Position numbers and translations under genes: made by a program. A stretch of DNA of 64,000 nt from Cinnamomum chago (Eukaryota; Streptophyta; Magnoliopsida; Laurales; Lauraceae): assembly GCA_038049695.1 (NCBI GenBank), contig CP142457.1, positions 20,784,501-20,848,500 of the forward strand, in the 5' to 3' direction. Every line of letters begins with the position of its first letter. The first letter of the stretch is position 1. Shown here one piece after another: positions 1 through 64,000 of this stretch. Below the pieces are notes generated by a model. The model saw nothing but the letters and a program-made list of their open reading frames with translations. It ran no database searches and was not told the origin of the DNA.

Positions 1-380
1 AAGTTCCTGAAGAAATTGGAATCGAATTTAATCGCGTTGTCGGAGATCAGGGTTCGTGTCACTCCAAATCTTGTGACGATGTTCTTCCAGACGAAGTTCC
101 TGGTGTCATGCTCGATAATGGAGGACAATGGTTCTGCTTCTATCCACTTGGTGAAATAGTCAATGGCTACTATTAGCCACCTCCTATTCCCTGGAGTCCG
201 GTGAAGAGGTCCCACAATGTCCAACCCCCATTGAGCAAAAGGCCATGGGCTGGAGAGTGGGCTCATATCCTGTGCTTGCTGATGGAGGGAGTGCGAGAAC
301 TTCTGGCACTTTTCACACTTCCTCGCATAGAGTTGGGCGTCCTTTTGCATGTAGGGCCACCAGTACCCTTGGCTTATAGC
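1..380 (-). pseudogene. Integrase fragment (Ty3/gypsy)
   Basis: Read on the minus strand from about 375 to 1, the frame shows the CxxC half of the zinc-binding domain (CEKC), the first catalytic Asp in LDIVGPL, the IDYFTKWIEAEPL segment and the second Asp in LISDNA. The catalytic Glu lies beyond the window edge. The usual DNGTQF is DNAIKF here. A frame break at about 370-385 separates it from the RNase H reading frame upstream, so it is a relic. Confidence 0.75.
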
Positions 381-1250
381 TCAGTAGGCTAGTGACCGAC
401 CTCCGATGTGGCTTCCGCATATCTCTTTATGGATTTCATATAGGAAATCTTCGACTTTGCTCGGGTGAACGCACAGGAGATAGGGACCAGTGAAGGATTT
501 TCTATAGAGCTTGCCATCTGGAGACAGCCAAAACCGAGCTGTTTTCAGCCTGATCTTGTGGGCCTCATTCTTATCTTCGGAAAGCTGGTCGTTCTTTAAG
601 TAGGCGATGATTGGATCCATCCAGCTCAGACTAAGATCAACACATAAAATTTGCCGAGGTGGACGAAGCTCTATACTTGGAGTTTCCAGAGTCCCCACTT
701 CAACTATTCTTTTCTTCCCGGCTTCGACAGCTGATGCCAGATTAGCGAGGGCGTCGGCATGGGAATTAGCTTCTCTGCCGATCTGCCTGACTTCGGCTTT
801 TTGGAACTGAGAGAGAAGCTGCTTTGTACGAGACAAGTAGGTTGCCATCCTTTCGTCAAGAGTCTGATAGTCTCCGCTGAGCTGGCTCGTCACCAACTGA
901 GAGTCGCTGAAGGCTACTAGCTGTTGTGCCCTCAGGATCTTGGCGCTGTCAAGTCCCGCAATTAGTGCTTCATACTCTGCTTTGTAGCCGAGCGTTAAGG
1001 CTTGCTCGATGAAAAGGCCCTCTGGAGAATGGAAGACTATGCCAGCACCAGCTCTCTTTAATGTCGAGGATCTGTCCACGAAGACCTTCCATGCTGAGCC
1101 GAAGAACTGCTTCCGAGATCGTTCGTGCTCGGTTTCAGTGGTTTCATCCTTGTTTCCATCGTCTTCTCTATCCTTATTGCCCCCCAGTTTGGTGTCGAGC
1201 TGGCTCGGTACCGAACTAGGAGAAATGAATTCTACAATGAAATCTGTCAA
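381..1250 (-). pseudogene. Second RNase H domain and start of integrase zinc domain
   Basis: This 289-residue open stretch carries an archaeal-type RNase H domain. The motif order is VFVD (first Asp), EAEYEALIAGL (Glu), FSDSQLV (Asp) and HADALANLAS (final Asp), so the acidic residues needed for activity are present. The usual VDGSS is VDRSS. It ends with a segment typical of the integrase N-terminus (YRKSF, HKEICGSHIGGR). The reading starts with TDFIVEF, the usual link from the first RNase H. This extra RNase H between RT-RNase H and integrase is the mark of the Tat lineage. Confidence 0.8.
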
Positions 1251-2620
1251 AACTTGGGCTTTGATCGCCGTTCTGGGTTGATACTAGATATCGAATTGCC
1301 CCAGCTTGACGACCCATTTTGATATTCTTCCAGAGAAGTCTGTTTTTTCTGAAAATGAATTTGAGTGGATGTTCTGTAACAACCACGATCGTGTATGTCT
1401 GGAAGTAGTGAGAGAGTTTACGGGAAGCGCTGATAAGTGCTAATGCAAGTTTCTCTAATGGCAGATACCTGGTCTCGTCGTCAAGGAGGATCTTGCTCGT
1501 GTAATAGATTGGCTTTTGCTACTTGTCCTTTTCCCTGACGAGGACCGAGCTTACTGCATGAACCGAGACAGCTAGGTACAGATAGAGAGCCTTGCCCTGT
1601 CTTGGTGTTGACAATAGTGGGGTGAAGACAAATAGTCTTTGAATTGCTAAAGGGCTTGGTCGCACTCCGGAGTTTATTAGAATTTTGTTCTTTTCTTCAG
1701 GAGCTGAAAGAACCGGCGGCATTTGTCCGAAGCTCGGCTGATGAAGCGGTTGAGCGCAGCGGCCATCCCTGTGAGTCTCTGGACTTGCTTTGCCATGGTT
1801 GGACTCTGAACTCCCTGGATTGCTGAGATCTAGTCTGGATTGGCTTCAATCCCTCTTCTGGCGACGAGGCTTCCGAGGAATTTGCCGGAGTCGACACCAA
1901 ATGCACATTTGGATGCATTTAGCTTGAGCTGAAATCTCTTCAAAATGTCAAATGTTTGACACAGGTCGGCCAGGTGGTCCTGCGACCTTTTGGACTTGAC
2001 GACCATGTCATCGATATAGACCTCCACCGTCTTGCCAAGCTGGGCTTGAAACATTTTGGTGACTAGCCTCTAGTAAGTCGCGCCCGCATTTTTTAACCCG
2101 AATGGCATCACCGTATAGCAGTAAGTGCCTCTGGGTGTAATGAAAGCAATCTTTTCTTCATCAGGCCCATACAATTGGAATCTGGTGGTACCCTCTGTAA
2201 GCGTCGAGGAAGCTCATTTTGTCATGTCCTGCAATGGCGTCAATCATCTGATCGATCTTCCGGAGTGGAAAACTGTCCTTTGGGCATGCTTTGTTGAGGT
2301 CGGTGAAGTCCACGTAGACCCTCCATTTGCCATTTTTCTTCTTGATGACCACCGTGTTGGCCAGCCATTCCGGGTAATGCACTTCTCTGATAGCCTGGCG
2401 TCTAACAGCTTGTCGACCTCGTCGATCACGGCCTCGGTTTGTGGAACCCCCGTTCTGCGAGCTTTCTGAACCACGGGCTTGTGCATGTGACCACGTTCAG
2501 CTTGTGGCACATGGTCTCGGGATTGATGTCAGGCATCTCGTAAGGCGTCCAGGCAAAGACTTCCTTGTTCTGCAACAAGAAGTTAAGCAGCTCGGCTCTC
2601 TCGGTGTCGGGATCGGAAGG
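1251..2620 (-). pseudogene. Reverse transcriptase and first RNase H (Ty3/gypsy), frameshifted
   Basis: Three minus-strand frames together give an RT. At 2161-2382 there is VVIKKKNGKWRVYVDFTDLNKACPKD and FLDAYRGYHQI. At 1830-2054 there is the catalytic YIDD box (VYIDDMVVKSK) followed by KCAFGV. At 1697-1918, in another frame, comes the thumb and connection region. The first RNase H follows at 1519-1722, with YLAVS and VLVREKDK. At least three frameshifts split the domain order, so the enzyme is dead. The motifs are diagnostic of gypsy RT. Confidence 0.8.
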
Positions 2621-3686
2621 ATCGTTCCCAAGCAGGAAGTATCGTTCGGGATCGGAAGGATCGATCCTGACTTCGGTCAGATCTTCGATCCTCTTCTGCT
2701 CTGGATCTCAGCCAATGTTCTCCAGTTCTGCCTCGAGCTCGGCCATGTGTACTTGATGGTTCTGCTTCGCCAGGCACGACGGCCATGAAGCATTGTTTGG
2801 TCATTTCCTGGTCACCTTTGACCGTTATTACTTCTATCCTGCCATCTCTGTTCTCTAGCAGGAACTTCTGTTTCTTGTGGTGAGTGGAGGGCACAACCTC
2901 CATGCCATGCAGCCAACTCCTCCTTATTATCACGATGTAAGGCGATGGTACATCCACCACCAGGAAGTCGGCCTGCCTGTTGGCTCCTCCGATCTGGACC
3001 TTCAGGGAGATTCTTCCTTTGGGGTAAACTGGTTTTGGGCTGAAGCCTATGAGAGGAGTGTGCGACTCTTGCAAGTCGTCCTCCTTGAGTTCCAATTTTT
3101 TGAAGCAGTCAAAATACAAGATCTCCAAGGAACTCCCGGGGTCTACGAGTACCCTCTTTACCACGAAGTTTTTCAATTTTAGGGTAAGAACCAGTGGGTC
3201 GTTGTAAGGTAGTTGGACCCCTTCCAGATCCTGGTCTGAGAACCAGATCTTCGGCTTTTCTACTCGAGTTTTCTTCGCGGCGGGTTCCAGCTCGGTCGCC
3301 ATCACTTGCTTATTATGTGAGGCCCTCCTGGCCTCGGCATGAGCCCGGTTGCTCCCCCTTGGTGCGGGAGCTAAGTGAATGACGTTTATTACCCCTTTTG
3401 GCTCTTCATTGTCTCCACGATTCTGGTGTTGGCGTGCTCGGACACTATTGTTGCTTTCTTCTTTTATGTAGTCCTTTAGATGCCCGTCTTTGACGAGCCT
3501 CTCGAGATGAGACTTGAACGACATGCAATCTTCTGTTCTGTGTCCATTTTGTTTGTGATAGGCACAAAACTTATTTTGGTCTCGGGTGGAAGGATCACCT
3601 CTCATCGGTGGCGGCCATTTAAAGAAGGGCTCTGACTTGATCTTGCTGAGAAGTCTGTAGATCGGCTCTTTGAAAACTATATTCAC
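2583..3686 (-). pseudogene. Gag C-terminus and aspartic protease (Ty3/gypsy)
   Basis: A 367-residue open stretch. Near its N-terminus a zinc-binding pattern reads CAYHKQNGHRTEDC, followed by HLERLVKDGHLKDYI, a block common to Tat Gag proteins. The protease follows, with the active site in VLVDPGSSLEILYFD and a later IGANRQADFLVVD-like strand. The last 60 or so residues are rich in Arg and Ser and look like the out-of-frame start of RT. The protease Asp is kept. The stretch overlaps the upstream gag frame by 4 nt, which is probably decay and not a programmed shift. Confidence 0.75.
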
Positions 3687-5270
3687 AGCCTGTAGGAGTT
3701 AGCAGATGGCTTGGGCTTCTTCTTCCCTCCCGAGGTGGGCGCCGAGACCATCACCGAACTCGAGGAAGCCTTATCTCGGCTCCTCTCTTCTCTTCGAAAT
3801 TGTTTCTTGTCCTTCGCAGGAGGTCTGTCTTCGCGCTGGCAGCTTTCGCGTCTGAGACCGAAATTCTCCCGAGCTCGGGACTCGTCTTCCTCCTGCTCAA
3901 TGAACTGATTCACCCAGGTCATTAATGCTTTCATTGTTGCCACGGGATACTGAAAAAGTTCCCTTCGGAGATCGTTGCCTAGAAGCAGAGCTTCTTTGAA
4001 GCACATGACGACCACTTTTTCATTGGCGTCTTCGATCTGGTTATAAATGGTCCAGAACCTCTTGGCGAACCAAGTGACGTTTTCGTCTGGCTTCATCCTT
4101 ATAGCCATCAGGCCATTATTCGTCCTCGGGATGACCCTGTGTGCCTGAAACTTTTCCAGGAAGGAGCCTCTGAGTTGCCGCCAGCTCGAGATCGACTCCT
4201 CCAGGAGCACGCAGAACCATCTGAGGGGAAGATCACCAAGACTGGAGGAGAATACTCTACAGTTTAAGTGTCCGACATCACCCTAGATCGACATTCGCTG
4301 GGCGAAGTGTCGTAAATGGGCCGAAGGATCCAAGGTTCCATCGTAAAGGGTGAACCTTGGAATACTAAACTTCTCGGGGAAAGGAAAGTGTAATCTCCTG
4401 AGAGAAGGGAGACGTGCCGAGACTCCTTGAGTCGTAAGTATTTAGCCGATCTTGGGCGAAGCCGACCACCTCCATATTTTGCTGAACAGTCTGCTTGATA
4501 TGCTGGTCAAGCCAGTTAGGCAGGTCGCCCTTTTCTTCTGACCTTCGTTTCTGCTCTCCTTGGGCGCTGCTTGGGTGGCTGTTGCCCGACCCTTCATCAT
4601 AGGTTCGACGGTGCCTCTTGGTTTCCAGGACTTCTCTCAGATCTAGTCTGACTGAACGAAGCCTGGAAGGCGGAGCCTGGTTCGTCTTCTTCTCTTGCAG
4701 CTGCTACTGGAGTTGACGAATCAATTCGTCTTTCTCCTGGATAATGATGTTCCGGGCTCTGATATCCTCAGGGAGAGGATTGTAGTCATCCTCTTCATCG
4801 TTCCTTCTAGTCTCATAATGGGACCGACGAGATATAACAGGTGTCGGAGACCTGTTTCGTTGGGAAGCTCCAGCCTGACGAGACCTGCCCTTGGATCTCC
4901 TCTGATAAGTGACTGGTGGTCGTTGCTGGTGGCGCTTGGGTAGCTGATTATTTTTCCGGAGAGGTGTTGTCGCCTTCTTTGAAGTCCCTGCCGGGGGAGC
5001 TTCTCCCGGACGAGACTTGGTGCCGAACCTCCTCTGTCGAGAAGTCGGTGGGCGTTGCTCTTGCAATACCAGTGGCAACCGCGCTGGCACAGCTTCTCGT
5101 CGCGTCGGTCGTGCCTGTGATGACACTAATTCCTCTAACACCGGCGACGATTGTGTTGGAATTGCTCCTTGTCGTATCTACTCCTCGAACGGCGTCATTA
5201 TCTCTTCCCATACTGGTGACAGCCGTAAAGTTTCAAATGATTTGACGATTTTCTTTCCTTTCGGAGGCAT
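3683..5270 (-). pseudogene. Gag (Ty3/gypsy), broken
   Basis: The retrotransposon Gag domain is clear at 3683-4210, in the segment WRQLRGSFLEKFQAHRV through NQFIEQEEDE. Before it come a run of stops (about 4210-4700) and a charged 145-residue open piece (4704-5141) ending in a short coiled coil. A start codon at 5270 (MPPKGKKIVKSFE) lies 21 nt inside the primer-binding site and fits as the original start, but it reaches a stop after about 30 codons. Confidence 0.7.
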
Positions 5271-5290
5271 GGCGTTTTTGAATCGCTTTC

Positions 5291-5305
5291 CCACAGACGG
5301 CGCCA
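5291..5305 (-). other. Primer-binding site of the gypsy element
   Basis: On the minus strand this reads TGGCGCCGTCTGTGG. The TGGCGCC start is the usual primer site of Tat/Athila-type elements, where an Asp tRNA 3' end is the expected primer; only the first bases match that tRNA well. It lies just inside the LTR boundary and upstream of the gag start. Confidence 0.65.
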
Positions 5306-5313
5306 ATTATAAG

Positions 5314-6020
5314 TGCCTAAAATAATATGGACTTTATTAAGAGGTGAATATGTTGATTTGTTATTAAGCTTCCTGGAGAGATTGAATGCCTAAGCCTGAA
5401 AGGGAAGAAGAGGCAAAGGTTAGAGACCCCTGGCTGTTGTCAGCCGAATGCCATCCGATGTCTGAGTTAGTGCAGTCACTAAGCAAAGGATGTGTGGAGG
5501 AGAAAGTGAATGAGAATATTTGTGCACTCGAGCCTTACCCTTTTGGATTTACCTCATGTATATATATAGGAGGAGAGGTCTAATCGGAAGCTTCCTTAGT
5601 CGAGGTAGGTAAAAAGGGTGCGTCCCATCAGGCCATACTTTGTACCCTTAGTGGGGGTAGGTGTAAGCTTTGTCCCATCAATCCATACCTTGCATGGTTG
5701 CGGATGTGACCATCTTATAAGGTCAATCCCTTATCAGGTCACATATCCTATCTGACAGCTCGTTCTGCAACGTCACCGCACCCTAATAGGGTATTAATTA
5801 TGATTGACGTTTGACACTTATCTCGGTCGACTGAAGACATCGAGACCGAGATGGGTGTGCCAGTATTGGGGCCGAGACGAGGCTAGCTGGTACTCTTACC
5901 GAGACTAGCCAGAACCGGATGCCGAACCCGAGGTGGTGCCGAGACGGGCCCAGCAGTTTACTTCCGAGTTACGAGACCGAGATCAGAACAAACCAAATTG
6001 GTATTATGAAAACGCCCCCA
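5314..6020 (-). repeat. 5' LTR of the gypsy element
   Basis: On the minus strand the repeat starts TGTGGGGGCGTTTTC near 6020 and ends at CA at about 5314, next to the primer site, giving about 707 bp. The start may shift by 2-4 bases because the sequence there is a short CA run. The second LTR is outside the window, so the limits rest on TG/CA ends and position only. Confidence 0.6.
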
Positions 6021-6365
6021 CACAGTAGGCTATGTGAATAATCACTACAATTTGTAACTCAAAATTCACTCGTTGTACAAGCGTACCCGTGTATATGAAC
6101 TTCTTTAGCATTGGAACATTGATTTTTCAAGCCTTTTTTTTTTATTGAAATGCCAAAGATTGTCTACATCGTAAATAGAGTTTCTCTTATTTAAGCTATG
6201 GATAAAGGCCAACCTATAAAGATTGTAAAGATATGTGAGGGGAGAGCACTACAATATAAAGTCTTGATTTAGAACATAATTACTAGCAATATTACAACTA
6301 AAAAAGTGAATAATCATCTTAATATAGAATGAGGGATACAATTATTATATATGAAAAAGACTGAT

Positions 6366-6642
6366 TTGGTTCCTTTTTTAGGGTATCCCAGGGAACGTAT
6401 CCAGTGGAAACGAGGTGGGGCTTGTAGCTCAGAGGATTAAAGCACGTGGCTACGAACCACGGTGTCAGGGGTTCGAATCCCTCCTCGCCCACAACCGGCC
6501 CAAAAGAGAAGGACCTTTCCTTTACCTCTGGGAGTTGGAAAATCATGATCGGGATAGTGTGGGTCTTTTGTCGAAATGGCCTAAAAGTGATGAAAGAATG
6601 AGTCTTGCACAGAGTGAGCAAATGTGGATTGTGGATTCTTAA
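6366..6642 (+). other. Nuclear insertion of plastid DNA (NUPT)
   Basis: The stretch contains the whole plastid trnR-ACG together with its plastid flanks: on the left GGTATCCCAG and CGTATCCAGTGGAAACGAGG, on the right CAACCGGCCCAAAAG, GGACCTTTCC and AAAATCATGATCGGGATAG. These match, from memory, the chloroplast inverted-repeat spacer around trnR. The flanks outside about 6366 and 6642 no longer look plastid. Several substitutions against the usual plastid sequence suggest it is not a recent transfer. Confidence 0.75.
6418..6491 (+). tRNA. trnR-ACG: trnR-ACG, plastid-derived copy in nuclear DNA
   Basis: A cloverleaf can be drawn: GGGCTTG acceptor, D arm around GCTC...GAGC-like bases, anticodon stem CGTGG/CCACG with loop holding ACG, and T arm with GGTTCGAATCC. 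The anticodon ACG reads arginine CGN codons. Two bases differ from the usual plastid gene as I recall it (GATTAAAGC, GTGTCAGGG); the first weakens the D stem. It is a passenger of the plastid insertion and is probably not used, since plastid tRNA genes need not fit nuclear pol III control. Confidence 0.8.
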
Positions 6643-7180
6643 AGGGCAATTTACATTAATTGATCACTAAAAGAGGTTTTTAAAGAGTAAGGAAAATAAG
6701 AATTGTACACACAAAAAAAAATTTGGTGGTGGAATTTAAAAATAAAGATATTATTGCTTACTACTGCCTAAAAGGGAAAACCTATTCAAAGATCAATAAC
6801 AAAAAAGTTAAAAAGACTAAGGTACTTTTATTTTTGAAAAAAAAAACTAGGAAATAGTAAAGTCAAGTGCAAAATATATAATATGTCCCAGAAGTCAAGA
6901 ACCAAAGAACAAGAGATGTGGACTCATAAGCTTACCAATGTTAGAAAAAGGAAAGTCTCAACGAACTCAAATCACATTACATGCATTAACAATGAAAATG
7001 AAAGGCTCTTGAATGATTTCTCTGACATATACGATCTCAAACATGTAGGATCCTGATTATAAGATCCACCTGTAACATCCCTGCTATGTAGGATCCAGGA
7101 TCTCACAAATATCTAGACATTCTATTATAAATTACTATGAATACAAGATCTCATTATATGCCTGATCAAGGATCATTAAA
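6643..7180 (+). other. Probable degraded 5' LTR of the copia element
   Basis: No gene is visible. The stretch is AT-rich and its last 150 bases hold several GGATCC/GGATCT words. It ends directly before a primer-binding site at 7181, so at least the right part should be the 5' LTR of the copia element that follows. I cannot fix a TG start or find the partner LTR. Confidence 0.35.
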
Positions 7181-7192
7181 TGGTATCGGAGG
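7181..7192 (+). other. Primer-binding site (initiator Met tRNA type)
   Basis: TGGTATCGGAGG differs at one position in the first ten from the common TGGTATCAGAGC, which pairs with the 3' end of initiator Met tRNA. It lies between LTR-like sequence and gag, where it is expected. Confidence 0.55.
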
Positions 7193-7609
7193 TTTTTTTT
7201 TCGATCCTCTTTTCTTGTGAGACACGTTACATATTTGTGTAGATCTATGTAACATGTTTGTTATTCTTTGGCAGAATGTATCTTTGTTGATACGTGTTTC
7301 TTCATATCTGAGTTGTTCTGTGGTGACTCTGCATGTGCTCTCTGCCACATCATGCTCTTAACTGCTCAGTACGAGTAGGCTCTACGTGCGTGGCCACTTA
7401 CCAAGTGCAGCAACTTAGTAGTGTTGTTGTTATTCATACTACAACAATAACGACTGTAGTATTGGTCTGCAACAAGCTACACGTGTAGTTTATGTGTTGC
7501 CACTTGTACGTGTGGAATTCTGCAAACAACAACTGGTGTGCTTCAAACTGGTTATTGATCCGTACGACTGCTTTCACTACGGAGTTTCTCTTCTATTTTG
7601 TCTATATTT

Positions 7610-8513
7610 AATGGCGGGTTCTAGCTTTCATTCCTTTACAGGTACAGTCTCAATTTCTAACATTGCAAGTTTAATCTCTATAAAATTGAATTGTGACAAT
7701 TACCTTTTATGGATGAAGAGTCAATTTCTTTCAATTCTTTGGACAAATAAACTTTTGAAGTATGTGGATGGCTCAGCACCTTATCCTGATCAATTTCTTT
7801 ATGATAAAGACAATAAGCCCACTGCCACCATAAATCCGGCATATGAACTATAGATCGAACATGACTCTCTTGTTCTTCTATGAATTAATGTCACTCTTAC
7901 GACTCAAGTTCTTTAAATAGTCGTTGGCCTCCAATCTAATAGGGAGGTTTGGCAGCGACTGGAGAAATCACATCTCATCTAGTCTAGGTCTCAAGTATTA
8001 CAACTTAAATGGCAACTTCAAAATCTGAAAAAGGGTGGCCTTTTTATTATGGATTACCATGACAAGATGAAAGGGATAGTTGATGCCCTTGAAGTTATTG
8101 CCCAGCCAGTCTCTAAATATGACTTATGTAATCAAATCCTAAATGAATTGGAGCCTAAGTATGACTCTGTTCATACCTCCATTGCAAATCGTGAATCACC
8201 AATTTCTTTTGAAGAGTTATTTGGCCAGCGGCTTACATTTGAACTAAGATTAGAGTTGCATAATTCCACTTTTGCCCTTGCAACTCATGTTACTGTGCTA
8301 TTCACACCTACTTCTAGTGGACGATCTGGCTCCCGTTGGCGGTCTACTAACCCTGGTTGTGGTCGTGGCAGTAACTCCAACTCTCAATGTGGCTCTTCCA
8401 CTTCATCCACTTTACATCAAAGTCGAAGGCGCCCTCCTACCACACTTCAGTTCTGTAATCACATAGGGCACTCTTCCCTTGACTATTTCAATAGGTTGGA
8501 TCTCTCTTTCTAA
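7610..8513 (+). pseudogene. Gag of the copia element, broken
   Basis: The N-terminal Gag signature is in ISIKLNCDNYLLWMKSQ and the following segment up to 7853. After a run of stops (7854-8048) the frame resumes with MDYHDKMKGIVDAL and a UBN2-type Gag segment, NQILNELEPKYD and FEELFGQRL. A Ser/Gly/Arg-rich linker leads to a ruined zinc knuckle (FCNHIGHSSLDYFN): of the CCHC ligands the first Cys is lost and the last is Tyr. The protein cannot be functional. Confidence 0.7.
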
Positions 8514-8543
8514 GGGCGACAACCACGAGAGAAACTTCAAGTT

Positions 8544-9366
8544 ATGGTTGCTGCTAAACAAGGAAAAACCACTTGGTTCACAGACACAAGGGCTACCAAT
8601 AATGCGACACCGGATCTCAACAATCTTTCGAATCATTCCGAATATATAGGTAATGACAATCTTACAGTTGGAAGTGGAAAAGGACTTTCTATCTCTTACA
8701 GTGGTTCCTCTCATTATTTTTCTAATCGTAATAATGGGTCTGTTTGGTACCAGCATTATTAGTAGCATTAATGCTGATTTCAGAATTAATGCTACTAATA
8801 AGCCAAACGGTACCAAAGAAAATCAGCATTAGCATTATACAAAATTAGCATTCTTATAGCATTTTTTCCCAAAATGCTAATGCTGATTTTAGGAGCATTT
8901 TGCTAGCATTTTAAATTTTTTACCCCCCATCTGACCAACTTAACCCTGTATTATTTTGAAAACCCCATAATGCCCCCGTCTAATGCTAATGTTGTTTGGT
9001 TGTCTTATGTCCTTTTATGTAATTTGACACAATTATTTCAACAATATAAATGCTACCAGAATGTCCAGCCAAACAACATTAGCATTTTAAATCAGCATTA
9101 GCATTAGTATTTGAAAATCAGCATTAATGTTGATTTCCAAAATGCTACTACCAAACGGACCCAATGTGTCTTTACATAATGTCCTACGTGTGCCAAATAT
9201 TTATCAGAATCTACTATCAGGTTCCCGGTTTACTAAAGATAATGGTTGCTATTTTGTTTTTACCTTTCCTGGTTTCTATGTGAAGGAAAACAAAATGGGG
9301 AAGATTCTCTTTCGTGGAGTGACCAGTAATGGTCTGTACCCCCTCCATTTGATCTCATGCAACTAG
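8544..9366 (+). pseudogene. Protease region of the copia element, split by a MITE
   Basis: The protease is seen in TWFTDTRATNNATPD, where the catalytic DSG or DTG triad is DTR. The frame continues to GSSHYFSNRNN and then stops inside the MITE at 8736-9162. Beyond it, from 9163, the same frame resumes with VSLHNVLRVPNIYQNLLSGS and KILFRGVTSNGLYPLH, the usual link between protease and GAG-pre-integrase. The frame is kept exactly if the MITE and one target copy are left out. Confidence 0.75.
8736..9162 (+). mobile_element. MITE (Harbinger-like ends), 427 bp
   Basis: The ends are inverted: GGGTCTGTTTGGTA on the left and TACCAAACGGACCC on the right (one mismatch in 14). A 3-bp target duplication AAT flanks it (8733-8735, 9163-9165). 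The host copia frame is continuous without it, which proves the limits. The interior is built from AGCATTA / TAATGCT words in both orientations, and it has no ORF. Ends of the GGGTCTGTTTGG type with 3-bp duplications fit non-autonomous PIF/Harbinger elements, although their target is usually TWA. Confidence 0.85.
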
Positions 9367-9389
9367 AAGAAATCAATCGCTTCTTTGTT

Positions 9390-10581
9390 AGCATTTAGTA
9401 CTCATGTCTTTAGCACTTTCTGGCATTACAGGTTGGGACATCCTTTACACTCGGTTCTCCAACAACTTGTGCCATCTCTTTCTTTTCGTGGGGAGTTGAA
9501 GCTTGAGTTGTATGTACTGCTCGTCAAATGAGGAAACGATCAAGGTTTCCATTTAAAAAACCATATTCTTCTTCTTACTTTCCTTTAGAATTAGTCCATT
9601 CAGATGTTTAGGGATACTCCTCAACATCGTCCCTTAGTGGGGCTAGGTTTTATTTAACTTTTATTGATGACTTTAGTATGTATTATTGGTTATCCCCACT
9701 TAATTTTAAATCTCTAGTGTTTGATGTGTTTTTAGTTTTAAATCGTTGGTTGAGAATATGCTTGATCACAAAGTAAAGTCTTTGCAATCTGATGGTGGTG
9801 GTGAGTTCATTAGTCATCGCTTTAAAAAGAATTTAATTCAAAATGGGATCTCTCATCGTATTTCATTTCCACACACCCTGGAACAAAATGGTTGAGCCGA
9901 AAGAAAGCATTAACATATAGTCGAAACCGGGCTGTCACACATTCTGGTGTTCCTTTCTTTTTGGGATGCTGCATTTGATACGGTAGTCTTTTTAATTAAT
10001 CAAATGCCCACTCGCGTGCTCAATAATATCTCTCCATATGAAAACTCTTTCACAAAGCTCTGGACTATACCATTTTACGGGCTTTTGGATGTGTTTGTTT
10101 TCCTTATCTTCGCCCTTACACGTTTGGAAAATTATCATTCCGGACAATTCCCTGTGTTTTTCTTGGCTATGGGCAAAGCCATTAGGGATATAAATGTTTA
10201 GACCCTATTACCAAAAGAATATATATGAGTAGAGATGTGGTGTTTGATGAGATAGACTTATCTTTTACCACTTCTAGCACTTTGCAGCCTAATAGCTCTA
10301 CAACTACTTTACAGGATCATGTATTACTTGGGCATTGTAACATCTTTACTGTACCTATTGTCGTGCACAATTCAACTGGGCCAACTTCTAACTGGGCCCG
10401 TCATTCCATGGATGTCTATATCACAAAACGCGCAATCACCGGAACAACAACCGTCTATGTAGTAGTTAGCCCAACTTGTATCTCAGCCACTGCCCATAAC
10501 TATGCCTATGCCTATGCCGTCTGTCCTTACCCCTCTTCTGTTTCGTTCAAAAATGAAAATGGGAATTTTATTCATTCTTGA
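9390..10581 (+). pseudogene. Integrase of the copia element, broken
   Basis: Fragments in changing frames give the GAG-pre-integrase HYRLGHP, the first catalytic Asp in LVHSDV (then a stop where Trp is expected), FYLTFIDDFSMYYWL, the second Asp in LQSDGGGEF and the Glu region in TLEQNG. The C-terminal part follows (9947-10201: FWDAAFDTVVFLINQMPTRVL) and then YMSRDVVFDE (10225-). At least three stops or shifts are present. No RT follows. Confidence 0.75.
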
Positions 10582-10790
10582 ATGTTTTATAGAAAGATGT
10601 GAAAATGACTTACACACATATTTGATTGTACTTTAAAAAAGTCACCCTCACTTTTGTTTACATGAGTTTTGTTTGTCTCACCTTCTGAGCGCAGATTGTT
10701 TACAATTTTTTATATAACCCCCTCATCAGGCTTAGGAGATCAAATACAAAGGAAATTATACAAAAATGAAGAGAGAAAGAGAAAGGTTGT
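10582..10790. other. Spacer, nothing recognised
   Basis: AT-rich, with no coding frame, no clear repeat end and no match to the other repeats in the window that I can see. It may hold the remains of the 3' end of the copia element. Confidence 0.3.
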
Positions 10791-12584
10791 TGTTACGACC
10801 CGAAACCCGATTAGTGAATAAACTGGATCCGCAGTGTGAAATTTAGGGCTAATTAAAGTTTTTGCCCTTTGGCCCATGGATTGTAAGTCCCCTATGAGGA
10901 TTGTGTATTTGAGCCTCATTAATTATGATAACTTGCGAGACTTAGCCTATAATTCCATTCCATAATCTTTGTGAAGATATCAAAGCAAGTATGCATTTCA
11001 TCACCATTATATATTTAAGATCAAAACAAAAGACATATAAAGTTTATGTACACATTAGGACCATCCCAAAAACTTAGGTCCTGGAACAAAAGATATATAG
11101 TTGCATAGACAAGTCCAAAAGATTGAAAACCCAAAAGATGAAATCTGAGTGGCAAGATGACAGATGTCCCCATATATCGCGCACAGATGCCGGGAGTGAT
11201 GACGCTAAGCTACGTCATCGGCACCCCACTCACATAACTCGTCCTCCTCCCCCGGCTGTGGATCCTCTATGATTACCTCAAAGTCTGGGTTGACGTAGTA
11301 GGTGGCGTCGTCTGCACACCAAGGAATAAAAACAATATATTGACAAGAAGATAAGCAATATATATTATTCATAACATGTTTCAAAAGAGAATATAGACAA
11401 TTTTATGATTGTAAGACATCAAGGCAACAAGCTAGGCATAGAAGCAGGAGTGAATATAAGGATCAAATAATAATATAAATCCTACCAAGTTATACAAGAA
11501 TAACCATCAATGAAATGTAATGCCAAATAAAAGGACACACCGAGGATGTACTAGCCATTTCCCGGGGGTATCAATGCCGTCCTAGCTGACTACGAATACC
11601 CTAAAGTCTGGCTCTAATGGTATCCAAAGCTACCTACTAGGGATAACAACGCCGTCCTAACTGACGGCATTATCATGCGCCATGAATGCGGTCCTAGACG
11701 ACTGCCCACCCTAGTCTCCGAGTAAGCGGCCCACTCAGTAATCATCAGACTGCAGCTTGTCCTGAATGTAAGATGATAATGATGGTTTAGCACGTGACAC
11801 AAGATTCAAGACAAATACATGTTAATAGATTTCCAAGTACAAGATAACAAGTTGAGAGCTACTCCAAGTCAAGCCAAGATACAAGTCAAGTTTTCAAATT
11901 CCACGAATAGTCCTCTTAACAAGTCTATCCACACGTGTCCATTAAATAGAAGACAAAATGTACCTAACGATACACTCTAAGTCCGGTCAAATCCTAATTC
12001 TACAAGTTATATTACAAGTTATACAAGTATTAAAGAATAGAGTGTATAGGGTACGTCAAGCTACGGATATAAGATTTATAAGTCAAGAGTAAAGAACAAG
12101 CCAATCCTAGGCGAATGGTCATCCATCGTGTATTGTATGTATTCCCAGCGAAGTGCTTACGAAGAAAAAGTCAACGATGACATAGTGTGGTGAGCCCTTG
12201 GTGTACAGAAGTTATTGGGTACCAATTGACTCAATTCTGGATGCATTCGGCCAAGTCACAGTCATACACGGAAGCTCGAACAACTGACGAAGCATAGCAA
12301 CCCCATCGTGCCCCGTTTTCATTTCCCTAACTCTGTCATGCAAGGGTAAGGTCAATGGGTGTTAACCTAGAGGTCCAAAAAAGTTTAGAGTCCCTTTCCA
12401 AAAGAGATAAGGGCTTGGTTCATTGATCTGAATATCTACTTCATTTACCAACTTCTAGTCATTAAGATAAGTGTACCACTGGATTCCACTCTTCGAGAGC
12501 TTCCAACGGTATATAGAACTCCAAATTCTGATGAACGGGTCAAAAGTTATGTCCATTTGAAGTGGACGTTGCCTTTTTGCTGTA

Positions 12585-12652
12585 GCGAGCCAAGCCCGCT
12601 AGAGCAGTAGCAAAGCTTGCTCTAGCGAGGATTAAGCCCGCTAGAGCGAACC
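12585..12652 (+). repeat. Short inverted-word cluster
   Basis: The words AAGCCCGCTAGAGC (twice) and GCTCTAGCGAGG alternate over about 68 bases, so each can pair with its neighbour. It resembles, in style but not in sequence, the palindromes in the LTR at 53375. No known site is recognised. Confidence 0.5.
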
Positions 12653-12784
12653 TGCTTGCTGCCCGAGCTCAGACTGAAGTAGATTTGGCCTATTTCAAGT
12701 TATTTTGAATCCTATTCACCTAGGGTCCATTCCCTTCCTTTTTAAGCCTTTCCAAGGCATGTACCTACATGAGAAGAGCCTCCA

Positions 12785-12806
12785 TGCTCTCTCTCTCTCT
12801 CTCTCT
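12785..12806 (+). repeat. (CT)n microsatellite
   Basis: A pure CT run in the non-coding repeat. Confidence 0.9.
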
Positions 12807-12983
12807 CAAACCACATTCCATTCCATTCATCAAATCATACACCCATTACCAATTAAAGTCCATTCAACCCAATTTAGCACATATAAACACATTAACCATG
12901 ACAAGCTTGGAATTTAGGGGAAATCTAAACCATTAAATTGATAAGAAGCAATAGTAATACATGCATATGATCAATATATATGT

Positions 12984-15100
12984 CACATCCCTGTCCCGAA
13001 TCACCCTGGCCTAGGGTAATTCTCGAGGTGTGACACGCGTACTCCCGTGAACTCGCATCTGTTCTAGACCAAGTCCGAATTCACGAAGGAGAAAATTCCA
13101 CATTTCACGTGTGAGGATTACTCACTGACACTTGTCAATGAACATTTATCTGCGGAAGCATGTATAATATCAATAATAACAAAGCCATGAGTAGTCCATT
13201 AACCAAACTGTTACATAACAATTAGTCTTAACAAAGCTAATAATTTAAACCTTCAATGCATACTTAAATTAAGTGTAGGATTAACTATCTAATCTCCAAT
13301 CATAAATTACCACACTTGTACGTACTCCGGCGGTCAAAGCTAACCATAAACCTTACCGATCAAATCTTTAGTCTGAAGGGTTATTAGCTATTCTCTTCGG
13401 TATCCTGGATCCCTACGACACCAAGTGTAGCATCATGAATACGACGATTCAACAATATATATGAGCAATTAAGATTCAACACATTATTCAAATTTCGAAT
13501 TTAAAAACGAATAGATTAAAGAGATCAAATAATTGTCAACTAGGCACATTGTGCATTATGAAAAAATCATGCTTTATCGAATCAATAATCAAATACTCAC
13601 TTTCTAGTTGGCTACTACATTTGCTCATCCTCTCCAATAGAGAGCGAATCTAGTTGAGATGTCACCAGCGTCCCGGCCAAAGGCTGACTGGCTACCCGAT
13701 TCTTGAGTTCCGGTAATCCAGATGACATACTGTAGTAGTCTCAAATAATTGAACCAAGTTGTAACCCCGTCGGGTATCACAAGGTTGAAGCTAAGTAGTG
13801 CCGAACCATTCAAATCGAATAATAATTAGACTGGAGTAAGACTTTTCTAACCGAATCATTTCTAATCAAATCCATTTATTTCCAAACCATAATTTCGAAT
13901 CATATGCTTACCCCGTTCTAATATCACATCAATGTATGATAACATTCATAAGGCAATTGTAGTACAATTTGTGGAATAATACGAATAATGCATATAACAA
14001 GTAACCGAATATTTGAGGGCAATAAATAAATCAATCTCAATATGCAAATGCAAATAGATTTATAGAATCAAGGATATTTACTAACCAAACCTAATCTAAC
14101 TACCCGTCGTCTCTAACCATCCATTTTGGTGTAGTTTTAGGTAATTCGATGCACGTGCTACATTTTATTGGTGTCACTTTGTGTGTGTGAGTGATGCACC
14201 AAAATCCCTAAACCAACACCCATGAGAAGGTGCTAGACAAACGGATAGGCACATGAGATAATCTCAGCCCATGATCTCACATGTGTTACAATTTCCATTG
14301 GGCTTAGTTATTGGTTAAGGGTTTCATGTCTAGGGACCTACAAGGTCACTCTTTTCTCAACCTAAGACCTTATTGGTTTAGTGTTTGCGTCACAATTATC
14401 ATCAAGGATTTATTATTAAGGTTTTAGTCCATGGGTTCCAAATCTAGGGTCCCAACTAAGATTAAAGTCTTTTTTTCCCAAAGAGATAGGGTCCGGTTTA
14501 ATTGTTCCCATATCAACTTCATCTCCCAATCTCTGATCACTGTACCATTGGTTTCTACGTTACAAGAGCTTTCCAACGATATATGGAACTTAAAAATCGG
14601 ACGTATGGGTCAAAAGTTATGGCCATTCAAAGTTGGCATTGTTAGGCCCAATGGGCCAACCCACTCGAGCTGGCCCAATTCTGGGCGAAATTCCTCCAAA
14701 ACAGAACATGTTTCTGCACTGTATTTCCACCCCCTTCTTTCCATTCCTTCCCACTCCATTCCAGATCATTCCATAGACCATTTAAATAGGATTTGAGCAT
14801 TCTTGCTCCCATTTATACACATACATGCAAATCCAACCATTCCCATCTCAAAAGAATAAAAATAAGAATAAGAACAACCCATTTCAATATCAATCTTATT
14901 AACAGTAGGCTGACATTAACATACAAAGGATTATAACTTTCAATCAATGAATCATTAGTATGCATATATCTCAAATTGTTCATTTACTTGCCTCTTTTTG
15001 GTGCCTTTCACTCTAATCTTTTCCTTTGGCTCAAATCAAGCAAAAATCCTCAATCTCTAAGCTCAAATGCAAGCAAACCTCCAAATGCTAACTCAACACA
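12984..15100 (+). repeat. Non-coding LTR-like repeat, second copy
   Basis: It starts TGTCACATCCCTGTCCCGAA. It shares ordered blocks with 10791-12983, most clearly 12394-12565 against 14460-14638 (both with AGAGATAGGG-like, TTCCAACG, TATATGGAAC-like and GGGTCAAAAGTTATG words). The two copies are well diverged. The right limit is a guess, because similarity fades after about 14950. No gene is visible; a 112-codon open frame at 15105-15443 on the minus strand has no known motif. Confidence 0.4.
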
Positions 15101-15431
15101 AATCCTACAATGGTGAATGCAATAAATTAAAACCCATTAACATGTATGCAATGAAATTGAGTTTTTCTAGGCACTTACAATAAAAGATGGGTGATTTGGA
15201 AGGATTTCTTACCCATTGAGAAGCTTGACTGTGAAATAAAAAAGGAATAAGCTTGCTGGTGATGTTGTTGATGAGGAGTAGGATGGTGTACTGGAGATTT
15301 TTCACATGCACTCTCCACTTGTAAATGAAAGTAAGAGATTGAAAGAAAGGAACGTGAAGAATCAAGAAAGAAGGATTCCCAACAACATGCAGGATAATGA
15401 GAGGGATGTTGTGCGGAAGCATCATGGTGGG

Positions 15432-15990
15432 TTCTGATACCACTTATTTTTTAGAAAAGTGACGCAGTGGAAATACCAGTGATCGATGGTCTAGATGCAA
15501 GATGCATGAACACATGCAATCAAACCACACACATAAAGAGAGACACAGAGGGTTTACATGGTTCGCCCATTGGGGGCTACGTCCACGGGGGAAGATGACA
15601 AGTAATTCACTACAGAAGAGATATACAAGAGGAGGTATACTACATATGAGATTTCTCTCACATTCCCAATCCTAGTGTTCACTCAATACCTCACTCATTC
15701 TCTTGTGTGGTGTACGAAACACCACTCCAAAAACTACATTTTCTTATCCTCTAGCTTGCCCCCTCTTCTTTTTCCTTCCCCGCTCCTTCACTCCATAGCC
15801 TCCCTCCTTTTATAAGAATTCTAAGGGAGACAACTTCATTTAATGATGCATGTGGAAGTAATCCACTTGGTGGTTCACGACCCAAAGAGATTTGTGGCTC
15901 ACAACTCAATGTGAGCTTCAAAGTCTCATTTTTCGGCTGCATATATGGGAGTCATATTTAGTGTCAGTGCACCACATGCACAATTGACGT
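15432..15990 (-). repeat. Copia-type LTR end with primer-binding site
   Basis: On the minus strand the primer site TGGTATCAGAA lies at 15442-15432. Upstream, at about 15560-15590, is the conserved copia LTR block (ACATGGTTCGCCC, GCTACGTCCACGG on the plus strand). The LTR body runs to at least 15960. The sequence after the primer site has no gag, so this may be a non-autonomous element or a fragment. Confidence 0.5.
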
Positions 15991-16634
15991 AGCTCTCAGT
16001 GGAAGTCGACAATGGTGGCTGGGCTTTGGTGGATTGAAGTCATATTTCCGACAAGGGAAAAGATGGCTTAAGGACGATGAAGAGGTGAAGTTACAGCTCT
16101 AATCCCACATGCACAGGCCCAGCCGTAAGCTTCTTGAAGAACGAAAATGAATAAGAAAGAAGAAGAAGAGAAGGAGCAGCAGAGAGAAGCTCTCTTGTTC
16201 ACTCAAAATGAGAAGAAAGAAAGGTGGAAATCGTTGGGATGGATGGGTTCTCTAAATGGGAATTGAGTTTGGGTCCTGCATGCGAACCCTCCCAGTTTGG
16301 AAGAATTTGGGAAAAGGACTTGAGTTTGTTTTTGGGCTTGGAAAAAGGCCTGGATATGGGTTGAGTTGGGTCCGATTGTTTTGGGTCCAATTGGTTTGGG
16401 TCCACACATAGGACTTAATGTAGGGAAAGTGTTTGATGAAATGCACATGAAGACCCACTAATGTTAGAAATGCACATGCAAGATTAAGACTATAAAGAGG
16501 TTATAGCTCCATCTAACTTGGGTCAAACCCACTAATCTAATTAACCCTACACAAAATCAAACAAAACACCAATTATGCACTTAATCAAGATTAACTAAGC
16601 GCTAATCAAACTTAGGCAGGGTCGGGGTCTTACA

Positions 16635-16670
<36 letters not shown>

Positions 16671-17441
16671 AATCCACTTACCTCAATAAAAGGAAATGAA
16701 ATTAAGAAGATTGAAGAAGGAGGAGCTCTCCACACCCACACACTAGCCAAACCCAACTCTCTCCAAATCCTTTTCCCACACTCAAAGATTACAAAGAAAA
16801 GGAAAGGAAAAGAGTTCATTAACATACAACCCACTTACAACAACAAGGAGGGAAATTAGAAGAATTGGAATTAGGGAAAACTTACCAATTTAGGATCAAA
16901 GGATAGAGGAAGAGGAGAGGAAGTAGATGGTGTAATTAGATCTTCAATGCTTAGCCTCTAGACCCACATGCAAGCATGAAAGGCGGAGAAGAAGAAGCTC
17001 AAGCAACAGTTAGCCTCTGAAATGAAATAAGAATGAAGGATATGGCTGGGGTTGAGTTTAAATGAAAGGTGAAAGAGAAAAAGTTTAAAATGCCCTCATG
17101 AGTGAATTGAGAGAAAAGTGATTATTTGAGGGGTGCGGGGCGTCGAATTCATGATGAGTCAAGAGTGAAAAACGATGAGCGCGACGAGATCTTTCAAACG
17201 AACCTAAATTCGGCAAAAACTGAATTTTCCGGAAAAATACTCAATTTTATAATGATCAAAACCTAACCACCTATTAAGACTAATCGCACTCGGAATTGAA
17301 CGAAACTTCGAGGACAACTTTCTAATGATAAAAGAAACTCGCTTAAGTGCTAAACCCACCTAATTAACTAGAATCACGATTAATTAAGCTAATAATTAAA
17401 ACTAAAAAGCTAAACACTCTATTAAGGTTGGGGACCTTACA
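15991..17441 (-). repeat. LTR-like ends, non-coding
   Basis: Two minus-strand starts of one type are seen, TGTAAGACCCCGACCCTGCC at 16635 and TGTAAGGTCCCCAACC at 17441. Each is followed by similar AT-rich words (TTAGTTAATCTTGATTAAG, TTAATTAATCGTGATT). They look like the 5' ends of related LTRs. No coding frame, partner LTR or primer site could be assigned. Confidence 0.35.
16637..16665 (+). repeat. (TA)n microsatellite
   Basis: An almost pure TA run next to the LTR-like end at 16635. Confidence 0.9.
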
Positions 17442-18828
17442 GTTTTTATTTTCAGAAAGTTGTCCGAGATGAAGTTGAAGAAATCCGCATCTTAGTTTCT
17501 TTTACCAATCTTTGTAATTCATCACTTTTGTTAGAAAGAAGAATTAACAAGGAAGTCTGCTTCAAAACAACAAAGACAATCCTCGTGCTTCTTCTATAGT
17601 GAGATGAACAAAAGTTGGTTTTCAAAAACTATCACCCAATCCAAAGAATGCTTGCTGCCTGACTCTTACCTTGAGAAAGGAAGAAGGAAAGTCTTCTGTC
17701 TTGAAAATGGCAGAGTTTTTGGGCTTTTGCATTGGATCGGAGATGCTTGCTGATTGCCCAGTGCTTCTTTTATAGCCATTGAGAGGACATACTGTTGCAA
17801 GTCGTGGAGGGCTGCTGCAGATCGTGGGGAGTGGAGGCAGTTCTAGAAACTGCAGCAAATGGAAGTTGGAACTGCAACTTTACTGTTCCAGTGGCCATTA
17901 AAAGCGAATCACCCAGATTGTGGGTGACAATTGTGCGGTGGTCACTAGAGAAGAGGTTTGGTGGTGTCAACTTGTTTTTGTAGCGTCTAGCAGCTAGCAT
18001 TCAGATGATGAACAACGGCCATAGTAGATGCTTGACGGTCAGCATTTGGTGAGGTGAAGTGGCCGGTGAAGTCTTGCATGGAGTGACCACTAGAGTGCTG
18101 CTACTGTGGCCGGTTAGATTCCAACAATTAGTAAAAATGAATGCCATTTACCTGCAGGAGCACCAAGAATTATTAATTAAGCATCCAAGGCTCCCTTGGC
18201 TACTGTCTTAAGTGAAGTGGGACCCTGGACCTGAAGAGGGGTCAATGATTAAGTCGGATTATAGCCTATGGTTGCCTATATTGTTTATTATGGACGGACA
18301 CCATGATTGAGCGGTACGTTCTAAATTGAGACTGTAAGGCCTCAGAGAGATACCTGAATCAAAGCATGGCACTTAAAACTCTGATTAATGACCACAATCC
18401 TGACTTGGGTGGTAAGGTCAGGGCATGGCATGGGAAGCTTTGATTATTGAAATACGAAGGTGAATACCTTAATGGATGGACTGTAGGATAAGATAATATT
18501 AATTAAGCGTATAGAGAAGTGGAGTATACATGTCATTAACTGTTGGAAAATATGAGGATGGAATAGCGGCACCTTGAACTCCATGGATCATACTCTTAAC
18601 TAATATCGTCCCACATGAGCATAGTAAGGCAATTCTGTTCGGAATACCCCCACCTGGTGCATGATGATGAAATATGGGTGCTGGGGGTATATTCGGATAC
18701 TGAGAAAGCTAGCACTCAGACTATACACTATGATGAATATGATGGATAGTATGACAAGCACAATAAGCATCTTCGGATACTAAGATAGTTAGATGTGGGA
18801 GCAGGGTGCAGTAGGTGTCTTCGATATT
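17442..18828. other. Non-coding stretch, probably part of a gypsy LTR
   Basis: No gene is supported. The right part (18180-18828) has the look of a gypsy LTR, with CTTCGGATACT and GGGTGCTGGGGGTATATTC words. It seems to continue on the far side of the copia insertion at 24798, and the 5-bp word ATATT flanks that insertion on both sides. Confidence 0.35.
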
Positions 18829-19103
18829 TGTTGTGATTGTGTGTGTGGAAGCGTGTGATCAACAGACAAACAAATCAGGCCACACAAAACGGAACACAAA
18901 TTTACGTGGTTCGGTGATTTCACACCTACGTCCACGGACAAAGCTCATCTTCTTCTTCTCTACTAATCAGAGTTTTCTCACACCTTAGGGTTGCAACCAA
19001 AAGAGATAATATATAGTTTTCACAAATACTAAATTACTCCTAAACCCTAATACAAATGAATTGGGCCTAAAAACGAGCCAAAACCCATAAACCCTAAAAC
19101 TCA
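18829..19103 (-). repeat. Copia LTR, 3' copy, truncated
   Basis: The end on the plus strand is TGTTGTGATTGTGTG. It has the conserved block ACGTGGTTCGGTGATTTC / CCTACGTCCACGG found near the 3' end of many plant copia LTRs. It aligns with 20576-20846. Its upstream limit is the junction with the cut gag at about 19103, so the first bases of the LTR are missing. Confidence 0.8.
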
Positions 19104-19843
19104 ATGCCTTCCAATGCCATTTTTTGTGACAAAAGGCACATTCATCTTTTGCAGGTGGTTTTGATTTTCCTCTCGACTTATAACGAGATTTTCTATCATC
19201 TGATCTGCCTGTTACGGTCAATGCATCAGACGATGAATCCTTGTGGGCCTATTTGTCCTTCTTCCGATATTCATTATTCAGCAAAGCAGCAGACACAACG
19301 TCATATTTAACCTCATTCTTCCCATTGATCAAAGTGTGAGTAAAATGATCATAATTATCGGGAAGTGAATTCAGAAGAAGTAATGCCTTATCCTCATCAT
19401 CAATTTTCACATCAATGTTCATTAAATCAGCAATAATTTTATTAAAATCATCGAGATGTTCGGTCATAGAAATACCTTGGCGATACTCGAAGTGAAAAAG
19501 TTTCTTCTTCAAATAGATCCGATTCTCCAAGCTCTTGGTCATTTACTTTTCCTCCAATTTCTGTCACAACTCTTTTGCAGAAGTTTCTCTCATCACTGAG
19601 TATTTCTGATCCTTTGCGAGACATAATCTAATGGTGTTGCATGCTTGACGATTGATCTTCTGTCATTCCTTATCTTCCATATCTAACTAAGGGTTTATCC
19701 TCCAGAGCAATTTCCAACTCTTGTTGGCTTAAAACATCTCTAACCTCACATTGCCACATACAAAAGTTATTGGTACCATCAAATTTCTCGACTTCAAATT
19801 TTGCATTCGAGATGGTTGTCTTTGTCGATGATGATCTTTCCAT
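19104..19843 (-). pseudogene. Gag with internal deletion (copia)
   Basis: The start codon at 19843 opens a typical copia Gag (MERSSSTKTTISNAKFEVEK, then NFCMWQCEVRDVL). Stops occur at LEDKP and before MTKSLENR. The frame is nearly identical to gag at 24708-24100 up to the zinc knuckle, where CAFCHKKWHWK breaks off and runs straight into LTR sequence. The join removes everything from the knuckle to the LTR. It is a dead, deleted copy. Confidence 0.8.
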
Positions 19844-20561
19844 ATTTTTATGTTTGCCAAACTATAAATCCACTCCATTCAGATTGTAGACCTCGTCGAT
19901 ACGAATCCAACAAAAAAAATGGAGCTCAATTCTGAGTCTGGATGGCTCCGGAAATCACAAATCAATTATGCCCGTCAATTGGTCAAGTTCTGCCTTGACC
20001 CTACTGTTTGCTGATGTCAACTGCTGCAGTGAACTGCTGCTGGGCTTCTGTTGTGCTGGGCTAGGCGGGTCAGACCTGTCCCAACCTTGGCTTGGCCTGA
20101 AGAATAACCCAAAGTGGGTTCTTTCTTTTTCAATTAAGTTCTGTAGCAGAACCTGTAACCCTACAAGAGAGTCTTCTACAAACAAGATTGGTGTCCCTTT
20201 TCTTGCGCTTCTCCGACGGAAATTGGCATAGGCAGAAGGCGAACTCCTGCAACAACAAGCAAGAGTTCGGAGGCCGGCTGCCTTCTCCGGTTTTGGCAGT
20301 GAATGACGACGGTTCTGTTACAGTACTCTGCAACAGACGGAACCTTTGCAACTGGTGGCGTCCTGGTCTGATTTGATCAGTAATCCATAAAACTGAATCC
20401 GGATGCTCCACTTGTTCTTCTCCGATCGGTCGCACGCAACAAGCCCGATGTGCAGAACCCTTTGCGTCCTGTTTTCTTAGATCCTGTGATCTTCTCGATC
20501 AACAATTGTGGCCCACTTCGATCTCACCAATCTTATCGTCGTCGATCGCGTACACAACAAT

Positions 20562-20574
20562 GCTCTGATACCAA
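20562..20574 (-). other. Primer-binding site (initiator Met tRNA)
   Basis: TTGGTATCAGAGC on the minus strand, directly inside the LTR at 20576. It defines the minus orientation of the second, deleted unit. Confidence 0.85.
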
Positions 20575-20575
20575 T

Positions 20576-20846
20576 TTGTTGTGATTGTGTGTGCGGAAGC
20601 GTGCGATCAACAAACAAACAAATCAAACCACACAAAAGGGAACACAAATTTACGTGGTTCGGTGATTTCACACCTACGTCCACGGACAAAGCTCATCTTC
20701 TTCTTCTCTACTAATCAGAGTTTTTCCACACCTTAGGGTTACAACCAAAAGAGATAATATATAGTTTTAACAAAGACTAAATTACCCCTTAACCCTAATA
20801 CAAATGAATTGGGCCTAAAAACGAGCCAAAACTCATAAACCCAACA
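20576..20846 (-). repeat. Copia LTR shared by both units
   Basis: On the minus strand it starts TGTTGGGTTTATGAG after the purine-rich AAGGTGGAGATT and ends next to the primer site. It therefore acts as the 3' LTR of the gag-pol unit and as the 5' LTR of the deleted unit. It is about 270 bp, short for copia. Confidence 0.8.
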
Positions 20847-20949
20847 AATCTCCACCTTGGCGAGATTTGCAGGTCACAAACATTTTCCACCTTGGCATGC
20901 AATCTCACGCCTCCAAATGAGCCCGTAGGCGCCAAACACCCGAAGGTGC

Positions 20950-22380
20950 TTAAACTCGCAGGATATTGATCAAGTCCAAGCAATGCTTAAACTTGACCCC
21001 AGTCACAACCTTAGTCAGCATATCTGCGGGGTTTTCAGCAGTTGCAATCTTCTGAAGAAGTATATCTCCCTCGTCGACAATCTCCCGCACAAAATGATAC
21101 CGTACGTCGATGTGTTTCGTACGTGAATGATGAACCTGATCCTTTGCCAAACAAATGGCACTCTAACTATCACAATGGACATTCATGTGCTCCTGAAAGA
21201 TCCCCATGTCATTAAGCAAACCTTGAAGCCAAATGGCCTCCTTAATAGCCTCTGTCACCGCCATGTACTCTGCCTCAGTAGTCGACAAAGCAACTGTAGA
21301 TTGTAACGTTGACCTCCAACTCACCGGTCCCCTTGCAAGTGTGAACACATAACCCATTGTAGATCGGCGCTTATCCAAATCACCAGCGTAATCGTAATCC
21401 ACATATCCAACCGCATGCTGACCAATACTATCATCCCGCTGAAACACCAAACCAACATCCACGGTACCCAAAATATATCGTAGGATCCATTTCACCGCTT
21501 GCCAGTGCCCTTTCCCTCGATCATGCATATATCTGCTCACTATGCTGACAGCTTGTGAAATGTCGGGCCTAGTACACACCATCGCATACATCAAACTACC
21601 AACAACACTTTGATAAGGAACCTGAGCCATGTACTGACGCTCATCATCTGTGCTAGGAGACATAGTAGCACTAAGCTTGAAGTGAGAGGCAAGATGTGTA
21701 CTTACAGGTTTTGTTTTTGCATCCATACCAAAACGATGTAGTATCTTCTTCAAATATTGTTTCCGCGACAGACAAACCTTGCCTTGCACCCTGTCTCTCT
21801 GAATTTCCATACCAAGTATCTTCTTGGCTTCCCCCAGATCCTTCATTTCAAATTCAATACTCATTTGAGTATTCAATTTTCCAATCTCCACCTTGCTCTT
21901 AGAAGCTATAAGCATATCATCGACATATAAGAGCAAATAAATGAAGGTTCCATTCTGTAGTTCGCGATAGTAGACACAATGATCAAAAGAACTCCTTATG
22001 TACTTCTGCCCAATCATAAACTTGTCAAATCGTTTGTACCACTGTCTCGGAGATTGTTTCAAACCATACAACATTTTTTCAGTTTACAAGGCAAATGTTC
22101 TTTACCAGCAACCTTATACCCATCTGGTTGGGTAATGTAGATCTCCTCATTCAAGTCACCATGCAAAAATGCAGTTTTAACATCGAGTTGCACTAACTCA
22201 GGATCAAACTGTGCAACCAAGGCTAACAAAATACGAATAGAAGAATGCTTCACAACGGGAGAGAATACCTCATTGTATTCAATGCCTTCCTTCTGTGCAT
22301 AGCCTTTAGCCACCAATCTAGCATTGTACCTGACACTGTCCTTTCCTGGAGATCCTTCCTTCATGGTGTAGACCCATTTT
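20950..22380 (-). pseudogene. Reverse transcriptase and RNase H (copia)
   Basis: Three open pieces give a nearly whole RT-RNase H: 22364-22059 (YNARLVAKGYAQKEGIEY, LDVKTAFLHGDLNEEIYI), 22074-21163 (LYGLKQSPRQWYKRFD, catalytic YVDD in LLLYVDDMLIA, RNase H GYVDYDYAGDLD and STTEAEYMA) and 21150-20950 (KHIDVRYHFVRE). A frame change sits at about 22065. A CAG-to-TAG stop interrupts VHCDSQS near 21163. The catalytic residues are still present, so decay is moderate. After the end at 20950 comes the polypurine tract. Confidence 0.85.
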
Positions 22381-24708
22381 CACCCAATTGCTTTCTTCAT
22401 CGTAGGTAACTGTACGAACTCCCAAGTGTCATTCTTATGAAGAGATTTCATTTCCTCGTCCATTGCATTCTGCCACTCTACACTTTCTGAATGTCTCTTT
22501 GCTTCTTTGTAGGTAGTAGGAACACATTCTTCAACCATTGGAAGTGCATATGCCACCATGTCAGTGAACCGTTGAAATTTTCGAATATTCCTTTTTGGTT
22601 TACTAGTTGCAATAGAATCTGCTTGCTCTTGTGGAGGCTCTTGGGCTGGAGTCTCCTCCTCATCTGTATCATCATCCTCGGACGTAACTTGGATGACATC
22701 AAACTCCACCTGCTTCGATTTACCATTGGCATTGCTCTCCTCTTGAGAGCCATTTTGCTTGTTCTGTTTACATATAGCAGCTTCATCAAAAGTCACATCC
22801 TTGCTCAGAACAAGTTTCTTTGAATCGGAACACCATAGCCGGTATCCTTTCACACCACTGCTGAAACCCAAGAATATAACTTTCTTGGCCCTTGGATCCA
22901 ACTTACTCTCTATGACATGGTAATAAGCAGGACAACTAAATATATGCAATTTATCATAATCAGTAGCGGGTTTTCCAGACCATACCTCAATGGGTATTTT
23001 TCCATCAATTGCAACAGAATGTAACCTGTTGATGAGATGACATGCATAAGCAACTGCCTCACCCAAAAACGCTTTACCTAATCCGGAATTAGACAACATA
23101 CACCGAACTTTCTCCAATATAGTGTGGTTCATGCGTTCTGCCACCCCATTCTATTGTGGAGTCCCACTAACTGTGAAGTGCCTCACGATCCCCTCATCCT
23201 GACATACTTGCAAGAACGGATCGGACTTGTACTCTCCACCATTATTTGACCCGAGCATTTTGATCTTTCTGTCAGTCTGTGTTTCAATCATTTTCTTCCA
23301 CTTCAATAACACATTCAAAACTTCATCCTTGTGCTTCATGACGTACACCCATACTCTTCTGGAGAAGTCATCAACGAATGTAACAAAGTAGTGCATACCT
23401 CCCAAAGATGCCACCTTGGTAGGACCCCATACATCCGAATAAATATAGTCTAGTGTGCCTTGAGTGCGATGGATCGCGGTACCAAACTTCACTTTTGTTT
23501 GCTTGCCAAAAACACAATGTTCACAAAATCCCAACTTGCAGATCTTTACACCTTGCAACAAGCCTTGCTTAACCAAACTCTGCAATGCTCTCTCCCCAGC
23601 ATGCCCTAGACGCATGTGCCATAATCTGGCAGTGCCTGTAACAGTCTCATTCGAGCTATCAGATACTGTTGTTGCTCCACCTACAACTGTACTCCCTTGT
23701 AAGAAATACAAATTACCTTTTCGGACACCCTTCATTAACACAAGTGCACCATAAACAACTTTTAGAACTCCACCTTCTACGGTAATCTTGAAGTCTTTGG
23801 AGTCTAAAGCACGTAATGAGATGAGATTCTTTTTCAAGTTCGGTACATACCGAACATCTGTCAAAACTCTAACTGCTCCGTCATGCATTTTCAAACGGAT
23901 TTTTTCTATCCCTTTTGTTTTGCAGGCACTATCATTTCCAATCAAAACTGTTCCACCATCCAACTCTTGAAAGCTGAAAAACCATTCCCTGTTAGGACAC
24001 ATATGATAGGTACAATCCGAGTCTAAAATCCACTCGTCAGAATGGCATACCAATGAAGAAACAGTCAAACTAAATTCAGAATCATCATCCCCATTGTGTC
24101 CAATGTTTGAAACAGATTTATCGTTGTCCTTATTTTTCAATTTTGGACAGTCTTTCTTCCAATGCCCTTTTTTGTGACAAAAGGCACATTCATCTTTTGC
24201 AGGTGGTTTTGATTTTCCTCTCGACTTAGAACGAGATTTTCTACCAGATTTCCTATCATCTGATTTGCCTCTTACTATCAATGCATCAGACGATGAATCC
24301 TTGTGGGCCTGTTTGTCATTCTTCCGATATTCATTACTCATCAAAGCAGCAGACACAACATCATATTTAACCTCATTCTTCCCATTGATCAAAGTGTGAG
24401 TAAAATGATCATAACTATCGGGAAGCGAATTCAGAAGAAGTAATGCCTTATCCTCATCATCAATTTTCACATCAATGTTCATTAAATCAACAATAATTTT
24501 ATTAAAATCATCGAGATGTTTGGTCATAGAAATACCTTGGCGATACTCGAAACGGAAAAGTTTCTTCTTCAAATAGATCCGATTCTCCAAGCTCTTGGTC
24601 ATATACTTTTCCTCCAATTTCTGCCACAACTCTTTTGCAGAAGTTTCTCTCATCACTGAGTATTTCTGATCCTTCGCGAGACATAATCTGATGGTGCTGC
24701 ATGCCTGA
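22380..24708 (-). pseudogene. Gag, protease and integrase (copia)
   Basis: The 501-residue piece (24656-23151) holds the Gag end with zinc knuckle CAFCHKKGHWKKDC, the protease WILDSDCTYHM (the usual DSG is DSD), the pre-integrase LWHMRLGHAG and the integrase core with its first Asp in YSDVWGP. The second catalytic Asp is changed to Asn (SNNGGEY). A stop sits inside TPQ-NG just before AERMNHTILEK, where the second piece (23144-22380) begins and runs through the integrase C-terminus to the RT start. The Gag 5' end is missing beyond 24708, where an inverted leader begins. Confidence 0.85.
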
Positions 24709-24797
24709 CTTGAAGAAGAAAGAACCCACTTTGGGTTGTTCTTCAGGCCAGGCCAAGTCTAGGACAGGGTTGACCCGCCTAGCCCAGAAACCTAGCA
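24709..24797 (+). repeat. Inverted leader fragment at the end of the copia insertion
   Basis: The segment AAGAAAGAACCCACTTTGGG through GACCCGCCTAGCCCAG is the reverse complement, with about one change in seven, of the leader at 20050-20125, but it lies head-to-head with gag. Gag therefore joins its own leader in the wrong orientation. Confidence 0.7.
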
Positions 24798-24802
24798 ATA
24801 TT

Positions 24803-27701
24803 GACAGATGAGACGAACATGGCTTGATGGTTCTATACGATGGTACGATGACGATGGGGTGGCTGTGCCCTCCAATTGTTGATATTCATCGACTGTTTGA
24901 TGTATGTTATTGACTCATTTGGATGGGTATGAGACGACATGGTTTTCATGACACTACGAATATCATTGTTATTTACACGTTTGAGTTGTAGCACTTCTAT
25001 CTCACAAATGATGACATTACTATATCGTAATTCATTGGATATGGATGTGGTAGGATACTAGGATGACTCCCTTGATTATCATTGTTTGATGTTATTTATA
25101 TGCTAGATTATGATATCACTGATTTATTGATAGTGATACTCCTAGACTAGTGCATTATAGAACACTGTAATTATAATTATGGAATGGAGTCGATACTGAT
25201 AACTTCCTTTTTGATTTGTACAATAGACTGTATTTATAATTTGTCATATAGTGTTATATCTATCAATTGTATTACCGATTGTTTATTCGTACACTCCACT
25301 CCACATCGTTTTCTGTTACACTCTGATTTTTTATTCTTATTATTGAGGTACTAACCATGCATGTACAGAAGGGATCGGATATGCCTTTATTTATCATTTT
25401 TATATATATTGAAATGTATTGTAATCTAAACATGTCTATTTGCCTGGCTCAGTAAGCTTAACCCACTTCTTGGTGCTTTCAGGTGCCTACGCTCTCTCTT
25501 TGTTTGTTTGTGGGCTTGGCGGCTATCCCGATGCCGTGGGGTTGTGGAGAGATCTACATTTTATACATTGAGAGACCTTCACATTAGAGTTTGATATTTT
25601 CTTCTTTTATCTTTTACTTGGCCATGTTGGGCCTAATCTTGTATTAGTTTAATTGAGAATCCTTTAAAGTGAAACAAACTTGTAGGACATTGCCCTTATT
25701 TCTGCTCATATGAGATTTATATTTGCTCATTTATTGGATTTATGATATTATTTTAGTACTTTTCCACTAACGTCTTGGGATTCGAGGCGCGGCGTTGCAT
25801 TCTATTTATAAGAATGTGGCATGGGTCTAATATTTGAAAATTTTTAATCTGGATCAATGTCCATTTTCTTGCACAGACCTTCTGAAGGCACCAATACCCA
25901 GTACTATCTTTTTTGATTGGCAATATAGGTCAAAGTACCAAATCCACAACTTTAAGGGCCAATTTTGGAATTTACTATTAAAGTAAAAGTAATGTAAACC
26001 CTTCATTTTTTCAAAAAGCGGTCACATCAAAAGTACACGTCTTCGAATTTCTCATTCTTTTTTCAAAAACATGTCAAAAAGCAACATTCTTTCTCCACTA
26101 AATGAGAAAAAACACACTTTTTACCAATAAGTTAAAAAGATTTCCTACCAATCCACTAAAGACAAAATACTATCATAACCCCATTATGTTTTATTCCCTC
26201 TTAATTTGATGATTTACTTTACCTTTATTTTACAAAAAAATTATCAAACGGCAACAACGAGCACTTGCCCCCATGCATACTTTCCTCTCAATGCCCAGTA
26301 CCATAAGTACATTAAATAACGAGGAGAATTTCACTAACTACTAGACTTTATATGCTTGCCTATCAATAAGTGTAGCGTAAGTAGACTAGGTCTCCTTATG
26401 GGTTATTTGCTTGCCTTCCTTTACATGGTGCATATGCGCAATGGTTATGCGTAATCACGTTTACACATGATGGGTGTAAAAATGAGGCTGTTTTCTACCT
26501 TTCCTTTTTGCATGGTTTGAAAACTTTCCGAGCTGACTCTTGACTCTCTTGAGTCATCTCATTTTGACAAAAAGCCGAGTCAGCTACAAGGGAGACTCGG
26601 CATAGTCATTTTATCGTGATAGGTTGTTTATATTTTGAACCATTTGATGGGCAAATCTAATATTAAACATATAATATTTATTTTTAAGTAATTACCCACA
26701 AGGTTTGAGTAAGCAATTTAAAAATGATGTTTGGAATGTAATTTGAAACTTATATTTAATCCTTTACACTTGATATTTGGATTAACAAATTATGTAATAT
26801 AAAATATTTTTTCTTTTAATTTTCTTATTGTAGTATTTTTCTTGCATATATAAATTTATTAATTTAAATTGATCATCATGAATGTATGTAAATAAACATA
26901 TATTTTTATTTTATAACTAATATATTTATTTTTAAAATTATAATAAAAAAATATGACTCATTGACTCTATTCGGGCTATTGCTCTTCCATTGGACAAGTC
27001 GAGCCCGAGTCGCAAGTATTCCAACCTCGCATTTTAGGGCCTGTTTGGGGGCTTTACTTGTAGAGTTGAGTGGAGTAAAGGTTATTTTGAAGAAATAATA
27101 AAATATAAGTGAGTTACGATGATATCTTGTTTTTAGTTGTTTGTGATGAAATTTTTTTTACTTTCTTTTATTGAAAAGTGGAGGTTTTTTTTTTTTTTTT
27201 TAATTTTTTAGTGGAGAAATGATGTTACTTTTTTACTTTTTTGAAAAAAATATGGTGAGAAATTTGAACTAAAGTGCTTTTGGTGGGAATTTTTTTTGAG
27301 AAATGGGGCTTTACCTTACTTGATTCTATTAGTAGAAATGCAAAACAAACCCGGTTCAGCTTATGTCACTTGGTAAGGTATCAGTCTTGTACCCATTGCG
27401 CATGGGTTGGCCCAGGACCCGATCCAACCCGTCCCAACTTCCTTGCCATTCAAAGGCGGAGGACCCAAAACAAGAATAATGCTCCTCTCTAGGTTTAGCC
27501 TTACCAGAACCTTAAGTCCTGCTACTACTCAACTCACAAACCCCTATTCCAAAGAGTCCAAAACCTCCACCTCCTTTTTCTCCTCCTCTCAATCTCACGA
27601 CTCCACTCCTACTACTATAAGCATAAACACATCTCTCTCACTCTCTCTCTCTCGTTGTTGTTGTTGTTCTTCTGTTCTTGCTTTGCAATAGCCAAAATCC
27701 A
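24803..27701. other. Intergenic stretch upstream of the Era-like GTPase gene
   Basis: 24803-25830 looks like the remaining half of the gypsy LTR seen at 17442-18828 (AGGTACTAACCATGCATG, AGGTGCCTACGC, GTGGGCTTGGCGGCTATCCC). 25900-27030 is very AT-rich with no frame. A MITE-like stretch may lie at 27037-27352. The last 70 bases before the start codon are rich in CT (27631-27653) and GTT, as in plant 5' leaders; no TATA box could be chosen with confidence. Confidence 0.4.
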
Positions 27702-30700
27702 ATGAAAGCTTGGAAAGCTCTAAGACTCCTTCCCTCTTCTTCTCTCCTCACCCCAATCACACAAACAACAACAACAACAACAACACAGAAATGTCATCTC
27801 CTTCCCACTCTCTCTCTTCTTCACTTCTTCTCAGCTCAACCACAACCCCACCAAGACAACTTCAGCAATTCCACCTCCCCCAATGAAGAAGGAGAAGATT
27901 CTGATCCTACTTCCATTTTTGATAGCAGCCATTTTGTACTCCCCACAACCCCTGACTCTGGGTCGAATCCCCGCCCAGAACCCACATGGAATGATGCTTA
28001 CAGGGCGAAAGTCGATCGGACCCTTTTCGGTGTAGACCCCCAAAAGCAGCAGCAGCAGCAGCAGCAGAAGGAGCAGAAGCCGAAGAAGAAGAAGAAGAAG
28101 GGAAAATCCCTTCAGACTTTGGAAGAAGATGATGAAGATAAGGTGAGGGCAGCGAGGCTGGCAAAGGCACTTCTACAAGCAGCATTGGAGAAGCCAGATG
28201 ACTTTGAGGAAGGCGAGGAGGGGACGATGTTTGTGAAAGAAGAGGATCAGAGGTCGCTGTCTGTGGGAATTGTCGGCGCCCCAAATGCTGGAAAGTCCTC
28301 ATTGACGAATTATATGGTTAGTTCTTTGTGTTGTACTTTGTTTCTCTTGAGTTTGATGAAGTGGGTTTTTTGTATTTCTTGATTTTACTGTTTTCCGGTA
28401 GAACTTAATGTGAAGCTTGTGTTTCAGGTAGGTTGTCTCACAGGTTGTGTACCACTTACCCATCTAGGAGGGAAAAAAACATTTTTGCTGTGGAATTAAG
28501 GAATTGGGTTCTTTGCATTTCTAGTTATTGCTCTTTCTGGATTGATTTACTTATTGTTTCAGGTAGGTTGTCTCACAGGTTGTGTACCACTTACCCATCT
28601 AGGAGGGAAAAAAACATTTTTGCTGTGGAATTAAGGAATTGGGTTCTTTGCATTTCTAGTTATTGCTCTTTCTCGATTGATTTACTTATTGCAATTGTGG
28701 TTTTTGTTTTTGTTTATATCTTTTTGTTGAATTTGGTAGTGGAGTTCTTGCATTCTTCTGGCTGTTTCTGGGTGACTTTTGATTTTGCTTGGGTAAATGG
28801 AGTTGTTCATTTTGCTTTGGATTTGGATTCTTTGTACTTCTTGTTTGGTTGTTTTGGTTATGATTGGATTTGTTTTGATTTGAATTGCAGAAGATTGATG
28901 GCGAATCTTTCTTTCTTTGTCATTAATTGTTTTCAGAATCAAGGCATTTTTGCTTTTTCAATGGTTGTTGCTGTAGTTTGTTTTTGGTTCCACGAGCGGC
29001 CTCAAGAAGCATTTTGGTGGACCTGAAAGAGCCCATTGCATTTTTGTTGTGGCTAAGTTTTCTTTTAATACTCAGATTGTTAGTTAAAATGTTGTACCCA
29101 TCTGATTCTTAGGGGAGGATAAAGTTAAAGAGGAGTGGGCTGAAATAAATTAGTAGATGAATTTTTTTTTTTAATGTGTTTGGATGGTTGGTGTAAAGTA
29201 AAGGATTTAAATTTGTATTTGGTTGGATAAAGAGAACGGGGAATGAGTTACTCTGCCCCACTTTATTATGGTATCTCCGAGTAACTGTGGGAGAGAAAAA
29301 GTAGAGTTGGAGTAACTGCCAGCTAGGCAGACCTATTTACTTTACTTTCTGGGCTAATGCAAACAAACACCTCATGGATTAAAGAATCCAACTGTTTGAA
29401 TTTATTTCAACCCTCCTTTACTATACTCTTTTGCAAACAAACATGCATGCGAAGAATAAACCAAAACTCAAACCATCTAGATGATGGAGGAACCACAAAT
29501 AACTGTCATTAAAACTGAATAACTAGTAGCTACTTCTGCACATCCATCTTTATGGGTGAATACACCTCTGAATCAGGGTCTGGGCTGACATGATTAAAAG
29601 TGACTGCTTTTGAGTGAGAAAGCATTTTGATTTCATAAAAAAATCTCTACCTCAGCCAATGCTAGTGCATTGGGTGACTCTTCTTCTAAGATGACTGGTC
29701 CAAAGAATCTCTCATGAATATTTTCACTCTTCAGCCCCCAGTCATAAGAAATTTGAATCACCAACCCCAACTAACAGAAATCTTGTATGTTTCTTGCTAG
29801 CTTCCACCAAGGATCAAAATAGCGGTCGTAGAAGTTAGTGGCCAAAACACTATGTAGCGGGCGATACATAGCGGTTACGGCGAAATGTAGTGGTGTAAGG
29901 GTGTGAATTTTTTAAGTGCTAAAAAAATTTGAGTCTTATAATTTATATAACAACCATTATTGTGTTTTTTAAGTGATTTGAAACCATATAAGCGTAGAGA
30001 AAACTTTAGGAAAGGCTATTGAGGAGGAAAAAAAGGAAAAACAATGTTTAAAATTAAAACTGATTGGCTCTGTTAGGTTTTAAACTGTAGTGCTGGTATT
30101 TTCAAAATAGTGTAGCAGCCTCGACCGCTATGGCCGATAATGCGGCTGCTACGTGCTACTTTGAACCATGGCTTTCACTATCATCTTTGCTCACTTTCCC
30201 ACTTCTAGAAGGATCTGGATTCCCTATTGAGTCCACCACCACCTTAAATATGGAATGGTGGTGGGTCATCTCATTGCAAACCTCTTGAGCTGTAATAAAC
30301 TTTTTCAATCCACTTGTTAGTTTTAAGATTTCTTATTTTATATTTTTTTTTGGATGAGTGACGGCAGAGCATTTCATTAAAATGAGAGCAGATATAAAGA
30401 GGAGGAGAGCCTCAGTATAAAAGAGTTGAATATTAGGCCTCTTGAAAACAGCATGCCGCATGCATGAAAGAAGAGAAAACTACATAGAAGCAAAGAAAGC
30501 AAACCACACCCCCACCCCCACCCAAAAAAAAAAAAAAAAAAAAAGCGCTAGTACAAAGGGATACCCCTGCTTTGTGAATGAATATACCACCTAGTTAGCG
30601 TCACTCAAAATATGAGGGAACTCCACATGGATAGAAGACGAAACATGAAAATCTCTACCATGATGAAGTGCAGCTTCCAAGGGTGCCCACATCTATTTGA

Positions 30701-33700
30701 AACCGACCCAACTGGGTTAAAGGATTTTCTGTGAACAATAGGGTTCCCATTGACGGATTGTGAAAAGATTCTTGAATATTCTCTAACGGCCTACATGTTG
30801 GCTTCCTTAGAATCTTTAACTTTTAGGAAATGGTGTCAAAATGGCATCTGTATGATTGTGCAAAACTGTTCCAATGCCCAGCCGCAGCCGGTTTACCTTC
30901 GGCCTCCCTGTCCACATCGAAGAGCACCATCCTGGATGGTGGAGGATTTCATGTTTTTCTTATCCCCTCACAACTTCTCTTGCAACATGACTGCCTCCTG
31001 ATTAAGATGTCATTTAGGACATGCTCTTGAACTCTCTTGATTAGTCAAACCCACTTGCCCGATCTCATTTTCTTCAAGTCTTCTAAAGTTGCTTACAGTT
31101 GAAGATTCTTTTGCTTCTATTTTCGGGTCTTTTAAAGTTTTAAGAATTTCTGATGTGATAAGTTCAAAAACCTGGGCTCTCAACATGATACCGAAGTCAT
31201 TGAACCCTTTCTTTTGAGAATGTTCATCAAGGATTGCTTAATCATGTGGTTTATGTCTTTTCCATACCCACATTCCACACTGTCCATCAGTTCCCATCTT
31301 GTTTATCTTGAGTTGATGCACTAATTTCCCACCATGATTCCATCCATAATTTGCCTTATATGGTTGAAGTGTGATAAGGTGATATACATATGTAACGTCT
31401 CATATTTCCTCGATTAGCCTATTGTTATTCTCACATGCCTTAAAAAACAAAGGTTGCTGTTGGATGTATGACAAAATGAAAGAAGAATAGTTTATATTTT
31501 TTATTTTTTTCCTCTTTTGGGTTGCATATACTTGCATTTTATAAAACTTTCCCTAAGATCCCACAGAAAGGTACATACATGTGCTACTTTGGCATATAAT
31601 CTTGCTGTGATATGCTTCAGTTTTATTATGAACTAATCCTCTGTTTTGTTTGTAATTTTTCCAATCTAAAATGCTGCTGATCTTGTGCCCGTGTCATTGT
31701 CTTTGGTATGTTCTTTCTTGTAGGTTGGAACCAAAGTTGCTGCTGTTTCACGGAAGACAAATACGACCTTACATGAAGTCCTGGGAGTAATGACGAAAGG
31801 AAATACTCAAATTGTATGCATTTTTCGATTATCACTTGCTTTGCCTTTCATATTGAGACAAAATTGTGCGTGTTACTTGACATTATTGGAATGAACTATA
31901 GCAAACATCCTGTTTCATGGTTTTGCGTATATCATACAAGTGTTTAGGCTGACAAGAGCCTGTAGCACATTAGTGGGTGTTCATTGCCTCAATTATGAGA
32001 TTGTGGGTCAAGTCATGCTCCTATGCGAGGGGGAAAAATACATATGCTTATATCTTTGATTGCATGTGTTCTTACACCTATTCCAAAAAAAAGAAAAAAA
32101 AAAAAAAAACTCACAACTAGCATGTGAACCAGGAGCTCCAGACCATAGTTGCTGCCCGAGTTAAGTCGAGCAAAGTATGGTTTTATCCGTATCATCTGCC
32201 ATATTATTGCCTAGTTTGAGATCACATGATATGATAAAGTTTAAACACTGCTTGTGGGTCATGATTTATGAAATGAAGGATCATAATATAAGAAACCACA
32301 ACCCCACCCACCCCCCCTCTCACAAAGGATTCCAAAAACTCTGAAAAATAGAGAATTTGTAAAGCTTCATTTAATTTATGGAGATGATTTTAAAGTATAA
32401 AGTTACTTCTATGATACATTCCAAAAATTTGAATCAGACAGCTTCATTAAAGGGCTTTACTCATTTCTTAGGTGTTAAAATACTGTACTTTTTGTAGGAG
32501 TGTTATTAGATTCTCTACCTTACATCAAATATCACTGATTACTTGCACAGTGTTTCTTTGACACCCCAGGACTCTCGTTGAAACATAGATGGTTCCCCTC
32601 CAAAGATATTGAAGCTCGAGTTGAGAGTGGTTGGAGCTCAATGGATCTTTATGATGTGCTTATAGTTATTTTTGATGTTCATAGGCATCTTACGGTGTAA
32701 GTGATCACATTACATTTTTATTTTTACATTAAATCTTTGTTTGTTCTCTTTCATATTGTGCACCTTGTGTATGTTAAAAAAAAACCTTACCCAAGATTTC
32801 GTATGGTTCTGTTCATTGCATGCTTTTTTTTTTTTTTTTTGAATGGCCTGTTCATTGCATTCTTTCTTTTTGGAATCCAGCAGGATATGGTTTCTAGTTC
32901 ATAGCTTATCTTCTTGCTGATGGCTGTAACATGACTTGTCAATTGGAAATAGAACCTGTCAGATATGAAAAGATTATTTGTGAAAAGACATGACTTCCTG
33001 GATATTAGTCTGTTTCTTATTTGGATTTTGCTTGAGATTAGTCTGTTTCTGTTGCATAAAAACATTTCTTGGTGTTTTAAGGAATTCAGATGTTCCTGTG
33101 GAATTGTACTCCTTTATATGGGGGTAGCTTCTATTCTACAAGCTTGTAGGTGTATTTTGCCACATTTTTTTGTGACTGGTTCATGGGCCAACTACTTGGC
33201 AAGGCTGCTTTCAAAAAGGCCGGCCGTGTTGCCATTATGTTGGGGTTTGAATGAACCTGATATGTTCTTAGGCTTTGTATGATTAGCTGCAGACGCAGTC
33301 AGGCAGTTGCACTCAGCCAGTGCACCTATCACTGACAGTCTGATTCCGAATGAAAGTGGATAGGCTAGCCTGGGTTTTCTCCAGTTTTGAACTGACTCTG
33401 CTATGTGTCCATGAGAAGGATTCTATAACCTCTGTAGATGGTAAATTTGATATTGGAGTTCATGGATTTCCATTCTCTTGATTGGGATGGTTTATAATAT
33501 TGGTGTTTGAGCACGTGCCAGGTGGCTCCAAAACCAACATGGGTTAGAGGCAGAGAATATTTTTTCTGTCAGCTGTATCACCATTATTTGTTATGTCTTT
33601 TTCGCCAATGCATCCAGACGGAAGTTCCAAAATTAAACAGGAAGAAACAATGGCATAATGAGTAGCAAGTTTTTCTTTTATTTTTATTTTTTTTAACATG

Positions 33701-36700
33701 CCTAAGAAGACATGCCTAAGTGCTTCTTTTTATTCTTTCCCCTCCCTCTATTCAACATTTTCTCACTCCTGTTTAGTAGTAATTTTTTACATGTCACTTG
33801 GAATTTGACGTGCGAAATGCTTTGCTCTTTAGTTTACTAATTCATTTGTTCTTCAGCTAGCATACTGGATTAAATTGTTGATGGTGGAAAATCCAAGGCT
33901 GATTTGGATGAGGAAAACTTTTAAGTGGAAAATCCCCATTAGGTGGAGAAAAAGGAGAATAACTAGGGGTGGATAGTTCCCTTCTGGAGAATCACCGCTT
34001 ATTATGTCTTGTAGTGATTCTCCACTATGTTTAGATGTGAATGAAGAAAACTATGTAGGAGAAAAACATTCTAAGAACTTTCTATAATTGAATAATTGAT
34101 CATTAAAGGGTCAAATGCCAATTTTTATAAATAAAAAAAAAATTCTCTAGAGGAAAGGGTGCTTCTCTACCTTCTCGAGGAGGAAATCTTCTCCTATTAT
34201 TTGCAAAAGATAAGAGGAGAAATCATTCTCTTCGTAAATGTGGATCCAAACAGGTGAGCTTATATTTAACTAGAGAAAAGTTTTTCTTGTAAGAATCCAT
34301 ATACCAACCCAAAAGCTTAAGCTGATAGGTGGAAGGCCCATACAGGTATATTAAGACATGTCAAACCTATTACTTAGGCGATGTGGGAGGTGAGACTTCC
34401 CAACACTCCCCCTCATGTGCAGGCCCAATGGATTTCATGGATGGGCTTGTCACGTGGGCTACACAAGAACAACGGGATCGGAACCCGCTTTGATACCATG
34501 TAAATGTGATCAGAGGAAGGAGAGATAGATCATATGAAAGGAGAGAATTCTCCACTTGTTGTTCTATCTTATTGAGAAAGACAACTACTATATGTATGCA
34601 CTTACTTGCCATATGAATGGCTACAGTCAGGGCCTAATTGAGGCCATTACAGATCTAATGAAATCATCTAGCTAAAAAAGAAGAATACAATCTAGCCAAG
34701 AAAGGAAGAAAATAATATACAATGTTGACCCAATCTACCTAGATCCCACGTGGGATATTTATGTTCACGGGCCAAGTTTGGGTCGGGCCTGGGCCTGCTT
34801 CTGATGGATCTTATTGGATTGGTCCTTCTCCATTCTACATTTCTCCTCCCTATTTCTTTCTTCATCCAAATGAGGCTTTAAAAATTGGCTCAAGAATTAT
34901 ATGCTTAGTTGCTCACCAGTTCCAGCATTCTTCTCACCAATTCCAGCGTGCTTTATAAAGACGGGGTAGAAACAGTGGCCACCTTTTCATTCATTGCCAT
35001 TATTGTAGAAGGCTAGCTTAGCTGCAAGCCCAATTGAAGTGCACAGTCTGCTGTGATTTTGATAAGGAAGCTTCTCTCTGGTCCAGGTCGGCTTTCCTCC
35101 TGAAAAACTCAAACAGGATCCAATAGTGATTTGTTTCATGTTTGCCTGGTCTAGTGATGCAGGGCCCTAGGATTAGGGCTTGCATGGAAGTGCCAAAGCA
35201 CAATATACGCCGAAGCGCATGTCCGAAGACACTTCAAAAGTCTCCGCAGAGGCGATAAACGAGGATGCACCTCAATTTGAAAACCCAACTTTAATTAATC
35301 AACTCTGTAAGAAATTCTTCTCTATAATGCCCATATAAATAGGAAAACATAACTTAAGCCCTAAAAAACCTAATTAAACTAGGAAAAAATTATATTGGAA
35401 ACGTAATCCTAATTACAATAAAATTAGAAACTAATATGACATATAATTAAAATTCCTAAATCTACTTGGGCCTACACATGTGGCCTGAGGTCCATTTGCA
35501 TCATTCTCCCCGGCTTGGAAAGAACTCAACCTCAAGTTCGGTAAATGTCCACTTGGATTGAAGATCAATATGACGAACTTCCGATTTGTTGGTTGATTTA
35601 TAGCTTCCGTGTGCAGCGCCATGGATAATTGCTTTTGATGCCCGAAATTTATGTTGATGTGCAATCGGTCCGTTGGATACTTTGCTTGTAGAACCTGCAC
35701 TATCAAATCACAATCTCTTGCTGGCCATCATTGTTCATCTCCAAATTTCCATGGTTGATCCCCGAAGACAAAAACAATGTTAGAATTAATGTGGGAGATT
35801 GCAAGAACTTGTTCGTCTTTCCTTGCTGCTTGCACCTGTTGATCTTACACACATCCGACTTCTTGAAGTGCATTGTAGAACTTACTGATATGGAATTTTA
35901 TTATGGACTGACCTGATGTGTAGATCTGCTCTTTACGAAAAGGATGGTTAAAACGGATCTGAAATCTGACGGTGGATGACTCTGATATTGCAAAAAGAAG
36001 ATTCAACCGTTGATCTTGGTCAAATCTGGGCCTTTAAATTCTCTGCTGATATTAGAAGTAGTGCTGGCTAGGTTGAAACTATAAGTGGGTCGGAACTAAC
36101 CTAACCCGAACTTGACTTGCTTTAACCTGGGCTATAACCCAAAACTAGGGGTGTTCCTGGGCCTGGCTGGTCCGGGCTAAGGCAAATCCAGGCCTGGCCC
36201 GACTTTAGAATCACTGGCTTAGGCCCTGCCCAAGCCCGATACGGGCCATAAAAGTTAGGCCCGAGCCTGCCCATTTAATCAGTCGGGCCGGGCCGAACCG
36301 GGCTTTTCATCATTTTTGAGGGAATTGGAGCACTAATTAAATTAAATTAAATTACATGCATTTCTTACACAAGCTGGGCCAGTTCGGGCTATGGGCTTTC
36401 TATCACTTAATCCAAGCCCGACCCAATTATTGATCAGGCCCTCATTACATATCCAAGCCCGTCCTAGTCCATGAGCCTCCCTACCAAAAACCTGGATACG
36501 TGATACCCAAGATGGCACGTGTGAGTGTCTTTGCCCTGCCTCGATTCCAACGCAAGAAAAGAAGAGAACGGGTTGAGTCTCTTTCTGCTTTATTGTCGAT
36601 GGAAGAAAGGGAAAAGAGCTCCTGTTATGTTTTGCTTTGTCCAAACAGGGAGAGATCCTTCGTCTTCGTCTGTGCTTCAACGAAGGGAGAAGGATGATGG

Positions 36701-39700
36701 CTCCTGTTCACTTGACAATTGGTGAAGGCAGTGGGGCTACAATGAAGTGGGGCCTGGTGCTGCGAGCACTTACTGCGTTAGTGATCTTGACGGGGTGGTG
36801 GAAGCGTTGACGTCAAAGTTGGAGCTTGATAGCAGTGGGCAAAAGTAGATGAAATCTGACGATGGGGATGGTTGCGGGTTCTTCAAAACAAGTACACAGC
36901 TTTCCTACTTCTTTGCATCTTGTCCTCTGCACTTCCTTTTTTTTTTTGGCTGGGTGATGGATGTTGGGGATTCAGCAGGGGGTTTCAATTGGCTGAGTGA
37001 TGGATGTTGGGGATTTAGCAGGGGTTTCGATGGCAGTGGGTAGGGTTTTAGAAGAATGGGGACAGTGGGATGGTTTTGGGTGTGGTGTTTGGGGACGATG
37101 AACATGTGGTGATTTTAGGAGATGGGCAACGAATCTAGGGATGGATGGTAAGGGACGATGGGTTGGGATTCGGGGATGGGTGGATGGATAGGCTTCGATC
37201 ACGACGTTGATCTTTGCTCTGATACCAACTGATGTAGGGCCCTAGGGTTAGGGCTTGCATGGAAGTGCCGAAGCACAATATACGTTGAAGCGCGATTCCG
37301 AAGAAATTTCAAAAGTCTCCACAGAGACGATAAACGAGGACGCACCTCAATGGGAAAACCCAACTTTAATTAATCAACTTTCTGAGAAATTCTTCTCTAC
37401 AATGCCCATATAAATAGGAAAACATAACTTAAGCCCTAAGAAACCTAATTAAATTAGGAAACTAAATTATATTGGAAACCTAATCCTAATTACAATAAAA
37501 TTAGTAACTAATGACATATAATTTAAAATTCCTAAATCTACTTGGGCCCTACACATGTAGCCTAAGGTCCATTTGCATCACCGGGGCTGTGGGTTTTCTT
37601 AGCTGGTAATTGCTTGTCACAGGCTGTAGGTTTCTTTGATTTAGTTTTGGTCTTTTGGCTTCTCCTTTTATTTTTTGCCTTAGGTTCTTTTCGGAGGGCT
37701 AGCTCCTTGGTTCCTCTCTCATCTGGGAGATGTAAGTGGGCTGGAACTTGCCCAAATTCTTTTGTACATTGTACTCTTCTTTAAAATATATGCACACTTA
37801 TCTTCCAAAAAAAAAAAAAGAGGCAATGAATGAAGAGGTGTCCACTATTTATTGCCATTTTATTTTATTTTTTGCTTTGCTTAGGCTCTTTTCGGAGGGC
37901 TAGCTCCTTGGTTCCTCTCTTGTCTGGGAGATGTAAGTGGGCTGGAGCTTGCCCAAATTCTTTTGTACATTGTACTCTTCTTTAAAATATATGCACACTT
38001 ATCTTCTAAAACAAAAGAAAAAAAAGGCAATGAATGAAGAGGTGCCCACTATTTATTGCCATTTTATTATTCGTTATGTTCAAAGCTGCTGTCTTTTCAG
38101 CATTAGTGAATCTTCCATAGAACTTTGGGTCTGTGCATCTTGGGGTCTTTAGCTATAGGAATGAGCATTTGCAAAATGCTGTGGAACTCTCTCCAGGCTA
38201 CCTTATGCTCCATTTGGAGGAACTCAATAACAGTATTATAAATACAGTCTGGTGGAGGTAATAAAAGATGTCAAATCAAGGTGAGCAGGCCAATATTAGG
38301 ACAAGTATGTTTAAAAAAAGTGCCTTTTAATGCAAAGCACCCTTAGAAAAATTCGATAATATTCATTGCCAGTCAGACTTAAAATTCTGATTTGGCACCA
38401 AATTGAGTATGTATCTTGTAGCAAATTCTCTAAAAATATGGATGAGTTCAAAAGTTCTCTTTATTAAATAGAACCTTGAAAATCTTGAAAAATTGTCAGC
38501 GAAAATGACATTTGACATCTTTCTTCGGATAGAACTGGAGTACGGTCCCACACATTAGAATGGACTGAGTCAATGCTTTATTGTGAATCTGATGTGCTTT
38601 CAATAAAAAGGAAGTGCTTTGAGTTTGGCTTAGATGGACAAGTACTTGAAGGGCCTTTTCTGAATTTAATTGCTTCCCTTGATCTTTGGATTTATCATTG
38701 TAGGTTATCTAACTAGTGGATCATTTTACACTTCATTGAAAACGACAAAGATAATTATATGTTCAACATATATTAGAGAGAAGTATTGCTTCTGTGGTAT
38801 AAATATTGTAGATCAAATTAATGCCTCTTGCAATGCTGCAATTTGATTATTATAATTTTAATCATGTTAACTAAATCATTGGTTGGACAGTGAGAAAATC
38901 AATTTACTAATTTCATTTTAAAACTAAATGCATTGAAACAGACTGAATTTCCAGAATTCATAATCAATATATCTTGTACATCCATCTAGGCCTGATTCAA
39001 GGGTGATCAAGTTGATTAATCACTTGGGAACACGTGTAAATCCAAAACAAAAGAGGGTGTTGTGCATGAATAAGGTTGACCTAGTTAAAAAGAAGAAGGA
39101 ATTATTGAAGGTCGCTAAAGAGTTCGGAGACCTTCCTGCATTTGAAAGGTTTGTTAATTGCTCTTTGTGATATACTAGATTATTGTTGTTCGAAATATTT
39201 TGTTTTAATTCCTTCTATCCTTTTCTTTTGTAGATATTTCATGATCTCAGGACTCAAAGGTTTAGGAGTAAAGGACCTTGCTCAATACTTAATGGAACAG
39301 GTATCTCTGGTTCTTATGATCACGTAGTGACAGTGTTTACTAATGCATATGGTTTTTCAGAGTCTGTCAATTCTCATTTCCCCCCAAACTATAAGTTGCC
39401 ATTACTATTATTAGTTTGTATTTTTTCTTACACGATGTTAACATACAACTTTTCATCCCTACATGCTTCCAATTGTAAACGAGGTCTAGGTGATGTGTGT
39501 TAGTACCTGGTGATTATTCTTAACCAATTGGTCTTAAAGACCATCTTAAGTGTTTTGGGAGAATGCTCCCCATCCTTTGGAAGGATCAGTTTCTTTGAAG
39601 CAAACCTTGCCAGTTGCTGCTTCCTGTTGATGTACAAAATTTGAATAATGTTTTGCACCACTTGTACTCATTTTGTTGGTTTCGCAGTAAATTCACAGAT

Positions 39701-42700
39701 ACCATGAAACAATTATATCTATTCTGATACCCTTGCATCATATTCTTATTAACCAATTAAAATAGAAACAAGAAGTCCTAATCTAACATAAACCACCTAT
39801 GAGAAGAATTTTAATGACGTAGAAGAGGAAAAATCATTTTTTGAATTGGAATGTGACGTCCTTACAATTTGGACTGTCAATGGGGTTATGATCTCCAATT
39901 TTTGGGTCCTATTCTTAGAGTCATCATATTTGTAGATGCCTTGTGACTATTTAAGCATTGTTCGTGTCCTTAATTTTTCCCTCTTCATATCATACTGGGT
40001 TCTCTTCATATCACATTGGTTGACATTACTGTCTACATTTTTTTTCCATAAATTTGTTTCCCAAACTGCTCCTTGATAGTATTTTTTTAAAAGAAGTTTC
40101 AACACTCAATTTATTATTTTATTTTTCTTTGGGCTTTAAGCTTCTTAGGGAGTAGTTTAGGGATTTATCTCTTAATCTTTTGTCTGTGATTAGATATACC
40201 TGCCTTGAACTTCTACCATTTTTTAAATTCATATTCAGGCAGTTAAGAGGCCTTGGGATGAAGATCCAACCAACCTGACTGAAGAGATTATGAAAAATGT
40301 CTCAATCGAAGTTGTCCGTGAAAAGATGCTGGATCAAATTCACCAGGTACTAGAAGTTGTGCTTTCAATGTAAACTTACTTCTTTGAGCATCTTATGGCA
40401 ATACTTTCCCATTTCAGGAAATTCCCTATGTTATTGAACATCGCTTGATGGACTGGAAGGAATTGAGAGATGGTTCTCTTAGAGTGGAGCAGCATTTCAT
40501 CACACAAAAAGAAAGCCAACGCAAAATTCTCGTGGGAAAGAGGGGCTCAAAAATAGGGTATTTCATTGCTGTGTTTATTATAATGATTTTTCATTGTTCT
40601 TTATGTTGACACTTTCTTGCCCACATATATTTCTTCCTAGTAGACTAAAGGTTGCTTTTTTGATGCAAACCCTGAAGGGTTTAGTTGAAGATGTAAAGTG
40701 TTGAAGAATGAAAAAGATGTCTCCAAGATACTTTGACAATGAGGAACAAACCTCAAAGGAGAAACTCAATCCAGAAAGATAATTTTTATTAATCTAAAAA
40801 AACTGCCTATAATGTTCTACAGTGCTTGTATATATAAGAAATTAAACGATAAAATCAAGACTCCTAATGAAATTAGGAAAATAATCCTAATGATGACTCA
40901 TTAAAGAAATAAATGAAGCTACAAATTCCTAGATGAAGTAATCCTTTGTCTTTGGACATCTTGTCATTTGACTTCTTCTTTGGGTCTTACATGTGGCCCA
41001 CCTGGCTGCGCCATCATAGGCTTTGCATCATTTCCCTAGATTGCAAAATTGTTCGACCTCGAACTCGAGTTCTATTTGCATTGTCATAGTAGACGTTCCG
41101 TGCTTGAAGAGATTCCTTCATAATAATTGATCTCAATGCTCTATGGCTTCATAGGATATAGTGTGATGGTTTTCCATTTTGTACAAATGTATATGTATTG
41201 TCTCACGTTCCATTGACTTCGTTCTTGTTGTACATCTATGCTCTTCCAAGTAAAACATCCATAGTATCTATTGGCACTAAATTGCACCACAGAGGTTACT
41301 TGATACGTCTGCCTTACTTCAGCATCATCACCTGTCACTAACCATTGAAAAATAGGGTCGATCATGTTTGCAGATCCTTAGTCTTATGCGATCCACAAGC
41401 GCTTGTGATACAATGTTGTTTGAGCTCCCACTCTCGATCCCAGTCGTACAATCCCTGTCCATTCACGCTTTCTGTTGACCGAAAGATTCGTAAATCGTAA
41501 TCACCTCTTTTCAACAGGTGTATGGTTCTCTAGCGTGGCATATTGATAAAGGTAAAATATAAATTAGACATATGCTTCTTTTCATAGTTTCAATCAAAGG
41601 CGTTCCTAGCAAAATGTGGCTCATGCCCCGCACCTCCAGGCTCCAACATGGGTTGGTGTCTTATTTTGTGCATTGCACCTTGACTACATTGAATCTCCCA
41701 ATGAATGCATATTGGTAATATATTTACCTCATTTTAGGGGTTTGCCCCAAATGAACATCATTTTTGAGGTGTCGCTGCGCTTTTGGGCATGCCTCTCTTC
41801 AGAGCTTGTCTCAGTATCTACGCCTCAACAACATTTAAAATCTCTGAAAGTACATGAGGGGAAAGGAAAGAACGTACGCGGTTTTGTATTTCATACGTGT
41901 AAGTCGTGTAATAACAGCCCAAAATGAACTTTGTAGTCTGTTAAGTGGTGCGCATGTTATTTGTATTGTTACAGCCATGAAGCTGTCACAGCCCTGCCCA
42001 ACTTAGCGTGATATTGTCCGCTTTGTTTCACGTGCGGGTGCAAGAACTTTCCGGACGGTCACCCATCTCGGCATTGCTCCCGACAAGCATGCTTAGCTAT
42101 GGAGTTCTTATGGGATCCGGGGCCGCAGGGCTTTAAAACGTGTCATGTTGAGTTAACATGGGGTTTGACTTATAAACATAGGGTCAGGACTTGGATATTT
42201 TCCGATGTGGGAGTTGTGGAGACTTTCCGTTGGAAGTCCGTGCTTGACACGCTATGCCTCATGGTTAAAGGGTGTTGCCGGGACTGAGTTGTCAAAGAAG
42301 CCCTTTTCCATTTCCGCTTGTGCCCACCTCTTTGCCTATTTATGTGCCACATCACATTATATGTATCTTCCGCATCACTTTCTGGCCTGCTTTACTCCAG
42401 AATCTTTTTTGCACCTCAGGTGCCATCACCATCTTCCTCCTACTGGAGGATTTCAAGGGAGTAGGTTTACTGTCTGAATCTTCTGCTGCCTCACTTGAAA
42501 GTGTCATTGTCAACTGGAAGATATCGTCTTGGATATCTTGGAAATATTATTCTCTTTAACTTGTTGGATTTCCTTTAGTCTCAATGAATGGCTCCAACTG
42601 CTTGGATACTATACCCCTCTAATGAAATTTTTTCAACATAGTAAATAGATTAGTGGTGCTATATTAACACCTATTAAGATTAATACGTTTCTTGACACTG

Positions 42701-42837
42701 AAATGAAAGAATATTTATCTTGTGTCAGAAGTTCACTAGGGTAAGTAGTTCTGCTGGTGTTTGTATCTTGACGTGTGTGGTGCTCCCCTCCCCACCCCAA
42801 AACACACACACACGCCCGCCCGCCCGCCCTCCAAGGG

Positions 42838-42873
<36 letters not shown>

Positions 42874-43207
42874 CAAGGCACACACACACATCAAGGCACA
42901 CACACACACACATCAAGGCAGCAGCAGCAAAACATCAATCTCAAAGGGGAAAAAGGAGAAAAAAAAAGATTATGCTTGTGTCGGTATGGAGTCTTCCTGT
43001 TTTGTCCTCTTTTTTATTGTTCTTTTTTTTTTTTTTTTTTTATCTAATAATGACACTGTTCCTTCAATAGAACTGAGCCTTTTCTCATGCTTATTTTTCC
43101 CATTTGCATGCATTGAATGTAGGAGAATAGGAATGGAAGCCAATGAAGAGTTGAGGTCTATCTTCAAGAGGGATGTGCATCTCATTCTTCAGGTCAGACT
43201 TGCTTGA
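27702..43207 (+). CDS. ERG: Era-like GTPase with KH domain, likely mitochondrial
   Basis: Eight exons joined at GT-AG sites: 27702-28316, 31724-31813, 32551-32696, 38990-39148, 39234-39300, 40239-40346, 40418-40557 and 43123-43207. They give 1,410 nt and 469 residues with all phases agreeing. GTPase motifs: G1 GAPNAGKS (192-199), G3 DTPG (239-242), G4 NKVD (311-314) and G5-like SGLKG (342-346). The C-terminal KH domain has its GxxG as GKRG (435-438). Family members bind GTP and the small-subunit rRNA and help ribosome assembly. The first 45 residues are rich in Ser, Thr, Leu and basic residues with no acids and contain HFFSAQ, which suits a mitochondrial presequence; a poly-Gln and a Lys-rich run follow. 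The plant orthologue is known as ERG. I chose the ATG at 27702; no earlier in-frame ATG is seen. The introns are greatly enlarged by transposons. Confidence 0.92.
28421..28690 (+). repeat. Tandem duplication of 135 bp in intron 1
   Basis: Two adjacent 135-bp units (28421-28555, 28556-28690) differ at about one position (TTTCTGG against TTTCTCG). Each begins GTTTCAGGTAGG, which looks like a 3' splice site followed at once by a donor-like GTAGG. The near identity says the duplication is recent. Confidence 0.9.
29175..29445. mobile_element. MITE-like element in intron 1
   Basis: The ends are roughly inverted: AATGTGTTTGGATGG with AGTAAAGGATTT on the left, and AGGAGGG-like, CCTTTACTATACT and GCAAACAAACAT on the right. 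No clean target duplication is seen, so the call is weak. Confidence 0.35.
29808..30171. mobile_element. MITE in intron 1, 364 bp
   Basis: The left end CAAGGATCAAAATAGC and the right end (reverse complement) CCATGGTTCAAAGTAGC are inverted with few mismatches. CTTCCAC before and CTTTCAC after it look like a 7-bp or longer target copy with one change. Both subterminal parts have AGCGG / CCGCT words. No ORF is present. It may be a Mutator-type MITE. Confidence 0.6.
30344..30545 (-). repeat. LINE 3' end fragment in intron 1
   Basis: On the minus strand the sequence ends with AATGAAATGCTCTGCCGTCA and then a run of A (T on the plus strand at 30344-30352), the look of a plant L1 LINE tail. A poly(A) run on the plus strand at 30523-30544 may mark another tail. 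Confidence 0.45.
33897..34255. mobile_element. MITE-like element in intron 3
   Basis: The ends show GATTTGGATGAGG on the left and TGGATCCAAACAGG on the right, roughly inverted. The internal block around GTGATTCTCCACTATGTTTAG recurs in inverted form near 45330-45400 (AAGAATCACTATAAGAG), so this is a family with at least two copies here. Confidence 0.45.
34290..34500 (-). mobile_element. Copia-like fragment in intron 3 (LTR, PPT and PBS close together)
   Basis: On the minus strand a primer site TGGTATCAAAGC (34498-34487) is followed within about 80 bases by a purine tract CATGAGGGGGAG and a second LTR-like start TGTTGGGAAGTCTCAC (34405). The order PBS, short internal part, PPT, LTR resembles TRIM elements. 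The upstream LTR at 34500-34760 does not visibly match the downstream one, so a large deletion in a normal element is as likely. Confidence 0.45.
35155..35503 (-). repeat. 3' LTR of the intron 3 element
   Basis: Starts TGATGCAGGGCCCTAGG and ends TCCATTTGCATCA on the plus strand. It aligns along its whole length with 37230-37580. Confidence 0.85.
37230..37580 (-). repeat. 5' LTR of the intron 3 element
   Basis: Starts TGATGTAGGGCCCTAGG and ends TCCATTTGCATCA on the plus strand. The primer site is one base away on its left side. Confidence 0.85.
37661..38062 (+). repeat. Tandem 201-bp LINE-tail duplication in intron 3
   Basis: Two units with an offset of 201 bases each contain TCGGAGGGCTAGCTCCTTGG, a TTTTGTACATTGTACTC block, AATATATGCACACTTATCTT and an A-rich run. 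The first unit ends in pure A. The blocks look like the 3' untranslated end of an L1-type LINE. A second insertion at the tail of the first, or slippage, could explain the tandem order. Confidence 0.7.
40661..41030 (-). repeat. LTR of the same family as the intron 3 element, in intron 7
   Basis: It starts TGATGCAAACC and ends GGCTTTGCATCA on the plus strand. The right part (ACATGTGGCCCA) matches the family. The bases after it (TTTCCCTAGATTGC, CGACCTCGAACTCGAG) align with the internal sequence that follows 35503. Some internal sequence (to about 41500) is kept, but the second LTR is not seen. Confidence 0.65.
41984..42240 (-). repeat. 5S rRNA-derived segment in an LTR-like repeat (Cassandra-like)
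   Basis: On the minus strand 42122-42050 reads much like the middle of plant 5S rRNA: GGATCCCATAAGAACTCC, then CTAAGCATGCTTG in the A-box region, and GATGGGTGACC in the C-box region. The surrounding sequence starts TGTCACAGCCC at 41984 and goes on with GTCCGCTTTG and GCTTTAAAACGTGTC, which looks like an LTR. LTRs that carry 5S sequence are known from Cassandra TRIM elements; a 5S-derived SINE is the alternative. The partner LTR was not found. Confidence 0.6.
42800..42930 (+). repeat. (CA)n microsatellite in intron 7
   Basis: Runs of CA broken by CCCGCCCG and by ATCAAGG words. Open frames over it are artefacts. Confidence 0.9.
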
Positions 43208-44320
43208 AGCAGCATCAGTTGAATCAGTGTTCAGTCACCATTCTTTTCTTCAAGGCTACTGTTGAAGTTGGCGGGTCCGGTTCTATTCTAAATCTTGCTT
43301 GTATATATAGGCATGTCTTGTCATTTTCTATCTAAATATATAATCTCCCCCAAAAGTCAACATGTCCACGCTCGGCATGAGATTATAGAACATGTAGAGC
43401 TTCTGAAGCTTCTAGCTTTCAGTTATTTACGAGTTTTGCACCTAGCTGAAACCAGCTAGAAATCCAACAGGGGGAGGAAATGCACACCTGTATCATCCCC
43501 TAACTGAAAGAATAATTTTGTTTTTATTTATTTCTTTGCCTAACATTTGTTTAACTTTTGCCAATTGAGAGCTCAATGATGCTCTTTTTTTTTTCCTTTC
43601 CTATTTGCCTATAGTTTCTGAGATCTATCCCTATTTTTTTTTTCTTATGGAGAACTGGTACGTAACTGGTGCTATGTATTTAACTGCATGGCATTTATGT
43701 TGAATGCGTGAATTGATAAAACCATTTTGCAGATTTGCAGTTGTCTCATCCTTGAGTAAAAACAATGTGCATCTGGCAGTGGTTCACGTTAATTTTCTTG
43801 TGGACACCAGCAAACGGTGATTTAGATGCTAGTTGTCTGTTCCCCTCAACCTGCCATTTTGGTGACACCCCAACTGGAGTTGTAGTATAGTGGCTGCAGC
43901 GCATATGGTTGCCAAAATTAGAAACAGTCGTTGGTATTGATGCATGAAACACCTTATTCTCAAACATTTAGTTGATAGCAGTATAAGTAGAAGCTTCAAA
44001 TGAATGTGATGGATAGGTAATGGAAATGTTGCTCTTTTATTTTTATTTTGTTTTTTGGTTGAAGGAAATGTTGGTGTTTGTGTGGAAATAAATTTCCAGG
44101 CAGCCAGTTTGTGGCTTGTATGCTTGATATTATTTCAGCTACATGATATTTTTGCTTGGGTCTTGGAAGTGAGGAATGTAGTGCCTATTTTTCCTTAAGA
44201 TGGTGCAGACAGTGAAAGCTGAATCCTGTCTGTTTGTGTGATTACTCTTGTAAGATTTGGTTTCTAACAAATTGGACCAATGCACCACAATTATATAATT
44301 ACACCCTCTTGAGGTGTTAT
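43208..44320. other. 3' flank of the GTPase gene
   Basis: No coding frame is supported. It should contain the 3' untranslated region; no single polyadenylation signal stands out. There are several T-rich runs. Confidence 0.4.
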
Positions 44321-44324
44321 TCTT

Positions 44325-44640
44325 TCAATCCCTTGCTTGGCCAAAGCATCTGCAAAAAAAATTGGCCAATTTTAGCTCATGACAGAAGACGATGTCCATG
44401 CTAGAAGAAAGAGCAAAAATTTCATTAGAGGAATTGGAAGTTCCAACGATCAGCCTTTGGATTAGATACCCAAGTAATGCCGTTAGAAGAGTCATGAAAG
44501 CTAAATCACCAATGAAAGCTGAATCAACGGTGGATGCTGCTAGGATGAGACTTGAGAGTAAAACTAACCCACCAAAAACCATATCTATATAGCCAACCCT
44601 GGTAGATTGATGAGATGTTTAGATGGTGCTGACTTTACGT
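44325..44640 (-). pseudogene. RNase H-like LINE relic
   Basis: On the minus strand the end of the frame reads ELKLANFF followed, after a one-base shift, by ADALAKQG, the usual end of the RNase H domain of plant LINEs (RVT_3 type). The upstream part is weakly similar. It is short and broken. Confidence 0.5.
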
Positions 44641-45069
44641 CTAGAAAATCCATATAAGGGATTTTGATTCATTGGACGGACATAAGGATCTAACTACATT
44701 TCTTGGTTAAAATTGTTGTGTATTTTTTTTTATTAGTTATAAAGTGTTTGTGTATTGTTATAATCCGTTCTTATAATTTAATCAGATTAATATCCTTATT
44801 TCTCTCATGTTTTAATTTTCTTTCTACATGTGAGTCATTTACATATGTAAATGGGTGCAAACAAATGGCGAGGCAATAAGGGTCTGGTGCGAGCTGTTTA
44901 GTGATAGGCTGGTGTAGGGCCTAGTGGATTACCACCCCTTTTCATTCATCCACCTTAGTCCATAAATGACAAAACTGCCCTTATATTGTGACATCGTGAG
45001 AGTTTTCCTCTTTTTCTTTTTTGGATCATACAAAACCCCAATCTATAAATAAAAAAAAGAAAAAAAAAA

Positions 45070-45440
45070 GAAACATAGGCTGAGGAGACATTACATATCA
45101 ACGAATCCAACTAAAAATAAGAAGGGCATCTACAATGAAAATTTATTTCTGGAAAGAGGAACCCGCGTTTCCTCTTTTGCGGTGTCACACAAAACGGGCT
45201 CTAAGATGGTGGAGAGATACTCTTTTCCCTATTGAAGTAGAATTTTCATTCGTAAAAGTTGACACTTAATTATTTATTAATCGGTTTTCAAATGTTTTTG
45301 AAAATGATGTTTCTATTATAGTTTGCTTCATCCAAATCTAAGTACACTAAAGAATCACTATAAGAGAAAATTAGCCAATAAGAGGATTCTCTAGCCCTAA
45401 TTCTTTCTCATTCATCCACCTTTAGGATTCTCTACTTGTC
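45070..45440. repeat. MITE-like copy related to 33897-34255
   Basis: Blocks such as AAGAATCACTATAAGAG and TTCATCCAAATCTAAG are the reverse complement of blocks in the intron 3 MITE-like element. The limits are uncertain. Confidence 0.35.
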
Positions 45441-45809
45441 ATACCATAAGAAAAATGTAGAAAGAAAGAAAGCCAACAATTTTACATGAGAAAACACTAT
45501 TGTGTAACCAAAACTAAGAAGGGACATAGTTGTCATTTTCCTAAAACTCAGGGCTTTGCTAGAGATCTAAAAAAATCCACTTTCTTGACTCGTTGGGAAG
45601 ATAATTTAATTTCCTGCAACTTCTGTTCTTGGTTCGAGTCAATCCGAAGTCTCGATGCCAACCGTTTCACTGATCGAAAGTTGTTATATAAAAAGAACAC
45701 TAATGTCATTTTTTCTAAAGCTGAATGTGCATATATGGGTCGATCCTCCCCTCCTTTCATTTCTTTCGTTCTTGTTTTTCAGAGGTAACAAAACAAAGGG
45801 AATTCTACG

Positions 45810-46330
45810 CTAGAGAGTACGCCCACAAACACCAAAGCAATCTCCCAACCAAGACTGATTAGCTTCTGCAATAGATTTTGGGCAACACCAAGCTATACCA
45901 CATCTAGCAATGAAGTGACTCCAAATGCTGGCCACAACTTCACAATGAGGAAAGAGGTGGTTGATTGTCTCCTCCTTCCTACACATCACACAAATATTTG
46001 AGAAGTTTGCCACTATCATACCTCTTCTTCTTAACTTTTCTATCGTAGAAATCTTCCATGCTACAGCTAACCAACAAAATATCTCAATCCGGAGAGGAAC
46101 AAGACCCAACCAAACTGAAGCAAAAGGGGTTCTTGAGAGTTGGTTTCCTTCCATGGCCAAGAGAAAAGCTTTCACCAAGAACTCTCCAAAAATGGAATGC
46201 TTCTAGATCTAAGTATCATTTGAATACCAACACAAAAATACATTAGAAAGAAGATTCAATCACTCCCCATATTGTGCTTCCTTTGAAGGGCGAAGACTTC
46301 TCCTAAACAACACCCTCCACACGGTGAAGA
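45810..46330 (-). pseudogene. LINE ORF2 fragment with zinc-binding RT domain
   Basis: The frame 46178-45810 is the zf-RVT domain found at the end of plant LINE reverse transcriptases: RTPFASVWLGLVPLRIEIFCW, WKISTIEKLRRRGMI, CVMCRKEETINHLFPHCEVVASIW. Upstream, in another frame at about 46330-46260, VWRVLFRRSLRPSKE matches the segment that normally precedes it. No RT core is seen, so this is a truncated, shifted remnant. Confidence 0.75.
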
Positions 46331-46831
46331 AGTCTTCTTGGACCGATTTTGGGGACCGGCTGGTGGCCCGGTCCCCAAAATCAGTCCATATAGCATTGCC
46401 CACCACACGGTACCTCTATCCCTCTCTTCATAACAATCACTAATTGCAACCTCCTCATTAGTCATCATTCTAACATTCTAAAGATTCTTGAAAAGGACCC
46501 ACACAAAGGACCCACCCCCACTCACACCCAATAATCCAACCAGAACCTCACATTTCTCCCCCTTTCCCACCACAAAACTCACCCATTTGGACAAAATTCT
46601 TCCCATTATATCTACTTCATTATATGTTGTAGATTTATTGTGGATGCATGATGATGCTATTTTCTATCTTAGAGATAGTTTTTCTACTGATCATTGTCAA
46701 TGAGTTTGAGGATTAGATCTTGGATTGAGTTTGTAGCCTTATGGATAGTTGATTCCTGCATCAAGTGGGTCAGAAGTTTTTGAAACCTATCCACGAGGCC
46801 CACCTACTTCTAATAAGGGCCCTGACTATAT
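46331..46831. other. Spacer before the MULE
   Basis: No gene is supported. A GGGGACCGG...CCGGTCCCC inverted pair lies at about 46340-46380. Otherwise nothing is recognised. Confidence 0.4.
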
Positions 46832-46868
46832 CTCTCATGGTAAGGTGAGAGCATTTCTCATAAGAGTA
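46832..46868 (+). repeat. Extra MULE-end-like sequence in opposite orientation
   Basis: CTCTCATGGTAAGGTGAGAG and CTCATAAGAG resemble the reverse complement of the MULE end that starts at 46891 (CTCTCATATAAGGTGAGAG, ACTCTCATGGGAG). The two ends face away from each other across a TA run. Confidence 0.5.
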
Positions 46869-46890
46869 TATACATATATATATATATATA
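46866..46890 (+). repeat. (TA)n run at the MULE left border
   Basis: A TA-rich run abuts the left end of the element; a second one (61034-61070) abuts the right end. The element appears to have entered a TA microsatellite, which hides the exact 9-bp target copy. Confidence 0.85.
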
Positions 46891-47515
46891 GAATTGCTCC
46901 CATGAGAGTTAACTCTCACCTTATATGAGAGAGGGGCATCCCAGCCGTCCTTTTACTCACCTCATACAACGGATGAGATTTTCTTCACTAAGTCAACACA
47001 AAGGTAAAGAAAGCCCAGCCCGCCCTTTATTTCATATCCCGCCCAAACGAAATGAAAGACCCATCTCTTCCATATCTTCCCTATCGATACAGAGTGAAGA
47101 AAATCCTTTCTTTGTCTTGCAGAAAATGGTGAAACGTGCTTGATCCTCTGAAAATCTGCCATTTGCGCTTCTTGCCATCGTCGGAGAAGACAAAAGGTCG
47201 GATGGGACGTTAGGAAGGAAACCCTCATCGATCAACCTAACCCTTGCCGGAACTCGTGTCTTTAGCGATTCAAAATTGCTTCTCACCATCGGATGGGATA
47301 TTAGGAAGGAAACCCTCATCGATCAACCCAACCCTTGTCGGATCTCATGTCTGCAGCGATTCCTTGCTTCTCGCCATCGTACGTTAGGAAGGAAACCTCA
47401 TCGTTCTGAACCCTGTTTGGAAGAAGCCCTAACCCAAACAACTCTCTTGCCAGAACTCGTCTTCCCAGATCTCGTGTCTGCAACGATTACTCTTTGTATA
47501 CCTTTTTTATATTTA
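46891..47515 (+). repeat. Left TIR of the MULE, with internal tandem copies
   Basis: It matches, in inverse, 61032-60837 and then 52852-52634. The match is close except for extra sequence at about 47225-47410, where a block containing GGGA(C/T)(G/A)TTAGGAAGGAAACCCTC followed by ATCGATCAACC appears about three times; the right TIR has this block once. The TIR probably carries the promoter of the GRF gene. Confidence 0.85.
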
Positions 47516-47618
47516 CTTTGTGATTCTATTACCATGTTCATATAATTCTTCAAAAATTGATTTGATGCTACAGGAAGAAGTCTCGATAGAGCCTCCCTCT
47601 TGGAAGGTGCTAGAAAGA

Positions 47619-48130
47619 ATGTCATCTTCAAATTCTAGGATCACTAAATGGGCTCCAAAATGCCCTTATGGGAGTGGAGATATGAAATTATTTACAAGTC
47701 ATACAGAGACCAACCCGAATAGGAAGTTTTGGAGATGTCCAAATTGGAATGTAAGTGTGCATCAAAATATCTTGTTTATTGTAATTACTGAAACGAGCAA
47801 TTTCTGATTGATTTGTTTGTCATTTTTTGGTTAAACAATTGGTTGTAGGATGATGGATGTGATGCATTTTTCTGGAAAGATAAAGTCTCAAGGGAACACC
47901 CATCTTCAGAATCTAATTCAACACCTGAAAGAGACAGTAGAGACTTGGCAAGAACGATCAATGGCATTAAAGAAGCTTTAGAGGCGCAAAACCAAATTAT
48001 ACGTGCATCTATTGAAAACGAAAATTTAAGGACTATGTATCTGTACAAAATGCATCATCTTTTTGTTGCTATATGTTGTGTCTTGGTTGCCATGTGTTGT
48101 ATTTTAGTGTACATGGTGTTTCGGGTGTAA
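47619..48130 (+). CDS. GRF zinc-finger, coiled-coil, transmembrane protein of the MULE
   Basis: Two exons, 47619-47750 and 47849-48130, joined at GT-AG sites in phase 0, give 137 residues. A GRF-type zinc finger spans residues 14-55: C15-PYG, TSHTETNPNRKFWRC40, then C48-DAFFWKD. The usual second Cys (CxCG) is Tyr here. A helical, probably coiled-coil part follows (about 72-110), then one hydrophobic segment at the very C-terminus (about 113-137, LFVAICCVLVAMCCILVYMV), which suggests a tail-anchored membrane protein. GRF fingers bind nucleic acids in other proteins; the job of this one is unknown. The start is the first ATG of the open exon; an acceptor-like CTACAG at 47569-47574 suggests a non-coding first exon in the TIR. 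Confidence 0.8.
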
Positions 48131-49235
48131 TGGTTTCTAAGAAGAAACACTTTGTAACTCACTTTTAATTTGAATGCAAGATGTTTATCATGAGTTTTTG
48201 GATGGGTCCATGGTTGAATGGTGCTGATTAATGTTGTTTAGTGTGGGACTCACATCCATCTTTGAGATTCAGTCTGGGACTAAAGATTTCAAGCATCTAT
48301 AAGAAACAATTTGATGACAGGTAAACTATGTGTGCAGCTGCATCTTGCCACAAGTCCCCTTATTAGGTTTGGCTTATCTTCTTTGAGGCACAAGTCCCCT
48401 TATTAGTGGTTGGTGGCATGATCTCAATTCTCAAGATTCAGCAACAAGCCTTTTTGGCACAAGACCCATTTAGGATGGGTCTCACCAAACGGCCTGTACT
48501 ATTGAAGAGTAAAGACCCCCTAGGCAAGCCAAAGCATAACAGTGACAGGAAGGTTGCAAGCTAAATACAGGCCCTTACTCATCTCACTAAAAGCTCACAA
48601 TGGTAGCTTTCAAATTTACAGGCTGTTGCATAAGCTCAATGATGGTTGTCACGTTGAATCTAATTTTCTGTGTCACATTTTCATAGCAGAATAACATCCA
48701 GAACATCCATAACATTTGACAAAAACAAAGATGACTTCCAAAACTTGGGACAATGAAGATAATGGTGGTCACATTGAAAGTAGAAATGATAAGAGTAACA
48801 TCCAGAATTCTTACAAAAAGAAATACACCTGTTACACCATTGTCCTTACACCCTTCAATAGCTTACAAAACACAGAACATGCACCCTTCTTAACAAAAAG
48901 AATTACACCTGTTACACCATTGTCCTTACACCTTTCAATAGCTTACAAACATAAAACATCCAGAATTCTTAACAAAAAGAAATACGCTTGTTACACCACT
49001 GTTATGACATCTTTCAACAGCTTACAAAACATAGAACATCCAGAATTCTACCTCCAAACATCTCTAACACGGCTGAAATAATATGCTAATTTATCAACTA
49101 GCATTCCATCACAGTAGCTCCAAGCATCCAAAAAGGCAGTCATTAAGCAACCTGTTGAAAAACCCACATGGCAAATGTAAAACATTCCTCTGAAAATATA
49201 ACATTAGAAAACCAAGGCGATATATTTACCTAAAA
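48131..49235. other. Spacer between the convergent MULE genes
   Basis: No gene is visible. It holds a 79-bp tandem repeat (48797-49050), listed separately. Both transcripts should end here. Confidence 0.6.
48797..49050 (+). repeat. Tandem repeat, 79-80 bp unit
   Basis: Units start at 48797, 48876, 48955 and 49035 (the last partial). Each contains AACATCCAGAATTCTTA-like, AACAAAAAGAAATACACC, TGTTACACCATTG and CAATAGCTTACAAA words. It lies where the two convergent MULE transcripts should end. Confidence 0.85.
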
Positions 49236-52200
49236 TTATGCCTCGGATTCATCATTGGAATCAGAATTGATCGAAGCCTCTCTTTCGTCAAATGAGACTG
49301 GCGAAAGTGCAGATTCTTGGACAGTACCCCTAAGATGGAAAAATACGAAAAAATATTATTTGATTAAAGGAGAAATGATAGAACATTAATATAGTTATAA
49401 ACAATGTAACTAACAACAGATTACCTATTTACTAATGCAGGACAGTTGCGCTTATCATGTGAAACGCCACGTTTGTTGCATCCACGGCAAAGTCGGGCAT
49501 TTTTTAATGCCTTTTCTTTCGAGGATTTCAATCTCTTTGCACGTCCTTTTGTGATAGTATGCTTTGGCTCAAGATATTGCTTCAAATCACAAGACTTATC
49601 CCCTTCGATGTTACAAGTCTTATCCCCTTCCTTCTCAGAAGACTTCAACCCTTTCTTATCTACAGTACCTTCTGTTTCATTAATTGCACGAGATGTTCGT
49701 ATAAGGTCCAATAAAACTTGTTTAGCATTTTGGTATGCCTTTGAACACATAGATGACTCATCAACAGCCATTGTGGCATAATACAATAAATCCCCATGCC
49801 TTGCAACTAACGAGTCATCAAATGAGACTGTGCGCTCAAAGAGTCTCATGTAACATTCAGACCCTTTTCTCGCTTGAATACTCCATCTTCTCAAAATATA
49901 TTGTTCTGGCAATATGAATATCCTCTCTTGTTTCAAAATGCAAAGAAGATGGGTGCATGGGATTCCTTCAAACTCGAACATTTGACAAGAACAATTTACA
50001 TGGTTGGTATCTTTCCTGAAGATGGTCCTTTTAACAATTTCCTTTTCCTTTCTAAATGTTGAAACATCATAAATTCTTTCATTTGGTTCATCTCTTACAA
50101 GTTGTATAATGCATGTGGCCATTGCCATGAATTGTACTTGAAATTGGTAAAACTTCTTCCTTGTATATATTTCCGACATTTGTTTCTCCATTGGCCATTC
50201 TGTCTTCAAAATCGGCTTTCCATTAAGAGATTCATGATCAGCTTTTAGCTCTTTCATCCCTAGTCGGGCAATGCCTCCTTCCAACCTTAAGACAAAATCA
50301 TACATACCATTCTTTTGTGTCCTAAGTTGCTTAACGAAAGCATTTATGCTTTCACTTCTTTGAGTCGACCTCATCCCTGCAAAGAACACACCTCTCATAA
50401 ATACTGGTATCCACATCCCACGAATTTCAAATAATTCATTCAGCCACTTATTGTCATTCACTTTAAATTTTCTCAACATCTTCTCCCATCTTGATTCAAA
50501 TTCTTCTTTTGTATCAGAGTTATAAACAATTTTTTTTATTCTTTTCACCAAGCCTTGATTATGGATTGCAAGTCCACCTAATTTAACAGGTAGCTTCCCC
50601 ATAATGTGCCACAAACAGAAACGATGACATGTGTTGGGGAATACAAACCGAATAGCTTTTTTCATTGCGGGATCCTGATCAGTTAAGATCGATTTGGGTG
50701 GATCTCTGGGCATTGCTTCGATCCAATTCTTAAATAGCCACACAAATGTTTCAAATGTTTCATATGATATTAGACCATAACCAAATGTTGTTGTTTGCCC
50801 ATGGTGATTTACTCCTGTGAACACACCAAAAACTAGGTCAAATTTATTTGTCTTATATGTCGTGTCAAATGAAACGACATCCCCAAACTCAGTGTATGAT
50901 GCTCGATGGATATGGTCTGTCCAAAAAACATGTTTAACATGGCCATCTGAATCTGACTCTATTGAAAAAAGAAGTGATCGTCGAGATTCTTTAAGATGCT
51001 TGAAATGTTCATATAATCTCTGACCATCTTTCCCCAACAATTTCTTTCTTTTGCCTCTATCGTAATTTCTGACTTCTTTCTGTGTGAAGCCAACTAAGTC
51101 AGGACGACCACCAGCCTGAACTTCAAAAATATCCATTTGGTTACAAGTCCTTATATTTGCAGCACTAAAGGAATCTATCAAGTTTTTCTTCGGTGCACTA
51201 ACTACACGATGTGATCGTAGCATATGAGCCTTTCGAGGAGAACTTAAAATGTGTGTATGCCCCATAATAAATTTGCATACAAACCATTGCCCATGTGCAT
51301 TTTTTTTCACTTGTAACTCAGCCCCACAATTCTCTCGGGTGTCTGTAACACGTCTCTGTATTGCATAATTAAAGCCTGGCTTCTCTACTCTGCAACCTTC
51401 TTTGGAGCACACAAACTTTTTCCAAATAACTTCATTATTACGTCTTGTATCTGAGCTTTTTCTTACACTAAAGCCAGCAGCTTTAGCATAGGTATTGTAA
51501 AGGTTGTATGCCTCCTCTATGCCATCCACCAACATCTCTACTCTTGGTGTTATATCATCTTCTACATTCGGAATAAATAATCCAGTTGTTGAAGATGCAT
51601 CAAATTCTTTCTAAACAATGTTCCAAAATTCATATAATAAGACACCATGGTATGATAACACATGCCAAAAAGAAAAAAAACACATTAAATGGTGCTGATT
51701 GAGAACAAAAAATTATAAGAAAATATGTGTTACTTAGTCGAGAAGAGGGGAAAACAAAGTTACTTGAGAAGCACTAGAGGTTGGATGCTGTAACCATTCC
51801 GATGAATGCATGACAGGCATTTGTTGTAATTGTTGTGTGGACTGCATATCAGGCATAGGTTGTGAGAAACACATGCTGGGCATTTGAACGGGCTGAGGAA
51901 AGGTATCCAAGACAGTGATGGCAGTCGGTTCCTTTTAAGACATACAAAACAACAATAAAGCAAATTTGAGCATCACATTTATTGTAAATAGTTTACATAG
52001 TAAAAAAAATTCTGCATCGATTTTGCTTACTGAACATCAAATTTACAGTCATTAGTTTACTTATGTAAGAATCACTTGTTGAAAATGGGACATGACTCAC
52101 CCAAATGAAACTCACAATGATTATATGTAAGGAAAATACAAACTACTTGCTATGACATGTCATTATCCAATTCCCTCATTTATATCCACATGCAAAGCCC

Positions 52201-52583
52201 ACTTAACCAGACAACTACCAAGAAAGACAACAAATAATTTTGTAATAATACATCAATCCAACCACAACTATGCCAACTTCTCATTCTCACCACCATTCAA
52301 TAGCTCCACTCAATAACTCCACATTCTAATTTTTGGGTGATCTCCTTAACCGTTCGGGCATGTGATTTGTTTTGGGCAATTCCCCGAACACATGGTATAC
52401 CAAATCTCCCTCTTTGGTTTGGATTTTACGTCATTCTCAAAATCGTTGGAACGGACCAATAATCATGGGTTATTTGGGTTATTTTCAAACATACCCCAGA
52501 AACAGATTAGAAATAGAGAGATGGAAAATCACCTTACAGGCGGTGGATACCACAGGTACAGATGGTTGTCTTGAAAACTCCAT
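49236..52583 (-). CDS. MULE transposase, FAR1/FHY3-like, 832 residues
   Basis: Four exons on the minus strand, 52583-52533, 51931-51764, 51610-49425 and 49329-49236, have GT-AG sites and matching phases (2,499 nt). The first two exons give a short Pro/Gln/Met-rich N-terminus. A FAR1-type DNA-binding zinc domain follows (about residues 104-195, C and H ligands in VCSKEGC, ENC, GHTH). The MULE catalytic domain has Asp322 in SFDTTYK, Asp384 in LTDQDPA, the CHRFCLWH block (401-408) and a candidate Glu493 in RSESINAF. A SWIM finger (NCSCQ, CTH; about 613-627) and a CX2CX7HX4C knuckle near residue 780 follow. The last exon replaces an immediate stop. The start lies about 50 nt inside the right TIR. 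The intact frame suggests recent activity; the domesticated FHY3/FAR1 family is related, but the TIRs argue for a transposon. Confidence 0.88.
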
Positions 52584-52633
52584 GATTTCTAGAAGGAAGA
52601 TTGTCTTCACAAGAGAGGAAGGGTGTCTGTGAG

Positions 52634-52852
52634 AAAGAGTAATCGTCGCAGACACGAGATCCTGGAGGTCGAGTTCTGGTAAGAGAGTTATCTGGGTTAG
52701 GGCTCCTTCTAAACAGGGTTTCCTTCCTAACGTCCCATCCGACCTCTGTCTTCTCCGATGATGGCAAGAAGCGCAAATGGCAGATTTTCAGAGGATCAAG
52801 CACGTTTCACCATTTTCTGCAAGACAAAGAAAGGATTTTCTTCACTCTGTAT
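52634..52852 (-). repeat. Right TIR of the MULE, inner part
   Basis: Inverse of about 47090-47515 (without the extra tandem copies). It ends at the target site TGTAT of the nested LTR element. It lies directly upstream of the transposase start, so it should hold its promoter. Confidence 0.85.
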
Positions 52853-54578
52853 TGTTAGGTCTTTTGTTTTTGCAATTTGATGGATGCATTTGCACTTTAG
52901 CATCATTTGGATTCACACACTAGCATTGTTTTAGAAAACCTTGAAATCTAGTTTTATACATGCATAGCTTTTAAGATTTGGAAAAGTCTTTGCTTTATGC
53001 ATGTTTTGGTTTTAAACTTGGATGCATTGGTTTTAGAACCCAAAACTCTTTTGAAAACCTAATTCCTTGTGCATTATACTTGGAAAATCATCTTGTGATT
53101 TTAGGTTTGAACCTTGCATACTTTCAGCACTTTTAGAATCAATTTTGTATGCAATCTCAATTGAAAAGAGTTTTTACTAATCAAGCTTGCCTTTGGTTTT
53201 AAATCTTTGAATCTTTTTAGGCTTTGTGTATTTCATGTTTTTAAACATCTTAGAATGCCTTTAAACATGTTACCAAGCTTGGTTTACCAGCCCAAAAATC
53301 CCCCCAAAGAGTTGCCCTTAAAAGCCTCATGTTTCTCTCATTTATGAAAATCTGGGCTAACTTTCTGCAGGTGTCTCGGTCGACCGAGACCTGCATCTCG
53401 GTCGACCGAGAACACTACAGGGCAAATGGACTGTTTTTTGAACTGAAGCCCCAACGGTCAGAAATCTGACCGTTGTGCCTTCTCGGTCGACCGAGACCTC
53501 TTTGCCGGTCGACCGAGAACTAGCCGTTGGCAACTTTTTGGCTATAAAGTCCATTCATTTCCAACCTTTTTGTAGGCTTGAAACTTGAACTTTTGAGAGC
53601 ATTTTGGAGCCAAAGAAAGGGGATGAAGTTGGAAAGGCTAGAGGGTTATTTGGAAATCAATCTCATGAGTTTTTAAAAGGTACATCTTCTAAGTTATTTT
53701 GATTTCCATTCAAATGAAATTCATGCATGTTCAAATCCTTTGTATTTTCATTTATGCATGATTTCAAGCCCTTAAAGAGTTGTTTTGCAAACTCAATATC
53801 TTTCTTGGTAAATTAGATTAGTTTGCACACACTCTTATCCTAATCACATATGTTCTTAGACTTTAACTTTCACTCAACTTGTTTATCTTAATTCTTCAAA
53901 GTTGTTTGAATCTTTTATGTGATTAGTTTTCTCTTCAATCATCATTTTATAAACCTTGATTTTAAAATGCATCATGCATTCATTTAAAAGCTTCATTGTT
54001 AAAATTGATTGAAGAAACTCATACATACACTTTGTGCACACACTTTAGTTTATTTTAGTGTATGTTTGTAATTGGAATTTCATTTTCCTATTAGCCTATT
54101 TAAGAGGCAAATTCCATTGTGCTTAAATTGTAATCTCTTAGAGTGATCTTTTGTAAAGACACCTTCTTAGAGAAAAGCATATTGTAAGGTTATTGCTAAG
54201 CCTATAAAAGCACATTGAGAGGTTGTTGTTTAGCCTAGAAAAACAACTTTGTAAGGGTTATTGCTTAGCCTAGTAAAAAGCATAATTAGTGGAATCCGGT
54301 GGGGTGTTGGAGACACAAGCCGGTAGTGGATGTAGGCACGTTGGCCGAACCACTATAAATATTGTGTTGTGGTGATTGCTATGTGGTGATTGTTTTGTTT
54401 AGCTTCCGCATATTGTATGGTTTATCATCACATGTGACTAGTTGCTTAGCCTTTGAAAAAGCATACATAGTGGATGTGACTAGTTTAGTTTAAGAAATTA
54501 AAATTGGTCGAAATTGGTCTTACTTGTAGCTCACCCTATTCACCCCCCCTCTAGGGTTAGGATCCTCGTGGACTTTCA
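52853..54578 (+). repeat. 5' LTR of the Sirevirus-like element
   Basis: TGTTAGGTCTTTTG... to ...GTGGACTTTCA. Ends TG/CA. It is the same length as the 3' LTR and almost identical to it. Confidence 0.95.
53374..53548 (+). promoter_or_regulatory. LTR promoter region: palindromes, MSA-like boxes and TATA
   Basis: Three perfect 14-bp palindromes CTCGGTCGACCGAG (53375-53388, 53397-53410, 53482-53495) and a fourth core CGGTCGACCG (53506-53515) stand within 141 bases. Between them AACGGTCAGA and its inverse (53453-53474) form a tight hairpin. CCCAACGGTCA matches the plant MSA consensus YCYAACGGYYA; two near matches lie in inverse at 53464-53474 and 53521-53530. TATAAA follows at 53543-53548. The same set recurs in the 3' LTR at 59627-59801. 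MSA boxes are known MYB3R sites that give G2/M expression; a role here is inference. Confidence 0.7.
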
Positions 54579-54580
54579 AT

Positions 54581-54594
54581 TGGTATCAGAGCCA
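54581..54594 (+). other. Primer-binding site of the Sirevirus-like element
   Basis: TGGTATCAGAGCCA, two bases after the 5' LTR, matches the 3' end of initiator Met tRNA. Confidence 0.92.
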
Positions 54595-54678
54595 AGTGCT
54601 CTATCCCTTAGGATCAAGCGTTTGGAACTCTTGATTAGGTGAAAAAACCTAGAGTTAAAACCCTAGAGTTGTCCTTAT

Positions 54679-56268
54679 ATGAAAATCATTAGAATGGATT
54701 CCACTATGCTAGACTTTGTAGATTCTTCTAGACCCCTCATTCTTCCTTCTATTGGAGATTCAAACATTCAATTAAAAGAATCTCAAATTGAATTAAAAGA
54801 AGAAGAAATTAAAGAAAATGAAGAAGATCTTCAACAAGCCTTTGAGGAATTATATGAATTATCCTTAAAGACTGAAAAGAGAAACAAAAAGTTAAGAGAA
54901 GAATCTAAAAGACTAAACCAAGAATTAGTCTCTTCTAAAGATGAGCTTAGAGAGAAAGAAGAAGTCATAAATTGTTTAGAATCTAAGTTCATGATCTCTT
55001 TAAATAATCTATCTAACATTCAAGATGATCTAAGAGAATTAAAGATGGATTATGATAATGTCAATAATGAAAATTTAAAACTAAGAGATCAAATACAAAG
55101 GCAAGATAAAGACTTTAACAATCTTGAATCTAAATTGACTATCTCTAAGGAAAATTTATCTAATGCTCAAGATAAATTAAATGAGATTAAGATAAATTGT
55201 GATGAGCTTAAAAATGAAAATTTGAACCTAAGAGATACAATTAAAAGACAAGATGAAAACATTAACTATTTAAAATCCAAGTTGACAATTTCCAATGAAA
55301 ATTTGTCTAATGCTCAAAGTAATTTAAAAACTTTAGAACTTGGATCTAATGTTGTTAATGAGCTTAAATCTAAGTTAAAACTTGCCTATGAAGAGCTAAA
55401 CAATTTTAAGGGAATTGAAAATGAACTAACAAAAGTTAAAAATGAAAATTCAACCCTTAAAACCCAAGTCACTCAACTTGAAAGTTATAAACAAAAGTAT
55501 GAGTGCAAGTTTACCCAAAGTGAACATAGACTTGAAAAATTATTTAAATTGGGTAAATCTCATGGAGATAGGACGGGTCTTGGATTTACTAGGAATATGT
55601 TATATGACCCTAAATTCACCAACACTTTTGTGAAAGGTGAGTCCTCATTCTCTAGCACTCTCTCTCAAATGTCCAAAACTAAATGTCATTATTGTGGTAA
55701 AGAAGGACATTTCAAATTTGAGTGCAAACTAAGAAAAAGAAGCCATGTGTCTAAACCCATCTTTGAACTCAAGAATGTAGAATCAAAATCTATGAAGGGT
55801 AAGACACTAAAAACCAAGGAAGACTCCATAAAGCTTAAACAAGGTAAATCATTTAAAATGGAGTCTCCTAAAATAGATTCTAAAAAGCTTAAACAAGTTA
55901 AACCAAGCTTGAAAGAATCTAAGAACAAAAAGCTTCTTAATCTATCTCCCTTATATCAACCTATGAAAGAACTTTTGAATAAAGTTGCTAAGTTAAATTT
56001 AAAATTCAAAAGTCAAGTAAAGGGAGAAAATAAGAAGAAAAGAAAAGTGAAGCAATCCCCTAAGAAACAAACTCACCAACATCAAAAGACTAATCACCAT
56101 TCTAAGCCAAATTTAGTAAAATCTAAATATCATGGTGATAAGTTTAAATTGAAGATTTATCAAGTCAAATCTCCTATAGTTGGTGAGAAATCCAAACTAG
56201 ACCTCAAAGTTCAACCCTCCCAAGACCTTAGGTGGATTCCTAAAGTCATTTACCTAGTCAAACCTTAG
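54679..56268 (+). CDS. Coiled-coil Gag-like protein with zinc knuckle
   Basis: One open frame of 529 residues (a second in-frame Met at residue 6 is an alternative start). Residues about 30-290 form a long coiled coil that includes three 49-residue repeats starting near 101, 150 and 199 (core SKLTISxENLSNAQ). A zinc knuckle CHYCGKEGHFKFEC lies at 336-349 (CX2CX4HX4C). The rest is Lys-rich and ends with RWIPKVIYLVKP, like the WVPK end of Sirevirus Gag. The capsid domain that normally comes first in copia Gag is not recognisable. The protein may bind the element's RNA and join capsids made by an autonomous partner. The frame is intact, consistent with the young LTRs. Confidence 0.8.
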   Translation: MKIIRMDSTMLDFVDSSRPLILPSIGDSNIQLKESQIELKEEEIKENEEDLQQAFEELYELSLKTEKRNKKLREESKRLNQELVSSKDELREKEEVINCLESKFMISLNNLSNIQDDLRELKMDYDNVNNENLKLRDQIQRQDKDFNNLESKLTISKENLSNAQDKLNEIKINCDELKNENLNLRDTIKRQDENINYLKSKLTISNENLSNAQSNLKTLELGSNVVNELKSKLKLAYEELNNFKGIENELTKVKNENSTLKTQVTQLESYKQKYECKFTQSEHRLEKLFKLGKSHGDRTGLGFTRNMLYDPKFTNTFVKGESSFSSTLSQMSKTKCHYCGKEGHFKFECKLRKRSHVSKPIFELKNVESKSMKGKTLKTKEDSIKLKQGKSFKMESPKIDSKKLKQVKPSLKESKNKKLLNLSPLYQPMKELLNKVAKLNLKFKSQVKGENKKKRKVKQSPKKQTHQHQKTNHHSKPNLVKSKYHGDKFKLKIYQVKSPIVGEKSKLDLKVQPSQDLRWIPKVIYLVKP

Positions 56269-56283
56269 GGTCTTGGACCTCAT

Positions 56284-58517
56284 TGACCAACCTATTCTTT
56301 AATAGTTAAATCATTTTGTTGGTCATGTTACATTTGCATTTTGTTTCTTTATAGTCACATCTTTTAAAATGCAATGTTTCTATGTGATCATTTGATTTTG
56401 TCTTCATGAACTTTTAAGTTATATCTCATGGTTTTCAAAATCCTTTGGTTGCATTACTTTCATGATGGATTTGCATTTTGTTCATATAGTTATATCTCTT
56501 GTAGTGCATATCTATTCATGATCAATTGATTGTGATTACAAATGCTTTCATAGCTAGTTTTTCATGATCAATTGATGTTGGAAAATCATTTGATGATTGT
56601 CATAGTTATATCCTTTTTGGAAATCAATTGATTTGAAGCAACTTTAGTTTTCCTTTGATTTACAAGTTATATCTTTTGATATGGAAAATTTGTAAGTGTC
56701 TATTGTTTTTATAATTTGAAAACTTTACAATAGTACACTTCTTGTTTTTCAAAATCACTTGCTCTTAATTCTATAAATGATTCTTTGTTGGAATTTCATA
56801 CATTGAAGTGATTTGAAAAACTTTGGAAAATGTTCTAAGCTTTATTAGTTATATTTCTAGAAGCATTTTCCTTAAATCTATTTCCTTGTGCCTAATTATG
56901 ATTATATCATTTGGAAGGAAATAGTTGTTACAAACAATTTGCATCTTTGCTCATGTAGTTATATTCCTTTTATGCAAATTGATTTTGTTGTCTTACATTG
57001 CATGGTTGGATATGGTTTCATTGATTTGCATGTATGTGCCTTTTTTTTGGTATATAGTTTCATTAATGCAAATTAATGAGTGTTTATGAGCTTTATAGTA
57101 AAATCTTGTATTTGAGCTTTTTAAGTGCATTTGTGATTTAATGTACTAAGTTCATTTGATATAGACCTCATATCCTTTTTCATTGCATTGTAAGCTTAGT
57201 GCATTTGCTAAGAGTGGAGATGTTACATGATAGCTTAATGAATCATTTTAGATGAATTGGAATTAAACCATTGTTCTTAATAGGTATATCCATTTATGTG
57301 GTCCATCTTCATCTTTATGTGATCCATGATGTCTCTCTAACTTCATACCTTCTTGTGCTTACATAGTTATATTCTTTATTGATGATATGGTATGAGTTAG
57401 ATCTTGAGTGTTGATTGATCCTCTCTATGCAAATGTCAAATTGTTCTATGTATGGTTGTGATATTGATTATATTTGTTGAAACCATACTAGAACTAAAAT
57501 CCATCCTCTATGCTTACTAGTCATATCTTTTTGGATGGTTATGATGTTGATTCATGTATTTTCTCTAAGTGATATCATCTTTATACATGTTTCAACTTCA
57601 TAGTAGTGTTCTTAATCATATGAAACTCTTTGAAATCTATTCCTCATATTTCTATATGTTTGATGGATATCTTAGATGTTGAATTCATATGATTTTGACA
57701 CTTTGGAAATTGCATGCATTACCAAGTAATATCCTTTTGCATTGCAATTTACCTTGTTCATCTCTATGCTCATTAGTTATATCCTTAAAAGTGATGAATA
57801 TGCATTTATGATGCTTGATGGAATTTTGTCACATTCTTGCTCTTTATCATGTTATCAAATTCAATTGGATTCTATTGGTATAATGGTTGATTGATTTGAT
57901 TTCTTGTGAATGTGATAAATCATGTGTGCATTGGATTGAACTTGATAAGTAATATGATTGTTCCATGTCACACACCATTAGCATCATAATGTTCATGTTG
58001 CCACCTCTTTTGCTCATATAGGAATATCTCATGACCACCATGTTTATGTGTTCATAATATTGGTTGGTTATTAGTTGAGGTTGGCTTCATGTTTGAATTT
58101 CATTTCACTCATCTTGCACTTTAATAAGTCATATTTATTGATTGAATGAAATGATTTTCAAAATATTACATAGCATTTGATTTTCATAAGTTATATTGAT
58201 TGATGCTATGTTTGAGTAAACCCCATATCATGGATAGCTCTAATTTGGATTTTTCCTAATAAGTAACATTCTTGAATCCATTTTAGAGTGATTATGTTAA
58301 TAGTCATATCCTTTAATCTCAATTGATATGTTTGTTTCAATTGATATCCATGATTGCTTCTCTCATTTGTCCTAGCTCTCTTTTGGTAAATTGATCATAT
58401 TGTGCTCAATAGTTAAATGAATCTAATCCTTTCCTTGAAGTTAACCCTCACTTGGTTAAACCATCTTCTTCTTGCACCTAATAGTTAAATCTTTGTCAAA
58501 AGTTTGACAAAAGAAGA
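56284..58517 (+). other. Array of stem-loops with different stems and a common loop
   Basis: Starting 15 nt after the gag stop, successive inverted repeats of 6-15 bp enclose loops of about 20-45 nt. Most loops contain a motif close to AGTTATATC or AGTCATATC, often preceded by TGCTCA or TGCTTA and followed by CTTT. Examples of arms: 56334-56342/56366-56374, 56878-56887/56915-56924, 56935-56944/56972-56981, 57443-57457/57481-57494, 58168-58176/58203-58211. The stem sequences differ from unit to unit. No protein frame is present. At least 20 units are visible, about 70-100 bases apart. The function is unknown. Confidence 0.7.
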
Positions 58518-58528
58518 GAATGGATTGA

Positions 58529-59105
58529 GGGGGAGTGTAAACCTTCATAGGAAGTATTAGTTGTGATCAAATTGACCATTGGAATGCCTTTGAGCCCTTA
58601 GAGACTACTATCTCACATGATAGCCTGTTATGTATTTCATTTTCGATTTCATTTGTTAACAGGTGCTACTAAAGGTATTTTCCTTGTTTCATGTGTGTAG
58701 GTACCTTTGCAATTTAATGACAAAGGGGGAGAAATTATGCATGTTCTCAAAAGGGTGAAGAGAAAGTCCAAGCTTCCAAAGGGGAGTGTTGTGTATGATC
58801 TTCTACAAGGGGAGAGAATACATACCTTGCCAAAGGAAGAAAGAGGCATGGTCAAAGGGGGAGAGCAAATAGAAGAAAGAAAGCTTGGAGCTATAGAAGA
58901 TGCTTGGCTAAAGAGAGGAAGATGAGAAGAGAAAGCTTGAAGAATGATCAAGCTCCAAGCATCAAGAAGATGGAAGAAAAGAGCCCAAGCTAAGAGAAGG
59001 AGCATCCAAGAAGATTTCAAGACTTGTCCAGCTTAGGGGGAGCTGAAGACTTAGTGTGTAATTTCTATGATGAGTAAGTTGCCATCAAATTGCAAAGGGG
59101 GAGAT
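58529..59105 (+). other. Repeated polypurine tracts before the 3' LTR
   Basis: AAAGGGGGAGA or close forms stand at 58529, 58722, 58854, 59034 and 59094, the last directly before the 3' LTR and therefore the expected plus-strand primer. Several such tracts are typical of Sireviruses. A 72-codon frame across them (58707-58925) follows the same purine repeats and may be the relic of the pol end; I do not call it a gene. Confidence 0.7.
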
Positions 59106-60831
59106 TGTTAGGTCTTTTGTTTTTGCAATTTGATGGATGCATTTGCACTTTAGCATCATTTGGATTCACACACTAGCATTGTTTTAGAAAACCTTGAAAT
59201 CTAGTTTTATACATGCATAGCTTTTAAGATTTGGAAAAGTCTTTGCTTTATGCATGTTTTGGTTTTAAACTTGGATGCATTGGTTTTAGAACCCAAAACT
59301 CTTTTGAAAACCTAATTCCTTGTGCATTATACTTGGAAAATCATCTTGTGATTTTAGGTTTGAACCTTGCATACTTTCAGCACTTTTAGAATCAATTTTG
59401 TATGCAATCTCAATTGAAAAGAGTTTTTACTAATCAAGCTTGCCTTTGGTTTTAAATCTTTGAATTTTTTTAGGCTTTGTGTATTTCATGTTTTTAAACA
59501 TCTTAGAATGCCTTTAAACATGTTACCAAGCTTGGTTTACCAGCCCAAAAATCCCCCCAAAGAGTTGCCCTTAAAAGCCTCATGTTTCTCTCATTTATGA
59601 AAATCTGGGCTAACTTTCTGCAGGTGTCTCGGTCGACCGAGACCTGCATCTCGGTCGACCGAGAACACTACAGGGCAAATGGACTGTTTTTTGAACTGAA
59701 GCCCCAACGGTCAGAAATCTGACCGTTGTGCCTTCTCGGTCGACCGAGACCTCTTTGCCGGTCGACCGAGAACTAGCCGTTGGCAACTTTTTGGCTATAA
59801 AGTCCATTCATTTCCAACCTTTTTGTAGGCTTGAAACTTGAACTTTTGAGAGCATTTTGGAGCCAAAGAAAGGGGATGAAGTTGGAAAGGCTAGAGGGTT
59901 ATTTGGAAATCAATCTCATGAGTTTTTAAAAGGTACATCTTCTAAGTTATTTTGATTTCCATTCAAATGAAATTCATGCATGTTCAAATCCTTTGTATTT
60001 TCATTTATGCATGATTTCAAGCCCTTAAAGAGTTGTTTTGCAAACTCAATATCTTTCTTGGTAAATTAGATTAGTTTGCACACACTCTTATCCTAATCAC
60101 ATATGTTCTTAGACTTTAACTTTCACTCAACTTGTTTATCTTAATTCTTCAAAGTTGTTTGAATCTTTTATGTGATTAGTTTTCTCTTCAATCATCATTT
60201 TATAAACCTTGATTTTAAAATGCATCATGCATTCATTTAAAAGCTTCATTGTTAAAATTGATTGAAGAAACTCATACATACACTTTGTGCACACACTTTA
60301 GTTTATTTTAGTGTATGTTTGTAATTGGAATTTCATTTTCCTATTAGCCTATTTAAGAGGCAAATTCCATTGTGCTTAAATTGTAATCTCTTAGAGTGAT
60401 CTTTTGTAAAGAAACCTTCTTAGAGAAAAGCATATTGTAAGGTTATTGCTAAGCCTATAAAAGCACATTGAGAGGTTGTTGTTTAGCCTAGAAAAACAAC
60501 TTTGTAAGGGTTATTGCTTAGCCTAGTAAAAAGCATAATTAGTGGAATCCGGTGGGGTGTTGGAGACACAAGCCGGTAGTGGATGTAGGCACGTTGGCCG
60601 AACCACTATAAATATTGTGTTGTGGTGATTGCTATGTGGTGATTGTTTTGTTTAGCTTCCGCATATTGTATGGTTTATCATCACATGTGACTAGTTGCTT
60701 AGCCTTTGAAAAAGCATACATAGTGGATGTGACTAGTTTAGTTTAAGAAATTAAAATTGGTCGAAATTGGTCTTACTTGTAGCTCACCCTATTCACCCCC
60801 CCTCTAGGGTTAGGATCCTCGTGGACTTTCA
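59106..60831 (+). repeat. 3' LTR of the Sirevirus-like element
   Basis: Same length and ends as 52853-54578, with two differences seen. It carries the same promoter cluster at 59627-59801. Confidence 0.95.
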
Positions 60832-60836
60832 TGTAT

Positions 60837-61030
60837 CGATAGGGAAGATATGGAAGAGATGGGTCTTTCATTTCGTTTGGGCGGGATATGAAATAAAGGG
60901 CGGGCTGGGCTTTCTTTACCTTTGTGTTGACTTAGTGAAGAAAATCTCATCCGTTGTATGAGGTGAGTAAAAGGACGGCTGGGATGCCCCTCTCTCATAT
61001 AAGGTGAGAGTTAACTCTCATGGGAGCAAT

Positions 61031-61032
<2 letters not shown>
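60837..61032 (-). repeat. Right TIR of the MULE, terminal part
   Basis: The outer 196 bases, separated from the inner part by the LTR insertion. They are the inverse of 46891-47086, ending GGGAGCAATTC. Confidence 0.9.

Positions 61033-61033
<1 letters not shown>

Positions 61034-61070
<37 letters not shown>
61034..61070 (+). repeat. (TA)n microsatellite at the MULE right border
   Basis: A nearly pure TA run, the partner of the run at 46866-46890. Confidence 0.9.
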
Positions 61071-61073
<3 letters not shown>

Positions 61074-61180
61074 GAGTGAGTTTGGATGGTCCACTTGGAT
61101 GAACTAATAGGTGGCTCCATGCGGTGGCTTGTACCATAACATGGTAAGGGAGGCTTGTACCAAAGCATAGGGGTGGATGC

Positions 61181-64000
61181 TGATAAGTCCTTGAAAATGC
61201 ATATTTTTGTGAGTATTTTTGGTAAGTTTAAGGACTTATCAAGCCAAGAGAGCCTCATTTAGTGTCATATCATGATTTTATGCATTTTTGATCTATTGAA
61301 GTACATTCATGCATAATTTGCTAAAAAAATCACACTTTTTATATAAATTCATGAAACCCGCCATTTTTGGAGATTTATTTTTGGAAAATTGATTATTTTG
61401 GGTGCATCAAGTAGGGTCCCATGCATGGTCCATTTAAATTCCTTACATAGAATTATTTTGAACCCATTTATTTTAATTTGTATAGGAGAAATCAAGAATG
61501 GGACCCACAATGGTGAAATTTGAGAGAGATCAAGGGTAGGACATCTTTCAAGGTGGACCCACATATCTTGGTATTTTTAAAAGAGTTGATTAGTCAATCA
61601 AAGAAGTTTGGAGGCAAACCAAAGATGAAAGGGGAGTCAAGAAACAAGTAAAGAAAGATCCTAAGATCCCTTTGGACGTCCACATGAGTCCCACACATGC
61701 CATTGCACAACTATCATGCCATATGTGCACAATTATTTTCGGGTTTTTCAGAGGCAGCAAGATTAAATTGGCCATAACTCTTGATCTAGCAGTCGGATTG
61801 GTGCAATTAATATACCGTTGGAAATCTCTTTTCGAGTAGATATCTTTAGAATCCAAGATTGTATCAATCGGAGCTAAAACGAGAAAGATATGACATCTGG
61901 AAATTGGTACTATAATTTCTACTCGGGATTGCAATTTTGCACATGAAAGCACCAAAAATCTCTCACTCACCTTGCTATTTCTTTGAAAACTTGTTGGCCA
62001 AGGAAGAGACTTGCCATACAAAGAAGATTGCATGCTACAAACTTGGAGCAAAGAAGGAAATAAAGAGAGCAAAAATCTATAAATTGAAGGCATAAGCATC
62101 CCTCTCCACTCATGGCTGAAATCATCCACCTCTCCCTCTAGCTTAATTTCATTCCATCTCTCCCTCTCTTTCCTTTCATCTCAAGCCATCAAGGGGGTTC
62201 TTCTCAAAGGCCACACCACCACCCTTATTTTCTCAACTAGAAAGAGGGATTCTCAATCATCCTAGTATGTATTTTTGTTTTTTAATTCTCAATCTTATGT
62301 ACTCAATTGCATACTAGTATTAATAAAATTGTTTCTTTTTAATTCTTGTATTGATTTCTTGTGAATCTTGATATTAGTTCTGCAATAGGGTTACTTCTTA
62401 CTTTTAGTTAAGTAATTTTAATTGGCTTGGAATAATTACTGACAACTCACCTTAGCATCCTGATCACAATATATCTTGTTTTCTACGGATACATGGTATT
62501 TTTGGAGGCAATACAATGTGAAGTTGAAGAGTGTTGATCAAGAAAACTTTAAAAATTCAAGTTTGAAATTTATTTATTAAAAAGTGAGGATTTATCATTC
62601 TCAACTTGGATTGACAACCCAAGTTGAAGAATGGGACCCTAGGTTTGCACCTCTAATTTTCTTGGACCCTCAATTGAGAAGAATTAAAAGAAGCAACTCA
62701 CCACTTTTATATTTCAGTTTTGTTTACTATCTTTGATTTATGCACACCACCCTTATTTTCAACGCTTCACTTTTTAATTCCTGCACCTTTTACAATTCTA
62801 TGTCACACAATTTTGTTTAGATTTGTTCATTGCTGGAAAGTGCATTAAACTCATGCATTTATTTATTTATTATTATTATTTTTTTGCATAACATTAGGAG
62901 TAGCATTCACGTGAAATTCTGAAATCAGATTCTCATACTTTTATGTTAAACATTCATGTGGCAAAAACAGTCCATAAACAAGCTCAGAAAAGTGCAGAAA
63001 CAGTTTTTCTTTTGCAAAAAATTTGAAATGGGTAGACTAGTCAAATCATGATATTTTTCTGTGAAATTTGGAGAAATTGAAGTTCAATATGTGGTCTATC
63101 AAGTTCCAAAATTTCAGAGAAAAACTATTTCAGGAGGTTTGTGAACCAGTGGCTTAAACATGGCATGTTGGGCTGTCTGTGTGCAGAATTTCTACATAGT
63201 TTTAGTTTTTTAGGTCATGTTTATACATTTATATCTTCTTTTTTTTAAATCGTTTTTCACTTCCGTTTTTTTTTTATTTGATTCATGCATCATTGTAGTT
63301 CAAATTCCAGCCATTAAATTCAGTTTTAGGTTGCATTAGATTAGGAAAAACCATGCATAAAAACAACCCTACATACTAGTTTTTTAGACTTAGAAATTTC
63401 TTGCATCTCATGGCATACATTGCATTGCTAACTTTAGGATAGGATTAGTTTCTAATTTTGTGGTTTAGAGAATTTCCAGAAATAAAAGATCTTTCTAATT
63501 TTTGTTAATTGAAGACTTTTAACTTAGGAAGTTTCTTAAGATTTGGAAATTCTAACATATGGTATGATTGACTAGATGCTTTCTAAATTTGTTATGATTT
63601 GAAAATCTTTATTCATTTGGAAAGTCCTTAACTTTAGGGAGTTAAATAACTTGGTGAAAAAGTAGGTTGTTTCCTTTTTGATTGATTTGATTTGTTATTA
63701 CTCTTTGTTGAACATGTTTTGATTAATTTAGTTTCTAACTTAGGTTTATTTTGTTTCTAATTTAGTTTCTTAGTTTCATTTTTGGTAGGTTTTATTTTTG
63801 GATAGTTTCTAATTTGATGTTCTAACTTGTGTGTTCTTTTGTAGCAACTTGTGATTCATTTTAGATTAGGCCTTTTGATTTAGGAGTTTTTATTTTTTTG
63901 GAGATGTATTTAATTTAAAGTAGGAATGATGAATGTATTTTTCTAGATTTTAGGCTAAAATTAGATTTTATTTAGGGCAAGTACAAGTTGGAAAGCCTTA
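61181..64000 (+). repeat. Non-coding LTR-like stretch to the window end
   Basis: It opens with TGATAAGTCCTT, whose perfect inverse AAGGACTTATCA stands at 61230-61241. Later it has the GGCCATAACTCTTGATC / GGAAATCTCTTTTC / CGGAGCTAAAACGAG type of text common in large gypsy LTRs, and then a long T-rich part. No domain was found; a 179-codon minus-strand frame at 61590-62129 has no known motif. The element, if it is one, continues past the window. Confidence 0.4.

Follow-up and report, generated by a model that had tools for sequence, protein, structure and literature searches.

To our knowledge, little is known about the route by which the RNA of non-autonomous plant retrotransposons enters the particles of a helper. 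Among such elements, the TR-GAG type carries gag only and the LARD type carries no genes; in barley, LARDs have a conserved, structured internal domain. More is known about packaging in other systems. In Ty1, according to the available part of the report, the packaging and dimerization domain is one compact, pseudoknotted structure at the 5' end of the RNA, and a Ty1 mini-element supplied with a helper uses it (PMC5454406). A quite different arrangement is that of the dispersed packaging signals, in which many stem-loops share a recognition word in the loop while their surroundings vary (PMC6281560, available text); the idea has been set out for RNA viruses and HBV, for example STNV and enterovirus (accessible parts of PMC8677749, PMC7612645, PMC3593212 and PMC7793301). 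For STNV-1, the accessible part of one paper reports such signals to be without discernible effect in vivo (PMC6475782).

Two groups of LTR elements also bear on the present locus. The available part of the description of Sireviruses, a genus of Ty1/copia elements, reports an inverted repeat across the junction of polypurine tract and 3' LTR in 18 of 21 elements and CGG-CCG palindromic LTR repeats in 13 of 21 (PMC2829016, Bousios et al. 2010). Retand elements carry tandem repeats between pol and the 3' LTR, as described in the accessible part of PMC11963269.

The locus described here lies in a stretch of 64,000 nucleotides of the Cinnamomum chago genome (contig CP142457.1, positions 20,784,501 to 20,848,500), which we call the window. 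It holds an LTR element with an array of hairpins that differ in their stems and share a loop word. A preliminary description stated that no element of this design had been described. For LTR elements this agrees with the open-access literature searched, in which no such array was found, but stem-loops with a common loop word, dispersed along an RNA, have already been proposed for RNA viruses and HBV.

The element is bounded by two TGTAT copies of the target site (TSD), and all of its features read on the + strand. Its 5' LTR (52853..54578) and 3' LTR (59106..60831) are each 1,726 bp long and show two differences between them, so the insertion is recent. Each LTR holds four CGGTCGACCG palindromic boxes, corresponding to the CGG-CCG feature of Sireviruses. 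Directly 3' of the 5' LTR lies TGGTATCAGAGC (54579..54598), which we take to be the usual initiator-tRNA-Met type of primer binding site of plant LTR elements. A gag-like ORF of 529 aa (54679..56268) is followed by the main hairpin array (56284..58517) and by a tail (58528..59103) with five AGGGGGAG polypurine tracts (58528, 58724, 58856, 59035 and 59096) and no excess of folding (z 0.07). The last tract (59096-59103) is followed by AT and then by the LTR from 59106, giving an AT/TG junction with the tract start 10 bp upstream, and an inverted repeat with 15-bp arms and a 25-nt loop (59082..59136) spans this junction. Four further copies of AGGGGGAG occur in the window, all outside the element.

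The list of open reading frames contains no sense ORF of at least 100 aa between the gag-like ORF and the 3' LTR, and pol is therefore taken as absent; for the same reason the array cannot be read as coding sequence. The suggestion in the preliminary description that the element borrows its proteins is thus half right, since pol must be borrowed but a gag-like ORF of its own is open. By its tract cluster, junction, inverted repeat and LTR palindromes, the carrier is filed as a young, gag-only LTR retrotransposon of Sirevirus type. It differs from Sireviruses in having no pol ORF, and the accessible part of the Sirevirus description mentions no array of hairpins that share a loop word (PMC2829016). 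The combination of LTRs, a gag-like ORF and no pol ORF is that of TR-GAG elements, and its relatives with LTR, array and tail but no gag resemble LARDs; a loop-word array was found for neither type in the open-access literature searched, as far as the accessible texts go. Outside the element, the window contains a 704-aa ORF with FAR1, MULE and SWIM domains (49421-51535, - strand), either a MULE-type transposase or a FAR1-like gene, and two strong nested inverted repeats with 17- and 18-bp arms (8756-8890), which are GCATTA-rich and unrelated to the array.

The gag-like protein has a probable coiled coil, a CCHC zinc knuckle and a lysine-rich tail. The Pfam zf-CCHC match falls exactly at the cut-off, and the coiled-coil families match weakly, below it. 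A Pfam search found no capsid-type domain, which makes it uncertain whether this is a gag in the strict sense. Two homologues in the protein collection are 76% and 63% identical at the protein level. Stop-free versions made up 72 of the best 82 scored among 9,005 gag matches in the same genome, a set that is partly tandem and biased towards intact copies. Viral contigs and prokaryote genome contigs yielded no relatives of this gag. Their matches to the junction pattern AAAGGGGGAGATTGTTRR (L004-L036) were rejected as chance hits because each has one tract copy in the preceding 1.5 kb.

How real are the hairpins? All 16 arm pairs listed in the preliminary description are present, at the positions and with the pair numbers that it gave. 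The main array can be read as about 20 stem-loops with loops mostly of 20-39 nt, and the word AGTNANATY lies towards the 3' side of the loop. Typical units are the hairpins at 56935..56981 (10-bp arms, 27-nt loop, AGTTATATT at 56957) and 58168..58211 (9-bp arms, 26-nt loop, AGTTATATT at 58189). The loop motif said to be common to these hairpins is found as a weight-matrix site in 11 of the 16 loops (as strict AGTNANATY in 10) and is missing from the other five. The statement that no two stems share sequence went too far, because several arms have TTTGCAT or ATCAATTGAT in common. Nevertheless, the array was rightly distinguished from a satellite: across 56269-58520, Tandem Repeats Finder lists just four short repeats of 1.9-2.0 units, and a tandem repeat was rejected since the whole unit is not conserved head to tail. 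In this respect the array differs from the Retand repeats, which likewise lie before the 3' LTR but, in the accessible account, consist of conserved tandem units (PMC11963269).

The motif, the hairpins, the fixed place of the word in the loop and its orientation on one strand all go beyond chance. With up to two mismatches, TAGTTATATCCTT occurs 12 times in 56269-58700; it is absent from the reverse strand of the array and, on the given strand, from the first 52 kb. Within 55991-58491, AGTNANATY occurs 23 times on the sense strand and 0 times on the opposite one; the rest of the window has 21 occurrences on both strands combined. An iterated weight matrix defined 25 motif sites, and their mean best-stem score is 20.64, compared to 15.23 +/- 0.69 when the 3' arms are re-dealt among sites (0 of 20,000 trials reached it). 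Five of the 25 sites have best stems scoring 10-14, which does not exceed the mean of 15.0 for re-paired arms. The excess of pairing is maximal for stems whose inner ends are 6-12 nt upstream and 0-7 nt downstream of the motif (z 4.6-9.5) and declines outward. The word thus has a favoured position within a loop that measures about 26 nt.

Dinucleotide shuffles fall well short of the array in both arms and folding. Perfect arms of at least 8 bp with loops of 10-60 nt number 14 in the array, against 3.5 +/- 1.9 (maximum 8) in 60 shuffles, and 1-7 in each of 13 background segments of array length. The gag region (10 vs 2.25) and the LTR (10 vs 2.1) show a similar excess over their own shuffles. 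The folding energy of the array has a z of -10.2 for the sense and -8.7 for the antisense strand, with 0 of 100 shuffles as low in either case; values elsewhere are -6.1 and -6.3 for gag, -7.7 for the LTR and -3.0 to +1.1 for 10 background segments.

The array was initially placed after the gag stop, but hairpins bearing the motif already begin within the gag coding sequence, so that the array overlaps the gene and extends beyond its original range. Four hairpins at 55821..56139 (55821-55866, 55874-55921, 55971-56013 and 56093-56139) have the loop word, exact or slightly altered. When a matrix is trained on the array alone, the ends of seven gag loops score above random places (p = 2.5e-4), and these four hairpins score highest. 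The control consisted of 150 synonymous shuffles that keep protein and codon usage. Perfect stems of at least 8 bp number 10 in gag and 2.9 +/- 1.5 in the shuffles (0/150), and those with loops of 22-33 nt number 7 and 0.8 (0/150); for arms of at least 7 the difference is smaller (12 vs 7.2, reached by 2 of 150). Each LTR, too, has six stems, which are 8-9 bp long and close loops of 25-29 nt (52958-54116 and 59211-60369). Their loops lack the word (p = 0.18 with the array-trained matrix).

Other copies were sought in the same genome (1.06 Gb, 14 contigs). For each search only the best candidates were scored (40 of 6,785 with the array as probe, 40 of 7,158 with the LTR), and the copies are therefore close relatives among which intact gag is over-represented. 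We used 18 copies from the array search, 6 of 12 stretches from the LTR search and 12 more from the gag search; mean identity is 92% for gag and 85% and 92% for two array pieces, and tandem copies are not independent. Compared with window positions 55400-58525, none of the 18 array-search copies matches before 56152, which means that no gag gene stands in front of their arrays. An LTR end only about 76-77% like that of the window lies 140-255 nt upstream of the array in copy L038 and in five of the six gag-less copies compared with the whole window; the sixth, L059, gave no LTR match. Gag-less copies with a different LTR thus carry the same array.

The limits of what is shared can be followed in L038. 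Its identity to the window is 0.86-0.99 per 200-nt step over 56300-59099 and 0.88 up to 59299, and it drops to 0.66 before this block and to 0.75-0.56 after it. The block of 56300-59299, which comprises array, tail and the start of the LTR in elements with different LTRs, is probably a module that was moved by recombination, and its sharp edges suggest recombination between RNAs. It would be tempting to argue that the array is selected because it is more alike than the LTR, but that argument was rejected: the block is even over about 56.3-59.3 kb and has sharp ends, which point to recombination, and only comparisons within the block were used for selection.

The number of units differs between copies. 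The six gag-bearing copies from the LTR search match the array at both ends, and window positions 56690-57425 are represented in them by just 165-287 nt, alike to the window in short pieces at most. In three of these copies the counterpart of that interval has 5, 4 and 2 stems of at least 7 bp, of which 2, 1 and 0 carry the loop word. Taken alone, two gag-bearing arrays and one gag-less array have 13, 14 and 14 stems of at least 8 bp (about 3 in shuffles), and 32 of these 41 stems have loops of 22-36 nt, although the three arrays are homologous and not independent.

Copies often stand in head-to-tail rows at an even step, for example at C6:41.99-42.04 Mb, C5:58.10-58.15 Mb and C12:52.08-52.10 Mb, with a step of about 5.3-5.4 kb for gag-less and about 5.6-6.3 kb for gag-bearing copies. 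Such an arrangement is suggestive of tandem insertion or of unequal exchange between LTRs. The 60 kb beside two copies contain no further array. ORFs follow the LTR-like stretch in L067 and in L068. Among viral contigs, the motif-pair pattern was matched by L001-L003, none of which has a dense array.

Do the copies keep the hairpins? Comparing the window with the 18 gag-less copies, the fixed letters of the motif (AGT.A.ATC) change at 0.9-6.0% per column and the free columns 4, 6 and 10 at 16-18%. Overall rates of change are 7.2% for the whole motif, 4.0% for the arms and 8.5% for the remainder. Over 31 and 35 rows of aligned copies, AGT.A.AT varies at 1.3-6.9%, the free columns at 15-17% and the C/T column at 14.8%. 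For the stems, we followed 17 of our own choice among those of the window. Fifteen of the 17 have no more than one mismatch in 80% or more of the gap-free rows, and for the hairpin at 58168..58211 this is true of 31 rows of 31. It is true of 14 of 19 rows for the stem at 55821-55866 and of 4 of 19 for that at 55667-55712, which has been lost in most copies. Complete pairing is less common, as at 56567-56632, where 1 of 31 rows has it.

Mismatch states were counted over 19 rows for gag, 31 distinct rows of 37 (4 dropped) for the first array piece and 35 distinct of 37 for the last. Single-mismatch states in the stems number 113 where 260 would be expected from non-stem columns (0.43); for chance complementarities at distances of 120-600 nt the corresponding figures are 428 and 510 (0.84). 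Within gag, third codon positions are variable in 8 of 57 stem columns and 165 of 473 outside (p = 0.0015), first positions in 6 of 53 and 139 of 477, and second positions in 10 of 54 and 106 of 476, in a comparison biased to conserved columns because its stems had to occur in a third or more of the rows. Together with the slow motif columns, the stem mismatches support the earlier proposal of selection on pairing and loop word, and the copies point to selection on both.

The sign of compensatory change is fainter. The stems largely keep their pairing, but paired changes are only modestly enriched: there are 12 among 276 near pairs and 15 among 625 far ones (p = 0.09 when counted per pair, p = 0.006 when taken relative to single changes). 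Earlier sets had given 6 double changes against 0-1 in seven slid controls, and 12 of 260 against 4 of 392. Since adding rows and enlarging the control made the effect smaller, we regard the enrichment as suggestive only.

What, then, is the array for? Many sites, a conserved shape and loop word and free stem letters make it resemble the dispersed packaging signals, and a packaging-type signal with a putative loop-binding partner fits best. The RNA that bears the array also encodes a zinc-knuckle protein, and relatives without gag have retained the array, which makes Gag, packaging and use in trans our first choice and a host protein the second. We put at roughly 0.45 the probability that the array is a distributed, cis-acting signal for packaging or RNP assembly, with Gag as its putative reader and gag-less relatives as its users in trans. 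The genomic transcript would fold into some 20 or more local hairpins that present AGTNANATY in the 3' part of a roughly 26-nt loop, and the element's own Gag-like protein, or that of a helper, would bind many loops simultaneously. The Gag-bound RNA would be taken into particles, with pol supplied by the helper, and gag-less relatives bearing the array would be packed in trans. Co-packaged RNAs would also account for the module common to gag-less and gag-bearing elements. We infer that RNA is the acting form, Gag the reader and packaging the step, and that a helper exists.

Several observations count against this packaging reading, among them the modest covariation, the weak or absent preference of G-U over A-C and the loss of some stems in most copies. 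Another is the set of LTR stems with loops of 25-29 nt and no word, and a further one is the outcome reported for STNV-1. The last is the Ty1 precedent, also a structured RNA of an LTR element, where the available text describes one 5' domain and not a long array of like hairpins (PMC5454406). The dispersed signals known so far belong to capsid-forming viruses, in the accessible part of that literature (PMC6281560), while here the carrier is an LTR retrotransposon, the loops are of about 26 nt and binding by a coat protein is only proposed.

The best-surviving alternative is that the hairpins bind a host protein that acts in nuclear export, stability or translation of the RNA. Array anatomy, strand bias and constraint would be expected equally, and gag-less copies retain the array though they make no protein. 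However, the zinc-knuckle protein of the same RNA is a nearer candidate reader, and we know of no host reader for AGTNANATY; a host protein is a possible but less likely partner.

It is rather improbable that the stems act in DNA, as cDNA hairpins during reverse transcription or as dyad sites, including the word, for a protein that binds DNA. Such a role would explain why the stems are nearly free of G-U pairs: the window copy has 1 G-U and 2 A-C in 220 pairs, with no G-U excess at stem ends, and in the strictest set, whose stems close loops of 22-33 nt, G-U pairs are depleted to the same degree as other mismatches (2 vs 12.3 expected). The significant antisense fold and the similar stems of the LTRs would be expected as well. 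Across copies, 29 G-U and 25 A-C in near pairs compare with 83 and 109 in far pairs (p = 0.11), and the G-U pairs do not settle the choice between RNA and DNA. The restriction of the loop word to the sense strand argues for single-stranded reading, and the stems overlap the coding part of the transcript; both speak against DNA as the acting form.

The sharp edges and nearly pure Watson-Crick pairing of the arms, and the like-sized loops on stems in gag, array and LTR, could also have a non-functional origin, in which reverse transcriptase switches template within hairpins and so makes or repairs quasi-palindromes, with pairing due to mutation alone. Copying repair predicts many double changes, but the 12 that were found stand beside a loss of about 147 single states, and the loop word, its fixed place and its slow change would be left unexplained. 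This origin is already disfavoured.

Still less probable are small-RNA precursors or silencing decoys, to which local hairpins in a sense transcript might be suited. A hairpin with 16-bp arms at 56744-56821, whose loop lacks the word, gave the sole match in Rfam 15, to MIR395, but its 21.8 bits fall far below the gathering score of 56, and membership in a known RNA family was rejected. The usual small-RNA precursors have longer arms than the 7-15 bp seen here, where the conserved part is the loop word. Finally, composition and duplication alone (a region of 70% A+T, a duplicated word, some recurring arm words and chance pairing) are refuted, since none of the controls (dinucleotide shuffles, arms re-dealt among sites, slid pairs and chance stems at a distance) matches the array.

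Returning to the packaging signal, a broader and more tentative view may be taken of the lineage. Perhaps it codes only an RNA-binding Gag-like protein, and some two dozen hairpins on the same RNA are the address label that this Gag reads. The label would overlap the gene, be constrained in shape and loop word, differ in unit number between families and have been taken over by gag-less relatives that travel in the same particles, making up a multi-site packaging code. As a candidate signal, the array combines a motif with a fixed geometry; its possible reader is encoded on the RNA that carries it, and gag-less elements would be its natural users. If the packaging reading is true, the idea of dispersed packaging signals would extend to LTR retrotransposons, and dependent elements and their helpers could be found by a common loop word instead of by overall likeness.
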